Shown one piece after another: positions 1-64,000 of a stretch of 64,000 nt of DNA. Under the pieces are notes generated by a model. It worked only from the letters and a program-made list of their open reading frames with translations, was not told where the DNA came from and searched no databases. Position numbers and translations under genes: made by a program. Source of the stretch: Tardibacter chloracetimidivorans (GTDB taxonomy: Bacteria; Pseudomonadota; Alphaproteobacteria; Sphingomonadales; Sphingomonadaceae); NCBI RefSeq assembly GCF_001890385.1, contig NZ_CP018221.1, positions 3,025,501 through 3,089,500 on the forward strand, read 5' to 3'. The first letter of the stretch is position 1; every line of letters begins with the position of its first letter.

Positions 1-696
1 ATAGCGGGTGAGCTGACGCACCTCGGCGCGGAGCTTCTTGGTCAGCGTCTGGTTGGAGGTGGAATGGGTGATCTTCGGCCCGGTGTTGTCGGTCGCGCCA
101 AGCGTCCCAACAAACGCGCGGTTCCGCCACCAGCTATTGCCTGCGCGATCGATGCCGCCGGTGAAGCCCGAATTCGGGTTCACGGAGATGATCGACGTGA
201 CGCCAGCGAACACCTTGGACGACTGCGTACCGTCGCGCCAAAGGATCTCGTTGAACGAGCGGGCCGAACCTTCGGAAAGATCGTCCAGCTTGTCTTCGAG
301 CAGGTTGGTGATCGCCACCTTTTCCGCATCCGTATGCATGGTGGTGTTTTCGCCATTCAGGCTGTCCACCACGCTGATGCCAGCGTGCTTCAGTTCGGTC
401 AGCGTCATCGCGATACCGGAATGCAGTTCCTTCCAGGGGAAGTTGGTCTGCTTCAGGTTCGCCGGGTTGACGTAGCTCACGGTGTCATCGTGGCTGTAGC
501 CCTGAAAGGCCGAGCTATATTCGCCCTTCACATTGCGGCGAATATCGTTCTTGCCACCAGGGAACGTCTTCTGGCTGCGCTTCATGGCGTCATAAAGCGG
601 GCGGCCCTGAATGGACTGCGCCATGGCCGGGCCTTTGATGTAAAAGTCCAGCGTGGCGCTTGCGATGTTATCAAGCTCTTGAGCGGTAAACGGCAT
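1..696 (-). CDS. Phage major capsid protein, C-terminally cut by window edge
   Basis: 232 codons are visible without a stop and the gene continues past base 1. A strong ribosome site (GAGGAGG) lies 6 bases before the ATG at 696, inside the stop region of the scaffold gene. The visible protein contains a segment with FTGGIDRAGNSWWRNRA around residues 190-206, a motif I recognise from coat proteins encoded next to a portal and scaffold. Position after TerL, portal and scaffold supports the call. The exact capsid family is inferred from gene order and partial motif memory, not from a search. Confidence 0.8.
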   Translation of the reverse strand, partial: MPFTAQELDNIASATLDFYIKGPAMAQSIQGRPLYDAMKRSQKTFPGGKNDIRRNVKGEYSSAFQGYSHDDTVSYVNPANLKQTNFPWKELHSGIAMTLTELKHAGISVVDSLNGENTTMHTDAEKVAITNLLEDKLDDLSEGSARSFNEILWRDGTQSSKVFAGVTSIISVNPNSGFTGGIDRAGNSWWRNRAFVGTLGATDNTGPKITHSTSNQTLTKKLRAEVRQLTRY

Positions 697-706
697 GATT
701 GCCTCC

Positions 707-1735
707 TCAACGGGTCAGTGCCGCATCGACCACATCCCGAATTGAATTCGGGGTGGCCGTTGCGCGTGCGGACAATCCGGCTGGGCTGGCAGCGACCGGC
801 TTCGGCTTGGGCGCGAAAACCTTCAGGTTATCGTTCACCTCGCGGTAGGCGCGATCGACAAGGGCAACGGCTTCATCGCGGTTCTGGGGTCGTTTTCCGT
901 CCCGCGCGACAATCGCCAAAGCCTGTGTCTCGACCAGCTTGGCCTTCTTCGCGGCATAGTCCGGATCCTTGGCCTTGATCCCGTCTTCCCACTGCTGCAC
1001 GGCGGTCGCCATATCGGTGGCAACGCGCTGTGTTTCGGAAGCCCTGCGGGTTTCCTCGTCCTGCCGGGTGCGTTCGGCCGTCTTGGTTTCGAGATGCGTG
1101 CGCTGCGAGCGCTCGCGCGCCAGCTCCTTCGCAAGCACCTCATCAACCAGACCGTCGTTGACCTTCTGCTGAAGATCATCCGGCAGAGCCTCCCCCAGAT
1201 GCTCGTTGAGCGACTGGAGGCGTTCAGCAAACCAGTCCCGCGCCTTTGTGAGATTGCCCATGTCACCGCTCTTGAGCAGCGCCATGATCTCGAAACCTTC
1301 CGCGACTTCCGGACCAGTCAGCCCATTGGCGTCCATGAACCCGGTAATCTTGCGGTAGTTTTCGGCCTCCGGTCGAAGCGCGTTACGCTCCTCGATGACG
1401 GCCTTCCAGCGTGGGTGGTTGTGGAAAGGGACATCAGCCTCGGCTACATCCTCGACTTCTTCGGCTTTCGCCTCATCGGTCTTGGCTTCCGATCCTTCCG
1501 CCGCTTCCGAGGTGGACGATTCCTCTTCCGCCGGTTCCTTCTTATCGACGACGCCTTTGACGACATCGAGAAGATTGGTCGGCTCCTGCTTAGCGTCCGT
1601 ATTGTCCGCGTTGGACGATTCCGCGGAGTTAGCGTCCTCATTCGACACCTCTACGCCCGTGTCAGTCACCTGATCGGGTGCTTTGGTGTCTTCGTTTTCC
1701 GAAGCGGGCGAGGCTTCGGTTGACTTCAAGGTCAT
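707..1735 (-). CDS. Phage head scaffold-like protein
   Basis: 342 residues lying between portal and capsid genes, the usual place for a scaffold. The first 110 residues are strongly acidic and low-complexity (Glu, Asp, Ala, Ser, Thr), followed by a charged helical middle with many Arg/Glu/Gln and a short basic C-terminus. This composition is typical of internal scaffolds that are removed during head maturation; the C-terminal basic part would contact the coat. No catalytic protease motif is visible. The stop codon lies in the ribosome site of the capsid gene, so the two are probably translationally linked. A repressor-type near-palindrome lies 35 bases before its start. Confidence 0.7.
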   Translation of the reverse strand: MTLKSTEASPASENEDTKAPDQVTDTGVEVSNEDANSAESSNADNTDAKQEPTNLLDVVKGVVDKKEPAEEESSTSEAAEGSEAKTDEAKAEEVEDVAEADVPFHNHPRWKAVIEERNALRPEAENYRKITGFMDANGLTGPEVAEGFEIMALLKSGDMGNLTKARDWFAERLQSLNEHLGEALPDDLQQKVNDGLVDEVLAKELARERSQRTHLETKTAERTRQDEETRRASETQRVATDMATAVQQWEDGIKAKDPDYAAKKAKLVETQALAIVARDGKRPQNRDEAVALVDRAYREVNDNLKVFAPKPKPVAASPAGLSARATATPNSIRDVVDAALTR

Positions 1736-1769
1736 GGTTTAGCGCCTTTCTGCAAGTTGCGTTGTATCA

Positions 1770-1790
1770 TGTTGATCGTCAAAATCAACA
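1770..1790. promoter_or_regulatory. Near-palindromic operator site, copy in late genes
   Basis: TGTTGAT, 7 bases (cgtcaaa), then ATCAACA: a perfect 7-bp inverted pair. It lies between the end of the extended portal frame and the scaffold start, in the only untranslated gap there. Same 7-7-7 layout as the sites at 7137, 11630, 11996, 14616, 27232 and 34391. Confidence 0.6.
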
Positions 1791-1791
1791 A

Positions 1792-2046
1792 CTAGCCCAT
1801 GCCACCGGGTATCTGGTTCGGCTGGGGGCCATTGTTGAAGTCTGCCTGCGTCCGGCTACCGGGCTGGGATTGCTCACCAGTCTGATCGCCGCCCTTGTCG
1901 CCCTGGGCATCCGGATCGTTCGCGGGATCACCCGTGGACGGCCGCGCCATGGCATTCTGCGCCACGATCGACGGCAGGCCGTCAATGAACGCATCCTCGA
2001 TCTGCGTGTCATCGTCCGCGATCTTGACCGCGCGCTCCGCCAGTCA
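1792..2046 (-). other. In-frame continuation of the portal gene beyond UGA
   Basis: After the portal's UGA (2046-2044) the same frame stays open for 83 further codons to a TAG at 1794-1792. The encoded text reads on smoothly as LAERAVKIADDDTQIEDAF and then a Gly/Gln/Pro/Asp-rich tail ending in GGMG. Such polar tails are common at portal C-termini. The residues before the stop (ISPR) and after it (LAERAV) fit ISPR-W-LAERAV, so UGA most simply replaces UGG (Trp). No start codon or ribosome site suggests an independent gene. Either a nonsense mutation, a sequencing error or stop-codon readthrough explains it. Confidence 0.75.
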
Positions 2047-3900
2047 GCGCGGCGAAATGCCCGGAACCTGCACGAGAAGCGGGTACATACGCTCGAAGGT
2101 CGCCGCATCCTGCGCCTGATTGGGCCGGCCGCTGGAGCCCGCCTTGATCTCCAGACCGACCTCCTGCATCATTTCCGACCGCGAAAGCTCCGGCCAGACT
2201 GCGCCGGGGCCGGCAATGGCCATCACGGTTTCCGTCGACAGGTTCATCAACATGATCTGCCCAGCCGCGCGCATCACGGCGGTCAGCACATCGTCCAGGC
2301 TGTCGCTGTCCAGGCTGATCGAACTGTTCTGGCTCGACTGCGCGATGGAACTTTCGGTTGCCGTGCCATTGGCAATGCCGCCGATATTGGCCTGCTGAAT
2401 GCCGACGACGCGCACCATGTCATTGAACATGGATTCCGTCTCGTACAGGTTCGGATCGACGCCAATCTTGTTCACGGGCGAGATCAAGTCAGACGATTTA
2501 ACGTTATCACGCATCGCCTTGATAATAATGACGTCATGCGCCGCATGGCCGGCCAGGTTCTTCTGGTCATCCTCATCGAACTGCCCGTCGGGCGCCAGAT
2601 AGAGCGGCCGGTTTGCAATGCGATGCTGCCGCAGGGCCTCCTTCGCCCGGTTATATTCGAGCTGGATATGCTTCAGCAATTCGACGTCGGACTTCGGGAA
2701 CAGTTCGCACTCGTTTTCCGTCTCGTTGAAGGTGACGGCCCAGATCGGGAAGAATTGCTCGACCTGAATGGCCGGGCTGCCAGGCTCCTGCAGAAAGTCG
2801 GGATAGCCGTCGGCAATCACATATTCCAGACCGGTGTCACGATCATAGACATGCCAGACGCACGCCAGCCCTTCGCCGGTCTTGGCATAGGGCGAGCCGT
2901 TGGCCATGCCATAGGACTGCTTGGCCGCCCCCCATGGGGTGCTGTTCGACACCTTGTAGGCCGCATAGTTCTTGCCGAGATCGACGCCATAGACCTCCTT
3001 CACGCGGTCGGGCGTCAGGATCACTTCTTTCGCCAGCCAGTTCGAACCGACCCAGCCGATCAGCGATTGCGTCTCCGGAGAAGGGATGATCCGCGTCGAC
3101 TGCGGGAAGTTCCAGAGCAAGCCCTCGCGAATGATGACTTCCGGCTCGTTCTCGATCGCCTGTATCGCCAGCCGCAGTTCCTCCGCCTCGGCGGAATAGG
3201 TATCCGTTTCGCCGTCCTGAATATCGGCTTGCAACCGGCCAATGGTGGCAAGGCGTTCCGTCATGTCCGAAATGCGCGTCGACTGATCGTCGGACAGGTC
3301 CATCTGCCGCTGGAAGCCCAGCTCAATGTAGCCGACGCCGGTTGTCCGGGCGCGCCGGATCATCTGCTTCATCTGGGTTTTGAAGTCCGGGATCTGCTCG
3401 CTCATGTAATACTGGATCAGCACCTCCAGCGTGCGGCCGACCTTATCGAGCATGCTCCGGCGCTCGACGTTCTGCTGGATGTCCTGAAGGATGGAGATCG
3501 ACTGAAGATCAGGCGGAACGCCTTTCTGCGTCGCAACTTGCATCGCCATCATCGCCATTTGCAGCGTTTCCGGCTTGCCGTCCCAGACCGCGAAGTCCAG
3601 CCGCTCGCGGCGCCGCGCGATGACACGCGGGTTCTTGGCGTAGAGCGACGCCACGGACGATTTCAGAACGCGCTGGACGATATTCGCCTTGTACCGATCG
3701 TCGTCCTTTTTCTCGTTCGGCCATTGCTTGCCGGACGCGAAATCCATGTTCTCGCGCATCCGCTTGAAATCGTCTTTCCAATGCTCCTTGGCGTGCTTGA
3801 CCTTCTGCTGCCACTGCTGGACAAGCGCGCGCCGGCTATCGCCGGGTTCCGGGTCGTCCCGCACCATGCCGCTTTTGACCGCTTCTTCCAGACCGTCCAT
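2044..3900 (-). CDS. Phage portal protein, ended early by in-frame UGA
   Basis: 618 residues to the UGA; 702 if the stop is read through. It starts with an ATG that shares bases with the TAA of the large terminase (TAATG). The N-terminal part has long basic helices (residues 10-60), followed by a conserved portal-like region with LYAKNPRVIARRRER and a middle with many Tyr/Trp/Asp, as expected for the dodecameric ring through which DNA enters the head. It sits between TerL and the scaffold. Identification rests on gene order, size and general character. The truncation would remove the polar C-terminal barrel or crown region, not the ring core. Confidence 0.82.
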   Translation of the reverse strand: MDGLEEAVKSGMVRDDPEPGDSRRALVQQWQQKVKHAKEHWKDDFKRMRENMDFASGKQWPNEKKDDDRYKANIVQRVLKSSVASLYAKNPRVIARRRERLDFAVWDGKPETLQMAMMAMQVATQKGVPPDLQSISILQDIQQNVERRSMLDKVGRTLEVLIQYYMSEQIPDFKTQMKQMIRRARTTGVGYIELGFQRQMDLSDDQSTRISDMTERLATIGRLQADIQDGETDTYSAEAEELRLAIQAIENEPEVIIREGLLWNFPQSTRIIPSPETQSLIGWVGSNWLAKEVILTPDRVKEVYGVDLGKNYAAYKVSNSTPWGAAKQSYGMANGSPYAKTGEGLACVWHVYDRDTGLEYVIADGYPDFLQEPGSPAIQVEQFFPIWAVTFNETENECELFPKSDVELLKHIQLEYNRAKEALRQHRIANRPLYLAPDGQFDEDDQKNLAGHAAHDVIIIKAMRDNVKSSDLISPVNKIGVDPNLYETESMFNDMVRVVGIQQANIGGIANGTATESSIAQSSQNSSISLDSDSLDDVLTAVMRAAGQIMLMNLSTETVMAIAGPGAVWPELSRSEMMQEVGLEIKAGSSGRPNQAQDAATFERMYPLLVQVPGISPR

Positions 3901-5540
3901 TACATGCCCCTCAAACTGGCCGCGATCCGGCGTTGGCGATCACGAAAACTGGCGTCCCGCTTGACCCATGCGAGCGTTCCCACACGCGGCCCCTTGAACG
4001 CGGTGTCATTGGCGGGTGCGGCCCGGATAATCCGGTCCAGCCCCAGACCCATGTGCGCCAGGGCGTCCACGAAATCGTCATGCCGCGCCTGCGGAAACTT
4101 CAGCAATTCCTGCCGGGCGTCCTCGAACCACGGTTCGAACATCGGGAAGCGCACCATGCCCATCGACATGCGGCCCTGGATCGATTGCGCGCGCGTCACC
4201 TTGTCCTTTGACGGAACCTGCTCGGACACGTTCACGTAAACCCGTTCTTCCTGCATCCGCTTGAACAGGAACGGGCCGATCGACTTGGAGATGTGACCGC
4301 TCTCCGCCCACCAGATCAGGGGCTTCCACTTCTTCATCAGCGAGATCATCGCGTCCACGGTCGCGTCGGTCTTCATCCGCTTCCAGACGGTATCCAGCAC
4401 CCAGATGCGATGCTGATCGTCGACACCGACCACCAGAAGGCAGGTCCGGTCATGCTCCTGCTTGGTGCCGACGGCGTGGTCACTCGCGGCGTAGATCCGC
4501 AGGCTTTTCGGTGCATCGCCGGCCCGATAGGTCCGCACCATGTCCGACGTGAAGAAATCGCCGTCTTCGGGCGTCGGCTGCTGCTGATAGAGCGCACTGA
4601 AACCCTTCGGGTTGGTCCGCTTGAAATTGTTGAGATATTCCAGCCCGAACCGCTCCGGCCATAGCGGCTCGCCCGCCTTGCGGCCCAGCACGTCATTGTC
4701 CCGTGCGATAGCCGGTATGTCGATGATCTTCCATTTGGAGGCTTCTTCGCCGTCATAATGGGGGTTAGTCGGATCGGTGATCCGGCCAACGAGATCGTCT
4801 TCGTGCCAGCGGGTCTGAATGATGATCATCGCGCCGGTGTCGGACATGAAGCGCGACTTGATGTCGTTCTGATACCATTCCCAAAGCTGGTCGCGGATGG
4901 TCTGGCTCGATGCCTCCTGGCTGTTCTTGATCGGATCGTCGATGATGATCAGGTCCGCGCCGCGGCCTGTGATCGTGCCGCCCCGCCCCAGAAAGAACAG
5001 CGCACCACCTTCCTCGGTCTGAAGCCGATCGGACGCGGCGGAGCCCTTGCGCAACGTGACGCCTGGGAAAATCTGCTTGTAGCTGTTCGACTGCATGACG
5101 GCGCGCACGGCGCGGCCATAATCATCGGCGAACGGCTGGTTATAGGTGCAGACCGCGACATTGCGATATGGATCGCGACCGACATACCACGCCGGGAAGC
5201 GCTTGCCCGCAAGCTCGGTCTTGCCGTGGCGCGGCGGGAAAGTGATGATCAGCCGCAGTATCCGCCCGGCTTCCACCTCTTCCAGCGCGGCGGCCAGCGC
5301 CTTGTGGAAATACTGCGGATCATAGCGGCTCTGCTCCGCATCGTCCGGTTCCTCCGGATGCGGCATGGTGAACCGGGTAAAATCAATCACGCTTTCCCTG
5401 GAGCGCTTCGCGCACAGCAGGCGCATCGCCATGCGACGCTGCCGCTGAAGATCCGTCTGCTGCTGGATACGCTCCTGCTCCGCCTGTTCTTCCGGCGTTA
5501 GCTGCGGCGCTTCCTGTTGCTTGGTGGGCTTGCGCGCCAT
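3900..5540 (-). CDS. Terminase large subunit (DNA-packaging ATPase and nuclease)
   Basis: 546 residues. Walker A motif PPRHGKT at about 102-108, Walker B LIIIDD ending at about residue 202, then a coupling motif QTRWHEDD. The C-terminal half holds the RNase H-like nuclease region with Asp in YAASDHAVG and in HDDFVDALAH. These match Terminase_6-type packaging motors that pump phage DNA through the portal and cut concatemers. I chose the ATG at 5540, which overlaps the preceding stop as TGATG, over an upstream in-frame ATG inside the previous gene. The small subunit is not adjacent but 5.6 kb upstream. Confidence 0.93.
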   Translation of the reverse strand: MARKPTKQQEAPQLTPEEQAEQERIQQQTDLQRQRRMAMRLLCAKRSRESVIDFTRFTMPHPEEPDDAEQSRYDPQYFHKALAAALEEVEAGRILRLIITFPPRHGKTELAGKRFPAWYVGRDPYRNVAVCTYNQPFADDYGRAVRAVMQSNSYKQIFPGVTLRKGSAASDRLQTEEGGALFFLGRGGTITGRGADLIIIDDPIKNSQEASSQTIRDQLWEWYQNDIKSRFMSDTGAMIIIQTRWHEDDLVGRITDPTNPHYDGEEASKWKIIDIPAIARDNDVLGRKAGEPLWPERFGLEYLNNFKRTNPKGFSALYQQQPTPEDGDFFTSDMVRTYRAGDAPKSLRIYAASDHAVGTKQEHDRTCLLVVGVDDQHRIWVLDTVWKRMKTDATVDAMISLMKKWKPLIWWAESGHISKSIGPFLFKRMQEERVYVNVSEQVPSKDKVTRAQSIQGRMSMGMVRFPMFEPWFEDARQELLKFPQARHDDFVDALAHMGLGLDRIIRAAPANDTAFKGPRVGTLAWVKRDASFRDRQRRIAASLRGM

Positions 5541-5758
5541 CAGAACTTCATGCCCTTGGCCGCGCCATAGGCGGCAAGCGCCAATATCGCGCCGATCGCA
5601 ATTTTCTTGATCCACGCCCAAAGCCCGCGGCCAAGGTCATTATAGAATTCATCGGTCAGTTGTTGGCGCAGTTGGAAGACAATCGCCTGGACATCCTGAT
5701 CGGACAGCGTTCGGCCGCCCTTGGGCGGCTCCGGCGGGAAATGATCGGTGTCGCGCAT
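5540..5758 (-). CDS. Small phage membrane protein
   Basis: 72 residues: a hydrophilic N-terminal half, then one hydrophobic segment (about 48-68, AIGAILALAAYGAAKG) close to the C-terminus. It overlaps its neighbours on both sides by TGATG junctions, between tail fibre and TerL. Location and single membrane span would suit a lysis accessory protein or virion membrane protein, but no lysis motif is seen. Function unknown. Confidence 0.7.
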   Translation of the reverse strand: MRDTDHFPPEPPKGGRTLSDQDVQAIVFQLRQQLTDEFYNDLGRGLWAWIKKIAIGAILALAAYGAAKGMKF

Positions 5759-7098
5759 CAGGCAATGCCTGCCGCCGCCAGGCGGGCCTCAATGGCGTTC
5801 AGGCGCGCTTCCGCTTCATCCGCCCGCGCCTTCTCGCGCTTGGCGATGTGCTGCAAGGCGACAACCATGCGCTCATACTGGACGCCGTCCGCGACCGGCT
5901 CTGCCAAAGGCTCGCCTGCTTCGTCGGTGGTTCTCCAAAACACCCATCGCGGATCTAGTTGGGCGATAGTCTCGGCGCCGAAGCCGTAGTAAGTCCAATC
6001 GGGATTGTCGGCGGCGCATAGCGATTTGTAAAAAATGCCTTCGGCATCGAGGATCTTGTAGGCCCACTCGTCCGCGACCGGCTCAAGAACATCCTTGAAG
6101 CGCAGCGATGAGGTGGACCTCATGAACGATCCGTCGCTGTGGACATACATATTCGCGGCATTGAGGGTGGTTGTCGAATATGTACCTGTGCTGGTGATAG
6201 TGCCGCTGGTGTCTAGACGGATCGCGAGAACTCCAGCCGCTCCATAGAGGTCCAGCATCCCGCCGCCGAAGGAGTTCTGCGTAAGCCGCATCCGGTCCGC
6301 AAACGTGGCAACGCCACCCGCAGCGCCTGCCGCTGCGAACGACCACAAGAACGTGGTGCTGTCAGCCAGAAACTTGGTCGATGCAGTTAGGTCCGTTGGT
6401 CGCCGCCAGTCCGTTCCGTCGTAGTAAGCGTTGACGCCAAGAGCCAATGTGGTGCCAGACGACCCGGCGATGAAGTTACCGGAACTGCCAAGACTGAGCG
6501 CCTTAAAAGCGGACCACGTCGGCGGCGTGGCCCCTATGCCCGCATTGCCATTGAATTTCTGCCCATCCGCAAAGCCGCCTTGCGCGCTGAAGCTGCCGGA
6601 AAGTGTAAGCGACGTGAACCCCAGCTTCGCTGTAGTGACCGCGCCGTCCGCAATCTTGGCGGTTGTCACCGCGCCATCCGCGATAGAACCAGACGCCACC
6701 GCGCCGAAGATCGGAACCCATTTATCGGCCGCTTCATCGGTGGAGAATGTGCCGGACGTGTGAGCGACGGTCGCGACATAGGTGCTGCCGTCTTCCGCAA
6801 CCACGTCCCCCATTTCATAGGCGGTCGCAGTCACCCACGCTCCGCGTGGTGTCCAGCCCTGGCCGGAGCCCAGCGTGGTCAGAACGTCCGTTGCCAACGT
6901 GTCGAGCGTGACAGCGCTATTTTTCAACGCGCCATCGTCGCGCTGGATCTGCACGAGGTTCGCCAGAACGGCGTCCAACGTGACCTTGACCGCGTTCAGC
7001 TCGGCATCGAGGCTGGTGCCCGGCTGCTGGTCGGACGGCCGGGTGGCCGACCAATCGGTAAAGTCGAACTGGCGGCTATATGGCGTCGGTTGCGACAT
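5758..7098 (-). CDS. Phage tail fibre with C-terminal S74 chaperone-like domain
   Basis: 446 residues. The N-terminus (about 1-135) resembles the virion-attachment part of podovirus tail fibres, followed by repeats such as GAVTTAKIADGAVTTAKLG, which form fibrous triple helices. The last ~115 residues (SSLRFKDVLEPV ... DPRWVFW ... coiled coil AEARLNAIEARLAAAG) match the intramolecular chaperone of the Peptidase_S74 family, which trimerises the fibre and is then cleaved off. The catalytic Ser would be in the S-S-L-R-F-K motif. It probably binds the host surface. A near-palindromic operator lies 39 bases upstream. Confidence 0.85.
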   Translation of the reverse strand: MSQPTPYSRQFDFTDWSATRPSDQQPGTSLDAELNAVKVTLDAVLANLVQIQRDDGALKNSAVTLDTLATDVLTTLGSGQGWTPRGAWVTATAYEMGDVVAEDGSTYVATVAHTSGTFSTDEAADKWVPIFGAVASGSIADGAVTTAKIADGAVTTAKLGFTSLTLSGSFSAQGGFADGQKFNGNAGIGATPPTWSAFKALSLGSSGNFIAGSSGTTLALGVNAYYDGTDWRRPTDLTASTKFLADSTTFLWSFAAAGAAGGVATFADRMRLTQNSFGGGMLDLYGAAGVLAIRLDTSGTITSTGTYSTTTLNAANMYVHSDGSFMRSTSSLRFKDVLEPVADEWAYKILDAEGIFYKSLCAADNPDWTYYGFGAETIAQLDPRWVFWRTTDEAGEPLAEPVADGVQYERMVVALQHIAKREKARADEAEARLNAIEARLAAAGIA

Positions 7099-7136
7099 TC
7101 ACCCGGTCCTTCGCAAGAGATGCGGCAGTTTATTGA

Positions 7137-7157
7137 TGTTGACCGATAAAATCAACA
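7137..7157. promoter_or_regulatory. Near-palindromic operator site
   Basis: TGTTGAC, 7 bases (cgataaa), ATCAACA. It overlaps the stop of the upstream membrane-protein gene and lies 39 bases before the tail-fibre ATG. Member of the dispersed family described at 1770. Confidence 0.6.
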
Positions 7158-7433
7158 AAGCGCCCACACAAGCAGGGCCGCGCTGGCGCCGAAGATTGCC
7201 GATGCCAGGTCCAGAACGTCGTCCTGCTCCCAACGCCGGCTGAACGGGTTCCAGTCCGACCACGGGCGGCCGGGGGCAGACCAGTCCTTTGACTTCTCGC
7301 CGGCTTCCTTCGCCCAGAAAAACACCAGGGCGATCGTCCAACCGGCGACCGGGCTGAAGGCCAGGCCAAAGACCACGGTGATCAGAGCCGCGAGCGCGGC
7401 GTGCTTGAGCCAATTCATCATCGTTCCGTTCAT
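7152..7433 (-). CDS. Phage membrane protein, two predicted spans
   Basis: 93 residues with two hydrophobic segments (about 11-42 and 72-92) around a polar loop rich in Trp and Arg (PGRPWSDWNPFSRRWEQDD). The start overlaps the stop of the 895-residue gene as ATGA; a second ATG four codons in is also possible. Size and topology would fit a holin or a virion membrane protein. No endolysin is visible in the window to support a lysis cassette, so the role is open. Confidence 0.7.
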   Translation of the reverse strand: MNGTMMNWLKHAALAALITVVFGLAFSPVAGWTIALVFFWAKEAGEKSKDWSAPGRPWSDWNPFSRRWEQDDVLDLASAIFGASAALLVWALC

Positions 7434-10117
7434 GCTGAAAACCCCACGAATATGCCCACCGATGTCATGGATCCGTTTCCCACCGCGATCCCACCGCCTC
7501 CCCCGCCCCCGCTGACCGTCGGCGCGAAGAACGTCTGCGTATTCGTGACCAATGCCGGTGCCAGCGCGTAGGTGGCTGTCACCGCAGGCGCGTGGAAGGT
7601 CTGGCTATTGGTGAACAGCGAAGGGGTTAGGTCCTGGGCGGCCACCAAGTCAGTGGCGGCCAGGTTGTCCCAGTGGTAGCCGGTCGCATCGCCCGGAGTG
7701 CCGCCCGAATTGCGGAAGCCAACCTTGCCCGCTGGAGTGATGTTGTTGGCCGTAGTCGAGCACTTCAGAACGCCGTCGACGTACAGCCGCTTGGTGCCGT
7801 TCCGGACCTCCGCCTTCAGATGGTAGGACGTGCCAGCCGACAGCGTGGCACCCGACGAATTGTTGTTCGTGAACGATCCGCTGACCGTGTGGCCTATCGT
7901 CCAGCCGGTGCCGTTCAGCCATCCGAAAACGACGTAGTTGGTGCTGTCCTGAATCCGCGCGGCAATGAACGCGCTTTGCGTGATCGTGGTGTGGACATAG
8001 AAATCGGCTTCGATATCGTATTCCGCAGCGGCAGGCGTCCATTCGTTCTGGACAACCACCGTGGAGGTGTTCGCCCTGATACGGTTGCTGGCGATAACGA
8101 AATTGCCGGTGAGCGCGGTCCATGCTTGGCCGCTGTCGGCGTTCCGGGCCGTCAGCAGCGTGCCGTCGGTCGCCGTGAAGGTGTCGTTAAGTGCCATGCT
8201 GCCTCCTGTCACCGGCACGTCAAGCGCGGCAGGGTCGGTGAGATCGGTTGGTGTGGTTGCGGTGAAGGTCCAGCTTCCGGTTCCCGTACCGGCGTCGGTC
8301 GCCGTGACCTGTCCTGAGTTTTCACCCGCTGGAATGGTGATCTGATAGGTGCCGGTGTTTCCGGAAGCGCCGCCTTCGGTGAGGGTAATGACTAGATCAA
8401 CACCACGCACCGCAGACACATCGTCTTCGTCCAGAAGGTTCGCGGTGATGATGACCGAGCCGTCCACTTCAACGGATGAGACTGAAGCCGAGAGCGTGTA
8501 TTTCGTGGCGTAGGGCAGCGCGAGGTTCCACCCGCCGTCCGGATAAAGTGCGGTCGAATAGCTGTTGTCGGAGAGCTTCGCGGGGCCGGTCGGGTCAGGC
8601 GAAAGGGCAGCTTTCAGAGCGGCAATGATCGCGTCGGTATCGGCGCTTGTGTAGTCTATCGTCGAAAGCGCCGCGTAATCCTGAAACACCAGCGAAGGGT
8701 CGTAGGCTGCCTGCACTCCGCCGCCGCCCATTGCGTAGCGCCGCCATTCAAGGATGCCGTCTCCCAGCGTCACCCCCGTGAGGGTTCCGCCGACGTTGTT
8801 GCCAACCCACACGCGCTCAATGGTGACAGCGGTATGGGTGTTGACGAACCGGACCCAAGGCTCTCCCCCACCCGCCCCCGCATCGGTGTAGGAATCGCCC
8901 CATGCGGTTGCCGTGGAACTCATCCCCGGAAACACGGTCTGGTTGATTGAGGTGAGGCAAGCGACCTCAAGATTATCGCCGCGATTGATCATCGGCGAAT
9001 AGCCTTCGTTGGCCATCACCGAGACGATGTTCTTCATCACGCCGGGGCCTTGGACCGACGTTCCCGATTGGGTGGTGCAGCTTGCCGTGCCATCGGCATG
9101 GACCAGCCATATGCGCTGCATATCCGGCGCGACCGCGATGTTGTCTGAGAACTGAATGAAATCGACGTGATCCTGATCAGGATAAACTGCATTCGACGTG
9201 TCCCGCATCGGGGACATGAAGATGAAATCGTGAAGCGTGAAGCTATCAGAACTGGTCTGAGCGCCGTTCGAGGTGAAATAGCGCGCCTTGCCGCCGTAGA
9301 CCTTCAACGTGTTCGGCGCTGCGCCGAAGGCGTTTGCAACCCACGTCATGTCCGCGTTGCGGACGGTGAACTCGCCTTCAAGCGTGAAGTAGATGTAAAT
9401 CCCGTTCGCGGTGTTCTCCACCTCCCCGGCAGGCCCGCGAATGATCGGATCGTTGATCTCGACCATTGTCGTAACATCGGTGCCGTTGAAGTCGTTGCGG
9501 ATGAAATAGTGCCCGCTCGACCCTGAAGCCCTGTCAGTGATCGTGTACAGATTGTTGTACTTGACGTAGCTGCTATCCCGGTGCCGCACATAATAGATCG
9601 GTGCCGGGTAGTCGTTATCCTCGTTCGTGATGATATGGTAATTGGTGTTCGAAGCGGTCGTGTTGTGAAGACTGACCAGCAGGCTTGTGACCTCGAAACC
9701 AGTAGCAGCGCGGGCAACCTCAGCCGTCTTGCCACAAAGCGTCGTAGAATTCGACGCCCCTCTCGCCGCCGTCCAGTCGGACTGTGCCGATATGGTGTAG
9801 GTATCCGCCCTGATATTGATCGTCAGGACGCAGGTGCCCGAAGTCCCGTCGCCATTCGTCGCGGTGACATTGAAGACATAAGGCCCGCCATTGAGATCGG
9901 CCGTATCGCCCGTTGACGTAGGCGTTGGAAACGTCCCATCCGTCGGTGTCGTCCAGTGCCCCGAAGTCCCCGATGTAAGCGTGATGCTCCATGAAGTCGG
10001 AGTGGAAGATCCCACCGCAAGCAGCATGAACCCGAGATCGACAAGCCCACCGTCCCCGGCAATGGTCAGCGCACCGCGATATGCAGTGTGGCTGGATACG
10101 AGGACGGGCGCGGCCAC
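7430..10117 (-). CDS. Large tailspike-like or virion decoration protein
   Basis: 895 residues starting at a GTG with AGGTAA upstream. Composition is Gly/Thr/Ser/Asn-rich with few Lys and Cys, as in beta-rich virion proteins. Residues about 1-105 look like an Ig-like beta domain. The central part (about 105-480) has many short beta-type stretches typical of right-handed beta-helix tailspikes. Residues about 540-640 form another Ig-like domain with GENSGQVTATDAG, and about 650-835 look like a concanavalin/LamG-type carbohydrate-binding domain. A Gly run occurs near the C-terminus. It could recognise or degrade surface polysaccharide; no catalytic triad can be assigned by eye. Confidence 0.7.
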   Translation of the reverse strand: MAAPVLVSSHTAYRGALTIAGDGGLVDLGFMLLAVGSSTPTSWSITLTSGTSGHWTTPTDGTFPTPTSTGDTADLNGGPYVFNVTATNGDGTSGTCVLTINIRADTYTISAQSDWTAARGASNSTTLCGKTAEVARAATGFEVTSLLVSLHNTTASNTNYHIITNEDNDYPAPIYYVRHRDSSYVKYNNLYTITDRASGSSGHYFIRNDFNGTDVTTMVEINDPIIRGPAGEVENTANGIYIYFTLEGEFTVRNADMTWVANAFGAAPNTLKVYGGKARYFTSNGAQTSSDSFTLHDFIFMSPMRDTSNAVYPDQDHVDFIQFSDNIAVAPDMQRIWLVHADGTASCTTQSGTSVQGPGVMKNIVSVMANEGYSPMINRGDNLEVACLTSINQTVFPGMSSTATAWGDSYTDAGAGGGEPWVRFVNTHTAVTIERVWVGNNVGGTLTGVTLGDGILEWRRYAMGGGGVQAAYDPSLVFQDYAALSTIDYTSADTDAIIAALKAALSPDPTGPAKLSDNSYSTALYPDGGWNLALPYATKYTLSASVSSVEVDGSVIITANLLDEDDVSAVRGVDLVITLTEGGASGNTGTYQITIPAGENSGQVTATDAGTGTGSWTFTATTPTDLTDPAALDVPVTGGSMALNDTFTATDGTLLTARNADSGQAWTALTGNFVIASNRIRANTSTVVVQNEWTPAAAEYDIEADFYVHTTITQSAFIAARIQDSTNYVVFGWLNGTGWTIGHTVSGSFTNNNSSGATLSAGTSYHLKAEVRNGTKRLYVDGVLKCSTTANNITPAGKVGFRNSGGTPGDATGYHWDNLAATDLVAAQDLTPSLFTNSQTFHAPAVTATYALAPALVTNTQTFFAPTVSGGGGGGGIAVGNGSMTSVGIFVGFSA

Positions 10118-10127
10118 CGTGGGTTAC

Positions 10128-10529
10128 CTAAAGCTGCACGATGCCGGATGCATTCCAGGTGATCGTCACGTCCCCGCCGTTTGGCGTGAGCGGTAGACCT
10201 GTCACTCCGGTATCGATGTACGCAACAAGCCGGGACGTGCCCGCAACTCCAGTGTCGATGTAGATCACCAGAGCTTCGACGGTATTTCCGCTCAGGGCCG
10301 TAAAGGTGACGTTATCGCCGTCCAGAAGGCCGTTCGTGACCGTGGTGTTGGCAATGGTCTGAGGCGTCCCGACAACCCCGGAGAGATCATCGTAAAAGTC
10401 GTGCGCCGAACTGTAGGTATATGTCCCGGTGTCGATCAGCGCGACCTTTACCGTGCCGTCGTTGACATCGACGTTCGACGAAGCATCAAGCAGCGCCTGC
10501 TTGTAGAGGGGATAGACCGCGTTAGCCAT
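10128..10529 (-). CDS. Phage structural protein (hypothetical, common virion type)
   Basis: 133 residues, beta-rich, beginning MANAVYPLYKQALLDASSNVDVN and containing VKVALIDTGTYTYSSAHDFYDDL. I recognise this pattern (a small protein that starts by filling an array and then has a DTGTYT motif) from many tailed phages, where it is annotated as a structural or tail protein. It ends 10 bases before the tailspike GTG, so the two are probably co-transcribed. Confidence 0.65.
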   Translation of the reverse strand: MANAVYPLYKQALLDASSNVDVNDGTVKVALIDTGTYTYSSAHDFYDDLSGVVGTPQTIANTTVTNGLLDGDNVTFTALSGNTVEALVIYIDTGVAGTSRLVAYIDTGVTGLPLTPNGGDVTITWNASGIVQL

Positions 10530-10561
10530 GAGAGAGTCCTTTCAGGCGGAGAAGGCGCCGG

Positions 10562-10819
10562 CTACCAGCCGACCTTGACGCCAGTGGCGGAGCCGATGCT
10601 GCTGATGCTCTTGAAGGCAGTCGGGTGCCACATGCCGGCGGCGAAGGTCTGGGCTTGCGCTTCCGTCTCATCCACCGCGGTTCCGGTGATCTCCCCTGCC
10701 GCGTCCAGAAAGATCGCGCGGGGGTAGACGCCGCGGGAGTCGCGGAGGTCCAGGACTGCGCCGGTGACGGCCAGGCGCTTGGTGATGGCGTAGGTGCGTT
10801 CGTGCGTGTCGGCAGCCAT
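10562..10819 (-). CDS. Small phage protein of unknown function
   Basis: 85 codons from the ATG at 10819 (an ATG further upstream would run through the operator at 10843). The protein has a beta-like first half and a C-terminal Gly-rich part ending in ATGVKVGW. It is the first gene of the tail-protein group after a 313-base gap and likely part of the virion, but I do not recognise the family. Confidence 0.6.
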   Translation of the reverse strand: MAADTHERTYAITKRLAVTGAVLDLRDSRGVYPRAIFLDAAGEITGTAVDETEAQAQTFAAGMWHPTAFKSISSIGSATGVKVGW

Positions 10820-11132
10820 GGGCAGCGCCCTCGTGTTGATAGTTGTCGATCGACGTATATCGACAAGCCGGAGGCCGGGCAAGGCTGTCTACAGGTTGGG
10901 GGCAATGGGTTTTCGCGCCAAAAATTTGTCAGCGCGGGGAGTAGTGAAAATCCGGCGCGGCGTCGGGTGGTGGCCGGGGGGTGGGCCGGATATGCAGGGT
11001 GCTGGCCACCCCTCGACCCCCACCCACAGGCCATGCACTACCCTCTAAAGGTAGGGCGTGCCTACACTATTCACCAATGATTACAGGTAGATGCCCGGTA
11101 GGCGATGGTCGGTAGCGCCGATCCAGCCTGCG
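10820..11132. other. Intergenic gap between terS and tail genes with operator
   Basis: 313 bases without a convincing gene. It holds an inverted pair TTGTCGAT (10843-10850) and ATCGACAA (10859-10866) with 8 bases between, 24 bases before the next start; an overlapping half-site TGTTGAT lies at 10834. A leftward promoter for the tail genes is likely here but I cannot assign clear -35/-10 boxes. Confidence 0.5.
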
Positions 11133-11579
11133 CTACCCCTCAATAACCCGCGCATTTACGGGCTTTGCGGCCTCTGCCTTGCCAGCAAGCGCGCTGTCCA
11201 GCTTGGAGATTGCGGCTTCAAGCTCGTCCGCCGTCATCTCGTGAAGCTCTTTGGCGTGGCCGCTCTCGTCCTTCGGGCCATGACCGGCCGCATCGAGCAT
11301 ATATTTGGCCGCCTGGAACCGGACGCCACCCGGATTGCCGGGCTGCATGAGAGCGATCATGGTGCGAATAGCGAGGTTCGCGCCCTCTGTGTTGATCATG
11401 TTTTCGCGCCACTCGTGCAGCGCTTTCTGCACCGCAGGCGACCTTACGACTTGGTATCCAACCTCCCTCGTGGCGTAGCCGGACTTAAGCGCCGCTTCCC
11501 CAGGTGAACAGCCCTCCGCATACGCTTGGACGAACGCCAGTTGTTTTTCCGTCAAGTCAGCCTTGCTGATTTTTAGCAT
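11133..11579 (-). CDS. Terminase small subunit
   Basis: 148 residues from the ATG at 11579. Residues about 7-60 (LTEKQLAFVQAYAEGCSPGE, then AALKSGY and VVRSPAVQKAL) form the helix-turn-helix region of the Terminase_2-like DNA-recognition subunit, followed by a helical oligomerisation part and an acidic/basic tail. It selects phage DNA at pac/cos and feeds it to the large subunit. It stands at the head of the late genes, separated from TerL by five genes (tail proteins, fibre and two membrane proteins), which is unusual because terS and terL normally adjoin. Confidence 0.85.
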   Translation of the reverse strand: MLKISKADLTEKQLAFVQAYAEGCSPGEAALKSGYATREVGYQVVRSPAVQKALHEWRENMINTEGANLAIRTMIALMQPGNPGGVRFQAAKYMLDAAGHGPKDESGHAKELHEMTADELEAAISKLDSALAGKAEAAKPVNARVIEG

Positions 11580-11603
11580 CGGATTTCCGCTGATTTTGCC
11601 ACC

Positions 11604-11650
11604 TTGACTGCCTACACCTTGTAGGCATATGATGATCAACAATATCAACA
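11604..11650 (+). promoter_or_regulatory. Rightward promoter with two embedded operators
   Basis: TTGACT (11604-11609), 18-base spacer, TATGAT (11628-11633). The spacer is filled by the palindrome TGCCTAC-acctt-GTAGGCA (11609-11627). Immediately downstream is a second site TGATGAT-N7-ATCAACA (11630-11650), placing it at the transcription start. A gene starts at 11672 after AAGGAAAG. This is a doubly controlled promoter for the rightward group, divergent from terS. Confidence 0.65.
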
Positions 11651-11671
11651 ACCATCATCAAAGGAAAGCAC

Positions 11672-11767
11672 ATGTCCAAATCCGACGACTGGTGGGCTAT
11701 CACCATCTTCGCAGCCTCCATGTTCTACGCGTTCCACGCATGGGCAACGGCAGGGCTGCCGCAATGA
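11672..11767 (+). CDS. 31-residue hydrophobic peptide
   Basis: MSKSDDWWAITIFAASMFYA then a short tail ending in GLPQ. A good ribosome site (AAGGAAAG) lies 4 bases before the ATG. The middle is hydrophobic and aromatic, long enough for one membrane span. The stop overlaps the next start as ATGA. First gene of the rightward group; function unknown. Confidence 0.65.
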   Translation: MSKSDDWWAITIFAASMFYAFHAWATAGLPQ

Positions 11768-11994
11768 CCTTGCAGGAACTCCACGAACGCTGGACCGCAT
11801 GGAACGCGGCCGATGAGGCATGGAGCCGCGAACTGATCCGCACCTACGGCTCTGACGCTTGCAACGCGCGGTACGAGAGCCGGGGCAAGGCCACGCCTGA
11901 ACTGGCACGGCTGTGTGCCGCGTTCATGGCGGCCGGAGAGGCATGGACCGAAGCGAACGACGCATGGCGCAAGCAACAGGCCAACGCGGCCTGA
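11764..11994 (+). CDS. Small acidic helical phage protein
   Basis: 76 residues starting MTLQELHERWTAWNAADEAW, rich in Ala, Glu, Trp and Arg with a repeating W-x6-EAW/DAW pattern (residues about 9-22 and 60-72), probably two amphipathic helices. Coupled by ATGA to the 31-residue peptide. No family recognised. Confidence 0.7.
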   Translation: MTLQELHERWTAWNAADEAWSRELIRTYGSDACNARYESRGKATPELARLCAAFMAAGEAWTEANDAWRKQQANAA

Positions 11995-11995
11995 C

Positions 11996-12016
11996 TGTCG
12001 ATAATCACGATCAACA
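11996..12016. promoter_or_regulatory. Near-palindromic operator site
   Basis: TGTCGAT, 7 bases, ATCAACA, ending 13 bases before the next ATG and abutting its ribosome site AAGGAG. Being so close to the start codon it lies in the transcript leader, so binding would block elongation or a very near start site. Confidence 0.6.
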
Positions 12017-12029
12017 AGGAGCAATCACA

Positions 12030-12377
12030 ATGACCAACGCACAGCACACGCCGGGGCCTTTAGGCGTGACGGACGAAGGTGACATTTCTAGCCCGAAGGG
12101 CAGGATCGCAATCTGCAACACGCTGATGGTTGCGGACTGCCCGCAAGAGGAGTGGGAAGGCAACGCCCGCCTCCTAGCCGCCGCTTACACGTCCTACGAC
12201 AAGCACTTCGGCCCCAACGCCATCGCGGCTGCTGAAGCCGATCTGCTGGGTGAGGCCCTGGAGGCGGTCCGGGAAGCATGGGAAATGCTTCCACCCATTG
12301 ATCCGGCGCACCCTAACATGGGGCGTTATGATCGCATTCGCGCCCTTCTCACCAAGGCCGGAAAGGCGGGGCAATGA
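12030..12377 (+). CDS. Phage protein, hypothetical
   Basis: 115 residues with AAGGAG upstream. It begins MTNAQHTPGPLGVTDEGDIS and includes a NARLLAAAYTSYDKHFG stretch. The opening (HTPGPL/W) followed by an NARLLAAA helix is a pattern I know from short Ead/Ea22-like or hypothetical phage proteins with no assigned biochemistry. ATGA overlap with the next gene. Confidence 0.75.
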   Translation: MTNAQHTPGPLGVTDEGDISSPKGRIAICNTLMVADCPQEEWEGNARLLAAAYTSYDKHFGPNAIAAAEADLLGEALEAVREAWEMLPPIDPAHPNMGRYDRIRALLTKAGKAGQ

Positions 12378-12661
12378 TGATCAAATGGGAAGCCGCGCCA
12401 GACCTGGCTGGGTTCATCGCGAACGTGAGCAGCGATATCACTCTAGTTGTCACGCCATGCGATTATGTGAAGGGCTTCAAGCTGAAGGCCGCTCGGGGCA
12501 CGAAATGGCGCGCGCAAGCCACTCATTGGTGCGAACGGACGCGAGTAGCAAGCCGCTACGGGCGGGACGAATACGACAACCCGCAAGACAGCCCACAGGC
12601 CGCAAAGCGACTGGCGGAGACGATCTACAACGACGCCAGAGCAGAAAGGGCCCATCAATGA
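12374..12661 (+). CDS. Phage protein, hypothetical
   Basis: 95 residues, mixed alpha/beta, with Trp-rich central part and many Arg in the second half (THWCERTRVASRYGRDEYDN). Overlaps both neighbours by ATGA. No recognised domain. Confidence 0.7.
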   Translation: MMIKWEAAPDLAGFIANVSSDITLVVTPCDYVKGFKLKAARGTKWRAQATHWCERTRVASRYGRDEYDNPQDSPQAAKRLAETIYNDARAERAHQ

Positions 12662-12747
12662 CCCGCATCCTGCTCGCACCATTCATCGCGCTTGCTCTGC
12701 TGGGCATCATCGTGGTCGGCATTCTCGCGCGCGGCATCGACCAATGA
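12658..12747 (+). CDS. 29-residue single-span membrane peptide
   Basis: MTRILLAPFIALALLGIIVV then GILARGIDQ. One strong hydrophobic segment (residues 4-24). Its start overlaps the previous stop and its stop overlaps the next start as ATGA, which argues for real translation by coupling. Confidence 0.6.
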   Translation: MTRILLAPFIALALLGIIVVGILARGIDQ

Positions 12748-12818
12748 CCGCCATCCTCCTCATCGGCCTGGCGGTGCTGATAGCAACGCTGGCCCTCACC
12801 AGATGGAACGACAATTAG
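12744..12818 (+). CDS. 24-residue single-span membrane peptide
   Basis: MTAILLIGLAVLIATLALTR then WNDN. Again one hydrophobic span, coupled by ATGA to the preceding peptide, with a similar opening (MT-x-ILL). The two may be a duplicated pair or partners. No ribosome site of its own; translation would rely on coupling. Confidence 0.55.
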   Translation: MTAILLIGLAVLIATLALTRWNDN

Positions 12819-12824
12819 AGCGAC

Positions 12825-12853
12825 TTGACACCTACAGTTTGTAGTCATACAGT
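12825..12853 (+). promoter_or_regulatory. Rightward promoter with palindrome in the spacer
   Basis: TTGACA (12825-12830), 17 bases, TACAGT (12848-12853). The spacer carries CTACA-gtt-TGTAG (12832-12844), the same palindrome and the same placement as in the promoter at 11604. A bound protein would sit between the -35 and -10 boxes. Confidence 0.6.
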
Positions 12854-13057
12854 CCGCCTTGCTGCTGAAAACAGCTACGAAGCGGACGGCCCACGACAGA
12901 GGCACAATCTGTCATCGACGTTCGATCCGGCCTTGTGCCGGGAGTGTGCGGATACAAAACCCGCTCTGCGGGGAAGAAGCACGCCTGCCTTCGTTCAGGT
13001 TTTCAGCTCCCGGCGACCCGCCGATCGGGTCATCCTCCTGAAAAGAGGAACGAAGCA
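12854..13057 (+). other. About 200-base untranslated leader
   Basis: Between the promoter at 12825 and the ATG at 13058 there is no convincing gene. It includes a short hairpin-capable element CCGGCCTTGTGCCGG (near 12928) and purine-rich stretches. A long leader on an 82-codon gene may be regulatory or may itself be a small RNA; nothing more can be said. Confidence 0.35.
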
Positions 13058-13306
13058 ATGCCGAAGACAATCACCTCCACCTATGACGTAACCCGCCGCA
13101 CTGTTGTGACGGCGAACCATGCTCGCGTGAAAGCCGCGTCCAGCGCTCCCAAGCGCACGAGCAAGCCGAAATGGAAGACGGCGCTCCGCAAGCCTGATCT
13201 TGTTTTCGAGATCATCGGAGACGGCGACAAGGTTCTGATAGACGGCCTGATGACGCGCGATCAGGCGATCATGGTCTACAAGTTCCTTGAAGCGATAAAC
13301 GCATAG
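13058..13306 (+). CDS. Small basic phage protein
   Basis: 82 residues with AGAGGAA upstream. The first 50 residues are rich in Lys, Arg, Thr and Ala, without Asp/Glu; the last 35 (VFEIIGDGDKVLIDGLMTRD) look like a compact alpha/beta fold. The basic N-terminus suggests nucleic-acid binding, by inference only. Last gene of the rightward group, followed by a terminator. Confidence 0.7.
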   Translation: MPKTITSTYDVTRRTVVTANHARVKAASSAPKRTSKPKWKTALRKPDLVFEIIGDGDKVLIDGLMTRDQAIMVYKFLEAINA

Positions 13307-13318
13307 ACCGCCAGCCTG

Positions 13319-13696
13319 TTATTTCTCCTGGGCCGTTCCTTGCGAGCGGCCCATTTCTTTTAGCCGCTTGGTGACGATTGCCTCCAACGCCACAGTCAGC
13401 CCGTCCGTCATTCTGTCCAATGGATGCGAGCGGCAATGCTCGACGATCATTTTCACCGGGCCATCTGAGGGGCCGGAATAGACATTGCCTCGATGCAGAC
13501 TGATGGCCGCCATGTTCATGCCGCTCAGCAGCCCATTGATCCAGGCATAGAACACGCTTTGGTCAAACCTGGCGTTGGGATTGTCGAAAGCATTTACGAC
13601 CTCAACACAAGATATCGTCGCCCCATAAAGCTTCATGTCCTCGTAGGGCCTGACGGCCTCAACAGCCATCATCAACGCCAATCCCGCAATCACCAT
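13319..13696 (-). CDS. Probable exported small protein
   Basis: 125 residues; GGAGG 7 bases before the ATG. The first ~16 residues (MVIAGLALMMAVEAVR) resemble a short signal peptide. Two Cys (about 30 and 88) could form a disulphide. The middle YAWINGLLSGMN and later VKMIVEHCRSHPL recall Rap1a/Tai- or HdeA-like small periplasmic proteins, but the match is weak. It converges on the rightward group over a shared terminator, and might be expressed in the lysogen. Confidence 0.65.
   Translation of the reverse strand: MVIAGLALMMAVEAVRPYEDMKLYGATISCVEVVNAFDNPNARFDQSVFYAWINGLLSGMNMAAISLHRGNVYSGPSDGPVKMIVEHCRSHPLDRMTDGLTVALEAIVTKRLKEMGRSQGTAQEK
13330..13361 (+). terminator. Intrinsic terminator of the rightward group
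   Basis: GGGCCG (13330-13335) pairs with CGGCCC (13347-13352), followed by ATTTCTTTT. It lies 23 bases after the stop at 13306 and inside the 3' end of the opposite-strand gene. Confidence 0.7.
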
Positions 13697-13738
13697 CCCG
13701 TTCCCTCCGGCTCAAATCGGAGAAAACCATAGCACCTT

Positions 13739-14242
13739 CTATTTTGCCCGCAAACGGCCCTCAGAAGCGCAAAGCCATTCCGGTGGTGATCGACACCCAT
13801 CAACACTATCAACGCGCTCCTGCCCACGTTCCACGGCGTTCCACGCGCAATCTATCACCTCAACCCCAACACCAGCCGTCTCTGCCCACCGCTTTTCCAC
13901 CGTCAGCCTGGAAACACGACAATCATTCTCCAGCAACCCGACCGCCTCCAGCACATCCATGACCGCTTTCGCCAGATTATCCCCGTCCGGCTTCGCCGTG
14001 TGCGGCTGCCCGAGATATTCCGGCCGCGTCTTCGGCACGGCAAAGCGAAACGCCATGCGGATTTCGACCGCTCCGGTGAATGGCTTTGCCCTGGCGTGCC
14101 TCGCAGCCAGCTCAACCGCCTGCCGCCACAGCTTCGCGCCTCGGCTTGCCGTGCTGACCACGCGTCCTTTCACGAACCGCGGGCGCGGCTGTGGCCTGGG
14201 TGTGCCGTTGACCGTGAATGCGACAGCGCGCGGTTCAGACAA
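13739..14242 (-). CDS. rusA: RusA-type Holliday junction resolvase
   Basis: 167 residues. The signature KPDGDNLAKAVMDVL (84-98) supplies the catalytic aspartates D86, D88 and D96, with D107 further on, as in the RusA family (Mg-dependent endonuclease that cuts four-way junctions formed during phage recombination and replication). The N-terminus VNGTPRPQPRPRF is also typical. The family is usually 120-140 residues; the last ~30 residues here are extra. Operator-like half-sites (13784-13816) lie inside this extra part. Overlaps the upstream 61-residue gene by 8 bases. Confidence 0.92.
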   Translation of the reverse strand: MSEPRAVAFTVNGTPRPQPRPRFVKGRVVSTASRGAKLWRQAVELAARHARAKPFTGAVEIRMAFRFAVPKTRPEYLGQPHTAKPDGDNLAKAVMDVLEAVGLLENDCRVSRLTVEKRWAETAGVGVEVIDCAWNAVERGQERVDSVDGCRSPPEWLCASEGRLRAK

Positions 14243-14420
14243 TGGCCGGCGCCCTCAAGATGATCCGCCCGCACATGATCGGCTCCGCGCCTTCAATGAA
14301 AAACACCGCGTCCCGCTGATCCGCCGCGCAGAACGCAACCCCAAGATCCAGCTTGTACGCGAGATCGGCCAGTCCCTTGCCGCGTTCGGTCAGATGCACA
14401 TCACGCGGCAGGCGCACCAT
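14235..14420 (-). CDS. Small phage protein
   Basis: 61 residues, MVRLPRDVHLTERGKGLADLAYKLDL onward, containing two Cys. Overlaps rusA by 8 bases and the upstream gene by 31. The overlaps and in-line orientation make it credible; no family recognised. Confidence 0.55.
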   Translation of the reverse strand: MVRLPRDVHLTERGKGLADLAYKLDLGVAFCAADQRDAVFFIEGAEPIMCGRIILRAPAIV

Positions 14421-14602
14421 GTCCCGGCGATGGACGGAGACCGCGGCCGCGGCTTCATCCGCGCCTTGCGCAACTTGTCCTGCGCCGCCTTCAGCCTTCG
14501 ATCGGTGAGGCGGTCGGTCACGCGATCGATCGCCACGCAGGCGACATAGGCAACCGCAAACATCCCTATCAGCACCAGCGCGTCACTTGCCTGCATAGCC
14601 AT
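14390..14602 (-). CDS. Small phage membrane protein
   Basis: 70 residues: one membrane span at about 7-27 (ALVLIGMFAVAYVACVAI) followed by a strongly basic tail with RLTDRRLKAAQDKLRKARMK. GGAGG lies close before the ATG. An operator site ends 14 bases upstream. Could be a membrane-anchored regulator or inhibitor; not recognised. Confidence 0.65.
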   Translation of the reverse strand: MAMQASDALVLIGMFAVAYVACVAIDRVTDRLTDRRLKAAQDKLRKARMKPRPRSPSIAGTWCACRVMCI

Positions 14603-14615
14603 GATCCTCCGGATA

Positions 14616-14636
14616 TGTTGACCGCGATAATCTACA
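14616..14636. promoter_or_regulatory. Near-palindromic operator site
   Basis: TGTTGAC, 7 bases (cgcgata), ATCTACA, located between two leftward genes, 14 bases before the ATG at 14602. Dispersed family member. Confidence 0.55.
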
Positions 14637-14642
14637 ACCGGC

Positions 14643-14906
14643 CTACGCTATGCGCCAGACGCGAATGCCTTTCGGGTCCACGCGGGTTGTAATTTTGAAC
14701 CCGTTGCCATGATAGCGCTTAAAGGCGTTGGCTGCGCCGTGGCAGGCCATGGTTCTATCGGTTCTATCCTCGATAGCGCACGGAAGCAGGAAGCTATCCC
14801 CCACCTGCATCATTCGGAATGGATATGTCCATTTCCCACCCTTCATCGTCTTTACCCTTGATGTCCCCTTTGGCGGAATGGGCAGACCCCTCTCAATCTT
14901 GAACAT
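14643..14906 (-). CDS. Phage protein, hypothetical
   Basis: 87 residues. Opening MFKIERGLPIPPKGTSRVKT and later GDSFLLPC and RVWRIA resemble a family of short phage proteins whose members have a PIP...G...YPF pattern and an extended beta fold; no biochemical role known to me. GGAGG precedes the ATG. First gene of this leftward group. Confidence 0.75.
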   Translation of the reverse strand: MFKIERGLPIPPKGTSRVKTMKGGKWTYPFRMMQVGDSFLLPCAIEDRTDRTMACHGAANAFKRYHGNGFKITTRVDPKGIRVWRIA

Positions 14907-14911
14907 GATGA

Positions 14912-14973
14912 CCTCCGTTTTGTCTCTTAAGGAGAGTAGCCTGTCATCGGATGGTGATCAACAGTGATCATCA
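14912..14973 (-). promoter_or_regulatory. Leftward promoter and overlapping operator
   Basis: On the minus strand TTGATC, 17 bases, TACTCT form a weak promoter upstream of the gene at 14906. The inverted pair TGGTGAT (14952-14958) and ATCATCA (14967-14973), 8 bases apart, overlaps its -35 region. This variant spacing (8 instead of 7) is shared with the site at 10843. Confidence 0.45.
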
Positions 14974-15075
14974 ATGGCACATCATTTGGACTGCGACTGC
15001 CGGGGTCCGGGAGTAAGTTTGTCTAAGCCAGCGTTGCCTATAGGCATAAGCGCTAGCGCCGTAGGCTAGCTTACT

Positions 15076-15264
15076 TAAGTATGGCAGCGTGGAAGGCATT
15101 GATTTTAAAGGGAAATTTTAGGCCCGCTGCCAAGAATTTTGGCAGCGCTAAGTCATTGAAAAATAACGGCCTTCCAGACTGCCGACCGCTGCCGGCCCGC
15201 TGCCGCTGCCGACGGCAGTCTGCTGCCGGCAGCCATTGGCAGCCTTCGGCAGTTTTGGCAGGCG
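15076..15264. repeat. Cluster of CTGCC/GGCAG repeats, candidate phage origin
   Basis: Within this gene-free stretch CTGCC or its complement GGCAG occurs about a dozen times. Two larger palindromes stand out: AGACTGCCG (15176-15184) with CGGCAGTCT (15213-15221), a perfect 9-bp pair, and GCTGCCGGCAGC (15222-15233), a perfect 12-bp palindrome. CTGCCAA..TTGGCAG flanks an AT-rich centre near 15125-15146, and an A/T-rich block surrounds it. The area lies just downstream of the primase-helicase gene, a usual place for a phage or plasmid origin. The whole gap 14974-15352 has no convincing gene. Confidence 0.5.
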
Positions 15265-15285
15265 CATCATTTCGGCACAAACCGC

Positions 15286-15320
15286 AAAATAAAATCCCGC
15301 CAAATCAGTGACTTGGCGGG
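15286..15320 (-). terminator. Intrinsic terminator of the leftward early operon
   Basis: CCCGCCAA (15296-15303) pairs with TTGGCGGG (15313-15320), with an inner TCA/TGA pair; on the minus strand the stem is followed by ATTTTATTTT. It lies 33 bases after the stop of the primase-helicase gene. Confidence 0.75.
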
Positions 15321-15352
15321 ACCAAAAGACGGCAGCGTTATAAATCAATCAC

Positions 15353-17776
15353 TTAGCCCGCATCGTCATGCCCATATTTGGCTCTGATCTGCCCATATCC
15401 ATCATCGAAATAGACGTGATCGAACGTCAGCATCTTGTGCTTCTTGCCCTTCGGGGCGGCGAAGCGATCGATGTGCAGGCACTCCGGAACGTCCAGCCGG
15501 TTCATCATGCTGGAGCCTGATCCTTCCACCGATCGCTGCACCAGCCGGCGCTGCGTCAGCAGCCGGTCAATCAGATCCCGCGTCTCCTGCCGCGTCAGCA
15601 CGGCGATCTTGGGATGGAACATGGCGCGGTGGTTGTGGACGCTGTTGGAATCGGTGCGCGTGAAGAACAGCCGCTCGTGATCGGCATATTCGCGGATGCA
15701 CCAGATGAGCCATTCTTCCAGCTCGTAGGTGCTGCCGCGGCTGGACCGTTCATGCAGCGTCACATCTTCCAGCAAACCGCTCGGCTGCCGCAGGAGCGTC
15801 TTCGGCTCCTTCATGGCCTCCGGCATGTTCGCCTTCAGCACGCCGCCCATATAGAGCATCCCGCGCTCTGGCGGCAGGCCCATGGCCTTCATGCGTTTCT
15901 GCCAGTCATGCGCGGCCCAGAAGCCCATCACCATCCGCATCGCGTTCGGCAGGGCCGTGCTGCCACGGATGGCGGCCCGCATCTCGTCCACGTCCCTGAT
16001 CGGCTCGTCTCCGGCCTTGCGGACATGGTGCGTCACCACGAGGGCCGCCTTCAGCTCGCCACAGATTGGCGCGACTGCGCGGACATATTCGCCAATGACG
16101 ACTGCGCTGTTTTCCTCGCCATGCAGCGTCGCATTCAACGTGTCGATGATGACGGCGCTGACGCGCCCTCCGCGCTGATGGATGCCGTGCATCGCCCGAT
16201 ACAGCTTTCCCCAGCGCTCCGAGGCGATGGCTTCGCGGGTGGCAGGGTGGTGACTGACCAGCGGAAAAGCGCCGCCGAGATTATCAAGAGGCAGAGCGAT
16301 AAGTCGTTCACCGGCCAGACGACGCATAGAACCGTCGCTGTCGAGAGCATTCCAGCGGATATCCAGTTCCTCAATGTCATCTTCCCCGGTCATGATGATG
16401 ACGGTTCCGCCATTTGCTTCCGGCGTGATCGCCTGCCCCATCCATGTCAGGCTGCTTCCCTCTCCGGCCGCCGCCAGCTTCAGCGCCAGATCCATGCACA
16501 GGAACGTCTTGCCTGCCCCGCCTTCGGCAACGACCATATGGCGCTTCCCGGCAAACACCAGCCCGTCCACCAGCATTCGCCGTGCCTTCGGCTCCGGCGA
16601 TGATCGATGGACAACGGCCCACGACAGCAGATCATCGGTGGTGTCGATCGTCTCCATGGTCGAAACGGAAATGCCGGCGCCGGGGCGCTGCATCTCCTGA
16701 AGCGGCCCGTTCGCCTTCATGTCATGGTTCAATATGCCGATGAATTCCTGTTGGAAGCGCTCGCGCGGCCAGGGCGGCACCATATGGCTCAACATCCAGC
16801 CGTAGGCGGCCTCAGCCGCTTCCTCCAGCGACATAAGCCCAAGCCGGACCTGCTTGATATTGAACCCGGCAACGGCGGAGAACTCGGACCAGCGGTTGCG
16901 ATCGGTATCGCCGCCTTCATGGACGTCGCGCTGCATCGCCTCGATGGCATTGCTTGTCATCGACTTGCCCGCGCCTGCCATGAAATCCATGAAGCTGCCG
17001 CACTCGGACATTGGCGACGGCGTGCCCGGGGTGACGGAAACGATCACCCCTTCCATCGCCGGCATTGCCTCGATCGCCTCCGCCAGCTCATCAAGATGGA
17101 AGTCGCGAGGCGCTTCGCCAACCTCGCTCCCGCTTATTGACTGGACCGGCTTTGCCTGCCCGCCCTTGGCGTAGACGCTGCCCGGCAGACGAATGACCTG
17201 GGTGGCGCGGCCGAACGACTGATCGCCGCCTATCTTTGCTGCCAGCACCTTCCGCAGCGCAGCCACGCGCTCGACGTCTTCGGCCGGTTCCGACAGCAGC
17301 CAGTAGCAATGCCGCTTCGGCTGGCCGCTATCCGTCACGCCGCCCGAAAGAACCGTGAACGACGCGGACCCAAGATGCGTCTCGGCATGTTCCCATTTCG
17401 CACCTGTATCGCCACTGTCGATATCGACCACGATCGCGGTCAATGCCTGGATCCGCTCCAGCGTCACATCACCGGCCGCCTCGGCTTCGTCCCTCACCAC
17501 GGCAGGCACGATGAACGCGGCCACTCCATGGGCGGCCCATCGGTCGACATGGCCCTTGATGGCAGACACGCAGAAGGCGGATCGCGGATCGACGAACTTG
17601 CGCTCGCGGAACTTGCCCTCCTTGTCCGTGCCCTTCTCCCCGATCCCCAGCAGGGAGATCACCCCGCCTTCGGACCAGTCAACGTGGCGGAAAAGATCGT
17701 CGATATAGGCGCGTATCTGCGCCTCGCTCACCAGCCCGGTTGCGGTGCTGATGGGGATAATGCTGACTGATGTCAT
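15353..17776 (-). CDS. Primase-polymerase / RepA-like helicase fusion
   Basis: 807 residues. N-terminal part (about 60-240) has features of an archaeo-eukaryotic-type primase: VVDIDSGD with D118 and D120 as metal ligands, then QPKRHCYWLL with R155/H156. The C-terminal part (about 385-640) is a RecA-fold hexameric helicase: Walker A AEGGAGKT (417-424), Walker B AVIIDTLNA with D545, and VVTHHVRKAG. The last 120 residues may bind DNA. Such fusions prime and unwind DNA at phage or plasmid origins. Last gene of the leftward early operon, next to the candidate origin and terminator. ATGA overlap with the upstream gene. Confidence 0.85.
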   Translation of the reverse strand: MTSVSIIPISTATGLVSEAQIRAYIDDLFRHVDWSEGGVISLLGIGEKGTDKEGKFRERKFVDPRSAFCVSAIKGHVDRWAAHGVAAFIVPAVVRDEAEAAGDVTLERIQALTAIVVDIDSGDTGAKWEHAETHLGSASFTVLSGGVTDSGQPKRHCYWLLSEPAEDVERVAALRKVLAAKIGGDQSFGRATQVIRLPGSVYAKGGQAKPVQSISGSEVGEAPRDFHLDELAEAIEAMPAMEGVIVSVTPGTPSPMSECGSFMDFMAGAGKSMTSNAIEAMQRDVHEGGDTDRNRWSEFSAVAGFNIKQVRLGLMSLEEAAEAAYGWMLSHMVPPWPRERFQQEFIGILNHDMKANGPLQEMQRPGAGISVSTMETIDTTDDLLSWAVVHRSSPEPKARRMLVDGLVFAGKRHMVVAEGGAGKTFLCMDLALKLAAAGEGSSLTWMGQAITPEANGGTVIIMTGEDDIEELDIRWNALDSDGSMRRLAGERLIALPLDNLGGAFPLVSHHPATREAIASERWGKLYRAMHGIHQRGGRVSAVIIDTLNATLHGEENSAVVIGEYVRAVAPICGELKAALVVTHHVRKAGDEPIRDVDEMRAAIRGSTALPNAMRMVMGFWAAHDWQKRMKAMGLPPERGMLYMGGVLKANMPEAMKEPKTLLRQPSGLLEDVTLHERSSRGSTYELEEWLIWCIREYADHERLFFTRTDSNSVHNHRAMFHPKIAVLTRQETRDLIDRLLTQRRLVQRSVEGSGSSMMNRLDVPECLHIDRFAAPKGKKHKMLTFDHVYFDDGYGQIRAKYGHDDAG

Positions 17777-18060
17777 TCGTCATTCTCTACAATAAATTGA
17801 TAGCACCAGAATCTATAGGTTGTGGGATGTCCGCTTGGACCGAGGCGTTGTTCCTCCACCTTGTAGCGACCAACAAGGCCACGGGAATGAAGCCGCGCCA
17901 GGGCGCCGCTCACCCTTGGCCGGGGGATGCCTGTCACCTGCACCACATCCCGCACCAGCATCGGCCCTTCGGCCTCCTTCAGTGCTTTCAGAATCGGCGC
18001 CATGGTAGTGGGCTCGTTTAGCCATTCACCGAAATATGATGAATTGCCAGGGCCACCCAC
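17773..18060 (-). CDS. Small winged-helix DNA-binding protein
   Basis: 95 residues. Residues about 20-80 (MAPILKALKEAEGPMLVRDV ... GIPRPRVSGALARLHSRGLV) form a winged helix-turn-helix of MarR/IclR-like type, ending in an aromatic wing (TTYRFWCYQF). ATG at 18003 is an alternative start. Overlaps the primase-helicase start by ATGA, so it may regulate or load the replication protein. Confidence 0.7.
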   Translation of the reverse strand: MGGPGNSSYFGEWLNEPTTMAPILKALKEAEGPMLVRDVVQVTGIPRPRVSGALARLHSRGLVGRYKVEEQRLGPSGHPTTYRFWCYQFIVENDE

Positions 18061-18270
18061 CTATCGGCTCCATTTGCTATGCTCGCCGCACATCTGCCTG
18101 CCTATTGTGGTGGGCCAGCCAAACCACGCCTTCGGCCTTCCGGCCTCTGTTTCGCCCTCGGACCGCACCAGAACAGGCGGGTTACGATGGCAGCGGCCAA
18201 CCTCCCCCGACGGCTCGCTATGCGTCACCCACCAGTCACAGTTCGAACAGGACATTCCTTCCAGCGACAT
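18061..18270 (-). CDS. Small Cys-rich, zinc-finger-like phage protein
   Basis: 69 residues from the ATG at 18270, which follows GGGGAAA in the end of the nuclease gene. Metal-ligand pattern: CSNCDWW, GRCHRNPP and QMCGEH. This C-x2-C-x12-CH-(x)-C-x2-H layout is seen in short phage proteins of unknown role. Confidence 0.65.
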   Translation of the reverse strand: MSLEGMSCSNCDWWVTHSEPSGEVGRCHRNPPVLVRSEGETEAGRPKAWFGWPTTIGRQMCGEHSKWSR

Positions 18271-18271
18271 T

Positions 18272-19075
18272 TCAATTTCCCCAATTCCAAGGCGCGGGCG
18301 CTTCAGCGGCTGCCGGCTGCGCTTCGCTCCAGCAACGCTGCGCATAAGAACAGAATTTGCACCGGAAGTCTGTCGATTGTTTTGATATGCGCGGTAGTTC
18401 GTCGGGCGTCAAAGTCGACACTACGCGCGCGCCGCGGTCCGACGCGGCCTGTGCGGCAGCGTGATCGAACGGCACCAACTCCGCATAGATCTCGCCGGTG
18501 TTACCGTTGATCGCGGTGAACAGGCTCGGATGGTCCGCCAGGCCGAGATAGGCCATATAAAGCTGCATCTGCGCATAGTAGAGCGGCTTGGACACCTTAA
18601 CGCCCTTGCGCTGCGTGTCCTTCCAACCCTTGTCGCCCAGCGCCTTCATCTCCCACAGCTTCGGATACGGGCCGAAATCGTCGGGCCCGGCAGTGACCAC
18701 GCCATCGCAATGCCCGCTGATTCGATAGCACCCGCGCGCATCGTCCCATGCCACGCCAAAACCGAATTGCCGGCCGTCCGGCCGTTCCGTCAGCACGGTA
18801 AATCCAGCCAGGCGCAGGTAATTGGCCATGCGGGTTTCGGCGTCATGCCCGCGATCGAAGATCCGCAGCGTCTTGCCCTGAAAATGCGCGTCGGGATCCT
18901 TCGGGGTCTGGTGATATTCATATCCCAGCATCCGTTCGCATTCTTCGCCAAGGCGGCTGGCGCCGATGTAGTTGCGCGGCGGTTGGGCCTGATTGGCGGC
19001 CTCCATGGCCGCATCGATATGCGCCTGGAACGCATCGCTGAACGCTGCGGCCGGCGATGGTGTGAAATCCATCAT
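18272..19075 (-). CDS. RecB-like PD-(D/E)XK nuclease with probable Fe-S cluster
   Basis: 267 residues. Catalytic core: GASRLGEECERML with an early Cys, RISGHCDGVV (Asp), KLWEMKAL (Glu and Lys) and YYAQMQLYMAYLGL (QxxxY helix). The C-terminus has CKFCSYAQRCW; together with the early Cys this gives the four cysteines that hold a 4Fe-4S cluster in AddB/Cas4-type nucleases. It is probably the phage 5'-3' exonuclease that works with the Sak4-like ATPase. Start chosen at ATG 19075 rather than the adjoining TTG. Confidence 0.82.
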   Translation of the reverse strand: MMDFTPSPAAAFSDAFQAHIDAAMEAANQAQPPRNYIGASRLGEECERMLGYEYHQTPKDPDAHFQGKTLRIFDRGHDAETRMANYLRLAGFTVLTERPDGRQFGFGVAWDDARGCYRISGHCDGVVTAGPDDFGPYPKLWEMKALGDKGWKDTQRKGVKVSKPLYYAQMQLYMAYLGLADHPSLFTAINGNTGEIYAELVPFDHAAAQAASDRGARVVSTLTPDELPRISKQSTDFRCKFCSYAQRCWSEAQPAAAEAPAPWNWGN

Positions 19076-19089
19076 CAAATTTGTCCTTG

Positions 19090-19527
19090 TCAGTGCGGGC
19101 GCTGCATTCTGATCAGCGGCAGATATGCTTCAAACTCGGAACTCTGCTCATTGTATGTCATGATGCCGATCCCCAGCGCCCATGTTCCTGGGTTCGACTT
19201 CGCCCAATCGCACACATGCAGAGCTAGCCGTTTGAGCGCCCATTCCACGCTTGGAATCTTGCACCTGAACAGGACGCAATCGGCCCCGTCCGGGAAATCA
19301 TCACACACCGGCAGAGGTATGCCATCGAACTGCGGGCTGAAATACGCCATGTCCTTATCGAGAACGGTGTGAATGCGGCGGACCGGTGCCATCGCCGAAC
19401 GATAGACGACAAGATCGCTTGTCACACTGGCTGCCAAGGTCATCATGCTTCTCCATTCTTCGCCAGGGGCATGGCGCGGATCGGTGGAGAGGTCCAGCCC
19501 CTTCGCCAGTTCTGCTGGATCGGTCAT
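19090..19527 (-). CDS. Phage protein, hypothetical
   Basis: 145 residues, alpha/beta with several Trp and Cys; beginning MTDPAELAKGLDLSTDPRHA. Overlaps the upstream gene by ATGA. No recognised domain. Confidence 0.7.
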   Translation of the reverse strand: MTDPAELAKGLDLSTDPRHAPGEEWRSMMTLAASVTSDLVVYRSAMAPVRRIHTVLDKDMAYFSPQFDGIPLPVCDDFPDGADCVLFRCKIPSVEWALKRLALHVCDWAKSNPGTWALGIGIMTYNEQSSEFEAYLPLIRMQRPH

Positions 19528-19709
19528 GGCTTTTTGGTCTCTGTGAAAATCTTGATCGCGTTTTCACCCGCCGGGATGTTCGCAGGCGCAAGCTTCGCAT
19601 GGCAGCAGGTATAGCCGCAGTCACACTCCAACCATTCCGTCGCTGGTGGAAGGTCGTTATAGTTTACGAATAAGCGCTTGCCGCATTCAGGACAGACTAG
19701 ATCGTTCAT
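19524..19709 (-). CDS. Small zinc-ribbon protein
   Basis: 61 residues. CPECGKRL near the N-terminus and CDCGYTCCH in the middle provide two Cys pairs for a zinc ribbon. TGATG junction with the upstream gene fixes the start at 19709. Role unknown. Confidence 0.65.
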   Translation of the reverse strand: MNDLVCPECGKRLFVNYNDLPPATEWLECDCGYTCCHAKLAPANIPAGENAIKIFTETKKP

Positions 19710-20311
19710 CACGCTTTCTCCTCGCCTAGAGCCTCTCGGGCAACGAACCTAGCGCCTTCCAGATAAGTCACCTCGTGCGGGTCAGCTATCCGCCGCAGCG
19801 CCTCTTCGGCCTTGGCGGCGCGTGCTTCTGCTGCGAGCTTTTGCGACAGGAACATATCGAGCTGGTCTTTGTAGGTGGCGGCCAGTGCCTGCGCGTTTCC
19901 CATCTGCCTGTGGAGTTCGTTGAAGGCTGCTGTTCGGCTCTCCACCTCTGCCTTTAGTTCCTTGATGGTGGCGGCTGCTTTATAACGCAACTCCATAGTG
20001 TGCGCGAAAATCGCGCCAGCGGCCAATTCAAAGTCCAGTTTCCCCAATGGATTATTGTTATAATCTGCATATTGTGGGAGTTCATTCCACGACTTCTCCG
20101 TTATCTGAGAAGCAATTGTCTTAGCCCATTTCTGCTTGATATCATCCTTCAAGGACACTGCTCCTAATTCCTCAACCAGATCATCCGCTTTATCTGAGTG
20201 GGTGGTCATGGGTGGCTCGCCGCGCTCAGCAAGAGAAGGCGCAGGGTAGGAATACGTGGTGCACTCGCCAAAGTGTTGGATGCCGTCCATGTCGCATTTC
20301 GGACAACTCAT
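19709..20311 (-). CDS. Coiled-coil phage protein
   Basis: 200 residues. N-terminal CPKCDMDGIQHFGEC could hold a metal. Residues about 110-185 form a long coiled coil (ELKAEVESRTAAFNELHRQM and AAEARAAKAEEALRRI). The general make-up is that of Ead/Ea22-type phage proteins. Starts directly after the TAG of the upstream gene. Confidence 0.7.
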   Translation of the reverse strand: MSCPKCDMDGIQHFGECTTYSYPAPSLAERGEPPMTTHSDKADDLVEELGAVSLKDDIKQKWAKTIASQITEKSWNELPQYADYNNNPLGKLDFELAAGAIFAHTMELRYKAAATIKELKAEVESRTAAFNELHRQMGNAQALAATYKDQLDMFLSQKLAAEARAAKAEEALRRIADPHEVTYLEGARFVAREALGEEKA

Positions 20312-20623
20312 CTACCCATCCTCCCACATGGCTGTGATGGCTGCTGTATCAACAATCCATCCATTCCCGCCGCAGCGGGTGCATTCGGTGTGACAAGCAT
20401 CCTCATCGGCCCCATCAGGGTAGCCACCTTCACCTTCACATTGCGGACACACCATGACGGCCCTCTCCACCGTCGCCTCGTCTGCTTGGTGGTGGGCGAG
20501 GCGATGCTTGGCAGCTTCATGTGCCATCCGGCTTACGTCGCGGTCGTAGCCCCCGCCTGTCCCGCGCCGGAACATCTCGGCGAAGGCAATATCAGCCTCC
20601 GTCACCTTCACTTCTGTGGTCAT
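20312..20623 (-). CDS. Small protein with DnaJ-like zinc motif
   Basis: 103 residues from ATG 20623. Two C-x2-C-x-G-x-G units, CPQCEGEGG and CTRCGGNGW, as in DnaJ-type zinc fingers. Overlaps the upstream membrane peptide by ATGA. Confidence 0.7.
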   Translation of the reverse strand: MTTEVKVTEADIAFAEMFRRGTGGGYDRDVSRMAHEAAKHRLAHHQADEATVERAVMVCPQCEGEGGYPDGADEDACHTECTRCGGNGWIVDTAAITAMWEDG

Positions 20624-20790
20624 GGATTTGACCTTTCTTGATGCGTCAGAACAAGCACAAGGGCAGCGGAAAGCACCGCGATGTCCATGCGGTCGCCAAT
20701 GTCCCAGGCACGCCATGGTGGGACGCCTAGAGCCTTGCCGATGCACCAACCCAACAGGGCAGCGAAAAGGGCCGCGTACCAACGCTTCAT
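20620..20790 (-). CDS. 56-residue phage membrane protein
   Basis: MKRWYAALFAALLGWCIGKA then a polar middle and a second hydrophobic stretch DIAVLSAALVLVLTHQ. Two spans with a short loop. ATGA overlaps on both sides. Too short for most gene finders but strongly supported by coupling. Confidence 0.65.
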   Translation of the reverse strand: MKRWYAALFAALLGWCIGKALGVPPWRAWDIGDRMDIAVLSAALVLVLTHQERSNP

Positions 20791-21182
20791 GCGACATCGC
20801 CTTTCGGTGGAGATGGGAGGCGACTATTTAAGAAGCGGCGAATTGCATTGACCTCGGAGGCGGGAAGACGCTGGAAGCGGTAATCTTTCGCGGTTTCCCG
20901 ATCGTTGTCCCACTCAAGTTCCTCATCCGCGAACACGAGTCGCGCCGACCCGTCGCGGTTCAGATGGATCGAGCCTTCGGAAAATACCAAGATCGCGCCA
21001 GTTTGCCCCGGCCTCCATGCATTCTCAGCCTCAAGCTCTGCCAGCTTCTGAAGGGTGCGAGCGTGGGCTATGATGGATCGAATAGTCGCCGATCCCAAGG
21101 TGTCCTGAACGTCTGCCCAGTCCATAGCAATCGCCGCCCTAGTGGCGATGTTGAGGTAACGCAGTTCGAGTAGGTCAGACAT
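20787..21182 (-). CDS. Phage protein, hypothetical
   Basis: 131 residues from ATG 21182. Helical first third (ARTLQKLAELEAENAW), then a beta part (ILVFSEGSIHLNRDGSARLVF). The stop overlaps the next start as ATGA. No known family. Confidence 0.65.
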   Translation of the reverse strand: MSDLLELRYLNIATRAAIAMDWADVQDTLGSATIRSIIAHARTLQKLAELEAENAWRPGQTGAILVFSEGSIHLNRDGSARLVFADEELEWDNDRETAKDYRFQRLPASEVNAIRRFLNSRLPSPPKGDVA

Positions 21183-21333
21183 TCTCGCCTCCATCGACAG
21201 GGAGGTGGCCGCTTCCATCGCAGTAGATGCACCTGATGACGCCCCGGCCTCTGTAGCCGCGCAGATGGCCCGCGCCGCTGCAGATCACGCACCGCTTCTT
21301 CCGCGCCAGTTTCAGCGCACGTTCGTCAGTCAT
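21175..21333 (-). CDS. Small DnaJ-like zinc-finger protein
   Basis: 52 residues from ATG 21333. CVICSGAGHLRGYRGRG and CIYCDGSGHL form two C-x2-C-x-G-x-G units that would bind one zinc. Overlaps the next gene by 8 bases. One of several zinc-binding mini-proteins in this operon. Confidence 0.65.
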   Translation of the reverse strand: MTDERALKLARKKRCVICSGAGHLRGYRGRGVIRCIYCDGSGHLPVDGGENV

Positions 21334-21337
21334 CTGC

Positions 21338-21643
21338 TCAATCCTCAACCCAAAGCCACTTCTTGTCATCCCAAACGCGGCCGGATGGCGTGGTCATCTG
21401 AAGCGGTGTATTGATCTCTTCGGCGGTCACGCGGAACTTGGTCGCCAAGCCCTTCGCTTCTGCCAGTTCCATAAAGCAAGCCGAGCACACCATGTCGTTG
21501 AACTCTGGCTCGCCGTTGATGCAGCCACCACGCATGACCGCGTTCCAAAGCGGGGAATGGGCGACCCAGATCGCGTTTTCGTGTCCACATCGCGTGCACT
21601 GTTCGTCAGTCATCAGATTGTCCTTTGAGATGTCATATTTCAT
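21338..21643 (-). CDS. Phage protein with metal-binding cysteines
   Basis: 101 residues. CTRCGHENAIW early and CSACFMELAEAKG in the middle suggest a zinc site. ATGA overlap with the methyltransferase gene upstream. Function unknown. Confidence 0.65.
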   Translation of the reverse strand: MKYDISKDNLMTDEQCTRCGHENAIWVAHSPLWNAVMRGGCINGEPEFNDMVCSACFMELAEAKGLATKFRVTAEEINTPLQMTTPSGRVWDDKKWLWVED

Positions 21644-22407
21644 GCTGCCTCCAGGGCGAACGTCAGCCGCCGATTGGCTATCGCGAATATGTCTGGGTCT
21701 TTCTCAATGCCGATGAAGCGCCGGCCGCTGTTCTGGCAGGCCAGCCCTGTCGTTCCTGACCCCATGCAATTATCCAGTACCACATCGCCGGGGTTGGTGT
21801 AGGTGCGGATCAGATACTCGCAGAGCGCCACAGGCTTTTGAGTGGCGTGATAGACCGCACCCTCGCTTTCGGCCGTTTTGAAATAGATCACGTCCGTTGG
21901 GTAACGTCCGCCTTCGCTCTTGATATGCGCAGGCCTGAAGTCCCCATAGGAGCCGGTTTGCTGGTCTTTGCGGACACCTTTATCGTAAGCCGCGCCCGCG
22001 CTCATTTGCGGATGATAGGTAGGCTGGCGGGGGTAAAAGACGCAGATGTCCTCGTGCTTCCGCAGTGGCTGCTTCTTCGCGTTGAGAAAGTTAGTGGGCT
22101 TCGACTTTTCCCAAACGATCTTGTATTTGAACCAATCCTCGTTGGAGAGGATAAGCCGAGCTGTGAACGGCCCTTGAGACGTTAGCACCACTGCGCCTTG
22201 AGGCGCTAGGATGCGCTTGTATTCGCGCCACAACATCGTCAGCGGGATGATGCTGTCCCACTTATTCTGCGTCGTGCCGTAAGGGAGGTCAGCAAGAACC
22301 ATGTTGACCGATGCGTCGGGCAAGGTAGGCAAGATGTCCAGGCAATCGCCCAGGCGAAGCTCCTGATCCTCCGTCAGCGATGCTGCCAGCTTTGAGAGGT
22401 CAGCCAT
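21640..22407 (-). CDS. DNA adenine-type (N6/N4) methyltransferase
   Basis: 255 residues. Catalytic motif DLPYGTTQNKWD (about 40-51) precedes the SAM-binding motif DNCMGSGTTGLACQ (about 213-226), the order of beta-class N6/N4 methylases. The usual DPPY is DLPY, a variant known in phage and Mod-like enzymes. No restriction enzyme gene is near, so it is an orphan methylase, probably protecting phage DNA or affecting regulation. Confidence 0.88.
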   Translation of the reverse strand: MADLSKLAASLTEDQELRLGDCLDILPTLPDASVNMVLADLPYGTTQNKWDSIIPLTMLWREYKRILAPQGAVVLTSQGPFTARLILSNEDWFKYKIVWEKSKPTNFLNAKKQPLRKHEDICVFYPRQPTYHPQMSAGAAYDKGVRKDQQTGSYGDFRPAHIKSEGGRYPTDVIYFKTAESEGAVYHATQKPVALCEYLIRTYTNPGDVVLDNCMGSGTTGLACQNSGRRFIGIEKDPDIFAIANRRLTFALEAA

Positions 22408-22537
22408 TGGGGGTGCCTCTCTTCAACAAGCCGAACACCAGAAGCACCAAGCCAACTGCCAGCATGACGCCAAGCCCATGAAGGAAACCGCCGGTGATGG
22501 CCTCGAGCCACTCAAGCCAATTTGGTTTGATGTACAT
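22400..22537 (-). CDS. 45-residue membrane peptide
   Basis: MYIKPNWLEWLEAITGGFLH then one span GLGVMLAVGLVLLVFGLLK. Its start overlaps the previous stop (TGATG) and its stop overlaps the methyltransferase start by 8 bases. Not recognised. Confidence 0.6.
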   Translation of the reverse strand: MYIKPNWLEWLEAITGGFLHGLGVMLAVGLVLLVFGLLKRGTPNG

Positions 22538-23208
22538 CACTTCTCTCCCCTCTTCGTGAGAAAGGCGGCGATCTTGATGAGCGCCTTACGAATAAATTCA
22601 ACATCGCTCTGATCAGCTTTTGGGAATGACCTGATTTTAAGATCGGCGTGTATCAGAGCTTCTTTCGCTACCTCCTCCAGCACTTCCACCGCCTCATCGC
22701 GTTGACGAATGATGGTTGACGCCGAGCGAAGCGCGTCTCGTTCCTTCACCGCCTCTGCAAGAGCGCGTTCGGCTGCTTCGGCTCGAGTACCAAGCCGATG
22801 GAGTGACGTAGGAGGGCTTAGCTCGATAGCTTTTGGCCCATCGTTGGCTGTTCCATAATCCATCGGCACCTTGTCCCGTGCCACCCGCGCCTCAAGAGCG
22901 TCGATGTGAGATAGAAGGTCTGGCAATGCGTTGACGGCTTCGACGATCAGGGCGGCGTTTTTGTCCGAAACTTCATCATAGGCGTAGATCCACGGCCCAT
23001 ATTCGTCGCCGTCGCTTTCCTCTATTATGCAAGCGGCGTCGCTGTTCAGAGCGTCAAACAGCTTGATGCTGTGTTCCCCTTGGGCGGCGTAGATGGACCT
23101 GAACGCGACCTTGCCCCGACCGTCCTCTCCATCCTCGGTGTCGTGGAACCACTCACCCGGCGTCGCCTTCTCCATCAGCGACCGCAGCCGCTCTATCTTC
23201 TGTTTCAT
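22537..23208 (-). CDS. Ead/Ea22-like phage protein
   Basis: 223 residues. The opening LRSLMEKATPGEWFHD and the later NAALIVEAVNALPDLL are characteristic of Ead/Ea22-like proteins of lambdoid and other phages (role unknown, non-essential). A coiled coil follows at about 140-185. ATGA overlap with the DHH gene upstream. Confidence 0.75.
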   Translation of the reverse strand: MKQKIERLRSLMEKATPGEWFHDTEDGEDGRGKVAFRSIYAAQGEHSIKLFDALNSDAACIIEESDGDEYGPWIYAYDEVSDKNAALIVEAVNALPDLLSHIDALEARVARDKVPMDYGTANDGPKAIELSPPTSLHRLGTRAEAAERALAEAVKERDALRSASTIIRQRDEAVEVLEEVAKEALIHADLKIRSFPKADQSDVEFIRKALIKIAAFLTKRGEK

Positions 23209-24137
23209 TGCTGATCCCCTGCTGAAGGTTGGGAGAAGCCCGCCGCATTCCGATGCCCACCGCCGCCAAATTGGGCCGCTACCGCAGACACATCTTCCCG
23301 ATCATCGCGGCTGCGAAGGCTCCACATCCGCACATTCGGAGCGTCGAAATAGGTTGCTGCGAACGGCGCATTCGGGTGCTTATCCAGCAATGCGTGACCG
23401 ACCTCACTGGCAAACATCGGCGGGCAATTCACGACGATCGGTTCATGGTCTCCGACGCGGCGGCGCTTGGCGAATGAGGCGATCTCATCCACCTTCGCAT
23501 CGAAGAATCTCTGCATCGCGTGCGCCTCTGTCATGATCCGGTCGCCGTCGCGCCCGTCTGCCAGTTCCTGGGCGATCAACTCCCACCGTTCAAAGTTGAA
23601 CGGCTCCGACCGCAGCCACAGGCTGAAAGGTTTTGTCTCATCGTATTGGAACCGCCACAGGTCGCGATCCTCGATAAGCTGGATCAGGTTCGGTGGGTCG
23701 TTCTCGTGGCAGAAATCCCAAGCCATGCGAGCGCCGGAGCGGTTCATATCGAACAAGGCGGCGATGGGCTGTCCGATATAATCGTCATTGTGGCGGACAG
23801 ACTTCATCACGTCATCACCAGCCCAAAAATCACCGGCAACATCTTCAATCGCCCAATCCGCAAGGTCGGCCTGCGCCGTCTTGTGGTGGTCCAGAACGAC
23901 GATAGAATGAGCCTGCTTGCCCATCTCGCGCAGCACGTCGCGCTTGTAGCTGAAATCGACGATCAGCACGTTCTTGCCCACCACATCCGGCGGCGGTGAT
24001 CCATAGCTGGCAGCAATATATTCAGGCCTGTCACGCCAGCGCAGCCAGCACGCCCATGCAGCGCCAAAGCCGTCAGCGCAGTGATCGTGATAGATCACGA
24101 TATCCGGCGTCCATGTCGTGTCCTGATCTTCATTCAT
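23205..24137 (-). CDS. DHH/DHHA1-family phosphoesterase
   Basis: 310 residues. Motifs of the family: HDHCADGFGA (17-26), IVDFSY (D61), VLDHHK (83-86) and, near the C-terminus, FGGGGHRNAAG, the DHHA1 substrate-binding loop. These enzymes use two Mn ions to hydrolyse phosphodiesters in short RNAs, pAp or cyclic dinucleotides. In a phage early operon it could recycle nucleotides or remove a host signal nucleotide. The target cannot be read from the sequence. Start set at ATG 24137, preceded by GGAGA; an ATG further upstream would lie in the next gene. Confidence 0.88.
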   Translation of the reverse strand: MNEDQDTTWTPDIVIYHDHCADGFGAAWACWLRWRDRPEYIAASYGSPPPDVVGKNVLIVDFSYKRDVLREMGKQAHSIVVLDHHKTAQADLADWAIEDVAGDFWAGDDVMKSVRHNDDYIGQPIAALFDMNRSGARMAWDFCHENDPPNLIQLIEDRDLWRFQYDETKPFSLWLRSEPFNFERWELIAQELADGRDGDRIMTEAHAMQRFFDAKVDEIASFAKRRRVGDHEPIVVNCPPMFASEVGHALLDKHPNAPFAATYFDAPNVRMWSLRSRDDREDVSAVAAQFGGGGHRNAAGFSQPSAGDQQ

Positions 24138-24435
24138 GCTGATCTCCACCTGAAGGACCTGATGGTTGGGTGTGCTGGCAACCTGCACCCACCTCGCCGT
24201 CGCTCAGGATTTCAGCGCCACAAGCAAAAAGCCAATAGCCCCAGCCAGTGTTGAAGCCCGCTGCCGAGCAAGATGGACATTCGACCCGGCGGAGGTCGAT
24301 GTAGTTCTTGAAGCCCGCATTCTGCTGGTGAACGACGCACACGGCCAAAATCGTGGAGGCTTGGTCATGCGCCATGTTGGTTGATCCGTCCGCGTCTGGC
24401 GCGAACCGAAACGCGCTTTCCGTATCTTCATTCAT
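24130..24435 (-). CDS. Phage protein flanked by direct repeats
   Basis: 101 residues from ATG 24435. Contains CVVHQQNAGFKNYIDLRRV and CPSCSAAGFNTGWGYWLF, the latter possibly zinc-binding. Begins MNED and ends GDQHE. The same 23 bases occur across its start (24424-24446) and across the start of the DHH gene (24126-24148), so the gene is bracketed by a direct repeat. Overlaps each neighbour by 8 bases. Confidence 0.65.
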   Translation of the reverse strand: MNEDTESAFRFAPDADGSTNMAHDQASTILAVCVVHQQNAGFKNYIDLRRVECPSCSAAGFNTGWGYWLFACGAEILSDGEVGAGCQHTQPSGPSGGDQHE

Positions 24436-24616
24436 GCTGATCTCCATTTGCTCGGATGCCGAGCCACATGGCGGCTATAGCCACCTGCATGGCGTCACGA
24501 TTTATCAAGCCGTGGAAGCCGACGAAGTATGGCGCGAGACGCCACACGCCGCGTATGAAGCCGCGAGCTAAGTCAGTTATCCCGTTACCATCCGAACTTT
24601 CGACGATATGTTTCAT
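24428..24616 (-). CDS. Small phage protein
   Basis: 62 residues from ATG 24616, ending GDQHE like its downstream neighbour. Moderately hydrophobic second half (LINRDAMQVAIAAMWLGIRA). ATGA overlap with the cytosine-methylase-like gene. Unknown function. Confidence 0.6.
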   Translation of the reverse strand: MKHIVESSDGNGITDLARGFIRGVWRLAPYFVGFHGLINRDAMQVAIAAMWLGIRANGDQHE

Positions 24617-25278
24617 GCGGCTTTCCTTTCGCGATGCGCACGGATGTAATCGCCCCATTGCTCAGCCATCGCGGCGGCAATGCCGGGGAAGGTCCGGCTG
24701 CGTTCCTTTTTGCGATCCGGTCCCGGCCCCATCTTCCAGACGCGCTGCTCCCGGCCTTCAACCGGATTGGTCGGCATGAGAGGTGGCAGGTTCCGCAGCC
24801 AGAGGCATGTCGCCTTCGTCTCGCCGTGGCCGTACTCGTGAGGCTGGATCGTCTGCGTCGGGGTCGGGATGCCGAACAACCGGCGCGGGTGGCCCAGCAT
24901 GATCGGGTTCTCGACCGCCACATGCGCAATCGGTGCATTCAACATCATATTGAAGAACGTGGCAGCCGCGCCCATCATGGCCCAGCGATCGGGGTTAGGG
25001 CCGTTCTCTGCCTTCATCCCGGCATAGAGGTGCTTGGCCCCGCTATTCGCCAGGAATGTGCATTCCGGGTGGGCGATCAGCAAATCCCACGGTGTTACAA
25101 ATCCTAGGTCTAAAAGCGATTTACCCCCAGAATATGTAACAGCGACCGCATCGCCCTGGATGTGCCAGCGAGGATCACCCTCTGTCGGCAACATGTCGCA
25201 TGACCACGCATCAAAGCCGCGTTCCCTGAACGCATCCCGCACAGTTCCGGAAAACTCACAGGCGACAAGCACCCTCAT
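24613..25278 (-). CDS. C5-cytosine methyltransferase-like phage protein
   Basis: 221 residues. N-terminal LVACEFSGTVRDAFRERGFD matches motif I; LLIAHPECTFLANSG carries the Cys of motif IV, though the usual PPC is PEC; VAVENP matches motif VI (ENV-like). The target-recognition region is short and the C-terminal motifs IX-X are not obvious. Such mini C5-methylase-like proteins are common in tailed phages. It may methylate DNA or be a degenerate relative. Confidence 0.75.
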   Translation of the reverse strand: MRVLVACEFSGTVRDAFRERGFDAWSCDMLPTEGDPRWHIQGDAVAVTYSGGKSLLDLGFVTPWDLLIAHPECTFLANSGAKHLYAGMKAENGPNPDRWAMMGAAATFFNMMLNAPIAHVAVENPIMLGHPRRLFGIPTPTQTIQPHEYGHGETKATCLWLRNLPPLMPTNPVEGREQRVWKMGPGPDRKKERSRTFPGIAAAMAEQWGDYIRAHRERKAA

Positions 25279-25667
25279 GCGGGGTTCTCCGATCTTGCAC
25301 GAAGAGATGCGGCAGTGAGTGCGAGCGCGGGGGTGGCGGCTTGTGCGCTGTGCTCGTCTTCACGATTACAGAAGTCCGGGTGTTTGCGGTTGAGGTGCGC
25401 CCATCCGGCATAAAGCGTGCTATGCCCGACCCGCCAGAACCACCCTTCGGGGACCAGCATCATCGCCGCGTTTTCCCATGCGCCTACGTCCAGAAATAAG
25501 GAGAAGGCTGATGCCCTGGCCTGCCACTGGGTATATTCGTCGGCCCATGCATTGTAGTCCTCGGTCCATATTCTTGGGGGCTTCGGAAAGCACAGGTCGA
25601 ACGCATCGCACATAAGCTCGAACGTCGGCCCCTCCGCTGCTTCTACCTTCGCTGCAAGGTCTGTCAT
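25275..25667 (-). CDS. Phage protein, hypothetical
   Basis: 130 residues from ATG 25667, overlapping the previous stop by ATGA. Rich in Trp, Tyr and Phe (IWTEDYNAWADEYTQWQARA; EGWFWRVGHSTLYAGW). Likely soluble helical protein. No known domain. Confidence 0.65.
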   Translation of the reverse strand: MTDLAAKVEAAEGPTFELMCDAFDLCFPKPPRIWTEDYNAWADEYTQWQARASAFSLFLDVGAWENAAMMLVPEGWFWRVGHSTLYAGWAHLNRKHPDFCNREDEHSAQAATPALALTAASLRARSENPA

Positions 25668-26173
25668 GGGTGTAGGCTCCACGGTTGAAGCTGGCGGCTG
25701 TACGGCAGCATGAGGGGGTGGCATGGGTGGCCATCTTTCGCAGGCGCGCCGATGGAGTAAGCACGCTGGCCTAGATCGTTGACCATGGAAGCGACCGCTT
25801 TCCAGCGGGTGCGGAGGCGCTTCGGAAGCTTGCCTGCCGGTCCCCATGCGAATACAATCTGGTTTGCTCCGGCCAGCATATCGAACAGATGTTCGTCGTT
25901 GTCCGGGCCTACCGGGTCGCTGGCGTCTGCCACATTGCGGACATCTGTCGAACGATAGGCAAACAGGTTGCCGACGATGATGCGGCCCCATCTGTTGCGC
26001 TCGCCAAAGCCTCGCAGCTTGCGAATGGTGGCATCGTCCTGCGCTGCATCAGCAGTAGACGGGTTGACCATGATAACGACGGTCTGACCCGTGCCTGCCA
26101 CCTCGCGCTCAAGGCGATAGCGATACAGGCCGCACGGGCTGATGATCGCGGACCCTAGCTCTAGAAGGGTCAT
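25664..26173 (-). CDS. DUF1643 family protein
   Basis: 169 residues from ATG 26173. Matches the DUF1643 pattern: YRYRLEREV near the start, VVIMVNPSTADAAQDDATIR, VGNLFAYRSTD and VFAWGPAGKLPKR. The family occurs in phages and mobile elements, with no proven activity that I know of. ATGA overlaps on both sides. Confidence 0.88.
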   Translation of the reverse strand: MTLLELGSAIISPCGLYRYRLEREVAGTGQTVVIMVNPSTADAAQDDATIRKLRGFGERNRWGRIIVGNLFAYRSTDVRNVADASDPVGPDNDEHLFDMLAGANQIVFAWGPAGKLPKRLRTRWKAVASMVNDLGQRAYSIGAPAKDGHPCHPLMLPYSRQLQPWSLHP

Positions 26174-26355
26174 GCTGCCTCGTCCTTCTCCACGAAAGCA
26201 GCGCACGCCAGTTCATCGCCGCGCATAGGCTCTGCATATTCTCCGCACCAATCCGGAACGCCGCCGAGCCATGACACGCCCTTGCCGGACGACCAGTGCT
26301 TACAATCGCGGCATTCCTCGCGCTTACGCTGTTTCCGCTCAGTAGATGTCGTCAT
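26170..26355 (-). CDS. Small Cys-containing phage protein
   Basis: 61 residues from ATG 26355. CRDCKHW, DWCGEY and LACAAF provide four Cys, probably a zinc site; the pattern is known from short phage proteins. ATGA overlap with the DUF1643 gene. Confidence 0.6.
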   Translation of the reverse strand: MTTSTERKQRKREECRDCKHWSSGKGVSWLGGVPDWCGEYAEPMRGDELACAAFVEKDEAA

Positions 26356-26518
26356 CGCAATCATCCTCGATTTCGCTGGGGTAGCCGCAGGCATCGCAAT
26401 CACCGATCCATTCCCAGTCGGCGATCCGCTCCCCGCACTGTGGGCACCAAAGGCCGTATTCATTGCGAATGAATGGGGCCTCCATGTCTTCGCGAACATC
26501 ACGCTGCTTGGGGGCCAT
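26339..26518 (-). CDS. Small zinc-ribbon protein
   Basis: 59 residues from ATG 26518. WCPQCGERIADWEWIGDCDAC then GYP: two C-x2-C pairs 13 residues apart, a classic zinc ribbon, with an acidic tail. Overlaps neighbours on both sides by 17-20 bases. Confidence 0.65.
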   Translation of the reverse strand: MAPKQRDVREDMEAPFIRNEYGLWCPQCGERIADWEWIGDCDACGYPSEIEDDCDDDIY

Positions 26519-26924
26519 CGGGGTTCTCCCATGTAGGTTGATAGACAGGGACGTATTCGATGATCTCGCCTTCCGGCAGCGACGCGGGTTCGCGGCCCCA
26601 CCACCAGATGCGCGGGCCATCCTTGCCCATGATGAGCTTGATGCTTTTGGGCGGTTGCGCCTTCCCGCCCCCTGTTCCCGGAAGGGTCATTGAGGTGGCC
26701 TTCTGGACCTCGCGGACGTGGTGTTGAACATGCGAGCCGCGAATAACATCAATCTGAAAATCGGCGTCTGAAGCGGCGTCCAGTAGATCGGCCTGCGCCC
26801 TGAGATGGGCGGAATAGCTGCGAGCCTGAGAGATCATGTCGGACGCGCTTAGCTCTCCCCAGTCCATAAGACCGGGCCATTGCCGTTGCCCCGGCAGTCG
26901 GATGCGGGTAAGTTTCTCGCTCAT
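26499..26924 (-). CDS. Phage protein, hypothetical
   Basis: 141 residues. Helical first half (SASDMISQARSYSAHLRAQA) and a Trp-rich C-terminal part (GPRIWWWGREPASLPEGEII). ATGA overlap with the DUF3310 gene upstream. No recognised domain. Confidence 0.65.
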   Translation of the reverse strand: MSEKLTRIRLPGQRQWPGLMDWGELSASDMISQARSYSAHLRAQADLLDAASDADFQIDVIRGSHVQHHVREVQKATSMTLPGTGGGKAQPPKSIKLIMGKDGPRIWWWGREPASLPEGEIIEYVPVYQPTWENPDGPQAA

Positions 26925-27202
26925 GCCCGACCTCCGTTCAGATCTCGCGGCTTAGGCGGTTCGAAGTTGTAGGTGTGCCAACGCTCCCCTGAGGGGCGGG
27001 CTTCCCGCGCAATCAGGATCTCCAGAACATGCAGCGCCTTTTCCAGATCGTTGATGCCGCCCTTGTCGCGGAAGCGCGTGACGTACTTGATGATACTGTG
27101 CTGGCAGGCGTCGAGCCCGTTCGCCATGCTGTATTCCAATGGCTGGATCTTCAGCTTAGTGTAATGTTCTCCGCCGACCTGGCGGGAAAGCGGGTTGTCC
27201 AT
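26921..27202 (-). CDS. DUF3310 (putative nucleotide kinase) protein
   Basis: 93 residues. VGGEHYTKLKIQPLEYSMAN followed by IIKYVTRFRDKGGINDLEKA is the DUF3310 signature, a family widespread in phages and sometimes annotated as a nucleotide kinase, without firm biochemical proof. An operator site lies 30 bases upstream, so a transcript may begin or be blocked here. Confidence 0.88.
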   Translation of the reverse strand: MDNPLSRQVGGEHYTKLKIQPLEYSMANGLDACQHSIIKYVTRFRDKGGINDLEKALHVLEILIAREARPSGERWHTYNFEPPKPRDLNGGRA

Positions 27203-27231
27203 GCGGGCGTCCCTATTGATATGTCGATTGA

Positions 27232-27252
27232 TGTTGATCGTGAATATCTACA
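27232..27252. promoter_or_regulatory. Near-palindromic operator site
   Basis: TGTTGAT, 7 bases (cgtgaat), ATCTACA. It lies at the gap between the DUF3310 gene and the zinc-finger gene and overlaps the latter's stop. Additional half-sites (TGTCGAT and TATTGAT) lie just to the left. Only operator copy in the middle of the early operon. Confidence 0.55.
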
Positions 27253-27487
27253 AACTGTCGGCACCTGTCAACAGGTCTTCGCCGGTTTCTCCGATCTCCA
27301 GCATCCGCCGGGCAATCGCTTCCTGCCCATCCGGCAGGCGCAGCCAATGGTCGCGGCAGTACCATGTGATTTCGCCCAGCATCCCGGCTCCGCGTCCCAC
27401 GCCGTAGGGCGCCAGCATTGCGTCGCAGGCGCTGCATCGTGGAACAATGGGTGGTTCTGGTGGTGGCGCCCGTCTTCCGAGGCTCAC
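27248..27487 (-). CDS. Small zinc-finger-like phage protein
   Basis: 79 residues from a GTG whose last bases overlap the helicase stop (GTGA). CSACDAMLAPYG and YCRDHW give a C-x2-C...C-x2-H metal site. Upstream in-frame ATGs would fall within the helicase gene and are less likely. Confidence 0.6.
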   Translation of the reverse strand: MSLGRRAPPPEPPIVPRCSACDAMLAPYGVGRGAGMLGEITWYCRDHWLRLPDGQEAIARRMLEIGETGEDLLTGADSL

Positions 27488-29175
27488 GCCGCCATCCTCA
27501 TCGAGTTTTCCAGCAACCGACGGATCAGCCGCTCGTTGAACTTCCATTCCAGCCGGCAAGCCGCCTGATATTTGGTGACGCCGATCGCCTCGAACGGCGA
27601 CAGTCCGAGATGCTCGCGCTGCTTGTCCGAACAGGGCTGCGACATCCAACGCTTAGCCTTGTTGCCGACGTCGCTGTCGCCATGTATCCGCAGGAAATCA
27701 TCGGCCGCAGCCATCGCCACGAAACGATCTGAATTGTCGGCCAGATACTTGACGCCAATCATCCGGCCGCCCCCCAGGGCGTGCCAGCGGCCATAATAGC
27801 TGACCACCGCAACCCATGCGTCTAAGGCTGTCGCGATGCACACCAGTCCGTCGAACAGATTTTCGTAGCGGAACGGGGAATCGGCCAGAAGGTCGATCTC
27901 CGTCATCACGAAATCATGCAGGACGGACGGGGCGGCGTCTTCGCCGTCTCCGGCAGGCAACAGGGTGGGCTCGTCTTCTTCCGGCTCTGGCTTGGGCCAT
28001 TCATAGCCGCAGATCGGACATTCCGCGCATTGTGCTGGCACGGTCGATGCGCATTCCGGGCAGTCCTTGGCGCCCTTGCCTTCCAAATTGATATCCTGCT
28101 CGATCGAGCCGTGCATCAGAATGGACGTGCCGAAGTCCATGACAATGCAGTCGTCTTTGCGGACGCCGGGATATCGCTCCGGATCAACCAGCCGCAGGCC
28201 GCGGCCGATCATCTGGATCATGGTCGACTGATAGCTGGACGGTCGCAACAGGATGACGCAGCTCGTGGGCTGGTGATCCCAGCCTTCGGTCAGCACCGCG
28301 ACATTGGCGATGACCTGGATCTCGCCGCGGTCATATGCCTCCAACGTCTCACGCCGGGAGGCGTCGCCCATGTCGGCCCATACGGCAGCCGCGCGAATGC
28401 CGGCCGATCGAAAAGCTTCGGCAACGTGCTGCGCGTGCAGGACGGTCGAACAGAACACGACGGTCTGCCGATCGCCGGCAACCTTCCCCCATTCCTCGAC
28501 CACCCGGTCATTGAGGACCGACTTGTCCATGATCGCCTCAACGGCGCTCATATCGAAATCATTGGCGCGCTTCTTCACGCCCCGCAGTTCCTCGCGGACG
28601 CCAATGTCCAGCACCAGCGTGCGCGGCCGCACGAGAAGACGGGCCTCGATCAGTTCCTTCAGCGTGATCTGATCGGCCACGTTGTCGACCACGCCGCGCA
28701 GCGTTTTCTTGTCGCCCCGGTTTGGCGTCGCCGTCACCAGCAACAGCTTGGTGTTCGGGTTCCGCTTCATCGCGGTGTCGATGGTCTTCAGATAGCTGTC
28801 GGCCGCCGCGTGGTGGCCTTCATCGATCGTCACCACGTCGAACGCCGGCATGTCTTCCAGATTGCCGGCGCGCGCCAGCGTCTGGATCATGGCGAAGGTG
28901 GCGTTATAGCCCCATTCCTTCCGGTCTGCCGTGAACAGGCCGATCGTCGCCCTTGGGTTGACCGCCTCGAACGTCCGGCGGTTCTGGTCAACCAGTTCGT
29001 CGCGGTGTTGGATGATGAGCGCATTTGCGCCCTGTTGAATATAGTGACCAGTGATGGCGGACAACATCACCGTTTTGCCCGCGCCAGTAGGCGCGACGCC
29101 CAGCGTATTGCCGCGCTCATCAAGCGCGGCAACGCATCGATCCCTAAAGTCGACTTGCCTTTGCCGTAGTTTCAT
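27484..29175 (-). CDS. SF2 DEAD/DEAH-type helicase
   Basis: 563 residues from ATG 29175. Walker A APTGAGKT (28-35), motif II DEGH (118-121), motif III TATPN, motif V NVAVLTEGWD and motif VI QMIGRGLR. After the two RecA domains there is a C-x2-C...C-x2-C zinc ribbon (CPECASTVPAQCAECPICGY). This is the layout of phage SSL2/XPB-like helicases that remodel DNA during replication or recombination. A short C-terminal domain has unknown purpose. Confidence 0.92.
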   Translation of the reverse strand: MKLRQRQVDFRDRCVAALDERGNTLGVAPTGAGKTVMLSAITGHYIQQGANALIIQHRDELVDQNRRTFEAVNPRATIGLFTADRKEWGYNATFAMIQTLARAGNLEDMPAFDVVTIDEGHHAAADSYLKTIDTAMKRNPNTKLLLVTATPNRGDKKTLRGVVDNVADQITLKELIEARLLVRPRTLVLDIGVREELRGVKKRANDFDMSAVEAIMDKSVLNDRVVEEWGKVAGDRQTVVFCSTVLHAQHVAEAFRSAGIRAAAVWADMGDASRRETLEAYDRGEIQVIANVAVLTEGWDHQPTSCVILLRPSSYQSTMIQMIGRGLRLVDPERYPGVRKDDCIVMDFGTSILMHGSIEQDINLEGKGAKDCPECASTVPAQCAECPICGYEWPKPEPEEDEPTLLPAGDGEDAAPSVLHDFVMTEIDLLADSPFRYENLFDGLVCIATALDAWVAVVSYYGRWHALGGGRMIGVKYLADNSDRFVAMAAADDFLRIHGDSDVGNKAKRWMSQPCSDKQREHLGLSPFEAIGVTKYQAACRLEWKFNERLIRRLLENSMRMAA

Positions 29176-29362
29176 CTTCGGCGCTCCCGATCTCGACATT
29201 GAAAATTTTCATCATGAAATTTGCCGCCCATGCCCGCAGCGTCAGGTTCTGCGCCTCGAATGCGAGCTTGAGCATTATTGCTATGTTTTCCGAAACTTTT
29301 TCGCCATTCTCGATGGCGTTGCGAGCACTACTGAACGCTTCAAATTCCTGTGATTTCATCAT
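29144..29362 (-). CDS. Small helical phage protein
   Basis: 72 residues from ATG 29362 (29359 also possible). Predominantly helical (SSARNAIENGEKVSENIAIM). Overlaps the helicase start by 32 bases. It is divergent from the ribbon-helix-helix gene across a region with two CATATGAG sites, so its promoter is probably controlled there. Confidence 0.6.
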   Translation of the reverse strand: MMKSQEFEAFSSARNAIENGEKVSENIAIMLKLAFEAQNLTLRAWAANFMMKIFNVEIGSAEDETTAKASRL

Positions 29363-29398
29363 ATCCCCGCCTGCTCCCATCCCATGATCAAGTGTTAA

Positions 29399-29451
29399 CT
29401 CATATGAGTAATGGACACCGGTTATTGTCAGAGTATTAATAAGTCATATGA
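29399..29451. promoter_or_regulatory. Paired CATATGA sites in a divergent promoter region
   Basis: CTCATATGAG (29399-29408, perfect palindrome) and TCATATGA (29444-29451) lie 45 bases apart (centre to centre about 44) between divergent genes. The second contains the ATG of the ribbon-helix-helix gene. The AT-rich sequence between them could hold promoters in both directions. Ribbon-helix-helix proteins commonly bind such short palindromes in pairs. Confidence 0.5.
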
Positions 29452-29675
29452 GAAATAATAACGCTTGCGACACGATCGGCCAGTCCGCTACGCAATGCCC
29501 CGTGGGCCGAAAACGGAGATGGGCAGAGGATATGCAGGCGCGTTTCCCTGAAGGGACGTTTGCCCGCATTGAAGCCGTGCTTTTCCCGGTCGAATCGCGA
29601 ACCGATTTCGTCCGTGCCGCAGTGGAAAACGAGCTGCGCCGCCGCGAAGGCAAGACCGAAGACGAGCCTCGATAG
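29448..29675 (+). CDS. Ribbon-helix-helix DNA-binding protein
   Basis: 75 residues. Fold elements: beta strand about 26-34 (AEDMQARFPEG), helix A (TFARIEAVL), turn, helix B (SRTDFVRAAVENELRRRE), matching CopG/Arc-type repressors. It is the only rightward gene inside the leftward early operon and is divergent from the gene at 29362. No good ribosome site precedes the ATG at 29448, which lies in an operator-like palindrome. It probably represses its own transcription and splits the early operon into two control units. Confidence 0.7.
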   Translation: MRNNNACDTIGQSATQCPVGRKRRWAEDMQARFPEGTFARIEAVLFPVESRTDFVRAAVENELRRREGKTEDEPR

Positions 29676-29687
29676 CGGCGCATGTCC

Positions 29688-30428
29688 TCATTGTGCGTTC
29701 GCCTGAGCGAGCCAGTTTTCAGAAGGGGACGCATTGGCATTCACCGGCTGGGCCGATGGCTGTGTTGCATTCCCTGCAAAGCCGTTCGCCCCGCCCTGCT
29801 GGGGCTGCTGAAAACCCGCGTTGGTATTTGGCGCAGGCTGCGCCTGCGTCTGGGGTGAGCCGAAGCCTGCCGTCGCGGGCGGGGCGGGATTGCCCTGGCC
29901 ACCAAAGCCAAACCCCGTCTGCGCGGCCGCGGCTGGCTTTGCCGCCGCCTTGTTGTAGATGCCCTGCTGAAGCGCCTCAAATTCTTTGAAGCCGGACGCG
30001 CTGGATGGGTTTGGGGTCAGCCATTCGACGACGCGGTTCTTGTCGTCATAGCCGTCCTTTCCCTTGCTGATGCCGATCTTGATGGCCACGCGAAGCCCGT
30101 GCAGATCCTGATACTGATTGATCTTGTAACCGGCCGGATTGTTCGGCCCGGCTCCCCGGCCGCTTTCCAGAATGCGGCTGATCGCAACCAGACCCATCTG
30201 GCGGTATTCTTCGGAATTGCCCGGGAAGTTCGGATCGCCGATCATTTCCCATATCTTGCGGCGAGCATAGGGCTGGCTGTCATCGATCGTCAGTTCGACG
30301 TCGATATATTGACCGCCGCTCTTGGACGCCTTCACCGCCCGCACATTCAGGATCGCCCAGGCAAGCTGCCCATTGGGGATCAGGTCGCTGCCGGAGGACT
30401 GACCGGCGCCTTGAGAGAAGTCCATCAT
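29688..30428 (-). CDS. DUF669-like single-stranded DNA-binding protein
   Basis: About 246 residues. The N-terminal 150 residues (LIPNGQLAWAILNVRAVKAS; GGQYIDVELTIDD; GYKINQYQDLHGLRVAIKIG) have the OB-fold pattern of the DUF669 family. The C-terminal 90 residues are Pro/Gln/Ala/Gly-rich and disordered, like SSB tails. RBS AGGAG lies 8 bases before the ATG at 30428 (30434 also possible). Immediately downstream of the Sak4-like gene, a common pairing. Confidence 0.8.
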   Translation of the reverse strand: MMDFSQGAGQSSGSDLIPNGQLAWAILNVRAVKASKSGGQYIDVELTIDDSQPYARRKIWEMIGDPNFPGNSEEYRQMGLVAISRILESGRGAGPNNPAGYKINQYQDLHGLRVAIKIGISKGKDGYDDKNRVVEWLTPNPSSASGFKEFEALQQGIYNKAAAKPAAAAQTGFGFGGQGNPAPPATAGFGSPQTQAQPAPNTNAGFQQPQQGGANGFAGNATQPSAQPVNANASPSENWLAQANAQ

Positions 30429-30479
30429 AAACATAGCTCCTAAGAGAACAGAAAGAGAACATGTAGGAAAGGTGATTCG

Positions 30480-31391
30480 TTACGCCGCCTCATCAACCGC
30501 AGCGGTCTGCGCCGCAGGCGCGGTGAACACCGGGATGTCCTGCCGCGGCGCGGACTGGATTTTCTTGATGATCGCGCCGAGGTTCGGAGCCTCGACCGCA
30601 TCAAGCCGGCCGGAGCGGTCCTTCGCCGGGACGCCATAGCCATTGTTCTGGTGGCAGATGAAGCCGCGCTCCGTGCCTTTAGCCAGGTCGAACGACGGCT
30701 GGCCGCCGGACATGTCGAACAGACCAAGCGTGATGACCTGATCGAAGATGCCCGGCAGTTCGCGCCCGGCCTTGGAGCCTTCAATCTGCGGATCATATGT
30801 CGGCCGGCCGAAGTCGTCCTTGCCGACGTCCAGAATGCCGACGGTGATGATGTTCTTGCTGCGGATGTGCTGCGCCTGCGTCAGCCACTGCACCATTTCC
30901 TGCCCCAGCACGCCATAGGCGCCGCGCGTGTCCGGCTTGCCGGTCTTCTCGGAGAAGGCGCCCGGCTGACGCTGTGACCACAGGAACGCCATGCGGCTGG
31001 CAACCGTGATCGAGTCGATGAACACGGTATCGTACTTGTCGAACGTGGCCGGGTCGCCCAGCGACGTCGCATAGCTGGCATGGGCTTGCGCACCATAGGG
31101 GCTATCCGGCGCCGCCGACGGATCGGGACCGCCCAACAGGCAGATGATCGCGCGGGCGAACTCCCATGGATGCACGCCCATCTTGGCGGCTTCCTCGCGG
31201 ACATTGATGACGTCGCCACGCCACGCCTGGATCGCGAGCGTTCCCGCCTCAAGATCGAGGAACAGTGTCTTGTCCGGATCCAGCGTGTTCGCCTGGAAGG
31301 TTTTGCCGCTGCCCGAAGGGCCGAAGATGGCGATGTTGACTTTCTGGCGCGTGGCCAGCCGCTCATCGGCGGAGATGATATGGAGGGCCAT
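30480..31391 (-). CDS. Sak4-like recombinase ATPase (AAA_24)
   Basis: 303 residues. Walker A GPSGSGKT (24-31), Walker B YDTVFIDSITV, and a conserved KNIITVGILDVGKDDFGRP region. This is the RecA-fold AAA_24 family that includes Sak4 of other phages, which anneals or pairs single-stranded DNA together with a phage SSB. The adjacent SSB-like gene supports this. The start overlaps the previous stop as TAATG. Confidence 0.85.
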   Translation of the reverse strand: MALHIISADERLATRQKVNIAIFGPSGSGKTFQANTLDPDKTLFLDLEAGTLAIQAWRGDVINVREEAAKMGVHPWEFARAIICLLGGPDPSAAPDSPYGAQAHASYATSLGDPATFDKYDTVFIDSITVASRMAFLWSQRQPGAFSEKTGKPDTRGAYGVLGQEMVQWLTQAQHIRSKNIITVGILDVGKDDFGRPTYDPQIEGSKAGRELPGIFDQVITLGLFDMSGGQPSFDLAKGTERGFICHQNNGYGVPAKDRSGRLDAVEAPNLGAIIKKIQSAPRQDIPVFTAPAAQTAAVDEAA

Positions 31392-31570
31392 TATGCCGGT
31401 TCCTCAACTTTGAGAATTTCGGGGAACTCGCCAATGGTAACGGCGCTGATACGCACCTCGCCGAGATGACCAAAAGTCTTGGAACCATGCAGCGAATTTG
31501 CGATTTGCTTTTCAATCAGATCACGAGGGCCGACATACTCGACAACCCTGAGAACGCGGACGATATCCAT
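31391..31570 (-). CDS. 59-residue phage protein
   Basis: MDIVRVLRVVEYVGPRDLIE then KQIANSLHGSKTFGHLGEVR and a beta-rich end (VRISAVTIGEFPEILKVEEP). TAATG overlap with the Sak4-like gene and directly abuts the TAG of the upstream gene. Pattern recalls short proteins of SSB/Erf-type clusters. Function unknown. Confidence 0.7.
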   Translation of the reverse strand: MDIVRVLRVVEYVGPRDLIEKQIANSLHGSKTFGHLGEVRISAVTIGEFPEILKVEEPA

Positions 31571-32017
31571 CTATGCTTCCTTCACCAATGTGATCTTCGG
31601 CGCGCCGTATTTGACAGTGCGAGCGGTGTCGATCGTCTTCGTCAACACCGGATCGACGGCTTGAATGCCCTCGTAGATCTTCTCCGGCACCGCGAACGCG
31701 ATCTTGAAAACGCTGGTGACGCGCTCCCACGGCATGGTCTGCGCGACGCGCATCAACACATCGCTATCCCATTCGACCTTCTTGCTGATCTCGACCTTGG
31801 CCGACATGCCGTCCTGCAATGGCAGGGTCATGGTTCCGTGCACCTTGCCCGCCTGCTCGAAGGCGGACGCGGCGCTGCCCGAAAGCCGGCCCGCAACCTC
31901 TGCATCAATGTCCGCTATCACGCCCTTGAGATAGGTCATGTGCGTACTGGCCGCATCGCGGCGGCCATGAAGCTCCGCCAGCGACATCTGGGCCAATGGC
32001 TTGTCTTCGTCCTCCAT
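31571..32017 (-). CDS. Phage protein of the recombination module
   Basis: 148 residues from ATG 32017, preceded by AGGAG. Helical N-terminal (MSLAELHGRRDAASTHMTYL) then mixed alpha/beta. Conserved-looking residues around KKVEWDSDVLMRVAQTMPWE. Its place before the Sak4 and SSB genes suggests a link to recombination, by position only. Confidence 0.7.
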   Translation of the reverse strand: MEDEDKPLAQMSLAELHGRRDAASTHMTYLKGVIADIDAEVAGRLSGSAASAFEQAGKVHGTMTLPLQDGMSAKVEISKKVEWDSDVLMRVAQTMPWERVTSVFKIAFAVPEKIYEGIQAVDPVLTKTIDTARTVKYGAPKITLVKEA

Positions 32018-32042
32018 TCCAATTCTCCTTTGTGGAATTGTC

Positions 32043-32249
32043 CTATGCGCCCTGGGCGCGGGCCTTGTTGGCCTTGCGGGTAGCTGCTGCTTTACGACTA
32101 CGCTCCGACCGCTGGGCTGCGGTGAGAGAGAAGTTGGTGCGCCATTGGGGTTCGAGGGTTTCCCGTGGCCAGTAGTAGGTGCGGTCAACTCGGCTGGAGA
32201 ACTCCTCCCACTTCGGGCGGCGGAACCAGTTCAGAAGCTTATTGAGCAT
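32043..32249 (-). CDS. Small basic phage protein
   Basis: 68 residues. MLNKLLNWFRRPKWEEFSSR onward, ending in a strongly basic tail (RSERSRKAAATRKANKARAQ). GGAGG is 5 bases before the ATG at 32249, 2 before the ATG one codon earlier. Possible DNA- or RNA-binding protein. Confidence 0.6.
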   Translation of the reverse strand: MLNKLLNWFRRPKWEEFSSRVDRTYYWPRETLEPQWRTNFSLTAAQRSERSRKAAATRKANKARAQGA

Positions 32250-32266
32250 CATTGCCTCCCGTTTCG

Positions 32267-32497
32267 CTAGATGTAATTCTTCAAATCCACCCGACGTCCG
32301 CGGCGCTGCGCCGACTTCAGGATGTTCACGAGCCAGGTCGCCGGCAGGCTTTCGCGTTCGAACCACTTCCCCACGCCCTTAGCGCTGATGGAATGGCCGT
32401 CCTCGGCAAGCATCTGCTGCAACGCATGGTGTCTTTGGCGCGCACTGGAGGCTTCATTCAGCCCGGTTGCATCGATAAGAAGTTTGTCGAGGTTCAT
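32267..32497 (-). CDS. Cro-like helix-turn-helix regulator
   Basis: 76 residues. The segment SARQRHHALQQMLAEDGHSI and SAKGVGKWFERESLPATWLV resembles YdaS/Cro-type HTH domains. First gene of the leftward operon, divergent from the rightward repressor with shared operators between them. By position it is the lytic-side regulator (Cro analogue). Confidence 0.75.
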   Translation of the reverse strand: MNLDKLLIDATGLNEASSARQRHHALQQMLAEDGHSISAKGVGKWFERESLPATWLVNILKSAQRRGRRVDLKNYI

Positions 32498-32503
32498 GGC
32501 GCC

Positions 32504-32535
32504 TGTCGATTATGTTGATTTGATGTAGATCAACA
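32504..32535. promoter_or_regulatory. Operator sites upstream of the Cro-like gene
   Basis: TGTTGAT (32513-32519) with ATCAACA (32529-32535), 9 bases apart, and an extra TGTCGAT at 32504. Ends 16 bases before the Cro-like ATG. Left half of the repressor control region. Confidence 0.6.
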
Positions 32536-32606
32536 TGCCGACACATTGGGGGCGCGTCAATAGGGGTTAATCAAAAATTTCCACAAAGTGTCGGAACACA
32601 CTACCT

Positions 32607-32657
32607 TGTTGATCGTTGACATCCGTTCCTACAGATTGTAGTCAACGTAGATCGACA
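32607..32657 (+). promoter_or_regulatory. Repressor promoter and operators
   Basis: Half-site TGTTGAT (32607-32613), then TTGACA (32616-32621) as -35, then palindrome CTACA-gat-TGTAG (32629-32641), then TGTAGTC-N7-ATCGACA (32637-32657), which runs to the base before the repressor ATG. A clear -10 is not seen (TAGTCA at 17 bases is poor). The overlap of both operator types with the repressor's own promoter predicts autoregulation. Confidence 0.6.
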
Positions 32658-33110
32658 ATGGAGATTATCGTGCCCAGGAAAGTTCGGGAAAATATGCCCC
32701 CCGTGGGGGATGAGCCTGTAAGCGTTAGCTCCAAGGCAATGACCAAGCAGGAGCTAGGCCGAAAGCTGTTCCAGCTCATGGTCGGCAAAGGATGGAACCA
32801 GTCTGATCTCGCGCGTGCCGCGCAGATGGGCCGGGATTCCATTTCCAACTATGTGAACGGCAAATCGTTTCCGACGCCGGTGGCGCGGGAAAAGCTCGCC
32901 AAGGCGTTCGGCATGGCGCCGGAAGAGCTGCTGCCCAATGGCATTATGCAGGCGATGGAAGATGAGATCCCGGCCGTCTCGATGACGCAACCGGCCGGCT
33001 ATCCGGGCCGCGCCTGGCTCCGCATCAACCGCATGGTGACATTCGGCACGGCCGCGAAGATCGTCGAACTGATCTATGAGGATGACAAACGCGCCGACGC
33101 AGAGGCTTGA
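32658..33110 (+). CDS. Phage HTH (XRE-type) repressor
   Basis: 150 residues from ATG 32658. HTH at about residues 36-75 (LMVGKGWNQSDLARAAQMGR DSISNYVNGK in two parts), followed by a region that may dimerise; no S24 autocleavage domain (no Ala-Gly/Ser-Lys pair) is visible. It would hold the lytic genes off by binding the palindromes around 32.5-32.66 kb and probably the dispersed copies. Alternative starts at 32694 or 32739 have better Shine-Dalgarno-like sequence. Six bases separate it from the excisionase gene. Confidence 0.8.
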   Translation: MEIIVPRKVRENMPPVGDEPVSVSSKAMTKQELGRKLFQLMVGKGWNQSDLARAAQMGRDSISNYVNGKSFPTPVAREKLAKAFGMAPEELLPNGIMQAMEDEIPAVSMTQPAGYPGRAWLRINRMVTFGTAAKIVELIYEDDKRADAEA

Positions 33111-33116
33111 TCGGCG

Positions 33117-33428
33117 ATGCGTCTGCTCACCCAGGCCGACGTCGCTCTGGTGTTGAAAGTGTCGGTTAAGACGATCAGCCGCCTCCGACAAGCCGGGGAA
33201 CTGCCATATATTCCCGGCAAGCCGGTGCTGATCAGGGAAGCCGATCTCGAAAAATATGTGGAAAGGAAATTGACATGCCGCGCAAGAACCGCGGGCCATA
33301 TATCGACACGAACAAGCACGGCATCTACGAAATCAGATGGACCGAGCATGGACGATCTCGCTGCCGCTCGACAGGCACACAGGATTTTCAGCAAGCTCAA
33401 AAGATCCTCGCGAACTTTATCCTCCTGA
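33117..33428 (+). CDS. Excisionase-like MerR/HTH_17 protein
   Basis: 103 residues. Residues 1-50 (MRLLTQADVALVLKVSVKTI; SRLRQAGELPYIPGKPVLIR; EADLEKYVE) form the DNA-binding domain of HTH_17 excisionases that direct integrase towards excision. The remaining 50 residues are Ser/Arg-rich and run 154 bases into the integrase gene in another frame; this tail may be a by-product of the overlap. AGAGG precedes the ATG. Confidence 0.75.
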   Translation: MRLLTQADVALVLKVSVKTISRLRQAGELPYIPGKPVLIREADLEKYVERKLTCRARTAGHISTRTSTASTKSDGPSMDDLAAARQAHRIFSKLKRSSRTLSS

Positions 33429-34366
33429 AAGACCGGGATGACGCCATGCCTTCGGCCAATGGCAATGGCCCGCTCTTGGTCAAGGAAGCCGTCGGCGATC
33501 CGGAGGAAGGTAGCGACGCGACAGCCAGCTACTGGCACGAGCATGTGTTGCGCAACGTCATCGGCGTGGACACGCAGCGCTATGCCGCGCGCAAGATCAA
33601 TCAGCACTTCGGCCATCTGGCGATTCGGGACATCCAGCAATCCGATATCGACGCCTATATCGATGCGCGCAGGGCTGGGCGGCTGGGGCGGCCGTCAAAG
33701 GATGGAACGATCGCGCGCGAACTGCCGGTGTTGACGGCGGCGATCAACCACGCCATCCGCAACAAGCGACTCTCGGCCGATGACGCGCCGAGGTTCAAGC
33801 TGCCTCCGGCATCCGATCCCAAGGACCGTTGGTTGGCACACGAGGAAGCCGACCGGCTGCTGGCGGCCGCGCTGCAAAGCCCTGCGCCCAAGGGCAAGCT
33901 GCCACGCATCTACAAGTTCGTTGTGCTGGCTCTGGCGACGTGGAGCCGGAAGACGGCGCTGGTGACGCTGCGGAAGGATCAGGTCGATCTGGCTAACCGC
34001 ATGATCTATCTCAACCCGCACGGCCGCCGGCAGACGAAGAAGCGCCGGCCGCCTGTGCCGATCGCCGATTGGGCGCTGCCGATCATCACCAGAATGATGG
34101 ATGAAGCCGATGGCATATATCTGCTTGGCGATATCGGATCGATCCGCACGGCATTCGCGAGCGCGACGAAGCGCGCCAATCTGAAAGGCGTGACGCCGCA
34201 CACGCTCCGGCACACCGGCGCCACATGGGCCGCACAGGCCGGGGTGTCACTGGAAGACATTGGCGGCGTGCTGGGCGATGACATCCGGACGGTCTATAAG
34301 ACCTATCTGCACCACTGCCCGGAGCATCTTCGGAAAGCGGTCAACGCGATCAGAAAGGCGGCGTAA
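33275..34366 (+). CDS. int: Tyrosine integrase
   Basis: 363 residues. N-terminal arm-binding part (about 1-60), SAM-like core-binding part (75-175) and catalytic domain. Catalytic residues visible: Arg in TWSRKTALVTLRKDQ, Lys in GRRQTKKRRPP, HTLRHTGATWA (H-x2-R), GDDIRTVYKTYLHHCPEH with Tyr as nucleophile (KTY or VYK). It recombines attP with the tRNA-Ala attB, and sits directly beside the attachment fragment. GGAAATTGAC precedes the ATG. Confidence 0.93.
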   Translation: MPRKNRGPYIDTNKHGIYEIRWTEHGRSRCRSTGTQDFQQAQKILANFILLKDRDDAMPSANGNGPLLVKEAVGDPEEGSDATASYWHEHVLRNVIGVDTQRYAARKINQHFGHLAIRDIQQSDIDAYIDARRAGRLGRPSKDGTIARELPVLTAAINHAIRNKRLSADDAPRFKLPPASDPKDRWLAHEEADRLLAAALQSPAPKGKLPRIYKFVVLALATWSRKTALVTLRKDQVDLANRMIYLNPHGRRQTKKRRPPVPIADWALPIITRMMDEADGIYLLGDIGSIRTAFASATKRANLKGVTPHTLRHTGATWAAQAGVSLEDIGGVLGDDIRTVYKTYLHHCPEHLRKAVNAIRKAA

Positions 34367-34390
34367 ACACCTGCGTAACGCAGACATCTG

Positions 34391-34475
34391 CGTTGATTTT
34401 GTCGATCAACGTCCAACAATGTCCAGTTGCGCGCCGCAGAAACCCGTGTTGATTGTAGATTTTTGTCGATCAATC
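34391..34475. promoter_or_regulatory. Palindromes between integrase and att site
   Basis: CGTTGAT-N7-ATCAACG (34391-34411) is a perfect inverted pair. TGTTGAT (34447-34453), TGTAGAT (34454-34460) and ATCAATC (34469-34475) follow. They may be more repressor sites or arm-type sites for integrase/excisionase; location favours the second, sequence the first. Confidence 0.5.
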
Positions 34476-34481
34476 ACTATC

Positions 34482-34526
34482 ATGGCATTGTAGAGGTCAG
34501 GGGTTCGATCCCCCTCGGCTCCACCA
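34482..34526 (+). other. Prophage attachment site: 3' fragment of tRNA-Ala(GGC)
   Basis: The 45 bases start in the anticodon loop (ATGGCAT), continue with the 3' anticodon stem strand TGTAG, then the variable loop, the T-arm AGGGG-TTCGATC-CCCCT and the acceptor CGGCTCCACCA. The upstream sequence does not supply a D-arm or the 5' anticodon strand (CTATC instead of CTACA), so this is not a full tRNA. It is the duplicated att core left at this end of the prophage. Confidence 0.85.
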
Positions 34527-34543
34527 ACAAACTTATTGAAAAT

Positions 34544-34569
34544 GGGCGGTTTCTTTGAAGCCGCCCTTT
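34544..34569 (+). terminator. Intrinsic terminator downstream of att
   Basis: GGGCGGTTTC-TTT-GAAGCCGCCC (34544-34566, one G-T pair) followed by TTTCTGTTT. It was probably the terminator of the host tRNA-Ala gene before insertion and now ends transcripts leaving the prophage. Confidence 0.75.
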
Positions 34570-34834
34570 CTGTTTGGGCATGACGCACCGCGTTGGTACC
34601 GCACTGGTACCGCAACCCTGACCCCAGCGGCTCCAGACGATATCGTCGGTACTTTCATACAGACAGGTTTTGCAACTCTGTCTGTAAGTCGGGTTATCTG
34701 CGTCACGACGGGAACGATGACGGCGTCCCGGCATTTTCCACTGTAAATCCAACGGGCAGCCGCACCGCCTTGCCGGAGCCCAGGGGATTGAGCGCGGCGC
34801 GCATCGGCGTCGATCAACCGGAGGTGGACCTGTC
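34570..34834. other. Gene-free stretch at prophage/host border
   Basis: 265 bases with no convincing gene. The promoter of the following DUF2231 gene should lie here but no clear boxes were assigned; GGAGG at 34820-34824 is its ribosome site. Confidence 0.4.
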
Positions 34835-35263
34835 GTGGCCGCGGAAATCCCTCGCACTCCTGCAGCCTTCGTGCACCCGGCCCATGCTGTGCTGCTCGCC
34901 GGGGGGCTGCCGTTGTTCCTCGGCGGTTTGTTGAGCGATATCGGCTATGCCGCGAGCTATCAGATCCAGTGGACCAACTTCGCGTCCTGGCTGATCGCGG
35001 GGGCGCTGGTGTTCAGCGGATTAGCCTTGCTGTGGGCGCTCGTGGATCTGATCCGGGCGCGGCGGCGCACGGGGCGCGTGCTGATCTATTTCGTGCTGCT
35101 TCTCGCGACATGGGTGCTCGGCTTCATCAATGCACTCGTCCATGCCAAGGATGCCTGGGCGAGCATGCCCACCGGCCTGATCCTCTCGGCCATCAATGTT
35201 ATCCTGATGCTGGCGGCGGTCTGGATCGGCTTTGCCTCCCTCCGCGCGGGAGACCGGACATGA
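34835..35263 (+). CDS. DUF2231 membrane protein
   Basis: 142 residues from a GTG with GGAGG 10 bases upstream. Four hydrophobic segments (about 18-37, 48-68, 78-100 and 110-135). This is the DUF2231 layout often found directly before a sorbosone-dehydrogenase-like gene, as here. The start codon of the next gene overlaps its stop (ATGA), so they form an operon. It may anchor or support electron transfer from the partner dehydrogenase; no evidence beyond context. Confidence 0.82.
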   Translation: MAAEIPRTPAAFVHPAHAVLLAGGLPLFLGGLLSDIGYAASYQIQWTNFASWLIAGALVFSGLALLWALVDLIRARRRTGRVLIYFVLLLATWVLGFINALVHAKDAWASMPTGLILSAINVILMLAAVWIGFASLRAGDRT

Positions 35264-36537
35264 AATATCCGCTTCTCCTTGCAACGATGATGCTTGCGGC
35301 GTGCGGCGGTGACCCCGCGCCGACGCAGGCCGGCAGCGATCCGCAATTGCCCGATCGTGAGCGGGGTCTGCTTCCGGCCATGGGCATCGCCAACCCGACG
35401 CCATGGGGAAACCAGCGCCCGGTTGTGCCGCAGGGCTATACAATCAGCGCCATTGCAACCGATTTGAAGATTCCGCGCCAGATCCTCGTCCTGCCAAACG
35501 GGGATCTGCTGGTGGCCGAAGGCAAGGGCGGCAGCGCGCCGCGATTGACTCCCAAGGATTTCATCGCGGGCTATTTCAAATCGAAGGGCAGCAGTTCGGT
35601 GAAGGGCGGCGACCGGCTGACCCTGCTGCGCGACGCGGATGGCGACGGCAGATATGAAGGGCGCACGATCTTCGCCAAGGACCTGAACGCGCCCTATGGC
35701 CTCGCGCTCGCCAACGGCCAGATCTATGTCGCCAACCAGGATTCGCTGGTGCGGTTCGCCTATTCTGACGACCAGACGCAGGCAAGCGGCCCGCCGATCA
35801 AGGTCACGAACCTGCCATCGGAGATCAACCATCACTGGACCAAGGCGCTCGCCGCCAGCCCTGACGGAGGGGTGCTCTATGTCGGTATCGGGTCCAACAG
35901 CAACATCACCGAGCGCGGGATGGCCGCCGAAGTCGATCGCGCGGTGATCTGGGAGGTGGACGCCAGAACAGGCGCGCATCGGCCCTATGCGACCGGGCTG
36001 CGTAACCCCACCGCAATAGCGATCCAGCCAGGCTCAAGCACCCTATGGACGGTGGTGAACGAACGCGACGAGCTTGGCCCCAATCTGGTGCCCGATTATC
36101 TCACCTCGGTTCGCCAGGGCGGCTTTTATGGTTGGCCCTACAGCTATTGGGGCCGGAACGTCGACCCTCGCGTCCGCCCGCAGGACCCGGCGAAGGTTGC
36201 CTCCGCGATAGCGCCCGATTATGCGCTTGGCTCGCATGTCGCCGCACTCGGCCTTGCGTTTTCGTCGCCAGCGATGGGCGCACGTTTCGTCGAGGGTGTA
36301 TTCGTCGGCGAGCACGGCAGCTGGAACCGCAGCGAACCCTCCGGCTACAAGGTGGTTTTCGTGCCTTTCCGTGATGGCCGTCCGTCCGGCTCGCCGGTGG
36401 ATTTCGTCACCGGTTTCATCGGCGAGGACGGGAAAACGCGCGGCCGGCCGGTCGGGGTCGCGGTTGACCCGCGCGGCGCGCTGATCGTGGCGGATGACCT
36501 TTCGAACACGATCTGGCGGGTTGCGCCGGCGTCTTGA
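35260..36537 (+). CDS. PQQ-type sugar (sorbosone-like) dehydrogenase lipoprotein
   Basis: 425 residues. Lipobox LLATMMLAACGG with lipidation at Cys 15, so membrane-anchored and periplasmic. The rest is a beta-propeller of the glucose/sorbosone dehydrogenase family: VLPNGDLLVAEGKGGSAPRL, LLRDADGDGRYEGRTIF, APYGLALANG, GLRNPTAIAIQP, GFYGWPYSYW and FVGEHGSWNRSEPSGYK. These oxidise sugars with pyrroloquinoline quinone as cofactor. Start chosen at the ATG that overlaps the DUF2231 stop. Ends 2 bases from the opposite gene. Confidence 0.87.
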   Translation: MKYPLLLATMMLAACGGDPAPTQAGSDPQLPDRERGLLPAMGIANPTPWGNQRPVVPQGYTISAIATDLKIPRQILVLPNGDLLVAEGKGGSAPRLTPKDFIAGYFKSKGSSSVKGGDRLTLLRDADGDGRYEGRTIFAKDLNAPYGLALANGQIYVANQDSLVRFAYSDDQTQASGPPIKVTNLPSEINHHWTKALAASPDGGVLYVGIGSNSNITERGMAAEVDRAVIWEVDARTGAHRPYATGLRNPTAIAIQPGSSTLWTVVNERDELGPNLVPDYLTSVRQGGFYGWPYSYWGRNVDPRVRPQDPAKVASAIAPDYALGSHVAALGLAFSSPAMGARFVEGVFVGEHGSWNRSEPSGYKVVFVPFRDGRPSGSPVDFVTGFIGEDGKTRGRPVGVAVDPRGALIVADDLSNTIWRVAPAS

Positions 36538-36539
36538 CG

Positions 36540-37148
36540 TCAATCCGTGTCGGGCACGTCGTCGAGGCACACGGCGTCGGGACTGGCGGGCATGGTCCAG
36601 AGGTAGATCGGCGCGCCGCGCACCCGGACGGTCCGCTCGGCCTGCCAGCACCCCATGTCGTGATGGTAGCTGACGACCCGTGTGCCGGGCTGCAACTGCT
36701 CGACCAGCCTTGGTTTCAGCTTCAGGTTGACGTCGGGATAGAGAAACAGCGTGACGACCGTGGCGTCGCTGAAATCGGCCAGAAACAGGTCTTCGTTGCG
36801 AAAGATTACTTCGTCCGTCAGGCCAGCCGCGCGGGCGTTGGCGCGGGCTTCTGCAATGCGTTCGGGGTCGATGTCGATGCCGACGCCCTGTGCGCCACGA
36901 TCCCGCGCCGCCGCGATCACGATGCGGCCATCGCCCGATCCCAGATCATAGACGACATCGCCGGCGCGAACCGCGGCCAGATCGAGGATGCGTGGCACGA
37001 CCGATCGGGGCGTCGGCTCATACCGCACATCGGGGGCGCGAAGCGGCTTGCCGTCCGGCCCCACCGCCGAAGTATCGTCCCGCCCCGACGGCGCACAACC
37101 GACGAGAATGACGACAAGCGCCCAATGCAGCGGTTTCCAGGCGTTCAT
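36540..37148 (-). CDS. Exported SAM-methyltransferase-like lipoprotein (second copy)
   Basis: 202 residues from ATG 37148. The N-terminus MNAWKPLHWALVVILVGCAP is a lipoprotein signal with Cys 18. The rest is a class I SAM-binding fold: VYDLGSGDGRIVIAAARDRG, GIDIDPERIAEARANA, NEDLFLADFSDATVVTLFLYPDVN. It is closely similar to the next gene upstream, so the two are tandem paralogues. A methyltransferase outside the cytoplasm would lack SAM, so it may have another ligand or role. ATGA overlap with the first copy. Confidence 0.8.
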   Translation of the reverse strand: MNAWKPLHWALVVILVGCAPSGRDDTSAVGPDGKPLRAPDVRYEPTPRSVVPRILDLAAVRAGDVVYDLGSGDGRIVIAAARDRGAQGVGIDIDPERIAEARANARAAGLTDEVIFRNEDLFLADFSDATVVTLFLYPDVNLKLKPRLVEQLQPGTRVVSYHHDMGCWQAERTVRVRGAPIYLWTMPASPDAVCLDDVPDTD

Positions 37149-37717
37149 TTGCGTGCAGGCACGCGCCAGAAATAGATCATGCGTCCATCCACCTCCTGCT
37201 GCCGCTCCGGTTTCCAATCGCCCATGGTGAAGGCGTGGCTGACGATGCGCGTGCCGGGCTTCAACTCGGCGAGCAGCTTTGGGCGCAGCTTTTCGTTGAG
37301 GGTTTCCAGCAGATAGAGGGTGACGACGGTCGCCTCCTTGAAATCGGTCTGGAAGAGGTCCTCGTTCCGGAAGCTGACGAGATCGTCGACACCTGCCTTT
37401 TTCGCGTTCGTGCGCGCTTCTCCAATGCGGACGGGGTCGATGTCGATGCCAACCGCCTGTATGCCGTGAAGGCGCGCCGCCGTGATCGGTATGCGGCCGT
37501 CGCCAGAGCCGAGATCATAGAGCACATCGCCGGGCTTGACGTTTGCCATGCGGAGCATCGCTTCGACGACCGGCTGGGGCGTGGGCACATAGATGACGTC
37601 TGGCATCCGCTCGGCCAGCGGCGCGGTCACATCTTGTGCGGCTGCCGCTTGGCCCAGAGCGGGCGTCACGACCAGCGCCGCCGCCACCAATCTCGTCAAT
37701 ACGGGCGCTTTCATCAT
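37145..37717 (-). CDS. Exported SAM-methyltransferase-like protein (first copy)
   Basis: 190 residues. Signal peptide about 1-27 (MMKAPVLTRLVAAALVVTPA; cut near AAAAQ). Then VLYDLGSGDGRIPITAARLH, VGIDIDPVRIGEARTNA and NEDLFQTDFKEATVVTLYLL, the motifs I, post-I and IV of class I methyltransferases. It overlaps the permease stop by ATGA. Lack of an obvious substrate domain leaves the function open. Confidence 0.8.
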   Translation of the reverse strand: MMKAPVLTRLVAAALVVTPALGQAAAAQDVTAPLAERMPDVIYVPTPQPVVEAMLRMANVKPGDVLYDLGSGDGRIPITAARLHGIQAVGIDIDPVRIGEARTNAKKAGVDDLVSFRNEDLFQTDFKEATVVTLYLLETLNEKLRPKLLAELKPGTRIVSHAFTMGDWKPERQQEVDGRMIYFWRVPARK

Positions 37718-39078
37718 CTCGTCTCCTCAGGGGTTCGTGGCTTCAGGAAGATCAGGAGAATCCCGCCAGCCGCGACGACGCCTGCGCCGATTATTGCGCC
37801 GAGACCGGCATAGGCGAGGCTTGCATAGAGCAGATAGGCGCTGGTCAGGCAGAAGATCGCCGGCAGCAGGGGATAGAGTGGCACGGCGAACGGAGGCTTT
37901 GCCCCACCCCGACGGCGGCGGAGGATGAACAGCGCGATGCCCATCAGCAGCAGGAAGAACCAGAAGACCGGGGCCGTATATTCGACTGCCGACTGGAAGC
38001 CGTCGCGCGAGAAGGAGCCGCCGATCACCAGCAGCAGCGCGATCACGCCCTGGGCGATGAAGGCGTTGACGGGCGTCCCGCGTTTGTCGTCCCAGCGCGC
38101 GAGCCAGCCGAATGCAGGAAATGTCCGGGCCAGCGCATAGCCGGTGCGCGCTCCGGTGATTGCGGTAGCGTTGGCCGAAGTGAGCGCTGCGACCATGATC
38201 ACGGCGCTCATCAGCGCAGCGCCCCCGGCCCCGAACGCACGATCCATGACATCGGCGGCAACGGCGTCGCTTGCGGCCATTCCACCAAGCGAAAGCGCCC
38301 TCAGATAGGCGAGGTTGACGAGCAGATAGAGCACGGCCACCATGATCAGGCCGAGGATCATGGCATGACCCATGCGCCGCCGCCCGTCGCGAAGCTCTGC
38401 CGAGAGATAGACCGCCTCGTTCCATCCGCCGTAGGTGAGGAGGACGAACACCATCATCATTCCGAACGACGCGTCGCCCGCGACGACCGGCTGGGGCGAG
38501 GCTTCCGGCACAAGCAGCAGCCCGGCGACGATGATGACCAGCAACCCCAGCACTTCGGCGATGGTCAGCCAGTTCTGCGCCCGCGTACCGAAATAGATCC
38601 CGGCGCAGTTCAGCAGCGTCACCGCAAGCACCACGAGACCGGCATAGATGGCATTGGAATAGGGGCCGAGGCTGTAGAGCGCCGTGGCATAGTCGCCGAA
38701 TATGAAGGCCAGAAGCGCGATCGATCCCGACTGGATGACGGCAAGCCTCGACCAGGCATAGAGAAACGCCGGTCTGGGGCCGAACGCCCGCATCAGATAG
38801 TGATAGTCGCCGCCAGCGCCCGGCTCGGCTGACGCGAGTTCGGCATAGCAGAGCGCGCCGACGATGGAGAGCGTGCCGCCGATGATCCAGGCAGCCAGCA
38901 TCATGGTCTCGCTGCTCGATGCGCCCGCGACAAGCGAGGGGGTGCGGAATATGCCCGCGCCGATGATGATGCCGATGGTCAGCGCAATGACGTCACGCAG
39001 GCGCAGGGTGGGCTTGATGAAATCTGGTGCGGCTTCGGTTCGGAACTTTCCGCCAAGATCCGTATTGAAACGCGTCAC
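37714..39078 (-). CDS. APC-superfamily amino-acid permease
   Basis: 454 residues with about 12 membrane spans. The opening LRDVIALTIGIIIGAGIFRT is the conserved first helix of amino-acid/polyamine/organocation transporters (GxGIF). ELASAEPGAGGDYHYLMRAF is the second signature. It is the first gene of an operon with the two exported methyltransferase-like genes. Substrate not predictable. No ribosome site was singled out. Confidence 0.88.
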   Translation of the reverse strand: MTRFNTDLGGKFRTEAAPDFIKPTLRLRDVIALTIGIIIGAGIFRTPSLVAGASSSETMMLAAWIIGGTLSIVGALCYAELASAEPGAGGDYHYLMRAFGPRPAFLYAWSRLAVIQSGSIALLAFIFGDYATALYSLGPYSNAIYAGLVVLAVTLLNCAGIYFGTRAQNWLTIAEVLGLLVIIVAGLLLVPEASPQPVVAGDASFGMMMVFVLLTYGGWNEAVYLSAELRDGRRRMGHAMILGLIMVAVLYLLVNLAYLRALSLGGMAASDAVAADVMDRAFGAGGAALMSAVIMVAALTSANATAITGARTGYALARTFPAFGWLARWDDKRGTPVNAFIAQGVIALLLVIGGSFSRDGFQSAVEYTAPVFWFFLLLMGIALFILRRRRGGAKPPFAVPLYPLLPAIFCLTSAYLLYASLAYAGLGAIIGAGVVAAGGILLIFLKPRTPEETR

Positions 39079-39422
39079 CGGGGGCGGGACCGGCGGATGG
39101 AAGCAGGCTTGCCATAGAACTGCGCGTGCGTCGCTGTGCTCACTGGGCGACAGCGGATACCATGGGTCATCGCGTCGATGTCCTGCCTTGCAAGCTCACC
39201 TAACGAGAAGGTGTCACAACCGTTCCGTTGGCGCACCGGCGTCGATCGATGTTGATCCTGTTGGTGCGGTCGTCGGATTACGTTTTGCTTGTCCTGGGAG
39301 AGCGGATCGGCCGGGATCAACCATTCGTCTAAAAGGAGCAAAATTATCCAGAATCAACCACAACAAACGCGAAAATATAGCCAAATAGGTAAATTAAATG
39401 TTTTCAAATGCTTACGCGAAAT

Positions 39423-39480
39423 TTCTTGCTAAGTTCTTGCTAAGTTCTTGCGTGTTTTGACCCCATTTTCGACGCAAGAA
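39423..39480. repeat. 11-bp tandem repeats with matching inverted copy
   Basis: TTCTTGCTAAG at 39423-39433 and 39434-39444, then TTCTTGCG at 39445-39452. An inverted match CGCAAGAA follows at 39473-39480, with another GCAAGAA at 39483. The period of 11 equals about one helical turn. Confidence 0.6.
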
Positions 39481-39772
39481 AGCAAGAAAGCGATGCACGG
39501 TTTTAACCACCTGGGGAGAGCGCTCAGAGCGCGCACCAGACGTCAAAACGAGCTTCGAGCTACCATGACAGCGCTTTGATGAAAACGTGCTCAGCTTCCG
39601 GTCGAGCTGTTGCTCGCTTCCAGGTGCCACCGGGGACCGCTCCTCGAACAGGGGATTTTGTTCGGAAAGCCGGTGCCCCGGACCGGATCACACCGCGATC
39701 TGAATTGTTGTCCCACCCTAGCGCGCGTGCGTCTCCGCGCAGGTGAGGCGCGCGCTCACGTGTACGCACGCG

Positions 39773-39835
39773 GTAGTGTATATATAATATAATATTATTA
39801 ATTATATTTAGTTATTATATATTATACCTCACTAC
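39773..39835. other. AT-rich block bounded by inverted ends
   Basis: About 50 bases of almost pure A and T in a GC-rich genome. It is bounded by GTAGTG (39773-39778) and CACTAC (39830-39835), so the whole can fold as one long weak hairpin. Possible duplex-unwinding element or target for nucleoid proteins. Confidence 0.55.
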
Positions 39836-40834
39836 GTTCGGTATAAACGAAACGTTCGAAAATCTTGTCATTTTTGGAGATGATCCTACACCAAGCAACC
39901 ACTCCGCGGTGAGCAGCAGATTTCGCTGTCGGTGAGGTGTCGACAGCACTTTCCAGTGAGCGGAAACTGCCGGCGTGCAGAGAAGCGACCCGCTGCGGTG
40001 AGTGGCGTCTCCGGGTATGGTAGGGTTCAGGTTCTTTTGCTGACTGCTCTCCCGCTAGGAGACACCGGTGAGAAGAGTTTGAAATTCTTGCCTCTCCGAA
40101 CTTCGATTTAAAAGCTCACCAGGCAACGAAGGCATGTCTCCGCTATGTCGGTAGCGTAACGACATCTTTCGCGCCTTAGAGGTGCCTCTGAGGGCAAAAT
40201 AGAGGCCATTGGGAAGGCGGGTGCAGGTCGCTTGACCCGAGTTGGCTGTGCGCACGCCATCGGAGGGTAGTTTGCCCTGTTGGCTTACGACACGTTCTTG
40301 GAGCCTGTTCGTTGTCGGTGCGTCTCGGATCCTTGGTACAGATTGCGGCTAAGGGGAATGTCGGACGGAGTTGCGTCCGCCACTGGCAGTGTTCTGGAGA
40401 ACGAGTGCCTGACGGATCATGGAGATGCTGCCGGTGTGTCGGCGCTCCAGAGCCAGCTGTCAGAAATGACGATCTGCGGGCGCGCACAAAATGTGCCTGT
40501 AGGACCCTGTGTCGTTTGACCTGCACCCGGTCTGTGCGGTTATTGGCGAACCGGTGTAGTTCTGGAGGACACCGGTGCGACGGACAGGATCAATATTCGG
40601 GTGGTGCGGCGGCGGTCGTGATCTGCGGGTCGAAGCGCCCGCCCGGTTCAATCTTCACGCAGTGCGCGCGCCACGCGACTCTCGGCGGGTTCCAGAACGA
40701 CCCGGTTTTTCGTCATTCCTCTCGGGTGACGCGCCGCGCGGCTCGTTGGCACGGGCAAGAACGCCCGCCAGCGAGATATGCCTCATCATCCGCGATCCGA
40801 TCGCCGGTCTGCTCCTTCTGGAGGCGCGCTGACG

Positions 40835-41284
40835 ATGGGGGCGACCTGGCGCAGCTATGAGCTTGAGGACAAGGCATGGAGCTACGGCGGAAGCGCGCCG
40901 GTGTGCTTCTACTGCGGCATCCGCATCACCTGGACGCGCCCCCAGCACTCGCTGGGCATCAGAAAACGCACCTGCGATCATCTGATCCCCAAATCGGCCG
41001 GTGGTCCCAACCTCTATGAGAACCGCGTCGCCGCGTGCATGGAGTGCAATTCGGCGAAAGGTTCGACCGACGCCGTCACCTTCGTCCGCTCGCTGGGACG
41101 GTTCGCGCGGATCCGGCCGGCCGATGTCGAGGTGCACATCCGCAAGGTCGAAAAGGCGATGGCGCGCGCCAAGCACGAACAGGCGATGGAGCGGTCGCGC
41201 AAGGCGCGCGCGCGGTGGGGACCGCGAATACTGAAATGGTTGCAGCGCGTGTATCGCTCCTGGCGGCTTGTTCCGAAACGGTAA
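40835..41284 (+). CDS. HNH endonuclease
   Basis: 149 residues from ATG 40835, GGAGG 10 bases upstream. Domain at about 25-85: CFYCGIRI, then CDHLIPKSAGGPNLYENRVA, then ACMECNSAKGS. This is the HNH pattern with two C-x2-C zinc pairs, the D/H of DHLIP and the N of ECN. A basic helical tail (about 105-149) may bind DNA. It stands alone in a gene-poor island, next to repeats; a homing or defence role is possible but unproved. Confidence 0.85.
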   Translation: MGATWRSYELEDKAWSYGGSAPVCFYCGIRITWTRPQHSLGIRKRTCDHLIPKSAGGPNLYENRVAACMECNSAKGSTDAVTFVRSLGRFARIRPADVEVHIRKVEKAMARAKHEQAMERSRKARARWGPRILKWLQRVYRSWRLVPKR

Positions 41285-41328
41285 GCCATTTGAGGACAAG
41301 CTCGGGCAATAGTCCTGCATACTGCGGC

Positions 41329-41758
41329 AAATTGGACCGATGTGCGAGTCTCCCTAGGGACGGATGCGCGCCATGGCCCAGGTGCCAAGGAAGGGTGCTA
41401 ATCGGATGGATGTGAGAGTGCGATCCTGAGAGGGAGAAACGGGGGTATTACGAGTTATTTCATGGGTGGAATTAGCGCTGGTCGAGCGAGCCATGGCATG
41501 TAATCGGGTCGATGTGCGAGGCTGGGACAGGTGGCGCGTGGGAAGCCTTGGCGAGCAATGGATGCTTTAGCGCGGATTGCGCACCGCGGCACAGGTGGCA
41601 GTGGGGCTAATCGGATCGATGTGCGAGCCGGCAAGGTGGGAAATTGGACCGATGTGCGAGTGCTGGCCCCGACAATGAAATCCTGCGGGTACCTAGGCCT
41701 ACCATGATGAATTAGGCAGTGGCCCAGCGTGCGGTGGCCAATTGGATCGTAGTGCGAG
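41329..41758 (+). repeat. Six copies of a 19-20 bp direct repeat
   Basis: Variants of AATTGGACCGATGTGCGAG at 41329-41348 and 41641-41660 (identical, AAATTGGACC...), 41398-41418 (AATCGGATGGATGTGAGAG), 41500-41520, 41607-41627 (AATCGGATCGATGTGCGAG) and 41740-41758 (AATTGGATCGTAGTGCGAG). Spacings of copies are 69, 102, 107, 34 and 99 bases. All point the same way. The area 41285-41975 has no convincing gene. Repeated termini of an IS21-like element or protein-binding sites are possible origins. Confidence 0.75.
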
Positions 41759-41975
41759 CGCGCAAGATGGCTATCGGGGCGTGTTCTCTTATCGTCGGCG
41801 ACTTCCCATCACTGATACGCCGCCCCGATAGGTCGACGCCATATGCCCCCACGCACGCTCACTTCCAAATGCCATGGTCGACGCTAGATCCTGTGTGCCT
41901 TGATGAGATTTCGGGCGTAGGCGAGCGTGTTCTCCTGAGAGGAACGGGTGCGCCGTTTAGCGCCCCCAGGCATTG

Positions 41976-42284
41976 TCAGGCCTCCTCGTCGTCCTCTTCC
42001 GGATATAGCTTGGTGATCTCGGCGGGGAGCGACACGGTGAGTTCCCAGCCATTGACCGGGTCGTAGATCCCGACCCCCTCCTCCATGTCATCGAGCGTGG
42101 TGCGGGTGTGCGCCTGCTGCCCGTCACTTGCCGCAAGCCATTCCTCAGTGGCGTCCCAGGCAAAGGCCGGATCGGGATCGCAGTCATAGGCGTAGCGGGT
42201 GAAGGCCATGATCCATGCACGCTGGATGGTGTGCGCGAACACCATTACCGGGCCGCCGGGAAGATTCACCTGATAGAGTCGCAT
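41976..42284 (-). CDS. Small acidic protein, hypothetical
   Basis: 102 residues from ATG 42284 with AGGAGA 6 bases upstream. Opening MRLYQVNLPGGPVMVFAHTI then RAWIMAFTRYAYDCDPDPAF; acidic end EEDDEEA. Likely cytoplasmic. The sequence resembles small proteins found on plasmids and islands, no function known. Confidence 0.6.
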   Translation of the reverse strand: MRLYQVNLPGGPVMVFAHTIQRAWIMAFTRYAYDCDPDPAFAWDATEEWLAASDGQQAHTRTTLDDMEEGVGIYDPVNGWELTVSLPAEITKLYPEEDDEEA

Positions 42285-42746
42285 TGCAGTCTCCTGTTTA
42301 ACGTTGCTGACAGAAGCGACTGTTGCAGAACGGGTGCTGGAACGCGGGTGGGAAATCACGATGCGGATGTCGCGCCGACGATCGGTGGCATCGCCGGGCC
42401 TCGCCGCCGTGCTCTACCGCGATTGCAGCGACCATGGCGGCAATCACGTGTCGTTGGCGTCTTGGCGAATGGCCTGTGCGAGCCGGGTGTCTGTCATGGC
42501 ATGAGGTTCGTCGCTCCCTTCCGCCTGCCGATCTGCTCGATCCGCCCGAAAGCCACGGCGGTGTTTCCGCCTAAATGGGTCGAGCTATTCCACGGTGCAT
42601 GCGTGCGGGTGGGGCGCTGAAAACCAAAGTCCTAGAAATCGCCAAGACCTCCCATCCGGGTCGCGCCTATCAGGCGCTTTCCCGACATTCCAAGCCATCC
42701 TCCGGTGAATAGAGGTGTTATGAGAGACGCTTGAGACGCCGGCCCA
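42285..42746. other. Gap without recognised features
   Basis: 462 bases between two leftward genes. Open frames here have no ribosome site or recognisable product. Nothing further seen. Confidence 0.4.
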
Positions 42747-44054
42747 TCACAGCGTCTGGAACAGTTGGCGCATTGTCTCACGGACCTCCTTCAACGCCGG
42801 CCCCTTAAGTTCCAGTTCGGCTTGCTCCACAAGCGCCCCGGCCTCCGTGACAAGGATCTCGCGTCGCTGTGCCGAAGTTGCGCCCAGTCTGACGCCGTTC
42901 AGCCGTTCGAGAAACATCCTCGCCGCAAGGGGACTCGTGGCAGCGGACGCGCGAACGGCACCGAAGCTACGCCGCACGAAATGGTCGAAATCGTCGGCCA
43001 GGGGCTGCACACGTGCGCGGTCATAGCCTTCCTGCTCCGGCCCCTCGCCCAGATCTCGGTCAGCGAGCTTCGCAAGCGCTGCGCCCATCCAGTGGATGCT
43101 GGTTATGGCGGTGAAAGGGTCATTGATTCCGGGGGACAGGGCGCGCAGCGCGATCTCGACCAGTTCGTCGATCAGGAACTCCAGATCCTGTGTGGGCGTC
43201 CGGGAATTGCCGAGCGAGAAGCAGCTCAGGATTCGCTGCTGGATGGCCTCGCTGGCAGCCTCGCTTGTTTCCACCACCGGCACGTGGGGATGAATGAAAT
43301 CGCCGGTGCGAATGCGCAGCGCGATTGCCAGCCCTTCCTCGCGAGCGATCTCGTCAAGCTCGGCGAAATCGATAATCTCCACATAGCCCATGCTTCTGGC
43401 GGTGATGGGAGTTCCCGTTATGCGCCTTTCCGGTTCCCTCGATCCGCCTTCGATCGGAAACCTGCGTTCGATATCGTGGATCAGTTTACGCCCGATTTCA
43501 CCCAGGACCGTGTTGATCCTTATGCTCGCGGGAATATGGTGGAGGAAATAAACCAGCACGCCGATCGCCAGAATTGCGAAGGCGGCCGACACCATCATCG
43601 AAAGTTGCGGCACGAAACCGGTGAGCGTCTCCCCCGCCACATCGGCGGCCGACGTGTCCCGTGGGTCCTGAACCACCCGAAGCACGACAAGATTGTAGAC
43701 GAAAGTCGCGATGAAAACGCCCAGCGAGAACTGGTTTCCGCGATTGTTCATGAAGTTGGTCAGCAGTCGAGGCCCGTAATTGCCCGAGGCGTAGGCGACA
43801 GCCGCGATCGTGATGGCAAAGACGGTCGAGGCGATCGCGATCATCGCGCTTGCGATGACCGTCAGTTGAGCCCGCGCCCCTTCCGGGCGGCTCCCCTCGA
43901 ACCAGGGGAAGAGGCTGAGCCAGTCGACGCTTCGTGTCCGGTCAAGGTGGATCGTCCCGAGCGCGAGAAGGATCGCGGCGAAGCTCAGGACTGAAGGAAT
44001 GAACCAGTAGCTGGATTTGATGCTCAGCCAGAGCGCGCGGAGACGGCTTCTCAT
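42747..44054 (-). CDS. DUF2254 membrane protein
   Basis: 435 residues. Four predicted membrane spans in the first 170 residues (SYWFIPSVLSFAAILLALG; LTVIASAMIAIASTVFAITI; QFSLGVFIATFVYNLVVL; FAILAIGVLVYFLHHIPASI), then a soluble part with LSPGINDPFTAITSIHWMGA. This matches DUF2254, a family of predicted membrane proteins of unknown role. Monocistronic. Confidence 0.85.
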   Translation of the reverse strand: MRSRLRALWLSIKSSYWFIPSVLSFAAILLALGTIHLDRTRSVDWLSLFPWFEGSRPEGARAQLTVIASAMIAIASTVFAITIAAVAYASGNYGPRLLTNFMNNRGNQFSLGVFIATFVYNLVVLRVVQDPRDTSAADVAGETLTGFVPQLSMMVSAAFAILAIGVLVYFLHHIPASIRINTVLGEIGRKLIHDIERRFPIEGGSREPERRITGTPITARSMGYVEIIDFAELDEIAREEGLAIALRIRTGDFIHPHVPVVETSEAASEAIQQRILSCFSLGNSRTPTQDLEFLIDELVEIALRALSPGINDPFTAITSIHWMGAALAKLADRDLGEGPEQEGYDRARVQPLADDFDHFVRRSFGAVRASAATSPLAARMFLERLNGVRLGATSAQRREILVTEAGALVEQAELELKGPALKEVRETMRQLFQTL

Positions 44055-44124
44055 GCGATTTCAGTCGAAAGTCTGATGGGCCGGCATTTCTCAACAACGC
44101 TCCGGACTGTAGCGCGATCCGCGC

Positions 44125-45810
44125 TCAGCCTTCGCGCAAACTGAGAGTCGCCTGAATTTCCGTCGACAGGCGCTCAATCGTATAGGGTTTGCGGAGCACG
44201 CTGATGTTCTCGCGCGCGGCTGCAATCGCGGCATCGCTGTATCCCGTCATCAACATCGTCGGAAGCGCTGGCCACCGCTCGCCGATCTCCTGAACCAGGT
44301 CAAGTCCGCTTCTTCGCCCCGGCATGACCATGTCGGATATCACAAGATCGAAGTTTTCATCCGTATTCAGCAGATCGACGGCCGCATCGCCGGAAATGGC
44401 GCGTTCACTGTCATATCCAAGCGCGGCCAGCATCTCCCGGATCATCGCGGCGACCTGGTCATCGTCTTCGACGAGCAGAATCCTTCCATTCCTGTGGCCC
44501 GCCACATCCCGCCGCGTCACCAATTCCGATTCCGGAAGTGCTTTCAGTGTTCTCGGCAACAGGAGCGATATCGTTGCGCCGCTGCCCGGCTCGCTTTCGA
44601 CCTGGACCTCGCCTCCCGAGGAGCGGGTGAAACCGTAAACCTGACTCAATCCAAGGCCGGTTCCTTTCCCCACGCCCTTGGTGGTGAAGAACGGGTCGAA
44701 GATGCTGGAGAGCAGTTCGGGCGCAATGCCGCTGCCGGTGTCCGCGACGGAAACGCGTACCCGATCGCCGTCCCTGCCGGTTTCGTTTTCGACGCTGATG
44801 ACAATCCGGCCGCCGCCGGGCATCGCGTCGCGTGCATTCAGGACGATGTTGAGCAACGCAACCTCAAGCTGGGATGGATCGACTTCCACCGGCCAGAGCT
44901 GCGGCGCAATCCGGTAGTCGACGCTGAAATTCTCGCCCAGCGAGCGCTCCAGCAGCGTGTCCATGCTGCGCAGCCGCCTGCCGATATCGACCACTTCGGG
45001 ATGGAGGGGCGATTTGCGCGCAAAGGTCAAAAGCTGCTGCGTCAGCTTGGCGCCGCGATCGATCGCGTGACGGATGCCCGCCTTCAGCTTTTCGATCTTT
45101 ACCGGGTCGGAGGTGCGATCCATCAGGTCCAGTCCGCTCTGGGCGACCATAAGCAGATTGTTGAAATCGTGCGCGACTCCGCCGGTCAGCTGCCCCATCG
45201 CCTCCATTTTCTGCGACTGGCGCAGCGCTTCCTCCGCCTTTTCGCGGTTTCTTATTTCGGCGCGCAGCTTGTCATGGGCTTCGCGCAGCGATGCATAGGA
45301 TGAGCCGAGCACCGCGATCAGCAGTGACGCCATCAGCACCAGCAAGGCGATGCCCAGATAGCGAAGCCCGCGGCGGGGCCAGCGTTCCAGCGAACTGCGC
45401 AGATAGACGGAGCCGAGGGACGTGTCGCCCTGGGCGACCTTGGCGGTCACGATGAGATCCCGATCGACGATCCGGGGCGGGATCAGCCTGCCGGTTTTTG
45501 GCGGCGGGGCGCCGGACAGGCTGAACTGCCCCATGAGACGGCCCTCGTCGTCATATGCGCCCGCAGCCTGGATGTCCGGGTTCTTGCGTAACGCGGCAAG
45601 ATATTCCTGCACGGCAATGGCGTCGTCAAAGGCGAGCGGGGCGGCGATGCTGGCGGCCAGGATCTCTGCCTGCACACTTGTCTGGCGGATTTTCTCCGCC
45701 TTCAGCAAGCGATCGTTCTGGAAGGCGAGCAGAATGGCCGCGCCCAAAAGGGCGGAGGCAATGAATATTGCCGCGCGGGGCGTGATGGCGGACAGCTGGT
45801 TCGGTTTCAT
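44125..45810 (-). CDS. Hybrid sensor histidine kinase with periplasmic CHASE8-like sensor
   Basis: 561 residues. Span 1 at about 13-30, a periplasmic part (30-145) of CHASE8 type (IAAPLAFDDAIAVQEYLAAL), span 2 at about 150-168, coiled coil, dimerisation/phospho-acceptor GGVAHDFNNLL, ATPase box (GTGLGLSQVYGF) and a receiver at about 440-555 with VISDMVMPG (phospho-Asp). It is the last gene of an operon with a TonB receptor and a YfiR protein; the ATGA overlap with yfiR couples them. Confidence 0.88.
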   Translation of the reverse strand: MKPNQLSAITPRAAIFIASALLGAAILLAFQNDRLLKAEKIRQTSVQAEILAASIAAPLAFDDAIAVQEYLAALRKNPDIQAAGAYDDEGRLMGQFSLSGAPPPKTGRLIPPRIVDRDLIVTAKVAQGDTSLGSVYLRSSLERWPRRGLRYLGIALLVLMASLLIAVLGSSYASLREAHDKLRAEIRNREKAEEALRQSQKMEAMGQLTGGVAHDFNNLLMVAQSGLDLMDRTSDPVKIEKLKAGIRHAIDRGAKLTQQLLTFARKSPLHPEVVDIGRRLRSMDTLLERSLGENFSVDYRIAPQLWPVEVDPSQLEVALLNIVLNARDAMPGGGRIVISVENETGRDGDRVRVSVADTGSGIAPELLSSIFDPFFTTKGVGKGTGLGLSQVYGFTRSSGGEVQVESEPGSGATISLLLPRTLKALPESELVTRRDVAGHRNGRILLVEDDDQVAAMIREMLAALGYDSERAISGDAAVDLLNTDENFDLVISDMVMPGRRSGLDLVQEIGERWPALPTMLMTGYSDAAIAAARENISVLRKPYTIERLSTEIQATLSLREG

Positions 45811-46373
45811 CTGTCCTCCACCGCGACAGCAAGTCCAAGCAGCTTCGAGCTTATCCTGAGGCCGCTTGCCCTTGCCGCGCGTTCGTCGATACGGAAACGC
45901 ACCCGGCCGCCTTGCATGACGAAATCGATCATTCCCCCGGCAACGCTCTTGCTCCTGTCGGTGACCGTCAGGATCGGCTTTGCGGCCTTCCCGGATAGTA
46001 TATCCGGATCGAGATCCGACGTTTCCCCGGCGAAGAGCAGGTTGCAGCCGGCGGGGTTCGCATCCTTCAGCCTGCGAACAATGATGGTGCGGCCATGAAC
46101 CCTCTGTCCCCGTACCACCTCATCAAGCACCGGGCCGAACGGATCCTGGCCGCTGAGGCATATCTGGAAAGGGGCGGTCGCGCTTGCGAATGCGTTGGCA
46201 GGCCAATCGACGAACGGCACGAACTTGAACAGAAAACTTGCCTTCACCGCCTGTTCGAGGGGCGGATCAGCCCCGGCCGCCGCACTCGTCGGCACGGTTC
46301 CGGCAATGAATATGGCGACAGCCGCCGCCCGCCGCATCCGGCGGAAAGCGCGCGCCGATCCTAGATATGCCAT
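45807..46373 (-). CDS. YfiR-family (DUF4154) periplasmic protein
   Basis: 188 residues. Signal peptide about 12-35; then the DUF4154 pattern: EQAVKASFLFKFVPFVDWPA, ICLSGQDPFG, CNLLFAGETSD, ILTVTDRSKSVAGGMIDFVM and VRFRIDERAARASGLRISSK LLGLA in two parts. In Pseudomonas, YfiR binds the CHASE8 periplasmic part of the c-di-GMP cyclase YfiN. Here the partner is likely the adjacent hybrid kinase. Overlaps the TonB receptor stop by 13 bases. Confidence 0.88.
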   Translation of the reverse strand: MAYLGSARAFRRMRRAAAVAIFIAGTVPTSAAAGADPPLEQAVKASFLFKFVPFVDWPANAFASATAPFQICLSGQDPFGPVLDEVVRGQRVHGRTIIVRRLKDANPAGCNLLFAGETSDLDPDILSGKAAKPILTVTDRSKSVAGGMIDFVMQGGRVRFRIDERAARASGLRISSKLLGLAVAVEDR

Positions 46374-48274
46374 TTCAGCGCAACATAAACGCTGCGCGGC
46401 ACCGGGCTCGCCTGCGTGGCGGGAAGCTCATAATGTCTTTTGTGAAGCAGGTTGAAGCCGGAGATCGAAAGCTCCGCCTCGTCGATGAAGCGCCACCCGA
46501 TCCGCGCGCCGAGTTCCACATAGCCGGGCACATGGGGATCGGGCAGGCGGCTGACATACCGCAGGTCGGCATCCACATTGATGCGCGGGCCGATATCCAT
46601 CGAAGATCGCAGCGACACGCGGTGCTTGGGGTCGTTACCGATCTGGCTGATCCCCAGCAGTTCGCTTGCGCCCGACTTGAAGTCGAACTTCTGGATCAGC
46701 AGGCTATAGCCCGGCTTCAGCCGCCACCAGTCGGTGATCCTGAAATCGCCCCAGGCGTCCAGGCCGTAGCTGGAGCCTTTGATGCCATTGCCCCACTGAA
46801 GCGGCAGAAACCCGCTGGGGGCGAGTTCAATGTTCCGCAGATCGTCATACAGATTGTAGAAGGACGAGACGGACAGCGATGCCTGGGATGTGAGGACAAG
46901 GCGCACGCCCGCTTCAAGGGCAGTCAGCTTCTCGGACCGGAAATCTGCGGGTCCGAGCAGGAATACGGTATCGCCCACCGTTTCCACCACGTCGCGGTCG
47001 AACGGGGTGGGCGACCTGATCGCGCGAGATGCCGCCGCCCAGAGCATCGATGTTGAGCTGGGCTTCCAGGAAAGGCGCGCGCTGGGCAGCAGCACCGCAC
47101 CGGAATATGGGTCTCTCTCCAGCTTCAGCCCGGCGATCGCCGTCAGCGAAGGCGTCAACGCCATGCTGTCCTGCACGAACATATTGGCGAGAAACAGGGT
47201 GCGCTTGTCAGGAGAAAAGGCAAGGCCGGGCGCTTCGTCGATATTGTACCGGGTCACCCTCGCGCCGCCGCCCCATACGAGGTTGTGACTGGCGGCAAGC
47301 TGGAAACTGTGCTGGAAATCCACGTCGAACGTATCGAGCTGGAACCTGCCGTTATCCTGGCGAGTCTCGCGACCCGCATGGTCGTAATAGACCTGAAGCT
47401 GCAATGCCGAAGCGCTGCTCCAGCTTCGGTTCCAGCGCGCGACGATATTGCCTCCCCGAAAGACCTCGTTAGGCAACGCGCCCTGACCCCGGGAGCCGCG
47501 CTGGATGTCCCCCTGGAAAGTGACCAGATCCGCGTCCGACGGGCTCCAGTCAAATCGCGCGCCGGCCTGGACGCGATAAGCATCGTCATCGGCGGTTTCC
47601 ACGCTGTCGGGGCGTCGGCGACCCTTCACGTACAGCCGGTAATTGATCGTGTCGTTGATCCGGTCTCCGAAGCGGAGGGCGGCGTCGAACAGCTTGCTGC
47701 CGCCCAGCGCGCTGACATAGCCTCCCTGGCTGGCACCGGCATTGCGGGTCACGATGTTGATGACCCCGTTGACTGCATTGGCGCCCCACAGGGTCGCACC
47801 GGGGCCGCTGATCACCTCTATGCGGTCGACATCTTCGGGGATGATATCCTGCATGTCCCAATAGACGCCGGAAAACAGCGGCGAATAAACGCTCCTGCCG
47901 TCGATCAGGACGAGCAGCTTGTTGGGGAAGTTCTGCGCTTCAGGATTGCCGCTCAGCCCCCTGGCGGTGATGGTTGCGCCGCTGGCGCTGCTCCTCAGCA
48001 CTTGCAGGTTCGGCGCGAGCCTCAATATGCCCGGAAGCGTGACCGTTCCCGCGCGCACGATATCATCATGCGTGATCACATAGATCGAGGCCGGTGCGTC
48101 GGAAAGGCTGGCGGCCGACTTTGTGACCGAGGACACATCCAGGTTCGCCAGCGCATCGATCGGCATGTCCCGCAGTTCCTCGACGCTTTGCGCGGCGCAC
48201 GGAAGGGAAATACACGAGAGAGAACCAACCAGCGCCCCTATGAGCAGTCGTGTGCCTTTGGCATCTTCCGCCAT
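46361..48274 (-). CDS. TonB-dependent outer-membrane receptor
   Basis: 637 residues. Signal peptide about 1-30. Plug domain: SSVTKSAASLSDAPASIYVI; RAGTVTLPGILRLAPNLQV; GNPEAQNFPNKLLVLIDGRS; VINIVTRNAG. The rest is a 22-strand barrel ending in the aromatic/hydrophobic VYVALKWHI. Ligand unknown; being the first gene of an operon with YfiR and a kinase it may sense or import a ligand linked to that signalling pair. Confidence 0.88.
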   Translation of the reverse strand: MAEDAKGTRLLIGALVGSLSCISLPCAAQSVEELRDMPIDALANLDVSSVTKSAASLSDAPASIYVITHDDIVRAGTVTLPGILRLAPNLQVLRSSASGATITARGLSGNPEAQNFPNKLLVLIDGRSVYSPLFSGVYWDMQDIIPEDVDRIEVISGPGATLWGANAVNGVINIVTRNAGASQGGYVSALGGSKLFDAALRFGDRINDTINYRLYVKGRRRPDSVETADDDAYRVQAGARFDWSPSDADLVTFQGDIQRGSRGQGALPNEVFRGGNIVARWNRSWSSASALQLQVYYDHAGRETRQDNGRFQLDTFDVDFQHSFQLAASHNLVWGGGARVTRYNIDEAPGLAFSPDKRTLFLANMFVQDSMALTPSLTAIAGLKLERDPYSGAVLLPSARLSWKPSSTSMLWAAASRAIRSPTPFDRDVVETVGDTVFLLGPADFRSEKLTALEAGVRLVLTSQASLSVSSFYNLYDDLRNIELAPSGFLPLQWGNGIKGSSYGLDAWGDFRITDWWRLKPGYSLLIQKFDFKSGASELLGISQIGNDPKHRVSLRSSMDIGPRINVDADLRYVSRLPDPHVPGYVELGARIGWRFIDEAELSISGFNLLHKRHYELPATQASPVPRSVYVALKWHI

Positions 48275-48529
48275 GCTTGAGCGTTCCCCCCGAAACAGCA
48301 GCCGATGTCGCTGTAAATGCTAACGACGTACGCACGAAGCTTTTTTTGGTTCCGCATGCGCAATATCTTGAACATTGAACCGCATCTTCCATAGCGGTGA
48401 TCAACTCGCTGACGCAGGACAGGCCCCAATGTGGAGGCATCTGTGTCGGCATTGCGGTAGACATGCTACGGATCGAGTATCGCGCCCGCGCGTTAAGGAC
48501 TCCATTGCTACAATTTGAAAGATATTTGA

Positions 48530-49453
48530 ATGGCCACGTCCTTTCACGTCGCCGGGCTGTGCCCCAGTGCGTCTCAATTTCTCAACGATGACTTTCAGCG
48601 CGGTCTTGCCCGGTGGAACCGGGAGCGGCTAGCCCCGCAGATGATCGAACCGGACTGGGCGGACCGGCTGGCCAGCGATCAACGCATGCTGCGGCTTGAA
48701 GGGGCGTTTCTGGAAGAACTCCGGCAGGAAATTGCAGCAAAAGCTGCAGAAGCGCCTGAAGACGCGGAAAGCTTCCTGGCTTGGTTCGAGCTCTTGAAGG
48801 TTGAGGGGCCGGGCCAGGGCGATCCGCTTTTCCCCTGGCTGGCGGAAGAAGCCTCAACCGACGCGCTCCGCTTATTCTTTGAGCAGGAGGCGGCCGGCGA
48901 AGCGGGCTTCGACGATCTTGTCGCCTATACCCAGATCAAGCTGCCCTCACGGCCAAAGCTTGAGTTGGCGCGCAACTATTGGGATGAGATGGGCCGGGGC
49001 AATGCCAAAGGCATGCACGGCCCAATGCTCGGCGATCTGGCGGCAACGCTCGCGGTGGAGCCGCGTATCGAACACACCGTGTGGGAAAGCCTTGCTCTCG
49101 CCAACGCCATGACGGCAATGGCGACCTGCCGCAGATATGTATGGCAATCGATCGGGGCCTTGGGCGTGATCGAAATGACGGCGCCAGGGCGATCCGCGAT
49201 GGTTGCAAAAGGGCTGCGCCGCATCGGCCTGAGTGATCGCGAGCGGCGCTACTTCGATCTGCATGCCGTGCTTGACGTCAAGCATAGCGAAGCATGGAAC
49301 CGGGAAGTCATAGCGCCCTTGATTGCGGAAGACCCACGACGGGCGCGGCCCATTGCCGAAGGCGCCCTCATCCGTCTCACATGCGGCGCCCGCTGTTTTG
49401 AGCATTATCGTTCGATTCTGCGGTTGCCCGAGCAGTGCACCGGAGGCGAGTGA
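48530..49453 (+). CDS. Haem-oxygenase-like iron-containing redox enzyme
   Basis: 307 residues, all-helical. Conserved pieces of the HDO-type family: FLAWFELLKVEG, LFFEQEAAGEAGFDDLVA, NYWDEMGRGNAKGMHGPML, DLHAVLDVKHSEAW. The Glu, His and Asp in these helices would bind two irons for O2 activation. Members carry out N-oxidation or oxidative decarboxylation of amino-acid or fatty-acid substrates. Substrate unknown; no biosynthetic partner gene adjoins. Weak Shine-Dalgarno (GAAAG). Confidence 0.78.
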   Translation: MATSFHVAGLCPSASQFLNDDFQRGLARWNRERLAPQMIEPDWADRLASDQRMLRLEGAFLEELRQEIAAKAAEAPEDAESFLAWFELLKVEGPGQGDPLFPWLAEEASTDALRLFFEQEAAGEAGFDDLVAYTQIKLPSRPKLELARNYWDEMGRGNAKGMHGPMLGDLAATLAVEPRIEHTVWESLALANAMTAMATCRRYVWQSIGALGVIEMTAPGRSAMVAKGLRRIGLSDRERRYFDLHAVLDVKHSEAWNREVIAPLIAEDPRRARPIAEGALIRLTCGARCFEHYRSILRLPEQCTGGE

Positions 49454-49468
49454 CGGCTGGATGTGCCT

Positions 49469-49486
49469 TGGCCGCATGTGCGGCCA
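49469..49486. terminator. Palindrome between convergent genes
   Basis: TGGCCGCATGTGCGGCCA, a perfect 18-bp palindrome between two convergent genes. There is no T-run, so it may be a weak bidirectional terminator or an mRNA-stabilising hairpin. Confidence 0.45.
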
Positions 49487-49502
49487 CCAATGGCTCAGTC
49501 GT

Positions 49503-50129
49503 TCAGCGTTCGGGCGCGCGGGGTTTGTAGCGCGGCAGCGACCATCCGAATGCAAGCGCCCCGGCGCGAAGGCCGAAGCCCGCCGCCAGCGCCAGTCCTA
49601 CCGACAACTCGCGCGACACGCCCATGGCGTCGAGACCGATGAAAGTGGACGCCGCGGCAACCGCTGCGGTGACATAGATCTCGCGGGAGAAAATGATCGA
49701 GTCTTCCTTGCCAAGCACGTCGCGTATGATTCCGCCGAAGCAGGCGGAGATTACCCCCATGGTTATCGCGACGAGCGGAGCTTCTCCAAGGCTCGCCGCC
49801 TTCTCGGCCCCCGCAGTCGCGAACAAGCCAAGACCGAGCGCGTCGAGCCAGAGGATCAGCCGGTAGCGGGAAGCGGCGAGATGGGCGGTGAAGAAGACTG
49901 CGATCGACACGAGGATGCACACGCCGAGATATTGCGGACGTTCAACCCACAGCACCGGGTGGGCGTCCAGGAGGAGGTCGCGTATGGTGCCGCCGCCAAT
50001 GCCGGTGACGGTTCCCAGAAGAATGAAACCGACGACGTCCATCTGATTGCGCGAGGCGACCAGTGCGCCTGTAATCGTGAAGACCACGATGCCGAGCCAG
50101 TCGAGCAGGATGATGCTGTTCTCAAACAT
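49503..50129 (-). CDS. TRIC/YadS-type (UPF0126) membrane channel
   Basis: 208 residues with seven hydrophobic segments in two similar halves; GGGTIRDLLL in the first half (about 46-55) and GGIIRDVLGKED in the second (about 131-142) are the paired signatures of the UPF0126/TRIC family. These form trimeric cation channels; some relatives are linked to glycine transport. Internal duplication is visible. Confidence 0.9.
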   Translation of the reverse strand: MFENSIILLDWLGIVVFTITGALVASRNQMDVVGFILLGTVTGIGGGTIRDLLLDAHPVLWVERPQYLGVCILVSIAVFFTAHLAASRYRLILWLDALGLGLFATAGAEKAASLGEAPLVAITMGVISACFGGIIRDVLGKEDSIIFSREIYVTAAVAAASTFIGLDAMGVSRELSVGLALAAGFGLRAGALAFGWSLPRYKPRAPER

Positions 50130-50505
50130 CGATTAAGAGTCTCTCCATTCGCTCTCCGGGCGGCGCAGAGAGATCCGAAAATTCCATAGTGGAAAGAAAA
50201 ACAGCTATCGAATCCAAAAAGCGTCGTCCGCCGCCAACTCCCCTCGGCTCGTGTTGCGTACATCATGTGCAAGCCTGGGGAACGGCATTCGGCGCGGCGT
50301 AATTGACTTGCGGAGGCAAGGCAGGCATCTTCCCATCATGGTGGCTCGGGTCATTTTTTCGCGTTTCTGCTTTCGGGGCGGACGACTTCTCGCGGGCATG
50401 TAGCCCCGGGTTCCGGCGGATGACGCCCTGAGCCCGGGGCGGCACATGTCAGACCCAGCACCGGACACTCAGTCCGATGCGCCAATTCCCGGAAAGCCCT
50501 ACACC
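50130..50505. other. Intergenic region before the Rnk-like gene
   Basis: 376 bases between divergent genes. TTGACTTGCGGAGGCAAGGC near 50304 has a -35-like start and a small hairpin, but no certain promoter. An in-frame ATG at 50446 could extend the next gene. Confidence 0.4.
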
Positions 50506-50931
50506 ATGACACGCAGAACGGCGCCAAAGCGGCCGCCCATCCATATGATCGACACAGAAGCAGATACCCTCGCCGATCTGGCAGTCGGCGTTCAGGATCG
50601 CCTGCGGCAGGTCAGCGAACTGCTTCTTGAGGAAATCTCCCGCGCCACGATTCACCGGGCGGACCGGATTCCCGGCAACGTCGTCACGATGAACGCCGAG
50701 GTTGAATTCGTCGACGAGGCGAGCGGCGCGACGCGGATCGTGCAACTGGTCTATCCCCGGCAGGCCGATATTGCGGCAAACCGTATATCCATTCTGACCC
50801 CCGTGGGCGCGGGGCTGATCGGTCTGCGTGATGGTCAGTCCATTCTCTGGCCAGACCGGGAGGGGAATGAACGCAGGCTCACGATCGTCAAGGTGCGCCA
50901 GGCTAGCTGCGACGAGGCAATGGCCAACTGA
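50506..50931 (+). CDS. rnk: Rnk/GreA-type nucleoside diphosphate kinase regulator
   Basis: 141 residues from ATG 50506 (GGAAAG upstream; 50446 is an alternative). N-terminal Rnk-type coiled coil (DTLADLAVGVQDRLRQVSEL), then the GreA/GreB C-terminal FKBP-like part (VTMNAEVEFVDEASGATRIV; YPRQADIAANRISILTPVGA GLIGLRDGQSI in two parts). Binds RNA polymerase in the secondary channel. Free-standing. Confidence 0.85.
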   Translation: MTRRTAPKRPPIHMIDTEADTLADLAVGVQDRLRQVSELLLEEISRATIHRADRIPGNVVTMNAEVEFVDEASGATRIVQLVYPRQADIAANRISILTPVGAGLIGLRDGQSILWPDREGNERRLTIVKVRQASCDEAMAN

Positions 50932-51068
50932 AACACCCGTCGCGCTGCCGAATACGGCTGCGAATGGACGGCATCACCACAGGCGTCACGAAGGCCAGCC
51001 CGCCCGTTCGGAGAGAACCGAAAGGACATGGGAGCGTCCGGTGATGACGTCGTCCATTCCGTTTTCCG

Positions 51069-52280
51069 TCAGGCGGCCAGAAGTTCGTCGGCCGGGCCGA
51101 AGAACTCATAGTGAATGCGATCGGACGGAACCCCTGCGAGCGACAGGGTGGAAACCGCGTGGCGCAGGAAGGGCCGCGGCCCGCAGATATAGAAATCGGC
51201 GTCAGCGACAGGGGTGTTGGTGGCCAGCCATTCGTCGGTGATGATCCCGGCCCTGTCATAGTCGCGGCCTTCCACCTCGTCGGCTAGCGGGGTCTGGTGG
51301 AACTCGGTCACGCGCACCGTCCTTGCCTTGGCCGCCAGGTTGCGGACATGGTCGCGCATCGCATGTGTGTCGCGGTCATGGGTGCCGTGGACATAGTGGA
51401 CCGGCACGTCGATGCCCCTTGCGACGAGCGCTTCCAGCATCGCCACCATCGGGGTCAGGCCGACACCGCCGGAGAGCAGCACCACCGGCCGTTCGGTATG
51501 CTCGTGCAGGAAGAATTCGCCGGCGGGGGCGGCGACTTTCAATATGGTGCCGGCCTTGGTCGCGTCATGCAGCCATCCCGAGGCAAGGCCATGCGGCTCG
51601 CGCTTGACCGAGATGCGGTAGCTTTCACCATTCGGCGCCGAGGAGATCGAATAGTTGCGCTTGACCGGAGGATGTCCCGGAATCGCGAACCAGAAGGTCA
51701 GATACTGACCCGGCCGATGCGCCATCACCGGGCCGCCATCGACAGGACGCAGGATGAAGGAGTTGATCACGCTGCTTTCGCGGATGACCTCCTCTACCCG
51801 GAAATCACGCCAGCCGTTCCAGCCGCCGGCCGTATCCTTCTGTTCGGTATAGATGCGGTCTTCGCGGGCGATCAGGATATTGGCGAGAAACCAATAAGCC
51901 TCACCCCAGGCGGTGAGAATCTCTTTCGTCGCGGCGTCGCCGAGGACGGCCTTGATCGCGCCCAGTAGCGCTTCGCCGACATAGGGATAATGTTCAGGCA
52001 GGATCTGCAGGCCGACATGCTTCTGCGCGATCCGCTCCACGGCTGGCGCGAGCGCGCCGAGATTGTCGATATTGCTGGCATAGGCCAGAATTGCGCCTGT
52101 GAGCGCGCGGGGCTGCGACCCGGCATCGCCATGATGCGACTGGTTGAACAGGTCGCGGATCGCCGGGTTCTGGAACATGCGCGAATACATTTCGCCCACG
52201 ATATCCAGACCATGGGCTTCCAGCGCCGGGACTGTCGCCTTGACGAGCGCAATGGTCTGATCGCTGAGAGGTTGCGTCAT
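51069..52280 (-). CDS. hmp: Flavohaemoglobin (nitric-oxide dioxygenase)
   Basis: 403 residues. Globin domain 1-140 with proximal His about 88 (IAQKHVGLQILPEHYPYVG) and FNQSHH distal region; FAD domain about 150-260 with HRPGQYLTFWF and RNYSISSAP; NAD domain with LLSGGVGLTPMVAMLEAL and YICGPRPF. It converts NO to nitrate using NADH and O2 in the cytoplasm. Last gene of a cluster with DUF1971 and truncated haemoglobin, opposite NsrR. Confidence 0.96.
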   Translation of the reverse strand: MTQPLSDQTIALVKATVPALEAHGLDIVGEMYSRMFQNPAIRDLFNQSHHGDAGSQPRALTGAILAYASNIDNLGALAPAVERIAQKHVGLQILPEHYPYVGEALLGAIKAVLGDAATKEILTAWGEAYWFLANILIAREDRIYTEQKDTAGGWNGWRDFRVEEVIRESSVINSFILRPVDGGPVMAHRPGQYLTFWFAIPGHPPVKRNYSISSAPNGESYRISVKREPHGLASGWLHDATKAGTILKVAAPAGEFFLHEHTERPVVLLSGGVGLTPMVAMLEALVARGIDVPVHYVHGTHDRDTHAMRDHVRNLAAKARTVRVTEFHQTPLADEVEGRDYDRAGIITDEWLATNTPVADADFYICGPRPFLRHAVSTLSLAGVPSDRIHYEFFGPADELLAA

Positions 52281-52328
52281 CGAAATCTCCTGTGATTTGA
52301 ACGGTGAACGAGGAAAAGGATTGGCGCG

Positions 52329-52610
52329 TCAGTCGCCGGGGGGCTGGTCGTAGAAATCGACCCGCATCTTCATCGGGCCGAGCGGTGTCACATAATGGGG
52401 TTGCTGCGGAAGGATGAGGCCAGGACTGGCGGGGGTCAGCACGACTTCCGAGGGTGGATCGAGATAGGTGAGTTTGAGTTCGCCTTCGATGACGCGGATC
52501 AGGCCCCAGACGCCTGCCTTGGTGTCGTGGCGGGCGCGCAGGGCGGCCGGAAGCGTGTCCTGATCGAAAACCGGCGTGGATCGATAGGGGAGGATATCAG
52601 CCATGGTCAA
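52329..52610 (-). CDS. DUF1971 (TehB/YeaR-like) protein
   Basis: 93 residues. YRSTPVFDQDTLPAALRARH, GVWGLIRVIEGELKLTYLD and PGLILPQQPHYVTPLGP are the DUF1971 pattern: a small cupin-like fold linked to nitrate/nitrite and tellurite responses and often under NsrR. ATGA overlap with the truncated haemoglobin. Confidence 0.87.
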   Translation of the reverse strand: MTMADILPYRSTPVFDQDTLPAALRARHDTKAGVWGLIRVIEGELKLTYLDPPSEVVLTPASPGLILPQQPHYVTPLGPMKMRVDFYDQPPGD

Positions 52611-53053
52611 ACCGCCGCCTGGCTGGTGCCGGCCGGTCCGGGCGGCCGATCCAGTCGAAAGAACATCGCAAGCTGCAGGCTTTCGGCGATGCGGGCGGCC
52701 TTGTCCTGAAGGGCGAGCGCCGCGTCGGGCGACATCAGTTCGTCGGTGGTCTGCTTCCAGAGACTGAGCCAGCGTTCGAACAGTTCGGGCGTGATCCGGT
52801 GCTTGTGCTTCATATGCGCAGGGACCGGCTGGCCCTTGTAGCGGCCACTCCCCAGCATCACGGACGACCAGAACGCCGTCAGCTTTTCGAGATGCTCGGG
52901 CCAGTCATGAACGGCGTCGTTGAAGATCGGACCCAGTTCGGCGTCAGCCCGGACCCGGGCGTAGAACGCATCCACCAGCCGGGCGAGGTCTGCTTCGTCG
53001 ATCCTTTGCGTGCTGTTCACGTCTCGCACCTCAATCATGCAATATGGATGCAT
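52607..53053 (-). CDS. Group III truncated haemoglobin
   Basis: 148 residues (or 143 from ATG 53038). Features: LARLVDAFYARVRADAELGP IFNDAV in two parts, HLEKLTAFWSSVMLGSGRYKG, proximal His in PAHMKHKHRI, and FERWLSLWKQTTDEL. Members act on NO or O2 chemistry. It heads the leftward operon to hmp, starting at the NsrR operator; the ATG at 53053 lies inside the operator, so 53038 may be the true start. Confidence 0.9.
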   Translation of the reverse strand: MHPYCMIEVRDVNSTQRIDEADLARLVDAFYARVRADAELGPIFNDAVHDWPEHLEKLTAFWSSVMLGSGRYKGQPVPAHMKHKHRITPELFERWLSLWKQTTDELMSPDAALALQDKAARIAESLQLAMFFRLDRPPGPAGTSQAAV

Positions 53054-53080
53054 CTATAACGATCAATTGAAAGATGCAAC
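53046..53080. promoter_or_regulatory. NsrR-type operator
   Basis: AAGATGCAAC (53071-53080) on the plus strand and AGATGCATCC on the minus strand (53055-53046) match the NsrR half-site AAGATGC in opposed directions, in the intergenic space between nsrR and the haemoglobin operon. NO would release the repressor and turn on both sides. Confidence 0.65.
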
Positions 53081-53130
53081 CACAATACATATTAATGCGG
53101 TGGGCCGAGATGCGGTCCGACGGAACGAAT

Positions 53131-53556
53131 ATGAAGCTGACCCTGTTCACCGACTATTCGATACGCGTGCTGCTCCATCTCGCGGCGCGGCCGGAACGGC
53201 TGTGCTCGATCGCCGAGGTGGCGCAGGCCTATCGCATCTCGCAGAATCACCTCATGAAGGTGGTGAACGACCTCGCCCGTTCGGGCTATATCGATAGCGT
53301 GCGGGGACGCGGCGGCGGCATCCGCCTGGGCAGGCCGCCCGAAGAGATCAACATCGGCGCTCTCGTCCGCCACACCGAGGAAGGCTTCAACCTGGTGGAC
53401 TGTGGGAGTTGCGCCCTGGCCCCCGCATGCGGAATGACCGGCGTGCTGAAGGAGGCTCTGGGCGCGTTTCTGGCAGTTCTGGACCGGTACTCGCTCGCTG
53501 ATCTCATGGGAAAACGTCAGGACCTGCGTCGACTCCTGGTGCAGCAGGAAAGCTGA
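53131..53556 (+). CDS. nsrR: NsrR-type Rrf2 transcription repressor
   Basis: 141 residues from ATG 53131. Opening MKLTLFTDYSIRVLLHLAAR and winged HTH (CSIAEVAQAYRISQNHLMKV), then C-x2-C-x5-C (CGSCALAPAC), the ligands of its NO-sensitive Fe-S cluster. Divergent from its target genes across a matching operator. Regulates hmp, DUF1971 and the truncated haemoglobin. Confidence 0.93.
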   Translation: MKLTLFTDYSIRVLLHLAARPERLCSIAEVAQAYRISQNHLMKVVNDLARSGYIDSVRGRGGGIRLGRPPEEINIGALVRHTEEGFNLVDCGSCALAPACGMTGVLKEALGAFLAVLDRYSLADLMGKRQDLRRLLVQQES

Positions 53557-53716
53557 GCGGCGGCCCTTGGCGTCGATGCGGCGGCATCACTCCTCCATAG
53601 CTTGCGTCCCGCTTCATTGTCGCCGATGACGGAGCGAAATCCGACGTGATGCATTCTTTCCGTAACCGGTCCGAATTCGCGCTCGCCCTCGTGAGCGGTG
53701 GCAAGGGAGGCGCGAC

Positions 53717-55240
53717 TTGGCAGACGACGACAGGGACCAACGGGAAGAGACCGGCGACGAGCGAATCTCTACGGGCAGCGAGGGGCTCGACGACATTCTG
53801 GGCGGCGGGCTCGATCCGCATCGTATGTATCTGTACGAAGGTCGCCCCGGCACGGGGAAGACGACGATCGCGCTCCAGTTCCTCCTCGATGGCGTCCGGC
53901 GGGGGGAGCGGGTGCTCTACATCACGCTTTCGGAAACGCGCCGCGAATTGGCGCTGGTCGCCAAGCGCCACGGCTGGACGCTTGACGGAATCGACATTTT
54001 CGAGCTTGTGCCGCCGGAAACCTCACTCGATCCGGACCGCGAGCTGACGATATTGCACCCCGCCGAGGTGGAGCTGAGCGAGACCATCAACCTCGTCTTC
54101 GACAAGGTCTCCTCGCTCGATCCGGTCCGGGTTGTTTTCGACAGCCTTTCAGAGCTGCGTCTTCTGGCACAGAGTCCGCTCCGCTACCGGCGTCAGGTCC
54201 TCGCGCTCAAGCATTTCTTCGCCGCCCGCAACTGCACAGTGATCCTCCTTGATGATCTCACCGCGTCGGAGGCAGACCTTCAACTGCACTCGATCTCCCA
54301 CGGCGTGGTCAATCTTGAGCAACTCGCCATAGACTTTGGCGCGGAGCGCCGCCGTGTCCGCGTGGTCAAGATGCGCGGCATCCAGTTCCGTGGCGGCTAT
54401 CATGACTTCACCATCGTCAAGGGTGGACTCAGGATTTTCCCGCGCCTCATCGCTGCCGAGCATCACGCCGAATTTAGGGGAGAGTTTACGCCGAGCGGCA
54501 ATTCCGAGATCGATAAATTGCTTGGCGGCGGCCTGGAGCGGGGGACCAATGCTCTTTTCATCGGCTCTGCGGGGGTCGGAAAGTCCTCGCTCGCCCTGGG
54601 TTTCGCGCTGGCCGCTGCACGGCGGGGCGAGCATGCCGTTTTTTTCGCCTTCGATGAGGGGCGGGGCACACTGGAGGCACGCGCGCGGACGATCGGGCAG
54701 TCGCTCGATGAAGCTCTGGCCTCGGGTAAATTGCGCATACAGCAGATCGATCCGGCTGAACTCTCTCCCGGAGAATTCACGGCCAACGTCCGCGCCAGCG
54801 TGGAGCAGGACGGGGCGCGGATTGTCGTGATCGACAGCCTTAACGGCTATCTCGCCGCAATGCCCGACGAGCGGTTCCTGATCCTGCAGATGCATGAACT
54901 GCTCAGCTATCTGGGGCAACAGGGCGTGCTCACCATCCTTGTCCTCGCCCAGCACGGCTTGGTCGGCCCCATGGATACGCCTCTGGACATCTCCTATCTG
55001 AGCGACGCCGTGGTGATGCTGCGCTATTTCGAAGTGGGAGGCTCCGTCCGGCGCGCGCTTTCCGTGGTGAAGAAGCGCAGCGGCAATCACGAGCATACCA
55101 TCCGCGAGTTCCGGCTGACTTCTGATGGAATTGCAGTCGGCCCACCACTCACCCAATTCTCCGGCGTTTTCTCAGGGACGCCGGTCTATGTCGGTGAAAA
55201 GGAGCCGCCAGCGGTTCCCGGGGCGAGCGATCAGGCGTAA
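53717..55240 (+). CDS. KaiC-like double RecA-domain ATPase
   Basis: 507 residues from a TTG with GGGAGG 6 bases upstream. Two tandem KaiC domains: Walker A YEGRPGTGKTT (about 40-50) with LYITLSETRRELALVAKRHG, and FIGSAGVGKSSLALGF (about 280-295) with FFAFDEGRGTLEAR. Walker B-like VVFDSLSELRLLA and IVVIDSLNGYLAAM. The family size (about 500) fits. No kaiA or kaiB is present, so a clock is unlikely; the following kinase and receiver genes suggest a signalling role. Confidence 0.87.
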   Translation: MADDDRDQREETGDERISTGSEGLDDILGGGLDPHRMYLYEGRPGTGKTTIALQFLLDGVRRGERVLYITLSETRRELALVAKRHGWTLDGIDIFELVPPETSLDPDRELTILHPAEVELSETINLVFDKVSSLDPVRVVFDSLSELRLLAQSPLRYRRQVLALKHFFAARNCTVILLDDLTASEADLQLHSISHGVVNLEQLAIDFGAERRRVRVVKMRGIQFRGGYHDFTIVKGGLRIFPRLIAAEHHAEFRGEFTPSGNSEIDKLLGGGLERGTNALFIGSAGVGKSSLALGFALAAARRGEHAVFFAFDEGRGTLEARARTIGQSLDEALASGKLRIQQIDPAELSPGEFTANVRASVEQDGARIVVIDSLNGYLAAMPDERFLILQMHELLSYLGQQGVLTILVLAQHGLVGPMDTPLDISYLSDAVVMLRYFEVGGSVRRALSVVKKRSGNHEHTIREFRLTSDGIAVGPPLTQFSGVFSGTPVYVGEKEPPAVPGASDQA

Positions 55241-55242
55241 AC

Positions 55243-56697
55243 ATGGAGGACGGCACGGTTCTGATCCTGGCGCCGGTCGGACGTGATGGGCCAGCCGCCG
55301 CGGAAATCTTTGCGCGTATCGGCGTCGAGGCGACGATCTGCACCGATTACGACGTGCTGATCGACCGCCTCGGCCCGCATTGCCTTGCGGTGGTTGCTAC
55401 CGAGGAAGGGCTGTTCGGGAGGGACCTCACGCGCTTGACGGGCTGGATACAGGATCAGCCGGCATGGTCGGATATCCCCGTCATTATTTTCACCAGCCGC
55501 CTCCCCCAGCAGCGCATTGCCGATTGGCGCACCCGGCTTGTCGCGTCGTTCGGCAATGTGACGCTGCTTGAACGCCCGGTTCAGGCAATCACTCTGACCA
55601 GCTCCATCCGTGCCGCCGTCCGCGCCCGCGAGCGCCAGTACGAACTCCAGCGTTTGCTGAGCGAACTTGAACAGGGTAACGAGCGGTTTCGGCTCATCGT
55701 CGAAAATGCGCGCGACTATGCGATCATACTGAGCGATCCGGACGATCTCATCACGGCCTGGATGCCGGGCGCGGCCGCCGTTTTCGGCTGGAGCGAGGAA
55801 GAAATGCTCGGCAAGCCGATCTCCAATATCTTCACGCCCGAGGATCGTGCGAACGGCCTCCCGGAGCAGGAACTCAGCCGCGCACGTAAAGATGGCGAAG
55901 CGCCCAATGTCCGCTGGCACGCGACGAAGGGCGGCGGGCGCGTATTTCTGGATGGGCAGACGGTTGCCCTGCGCAATGACGATGGATCGATTCGTGGGTT
56001 CCTCAAGATCGGCAAGGACATCACGGAGCGCCAGCGCAATGAAGAGCGCCAGGCGGTCTTGCTGGCGGAATTGCAGCACCGGGTCCGCAATGTGCTCACT
56101 ATGGTCGCGTCGATCATCAACCGCGGCGATCCTGGAGATACGACCGAGGATCTGCGCGAACGGCTGAGCGGCCGCATTGCCGCCATGGCGCGGACGCAGA
56201 CGCTGCTGACACGTGGCGCGGGGGTGGGTGTCGAACTGGAAGGCATGGTGCGCGATGAACTGCTGGCGCATACCGCCGACCAGTCACGCGTGTCGGTGGA
56301 AGGGTTGCCCGTCACCCTTGCCCCCAAGGCCGCTGAAGTGCTGACGCTCGCGATCCATGAGCTTGCCACCAACGCCGCGAAATACGGAGCGATCCGCGCG
56401 CCGGCTGGAAAAATCGCCGTGCATTGGCGGCGTGAACAACGCGACGGGCAGGACTGGCTGGAACTTGAATGGCGGGAGAGCGGCGTGGAAATCGCGCAGC
56501 AATCCAACCGCCGCAAGGGATTCGGCACCGAACTGATAACGCGCCGCGTTCCATATGAATTGAAAGGGCGAGGCGAGCTGACGTTGAACCCGGACGGACT
56601 TCTTTGCGTGATCGCCTTTCCGCTCAAACCGGGGGAAAGCATTTTGCAGACCGATATACCGGGGCAATCACGCGGCACGGAGGAGATGCGCTTATGA
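55243..56697 (+). CDS. PAS-domain HWE-type sensor kinase
   Basis: 484 residues. N-terminal receiver-like domain (1-125) lacking a clear phospho-Asp, then coiled coil and PAS (about 148-265; FRLIVENARDYAIILSDPDD, GWSEEEMLGKPI, GFLKIGKDITERQRNE), and the HWE kinase core: AELQHRVRNVLTMVASI (phospho-His), then ELATNAAKYGA. These are common in alphaproteobacteria. The stop overlaps the next start by ATGA. Starts 3 bases after the KaiC stop. Confidence 0.87.
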   Translation: MEDGTVLILAPVGRDGPAAAEIFARIGVEATICTDYDVLIDRLGPHCLAVVATEEGLFGRDLTRLTGWIQDQPAWSDIPVIIFTSRLPQQRIADWRTRLVASFGNVTLLERPVQAITLTSSIRAAVRARERQYELQRLLSELEQGNERFRLIVENARDYAIILSDPDDLITAWMPGAAAVFGWSEEEMLGKPISNIFTPEDRANGLPEQELSRARKDGEAPNVRWHATKGGGRVFLDGQTVALRNDDGSIRGFLKIGKDITERQRNEERQAVLLAELQHRVRNVLTMVASIINRGDPGDTTEDLRERLSGRIAAMARTQTLLTRGAGVGVELEGMVRDELLAHTADQSRVSVEGLPVTLAPKAAEVLTLAIHELATNAAKYGAIRAPAGKIAVHWRREQRDGQDWLELEWRESGVEIAQQSNRRKGFGTELITRRVPYELKGRGELTLNPDGLLCVIAFPLKPGESILQTDIPGQSRGTEEMRL

Positions 56698-57071
56698 CCG
56701 ATACATTGCTTGCCGGTCGATCGGTGCTGGTGATCGAGGACAATTTCTTCCTTGCCGAGGACGCGCGGGAGACGCTGGAGCGCGCCGGCGCCACTGTTCT
56801 GGGGCCGGTCGGCAACGCACAGGATGCACTCAGCCTGCTCGATCGGGAGACCCCCGATTGCGCGCTGCTCGATGTAAATCTCGGCGCCGGACCTGAGTTC
56901 GAATGCGCTCTGGCATTGAAGGCGCGGAACGTGCCATTCGTCTTTTTGACCGGCTATGATGCCAATGTCATTCCGCCGGAGTTCGAAGCCACACCGCGCC
57001 TCGAAAAACCCACCGAATCGCGAAGGATGCTGGGGGCGGTCGCCGCGCTTTGCAAGGGCGAGGCCGCCTAA
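56694..57071 (+). CDS. Single-domain response regulator
   Basis: 125 residues. VLVIEDNFFLAEDA (acidic pocket E15/D16), CALLDVNLGAG (phospho-Asp 60), FLTGYD (Thr) and RLEKPTES (Lys). No output domain. Probably the phosphate acceptor or sink of the HWE kinase. Start at ATG 56694 fixed by the ATGA overlap. Confidence 0.9.
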   Translation: MTDTLLAGRSVLVIEDNFFLAEDARETLERAGATVLGPVGNAQDALSLLDRETPDCALLDVNLGAGPEFECALALKARNVPFVFLTGYDANVIPPEFEATPRLEKPTESRRMLGAVAALCKGEAA

Positions 57072-57149
57072 CGGACAGGACGCCTGCACGCTGTTGTCCC
57101 GGCTCGACGGAACCCCGTCTTAGCCAAATCGTAAGTTCCATGAAGGATC

Positions 57150-57974
57150 ATGTCGCTTCCGGCGGATTTGCCTTTGCCGGATGAGGCGGCGAATATGCGA
57201 TATATGCAACGGTTGATGGCGAAATCGGTGACTGGCGTGGCGGCGCTTGAGCGCGCCACCGGTCCGATCATCACCGGCTGGGTTGTGGTGGCAAGCCTGA
57301 TCTGCGGACTGCGGCTGGGCTTTGCGGGCGCACTGCCGGGTTCTGAAGCGATGCAGCCGGCCATCGTCACGGGCTTTGCGACCTATGCGCTGGTCATCGC
57401 TTCCCCGGCCGTATTTCTGACGCTGGCGCTTCGCTGGTTTTCTGAACCGTCGCCCGCGCCCGCGCCCTGGTTCGCCAAGGGGCAGATGCGGTGGCGGCAG
57501 GTGACGGCTGCGGAGGCATCGCGGCACCGGCTCTACGGCCCTTATGGAATCATGTTCTCGCTGCTGATCGGCATATTGCTGAACGTGCCGGTGCGGACGC
57601 TCGAATATCTGGGCGCGATCCCGCCGATGCCTGATGCTGCGCCCCTGTGGCTCAAGACGCTGTCGGTGCTATGCCTTGCAGATGTCGTCGTGTTCAGCGC
57701 CTTCTACGCCATCTGCTTTGCGGCGGCGCTGAAACGGCACACGGCATTTCCCGTTCTGCTGATGGCGGTCTGGGCGTTTGATCTGGCGACGCAGTTTGCG
57801 ATCAAGTCGCTGATCCATGTGGTGCCGGGAACGCCTGATACGGTCGCGGCGGCGGCGGACATGCTGTTCGAAGGCAATATCAAGAAGGTGCTGATCAGCG
57901 TGACGCTGTGGCTCCCCTATCTGCTGCTGTCCCGCCGGATCAACGTGACATATCGGCATCGGGTGCGGGGCTGA
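57150..57974 (+). CDS. Multi-span membrane protein (DUF2569-like end)
   Basis: 274 residues; about five hydrophobic segments (about 45-68, 75-100, 140-157, 178-205 and 245-260). The end TLWLPYLLLSRRINVTYRHR resembles the close of DUF2569 proteins (W-x-PY-x3-S-x-R-V-x-x-T). Function unknown. AAGGAT precedes the ATG. Confidence 0.7.
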   Translation: MSLPADLPLPDEAANMRYMQRLMAKSVTGVAALERATGPIITGWVVVASLICGLRLGFAGALPGSEAMQPAIVTGFATYALVIASPAVFLTLALRWFSEPSPAPAPWFAKGQMRWRQVTAAEASRHRLYGPYGIMFSLLIGILLNVPVRTLEYLGAIPPMPDAAPLWLKTLSVLCLADVVVFSAFYAICFAAALKRHTAFPVLLMAVWAFDLATQFAIKSLIHVVPGTPDTVAAAADMLFEGNIKKVLISVTLWLPYLLLSRRINVTYRHRVRG

Positions 57975-58323
57975 GCGCCTGTCCAGTTTGTTCCCACTGA
58001 ATCGAGCGACAGTGATCATAATCGAGACCTAGTTGCGTGTGAGTCTCAACAAGTAATGGCTGAATCGTCGGCCAGCTTTACAGACCGATAATTGTGCCTA
58101 AAACATGTGAACAACACATGTCATGGATATGTAACAAGATTCCATCCCGAAACGAGTTTTGGCACGGCTCATGCATCGCCAATCTTGCTCGGCAAGTGCA
58201 GCCAGAAGACGGCGGGGGGCGTTCTTTCCCGGAGTTCACCTTCTTTCACGGCCGTAATTGCCTGAGTGCTTGGAAGCAACGGGGCATCCCCGGATGGGGA
58301 CTCCAAGTATTCGGGATTATGTC
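57975..58323. other. Intergenic region before the pilin gene
   Basis: 349 bases, AT-richer in its first half. It holds a sigma-54-type promoter candidate (58160) but no gene I would accept. Confidence 0.5.
58160..58174 (+). promoter_or_regulatory. Candidate sigma-54 promoter for flp
   Basis: TGGCACG (58160-58166), 4 bases, ATGC (58171-58174). The GG of the -24 and GC of the -12 element are 12 apart as required; only the first T of the usual TTGC is A. About 150 bases upstream of the pilin ATG. Confidence 0.5.
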
Positions 58324-58509
58324 ATGAAAAGCTTTTTGAAGAACCTGTGGAATGATGAATCCGGCGCATCGGCGGCGGAATATGCCTTGATCCTTGCCGT
58401 AATCGGCAGCGTAATTGCTATAGCTGCGCTAGGACTCGCTGAATCTATCGGCGGTGCTATGGACAATGCCTCGGCTTGCATCGACGCACCCAGCAACAGC
58501 ACCTGCTGA
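58324..58509 (+). CDS. Flp-type IVb pilin
   Basis: 61 residues. Short basic leader MKSFLKNLWNDESG, prepilin cleavage just after Gly 14 with the family mark SGASAAEYALILAVIGSV (E at +5, Y at +6 of the mature chain), then a hydrophobic helix. Two Cys near the C-terminus. It is the subunit of the Tad pilus used for surface attachment. Start set at ATG 58324. Confidence 0.92.
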   Translation: MKSFLKNLWNDESGASAAEYALILAVIGSVIAIAALGLAESIGGAMDNASACIDAPSNSTC

Positions 58510-58636
58510 TCTCGCACGCTGGCAGGTCGGGCCTGAAAAGGCTTGACCTGCCAACCACTTCGTCGGATGCTTGCAACAGTTTGTCGCGTCCGGTTGCTTG
58601 ATTTGAGTATCGGCCTCTATTGCGGAGGAGGGGGGC

Positions 58637-59503
58637 GTGGCGCGAGGACAATCGCTCATTATTCTAGGCGTCGCCATATTACTTGGCCTCGCCGCGGTTT
58701 TCATCGCAATGCGGTGGATCGCACCATCTGACAATTCGGCGACCGAATTCAGGCCGCAGGGTCTTGCAAAGATCGTTGTCGCCAGGGTGCCGCTCGACAT
58801 GGGCACGCCCATTACCGAGGCATCGATCAAGCTGATCGACTATCCGGCATCGGCCCTTCCGGCGGGCGCGTTCACCACCACCGCGCAACTCACATCCGAA
58901 CAGCGCGTGGCGCTGAACCGGATCGAGGCGAACGAGCCGATCCTCCTTTCAAAGCTTTCGGGCAAGGGCGGCCGCGCGTCGATTTCCGCGCTGCTCGACC
59001 CGGAAAAGCGCGCCGCATCGGTGCGGGTCAATGACATGACCGGCGTCGGCGGCTTCGTGCTTCCGGGCGACAGGGTGGACGTGCTCATCACCCGCACCCT
59101 GCCGGGCGAGGGCGATCGCACGATCACCGACATCCTGCTTCAGAACATACGCGTGCTGGGCATCGACCAGCAGGCCAGCGAAAATACCGACAAGCCGGTG
59201 GTGGTGAAAACCGCGACGCTTGAGGTGTCGCAGCTTGATTCCCAGAAGCTGGCGCTGGCGCAGCAGGTGGGTTCGCTCAGCCTCGCGTTGCGTCACAACG
59301 GCAATATGGCGCCGGAGCCGGTGCGTACCGTCAGCCTCAACGACCTGCGCGACGGATCGTCGGGCGCGCTTGCCGCCCCCGCCATGTTCCAGCGCGCCAG
59401 CTATGGCTATCGGCCCCGCGCCCGGCGCGTGGACAATGCAGTCACCATCGTGCGCGGTCTGGAATCCAGCAAATATTCCGTGGGTATCTATTCAGGGAAT
59501 TAG
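58637..59503 (+). CDS. cpaB: CpaB/RcpC pilus assembly protein
   Basis: 288 residues from a GTG (GGAGGAGG upstream). One N-terminal span, then an SAF-type domain (LAKIVVARVPLDMGTPITEA) and VNDMTGVGGFVLPGDRVDVL, which is typical of CpaB. Located in the periplasm, helps the secretin. Precedes cpaC. Confidence 0.92.
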   Translation: MARGQSLIILGVAILLGLAAVFIAMRWIAPSDNSATEFRPQGLAKIVVARVPLDMGTPITEASIKLIDYPASALPAGAFTTTAQLTSEQRVALNRIEANEPILLSKLSGKGGRASISALLDPEKRAASVRVNDMTGVGGFVLPGDRVDVLITRTLPGEGDRTITDILLQNIRVLGIDQQASENTDKPVVVKTATLEVSQLDSQKLALAQQVGSLSLALRHNGNMAPEPVRTVSLNDLRDGSSGALAAPAMFQRASYGYRPRARRVDNAVTIVRGLESSKYSVGIYSGN

Positions 59504-59533
59504 GCGGAATACTTAACAAGGGGGAGCCGCTGC

Positions 59534-61048
59534 ATGAGACGGCCAGTTGATTTTACCAGCCCCAAACGCCCGATGACGGCTGTTGCGGCTTGCATCCTTG
59601 CCCTGACCCTTCCGGTTACAGTCGTGCCCCATGTCGCGGCGCAATCGGCAAGCCCGGTGGATGTGGCGAGCGGGCCGCACGGCGGCACCTTTGAAGTGCC
59701 TGTCAACAAAAGCCAGGTGCTTCGCGTGGATCAGGCCTTTGGGCAGGCGTTGATCGGCAATCCGGAAATCGCGGACATCATGCCGCTCACCAACCGGTCG
59801 CTCTATGTGCTGGGCAAAAAGCCCGGGTCCACCAGCCTCACGCTTTACGACCGCAACAAGAATCTGATCGCGGTCGTCGATCTTGTTGTCGGGCCGGACG
59901 TGATGGGGCTGAAAAAGCAGCTTCACGACCTGATGCCCAATGAGCGCGTCGGCGCGCGCATATCGAACGACGCCATCGTGCTTTCCGGCATCGTCTCGTC
60001 CGGAACGGCGGTGGACCGCGCGCGGCAGATCGCCGAAACCTATGCCCCCGGCAAGGTCGTCAACATGATGGCGGTCGGGTCTTCCCAGCAGGTGCTGCTG
60101 GAAGTGCGCTTTTCGGAAATGCTGCGTTCCGCTGCGAAACAGATCGGCGTCAGCAGCGCCTTTTCATCGGACAGCGGCAAGTTTCTGGGTTCGACCGGAA
60201 GCAGCGTCTCGCTTCTCGCAGACGAGAGCGGCAACCCTGTGATTGCGCTTGGGGAAATCCTCGATACATTCGGAATCCTGAGCGGCAGCTTCGACATCGG
60301 AAAGCTGAACATCACCGGCTTCTTCGACGCGCTGGAACGCAAGGGCGTGGTCAACACCTTGGCAGAGCCAAACCTTGTCGCGCTTTCGGGCGAGACGGCG
60401 AGCTTCCTTGCGGGCGGCGAGTTTCCGATCCCGGTGTCGCAGGACAGCGGCGGCGGGGGTGGCGGCGGCGGGCTAAGCCGCTCGATCACAGTCGAGTTCA
60501 AGCCCTTCGGCGTCAGCCTGGGCTTCACGCCAACGGTGCTTGAGGACGGCCTCATCAACCTGGTCGTCGCGCCCGAAGTCAGCTCGATCGATCCATCGGC
60601 CTCGGTCGTCATCAATGGGCTCACGATCCCCGGCCTCCAGACGCGGCGCGCAAAGACCACATTGGAGCTGCGCGACGGCCAGTCCTTCGCCATTGCAGGG
60701 CTGATCCGCAACGACTTTCAGGACACGGTGCGCCAGTTCCCGGTGCTGGGGTCTATCCCGATCATTGGGGCGCTCTTCCGCTCTTCCGGCTTTCAGAAGC
60801 AGGAGACGGAACTGGTCATCATCGTGACGCCGCGGCTGGTGAAACCGGCAGCGCCGGAATCGCTGACGGTGCCGACCGACCGGGCGGCTGCTCCGAACGA
60901 GCTTGACCTTTTCCTGCTCGGCCGGACGGACCGGGCGGTTGGAGTCAACCCGATCAACCCGACCCAGCCCCCGGTGGATCGTCCCAAGGCGGTCGCTACA
61001 AGCGCGCCCACCGGCGTGGACGGCGACTATGGCCACATTTTGAGGTGA
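59534..61048 (+). CDS. cpaC: CpaC/RcpA secretin
   Basis: 504 residues. Signal peptide about 1-37, N-domain (VLRVDQAFGQALIGNPEIAD), BON-like part, and secretin core: NTLAEPNLVALSGETASFLA; PSASVVINGLTIPGLQTRRA; TLELRDGQSFAIAGLIRNDF; VLGSIPIIGALFRS. Forms the outer-membrane pore of the Tad pilus. Confidence 0.95.
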   Translation: MRRPVDFTSPKRPMTAVAACILALTLPVTVVPHVAAQSASPVDVASGPHGGTFEVPVNKSQVLRVDQAFGQALIGNPEIADIMPLTNRSLYVLGKKPGSTSLTLYDRNKNLIAVVDLVVGPDVMGLKKQLHDLMPNERVGARISNDAIVLSGIVSSGTAVDRARQIAETYAPGKVVNMMAVGSSQQVLLEVRFSEMLRSAAKQIGVSSAFSSDSGKFLGSTGSSVSLLADESGNPVIALGEILDTFGILSGSFDIGKLNITGFFDALERKGVVNTLAEPNLVALSGETASFLAGGEFPIPVSQDSGGGGGGGGLSRSITVEFKPFGVSLGFTPTVLEDGLINLVVAPEVSSIDPSASVVINGLTIPGLQTRRAKTTLELRDGQSFAIAGLIRNDFQDTVRQFPVLGSIPIIGALFRSSGFQKQETELVIIVTPRLVKPAAPESLTVPTDRAAAPNELDLFLLGRTDRAVGVNPINPTQPPVDRPKAVATSAPTGVDGDYGHILR

Positions 61049-61053
61049 CGATC

Positions 61054-61353
61054 ATGCGCAGCAAGACAGCAACCATCGCGATCGGGGCCGGTGCAGCGAT
61101 GCTCCTTGGCGGATGCACGCCGATCGACACTGGGCTTGGCGCGACCGTGAAGCACAACATGGCGCAGCACATAATCAACCCCGATCCGGAATATGCGGGC
61201 ACGCCCGTGGAGGGAAGCTCGGGCGATCGCGCGGCGTCCGCGCTGGAGCGCTATCGCAAGGGCACGGTCAAGGAGCCGCAGACGATCCGCACGACCAGCG
61301 GCACGGGCGGCTCCGGTGGCGGATCGAGCATCGGTTCGGGCGGATCGAGATAG
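61054..61353 (+). CDS. Small lipoprotein in the tad locus
   Basis: 99 residues from ATG 61054 (a GTG at 61045 overlaps the secretin stop). Lipobox ending GGCTP (Cys about 21). The rest is Gly/Ser-rich with SGGGSSIGSGGSR at the end. It occupies the place of CpaD (the pilotin-like lipoprotein) but at half the usual length; I see no CpaD signature. Confidence 0.7.
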   Translation: MRSKTATIAIGAGAAMLLGGCTPIDTGLGATVKHNMAQHIINPDPEYAGTPVEGSSGDRAASALERYRKGTVKEPQTIRTTSGTGGSGGGSSIGSGGSR

Positions 61354-61376
61354 ACGGAGTTGCAGGGAGACGGGAA

Positions 61377-62945
61377 ATGCGCGTGCGTGGGACAGGGTTG
61401 CTGCGGTCGGAAGCCGGAGCCGTTGCGCCCACTGTCGCGCTGTCGCTTTTCGGCCTGATCGCGGCCGGCGGGCTGGCGTTCGACTATGCCCGGCTGGCGA
61501 GCCTCGATACGGAATTGCAGCAGGCGGCGGATCATGCCGCGCTGGCAGCGGCGAGCCAGCTTGATGGCGAGGCCGGGGCATGCGCAAGGGCCGCACAGGC
61601 GGCGAGCGCAATGGTGGTCAATGAGACACGCTTCGCCAATGACGGGCTGGGTATCACCATCGACGTAGCGAATGAAGCCGCGTGCGATGCGTTGGAAACT
61701 ATCCGCTTTTATCAGGACAAGCCGAAAACGACCCCCGCGACAACCGACGCCGAGGCAAGGTTTGTAGAGGTGACGGTGGAAGCCCGCAGCGCAGATTACG
61801 CATTCACGCCCATAGCAGGCGCATTTAATTCAGGGAATCTGGTTGGCACCGCCTTCGCCGGTCTCGCCTCGGCAGTTTGCAAGATTCCCCCCATCATGAT
61901 GTGCAACCCTGTTCCGGGAACCGCATATAACCCCGACAATCACCGGGGGCAGGGACTGAAATTGATCAAGGGTGGGAATAGTCCGGCGGCGGGGAACTTC
62001 GGATGGCTGGATGTGGGAGCCGCCAATAATGGGACACCCGACCAGAATATCGCGGTCGGACTGAATTCCGCATCCGTGTCATGCATTGCCGAAACCGAAG
62101 CAGATGTGGACACAGGCGTTGCAGCCGCTGTCATGGATGCCCTCAACGTCCGGTTTGACATATTCAACAATGGGTGGGCCAGAAATACATGCTATGACAG
62201 CAATAACTGTAACCCCTCCGACAATTCCACAAAAGATGTCGTTCGTCGTGCTAATCCTTCAAAAAATGCGTGTGGTGTAGCCAATAACAATAATGAATGG
62301 AAACTGCCTCCAAAATCCGATCAGTATCTTCCTACCGATTCCTCTGGGGATGATGGAACAGTTGTTCATATGGGATATCCGATGGACATCTGCCATTATG
62401 CTGATGTCGACGAGTGCGATGCATTCGGCGACGGCAGTTGGCGGCGGGACATCTATTTCAAGACCAACCATCCGACGCTGAGCGACGCAACCGGATCGAA
62501 CTGGCAGGCGGTGACCGGCCTTCCAGCAAACGCCACCAGATATGATTTCTATGATTGGGAAAAGAACACGCCGGGGATGCTGCCCAATGTCTCCCGTAAC
62601 CTTACGGGAGTAAATGGGGGCGCATTCACGCAACATGGCGCGCCGGTCTGCAAGGCTGGGATCTCGCCCAGTGCAACACAGCCGGACCGCCGCGTCCTAA
62701 CCATCGCCGTTGTGGATAATTGTGAAGTCGCCGCTGGCGGATTGCCGAGGCTGTCCGGCGCTTCCATCCAAGCCAGTATCGGAACCTGGGCAGAAGTATT
62801 CCTTGTCCAACCGTCTATTTCGCGGTCGGACGCGGGAACGAGCGCGAGCGAGATTTATGTGGAAATCATCGGGACCGGCAAACCATCCGGCGATGGCGAA
62901 AACGGCCAGTTGGTGCGGCGCTCAGTGCCGTATCTGATCGAGTGA
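61377..62945 (+). CDS. TadG-like pilus protein
   Basis: 522 residues from ATG 61377. N-terminal RSEAGAVAPTVALSLFGLIA and DYARLASLDTELQQAADHAA LAAA in two parts are the TadE/TadG membrane and helix region. The rest is extracytoplasmic, with many Cys, Asn and Asp; bases about 62,150-62,420 have lower GC than the flanks. Such proteins act in pilus assembly or sit on its base. GTGA overlap with the next gene. Confidence 0.85.
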   Translation: MRVRGTGLLRSEAGAVAPTVALSLFGLIAAGGLAFDYARLASLDTELQQAADHAALAAASQLDGEAGACARAAQAASAMVVNETRFANDGLGITIDVANEAACDALETIRFYQDKPKTTPATTDAEARFVEVTVEARSADYAFTPIAGAFNSGNLVGTAFAGLASAVCKIPPIMMCNPVPGTAYNPDNHRGQGLKLIKGGNSPAAGNFGWLDVGAANNGTPDQNIAVGLNSASVSCIAETEADVDTGVAAAVMDALNVRFDIFNNGWARNTCYDSNNCNPSDNSTKDVVRRANPSKNACGVANNNNEWKLPPKSDQYLPTDSSGDDGTVVHMGYPMDICHYADVDECDAFGDGSWRRDIYFKTNHPTLSDATGSNWQAVTGLPANATRYDFYDWEKNTPGMLPNVSRNLTGVNGGAFTQHGAPVCKAGISPSATQPDRRVLTIAVVDNCEVAAGGLPRLSGASIQASIGTWAEVFLVQPSISRSDAGTSASEIYVEIIGTGKPSGDGENGQLVRRSVPYLIE

Positions 62946-63442
62946 CGGCGATGCTGTGGCGTTCACTTGCACGGGATCGCTCCGGCGCGGCGGCAGCCGA
63001 GATGGCGCTGGTGTCGCCGATGCTGATCATCCTGATGTTCGGATCGTTTGAGCTGGGGAATTATTTCCTGGATGAGCATGTCGTCCTGAAGGCAGTGCGC
63101 GACGGCGCGCGCTATGCGGCGCGTCAGAACTTCACGACGATGCCGTGCAGCGGGACTCCAACCGCCGATGCGGCGATCAAGAACCTGGTTCGCTATGGCA
63201 ATATCGCTGGCAGCGGCGATCCGCGCCTGCGCTACTGGACGAGCAACAACACGATCGCCGTGTCGATCGCCTGCCCGAACAGCGGGACCTACTCCGGCAT
63301 CTATAACGGGCTGACGGGTGGCGAGCGGATTGTGACCGTCACCGCGACGGTGCCCTATGGCTCGCTTTTCGGCGGTGTCGGCTTCGGCGTGGCCGGGCTT
63401 GATGTGACCGCGAGCGCGGAAAGCGCGCTGATGGGCATATGA
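62942..63442 (+). CDS. TadE-like pseudopilin
   Basis: 166 residues from GTG 62942 (ATG at 62951 alternative). Motif RSGAAAAEMALVSPMLIILM with the E-x-A span, then FFLDEHVVLKAVRDGARYAARQ. One membrane span; the rest is a small beta domain. Probable minor pilin. Confidence 0.87.
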   Translation: MTAMLWRSLARDRSGAAAAEMALVSPMLIILMFGSFELGNYFLDEHVVLKAVRDGARYAARQNFTTMPCSGTPTADAAIKNLVRYGNIAGSGDPRLRYWTSNNTIAVSIACPNSGTYSGIYNGLTGGERIVTVTATVPYGSLFGGVGFGVAGLDVTASAESALMGI

Positions 63443-64000
63443 TGCGGCTGCTGACCCGCCTCGCTCATTCCTCTTCGGGAGCGACTGCCGCCGAGTTCGC
63501 GATGGTATTGCCGCTGCTTTTGATCTTCCTGCTGGGCATCATCGATGTCGGACGGCTGATGTGGACCTGGAACCGCGCGGAAAAGGCCACCCAGATGGGC
63601 GTGCGCTTCGCGGTGGTGACCGATATGGTTCCAGGCAATCTGGCCGATTATGATTTTGCCCTGCAAGGCGGCATCGCCGGCGGTGACCCGATCCCCACTA
63701 GCGCCTTTGCCAGCACGACCTGCGATAACGTCAACTGCACAAGCTGGGGCTACGACAGCACTGCCTTTACCAACATCGTCACCCGCATGCAGATGATGAT
63801 GCCCGAGATACAGGCCGATAAAGTGCTTATCGATTACGAGAACGTCGGCCTCGGCTATGCAGGCGATCCCAACGGCCCGGACGTATCGCCGCTCGTTCGC
63901 GTGCGGCTGGCCAATCTTGATTTTACCCCCCTCAGCTTTGCCCTGTTCGGCGGTTCGGTCTCGCTGCCTGATTTTTCCGCGGCGCTGACGATGGAAGACG
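63439..64000 (+). CDS. Second TadE-like pseudopilin, cut by window edge
   Basis: At least 187 residues. SSSGATAAEFAMVLPLLLIF and IDVGRLMWTWNRAEKATQMG again show the TadE pattern. Overlaps the previous stop by ATGA. The gene continues past base 64,000. Confidence 0.87.
   Translation, partial: MMRLLTRLAHSSSGATAAEFAMVLPLLLIFLLGIIDVGRLMWTWNRAEKATQMGVRFAVVTDMVPGNLADYDFALQGGIAGGDPIPTSAFASTTCDNVNCTSWGYDSTAFTNIVTRMQMMMPEIQADKVLIDYENVGLGYAGDPNGPDVSPLVRVRLANLDFTPLSFALFGGSVSLPDFSAALTMED

Follow-up and report, generated by a model that had tools for sequence, protein, structure and literature searches.

A probable recent nonsense mutation at a conserved tryptophan codon in the portal gene of a Tardibacter chloracetimidivorans prophage

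The portal gene of a prophage in Tardibacter chloracetimidivorans is interrupted by an in-frame UGA. Most probably, this UGA arose by a recent single-base substitution at a conserved Trp codon, which is UGG in the nearest relatives, in a prophage that otherwise looks intact. The window analysed was a stretch of 64,000 nucleotides (G000:C1:3025501-3089500) from a 3.79-Mb genome in five contigs. The portal frame starts with ATG and runs for 618 codons to the UGA, with C as the next base. Beyond it, a further 83 codons remain open up to a UAG, and the interrupted frame described by the first-pass annotation was confirmed. Coordinates of the features are collected in Table 1. Opposite the portal gene, an 853-aa open frame was seen on the other strand (1678-4239, +). 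Similar antisense frames face the portals of some relatives (L003, L005), and such frames are probably a by-product of G+C-rich coding.

Table 1. Features of the prophage within the window (window coordinates).
Feature	Coordinates	Strand	Remarks
Major capsid protein gene, start; open, continues left of the window (L014)	1..696	-	Matches the frame so annotated in OP028995
Open gene separating the portal and major capsid protein genes	707..1735	-	No PHROG or Pfam match
UAG stop of the portal frame	1792..1794	-	Falls where the relatives' frames end
Portal C-terminus past the UGA, 83 codons	1795..2043	-	Predicted helices 617-628, 634-637 and 645-652, then a low-confidence G/Q/P-rich tail
In-frame UGA	2044..2046	-	Trp (UGG) in 71/93 relatives listed that span it, stop in none
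Portal gene including the UGA	2044..3900	-	618 aa under table 11
Terminase large subunit, open; stop overlaps the portal start	3900..5621	-	PHROG
Prophage integrase, open	33275..34366	+	PHROG match
attR, 45 bases	34482..34526	+	Same sequence as the 3' part of tRNA-Ala(GGC) at the opposite end of the prophage

The identity of the portal protein was assessed by sequence, structure and gene order. It matched PHROG 156 (portal) weakly (E 4.9e-4); a Pfam search with it returned no family, and a sequence-profile search of solved structures found nothing. The annotated portal of Microcystis phage Mae-Yong1326-1 is 41% identical to the window protein and the protein adjoining the terminase of Rhizobium phage RHph_N65 is 40% identical, both with homology over most of the length. 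A structural model built from 94 sequences, with Trp read at the UGA, reached a pLDDT of 74 and a pTM of 0.72 (an earlier model from 10 sequences was poor, with a pLDDT of 47, and was left unused). Portals were its best structural matches: Foldseek placed the N4 portal first (E 4.7e-15), with VIA-align the Pan3 portal scored Z 24.3 and a P22 portal Z 21.9, and the portal of GP4 also shares the fold. The gene lies between the terminase large subunit and capsid genes, the order expected for a portal. Among the sequences compared, the in-frame UGA at residue 619 was found in the window's gene and in one identical IMG/VR record only. Across the 8,900 bases compared, this record (L002) does not differ from the window; because it may derive from the same assembly, it does not count as independent confirmation of the UGA.

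For the codon comparison, the read-through protein was searched against 104 loci, from which eight were excluded beforehand: three records of the same prophage (L001, L002, L018), two stretches of the same genome (L014, L015) and three duplicates (L012, L013, L058). All 96 remaining loci matched the portal; L007, L010 and L011 reach a contig edge before residue 619, leaving 93 relatives that span the codon. The second viral scan contributed the best 80 of 197 relatives to this set, and because the 93 include near-identical contigs, they do not represent 93 independent events. The genome-contig search gave no matches with the single portal protein and eight with the portal alignment. Two partial portal matches at 26% came from a plasmid search and were not used. 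When 197 genomes (including this one) were searched for the portal, a match was found in this genome alone.

The site of codon 619 carries Trp in 71 of the 93 relatives listed, encoded by TGG every time; Phe stands there in 18, Pro in three and Ala in one. A stop occurs at the site in none of the 93. The five closest listed relatives that span it (L003, L004, L005, L006 and L019; 65-69% identity) all have TGG. The first-pass annotation had proposed an alignment to see whether Trp is conserved here, and it is, in all five of these and in most of the listed relatives. Past the site, 88 of the 93 continue for 68-167 sense codons to their own stop (83 in the window), and the other five run into a contig end after 15-81 codons. 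The 83 codons that follow the UGA match, in frame, the C-terminal ends of the 93 homologous portals listed. Within alignment A3, N649 (89/89 rows), G667 (89/89) and G670 (88/88) are invariant and S644 is nearly so (88/89). The in-frame alignment with these relatives, including invariant and near-invariant columns, makes the downstream codons more than a chance open frame. Two observations that the first-pass annotation had named as contrary to an interrupted portal gene, namely relatives ending naturally at this position and a lack of similarity downstream, were both looked for. No listed relative ends at the site, so a natural portal end there was rejected, and the downstream codons proved to be homologous.

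Since the relatives, including the five closest with TGG, have no stop at the site, the portal UGA is derived: a conserved codon has changed, by one base from the likely ancestral UGG. Among the sequences compared, the UGA is specific to this prophage. A stop replaces a sense codon, and no similar stop is present among the listed relatives. Of the possibilities raised by the first-pass annotation, a nonsense mutation in the prophage is therefore the one that gains support, from the conserved Trp, the homologous tail and the absence of a stop in the 93 relatives listed.

The age of the change was judged from the divergence of the tail. Over codons 620-655, a mean of 0.35 of sites differ between the window and its five relatives. 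The value for the other pairs of relatives is 0.33 (nine of ten pairs, omitting the very close L019/L006) or 0.31 with that pair included. The portal body (20-618) gives 0.29 for the window pairs and 0.29 for the nine pairs, and the last stretch (656-697) gives 0.50 for the window pairs versus 0.45 for the nine; the two tail comparisons comprise 36 and about 42 sites, and slight decay would escape notice. The dN/dS ratio decides no more, since synonymous sites are almost saturated, the body having a dS of about 1. The portal tail is without visible decay, and the change therefore looks recent.

The rest of the prophage was examined for further damage. Two att repeats, identical at 45/45 bases, lie about 49 kb apart (L014:5539-5583, corresponding to C1:3011039-3011083, and window 34482-34526). 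The repeat is the 3' part of tRNA-Ala(GGC), and the prophage sits in that gene. ARAGORN found one tRNA-Ala in L014 and no tRNA within the window. Integrase, helicase, primase/polymerase-like and exonuclease genes of the prophage were matched by PHROG. The gene between the portal and major capsid protein genes is, by its position, a possible scaffold gene. An 895-aa prophage ORF (7430-10117, -) has no PHROG match. In the window and L014, every terminase, capsid and tail-region gene with relatives in the set is open, and the stops in four sense-strand virion-gene alignments fall before the gene start or are the gene's own stop. Of these compared genes with relatives in the set, the portal gene alone is broken by an in-frame stop within its homologous part. 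Judged by its sequence, the prophage otherwise looks intact.

These observations bear on the main alternative, itself rather unlikely, in which the UGA stems from an error of sequencing or assembly and an intact portal gene in truth has UGG here. The recorded codon is a single base away from the TGG of the five closest listed relatives spanning the site. The tail shows no visible decay, a single broken gene among open virion genes also fits a single wrong base call, and the genome assembly seems to miss some regions (see below). Against such an error, no scattered errors were seen in the virion genes compared, and the window contains no N and the genome is in only five contigs, which suggests good raw quality but is not proof of it. 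A prophage broken in one gene and open elsewhere is in itself plausible. We infer that the base is real and that a recent nonsense mutation is present.

With a real UGA, termination would yield a 618-residue portal lacking its last 84 residues, that is, the C-terminal part of the crown and the low-confidence tail. In the model, helix 594-611 is succeeded by another predicted helix (617-628), and residue 619 sits close to the start of the latter, in a part of moderate confidence (block means 72 and 66). In the structural alignments, model residue 632 pairs with P22 residue 562 (9jga) and 653 with PaP3 residue 595 (7sz4). Several rows reach model residues 632-653, and other P22 rows end at 588. 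By extrapolation from the model, residue 619 would lie near P22 residue 550, which we take to be in the crown region, before the barrel. The lost part holds residues that are invariant in the alignment, and the 618-residue portal would be expected to be impaired.

It is very unlikely that the truncation is tolerated or selected, whether as a working short portal or as a loss favoured in a domesticated prophage. The precedent is P22 dif1, likewise a C-terminally shortened portal, of which the last 50 residues (676-725) are dispensable (PMC4992974). The window portal differs from the dif1 case in that it would lose 84 residues rather than 50 dispensable ones, with the loss starting nearer the N-terminus; by the extrapolation above, it would start well before P22 residue 676. 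The invariant residues in the lost part also argue against a tolerated loss, as does the finding that none of the 93 listed relatives has such a short form.

Programmed readthrough of the UGA, giving two functional portal forms of 618 and 702 residues, was the other possibility raised by the first-pass annotation, and is extremely unlikely. The frame past the UGA is open and conserved, C follows the UGA, and a tRNA-Trp (CCA), a potential misreader of UGA, is present in the genome. Common descent explains the openness of the frame. The stop is not conserved among relatives: they keep the frame and, as listed, have a sense codon at the site in every case. The RNA around the UGA has no unusual fold (-68.5 kcal/mol versus -70.7 for shuffles, z 0.56), with 145 of 200 shuffles folding at least as well; UGA readthrough can, however, operate without RNA structure. 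Promoter and terminator scans near the portal gene gave nothing useful. The C after the UGA, which the first-pass annotation had taken as favouring readthrough, is an ordinary context in this genome: it follows the stop in 23 of 86 UGA-ended ORFs of at least 150 aa, counted as mechanical ORFs in the window, L014, L015 and 31 further stretches of the same genome, with a few ORFs counted twice where stretches overlap (L108/L109, L131/L014) and with the whole of L014 assigned to the prophage side. The A1 protein of Qbeta is made by UGA readthrough with Trp at a rate of about 1 in 15 (PMC8067240). The likeness to A1 lies in a UGA which, if misread, would give Trp. The window case differs in that its UGA is not conserved and nothing seen points to selection for two forms. 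With the UGA found in this prophage alone among the sequences compared, with no stimulatory fold and no suppressor tRNA found, and with an ordinary context, natural readthrough into two portal forms was rejected as the main reading; it appears to have little support beyond the open frame. Equally improbable is a mixed portal ring of mostly 618-residue and a few 702-residue (UGA-to-Trp) subunits that would tune packaging or keep the prophage near-silent until readthrough rises. Under the preferred reading of a nonsense mutation, occasional misreading of the UGA by tRNA-Trp would insert the ancestral Trp, and full-length portal may persist in small amounts. Such misreading would be generic leakiness and not a programmed switch.

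That UGA is read as Trp, or terminates weakly in this host, owing to a missing release factor 2 is barely conceivable. The idea arises from the assembly, in which prfA was found and prfB was not; in a set of 30 genomes that includes this one, 28 have prfB above the cut-off, the other exception being G120. In G006, the amidase gene amiC is the second gene upstream of prfB, and it too is absent from the present genome, the sole miss in a set where 19 of 20 genomes have a match. The penicillin-binding protein encoded between amiC and prfB gave only partial matches of 32-33%, a result without a control in other genomes. The assembly looks incomplete, because amiC, a close mrcA, tRNA-Asn and tRNA-Ile were also not found in it, and the absence of prfB is most likely an assembly gap. 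A 16S search of this genome likewise returned nothing, a weak result given that its control was positive in only 9 of 14 genomes. UGA is moreover the main stop of the genome, ending 67 of 91 host-side ORFs of at least 150 aa (mechanical ORFs, counted with the same overlaps between stretches as above). The start of prfA overlaps the UGA stop of the preceding ORF, presumably histidyl-tRNA synthetase. No tRNA with a UCA anticodon was present among the 37 tRNA places found by ARAGORN in this incomplete-looking assembly. One match above the cut-off to the tRNA-Sec family (C1:281760, L130) was discarded, since ARAGORN reads it as tRNA-Ser with anticodon tga. A recoded genome was rejected, with UGA as its main stop and no UCA tRNA among these 37 places.

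The portal UGA most likely represents an ordinary kind of event. Where a prophage gene has an open frame past a stop, a recent mutation or a wrong base is the first thing to suspect, and comparison with relatives quickly settles the direction of such a change. If the base is real, the prophage is predicted to be impaired in DNA packaging even though it looks complete.
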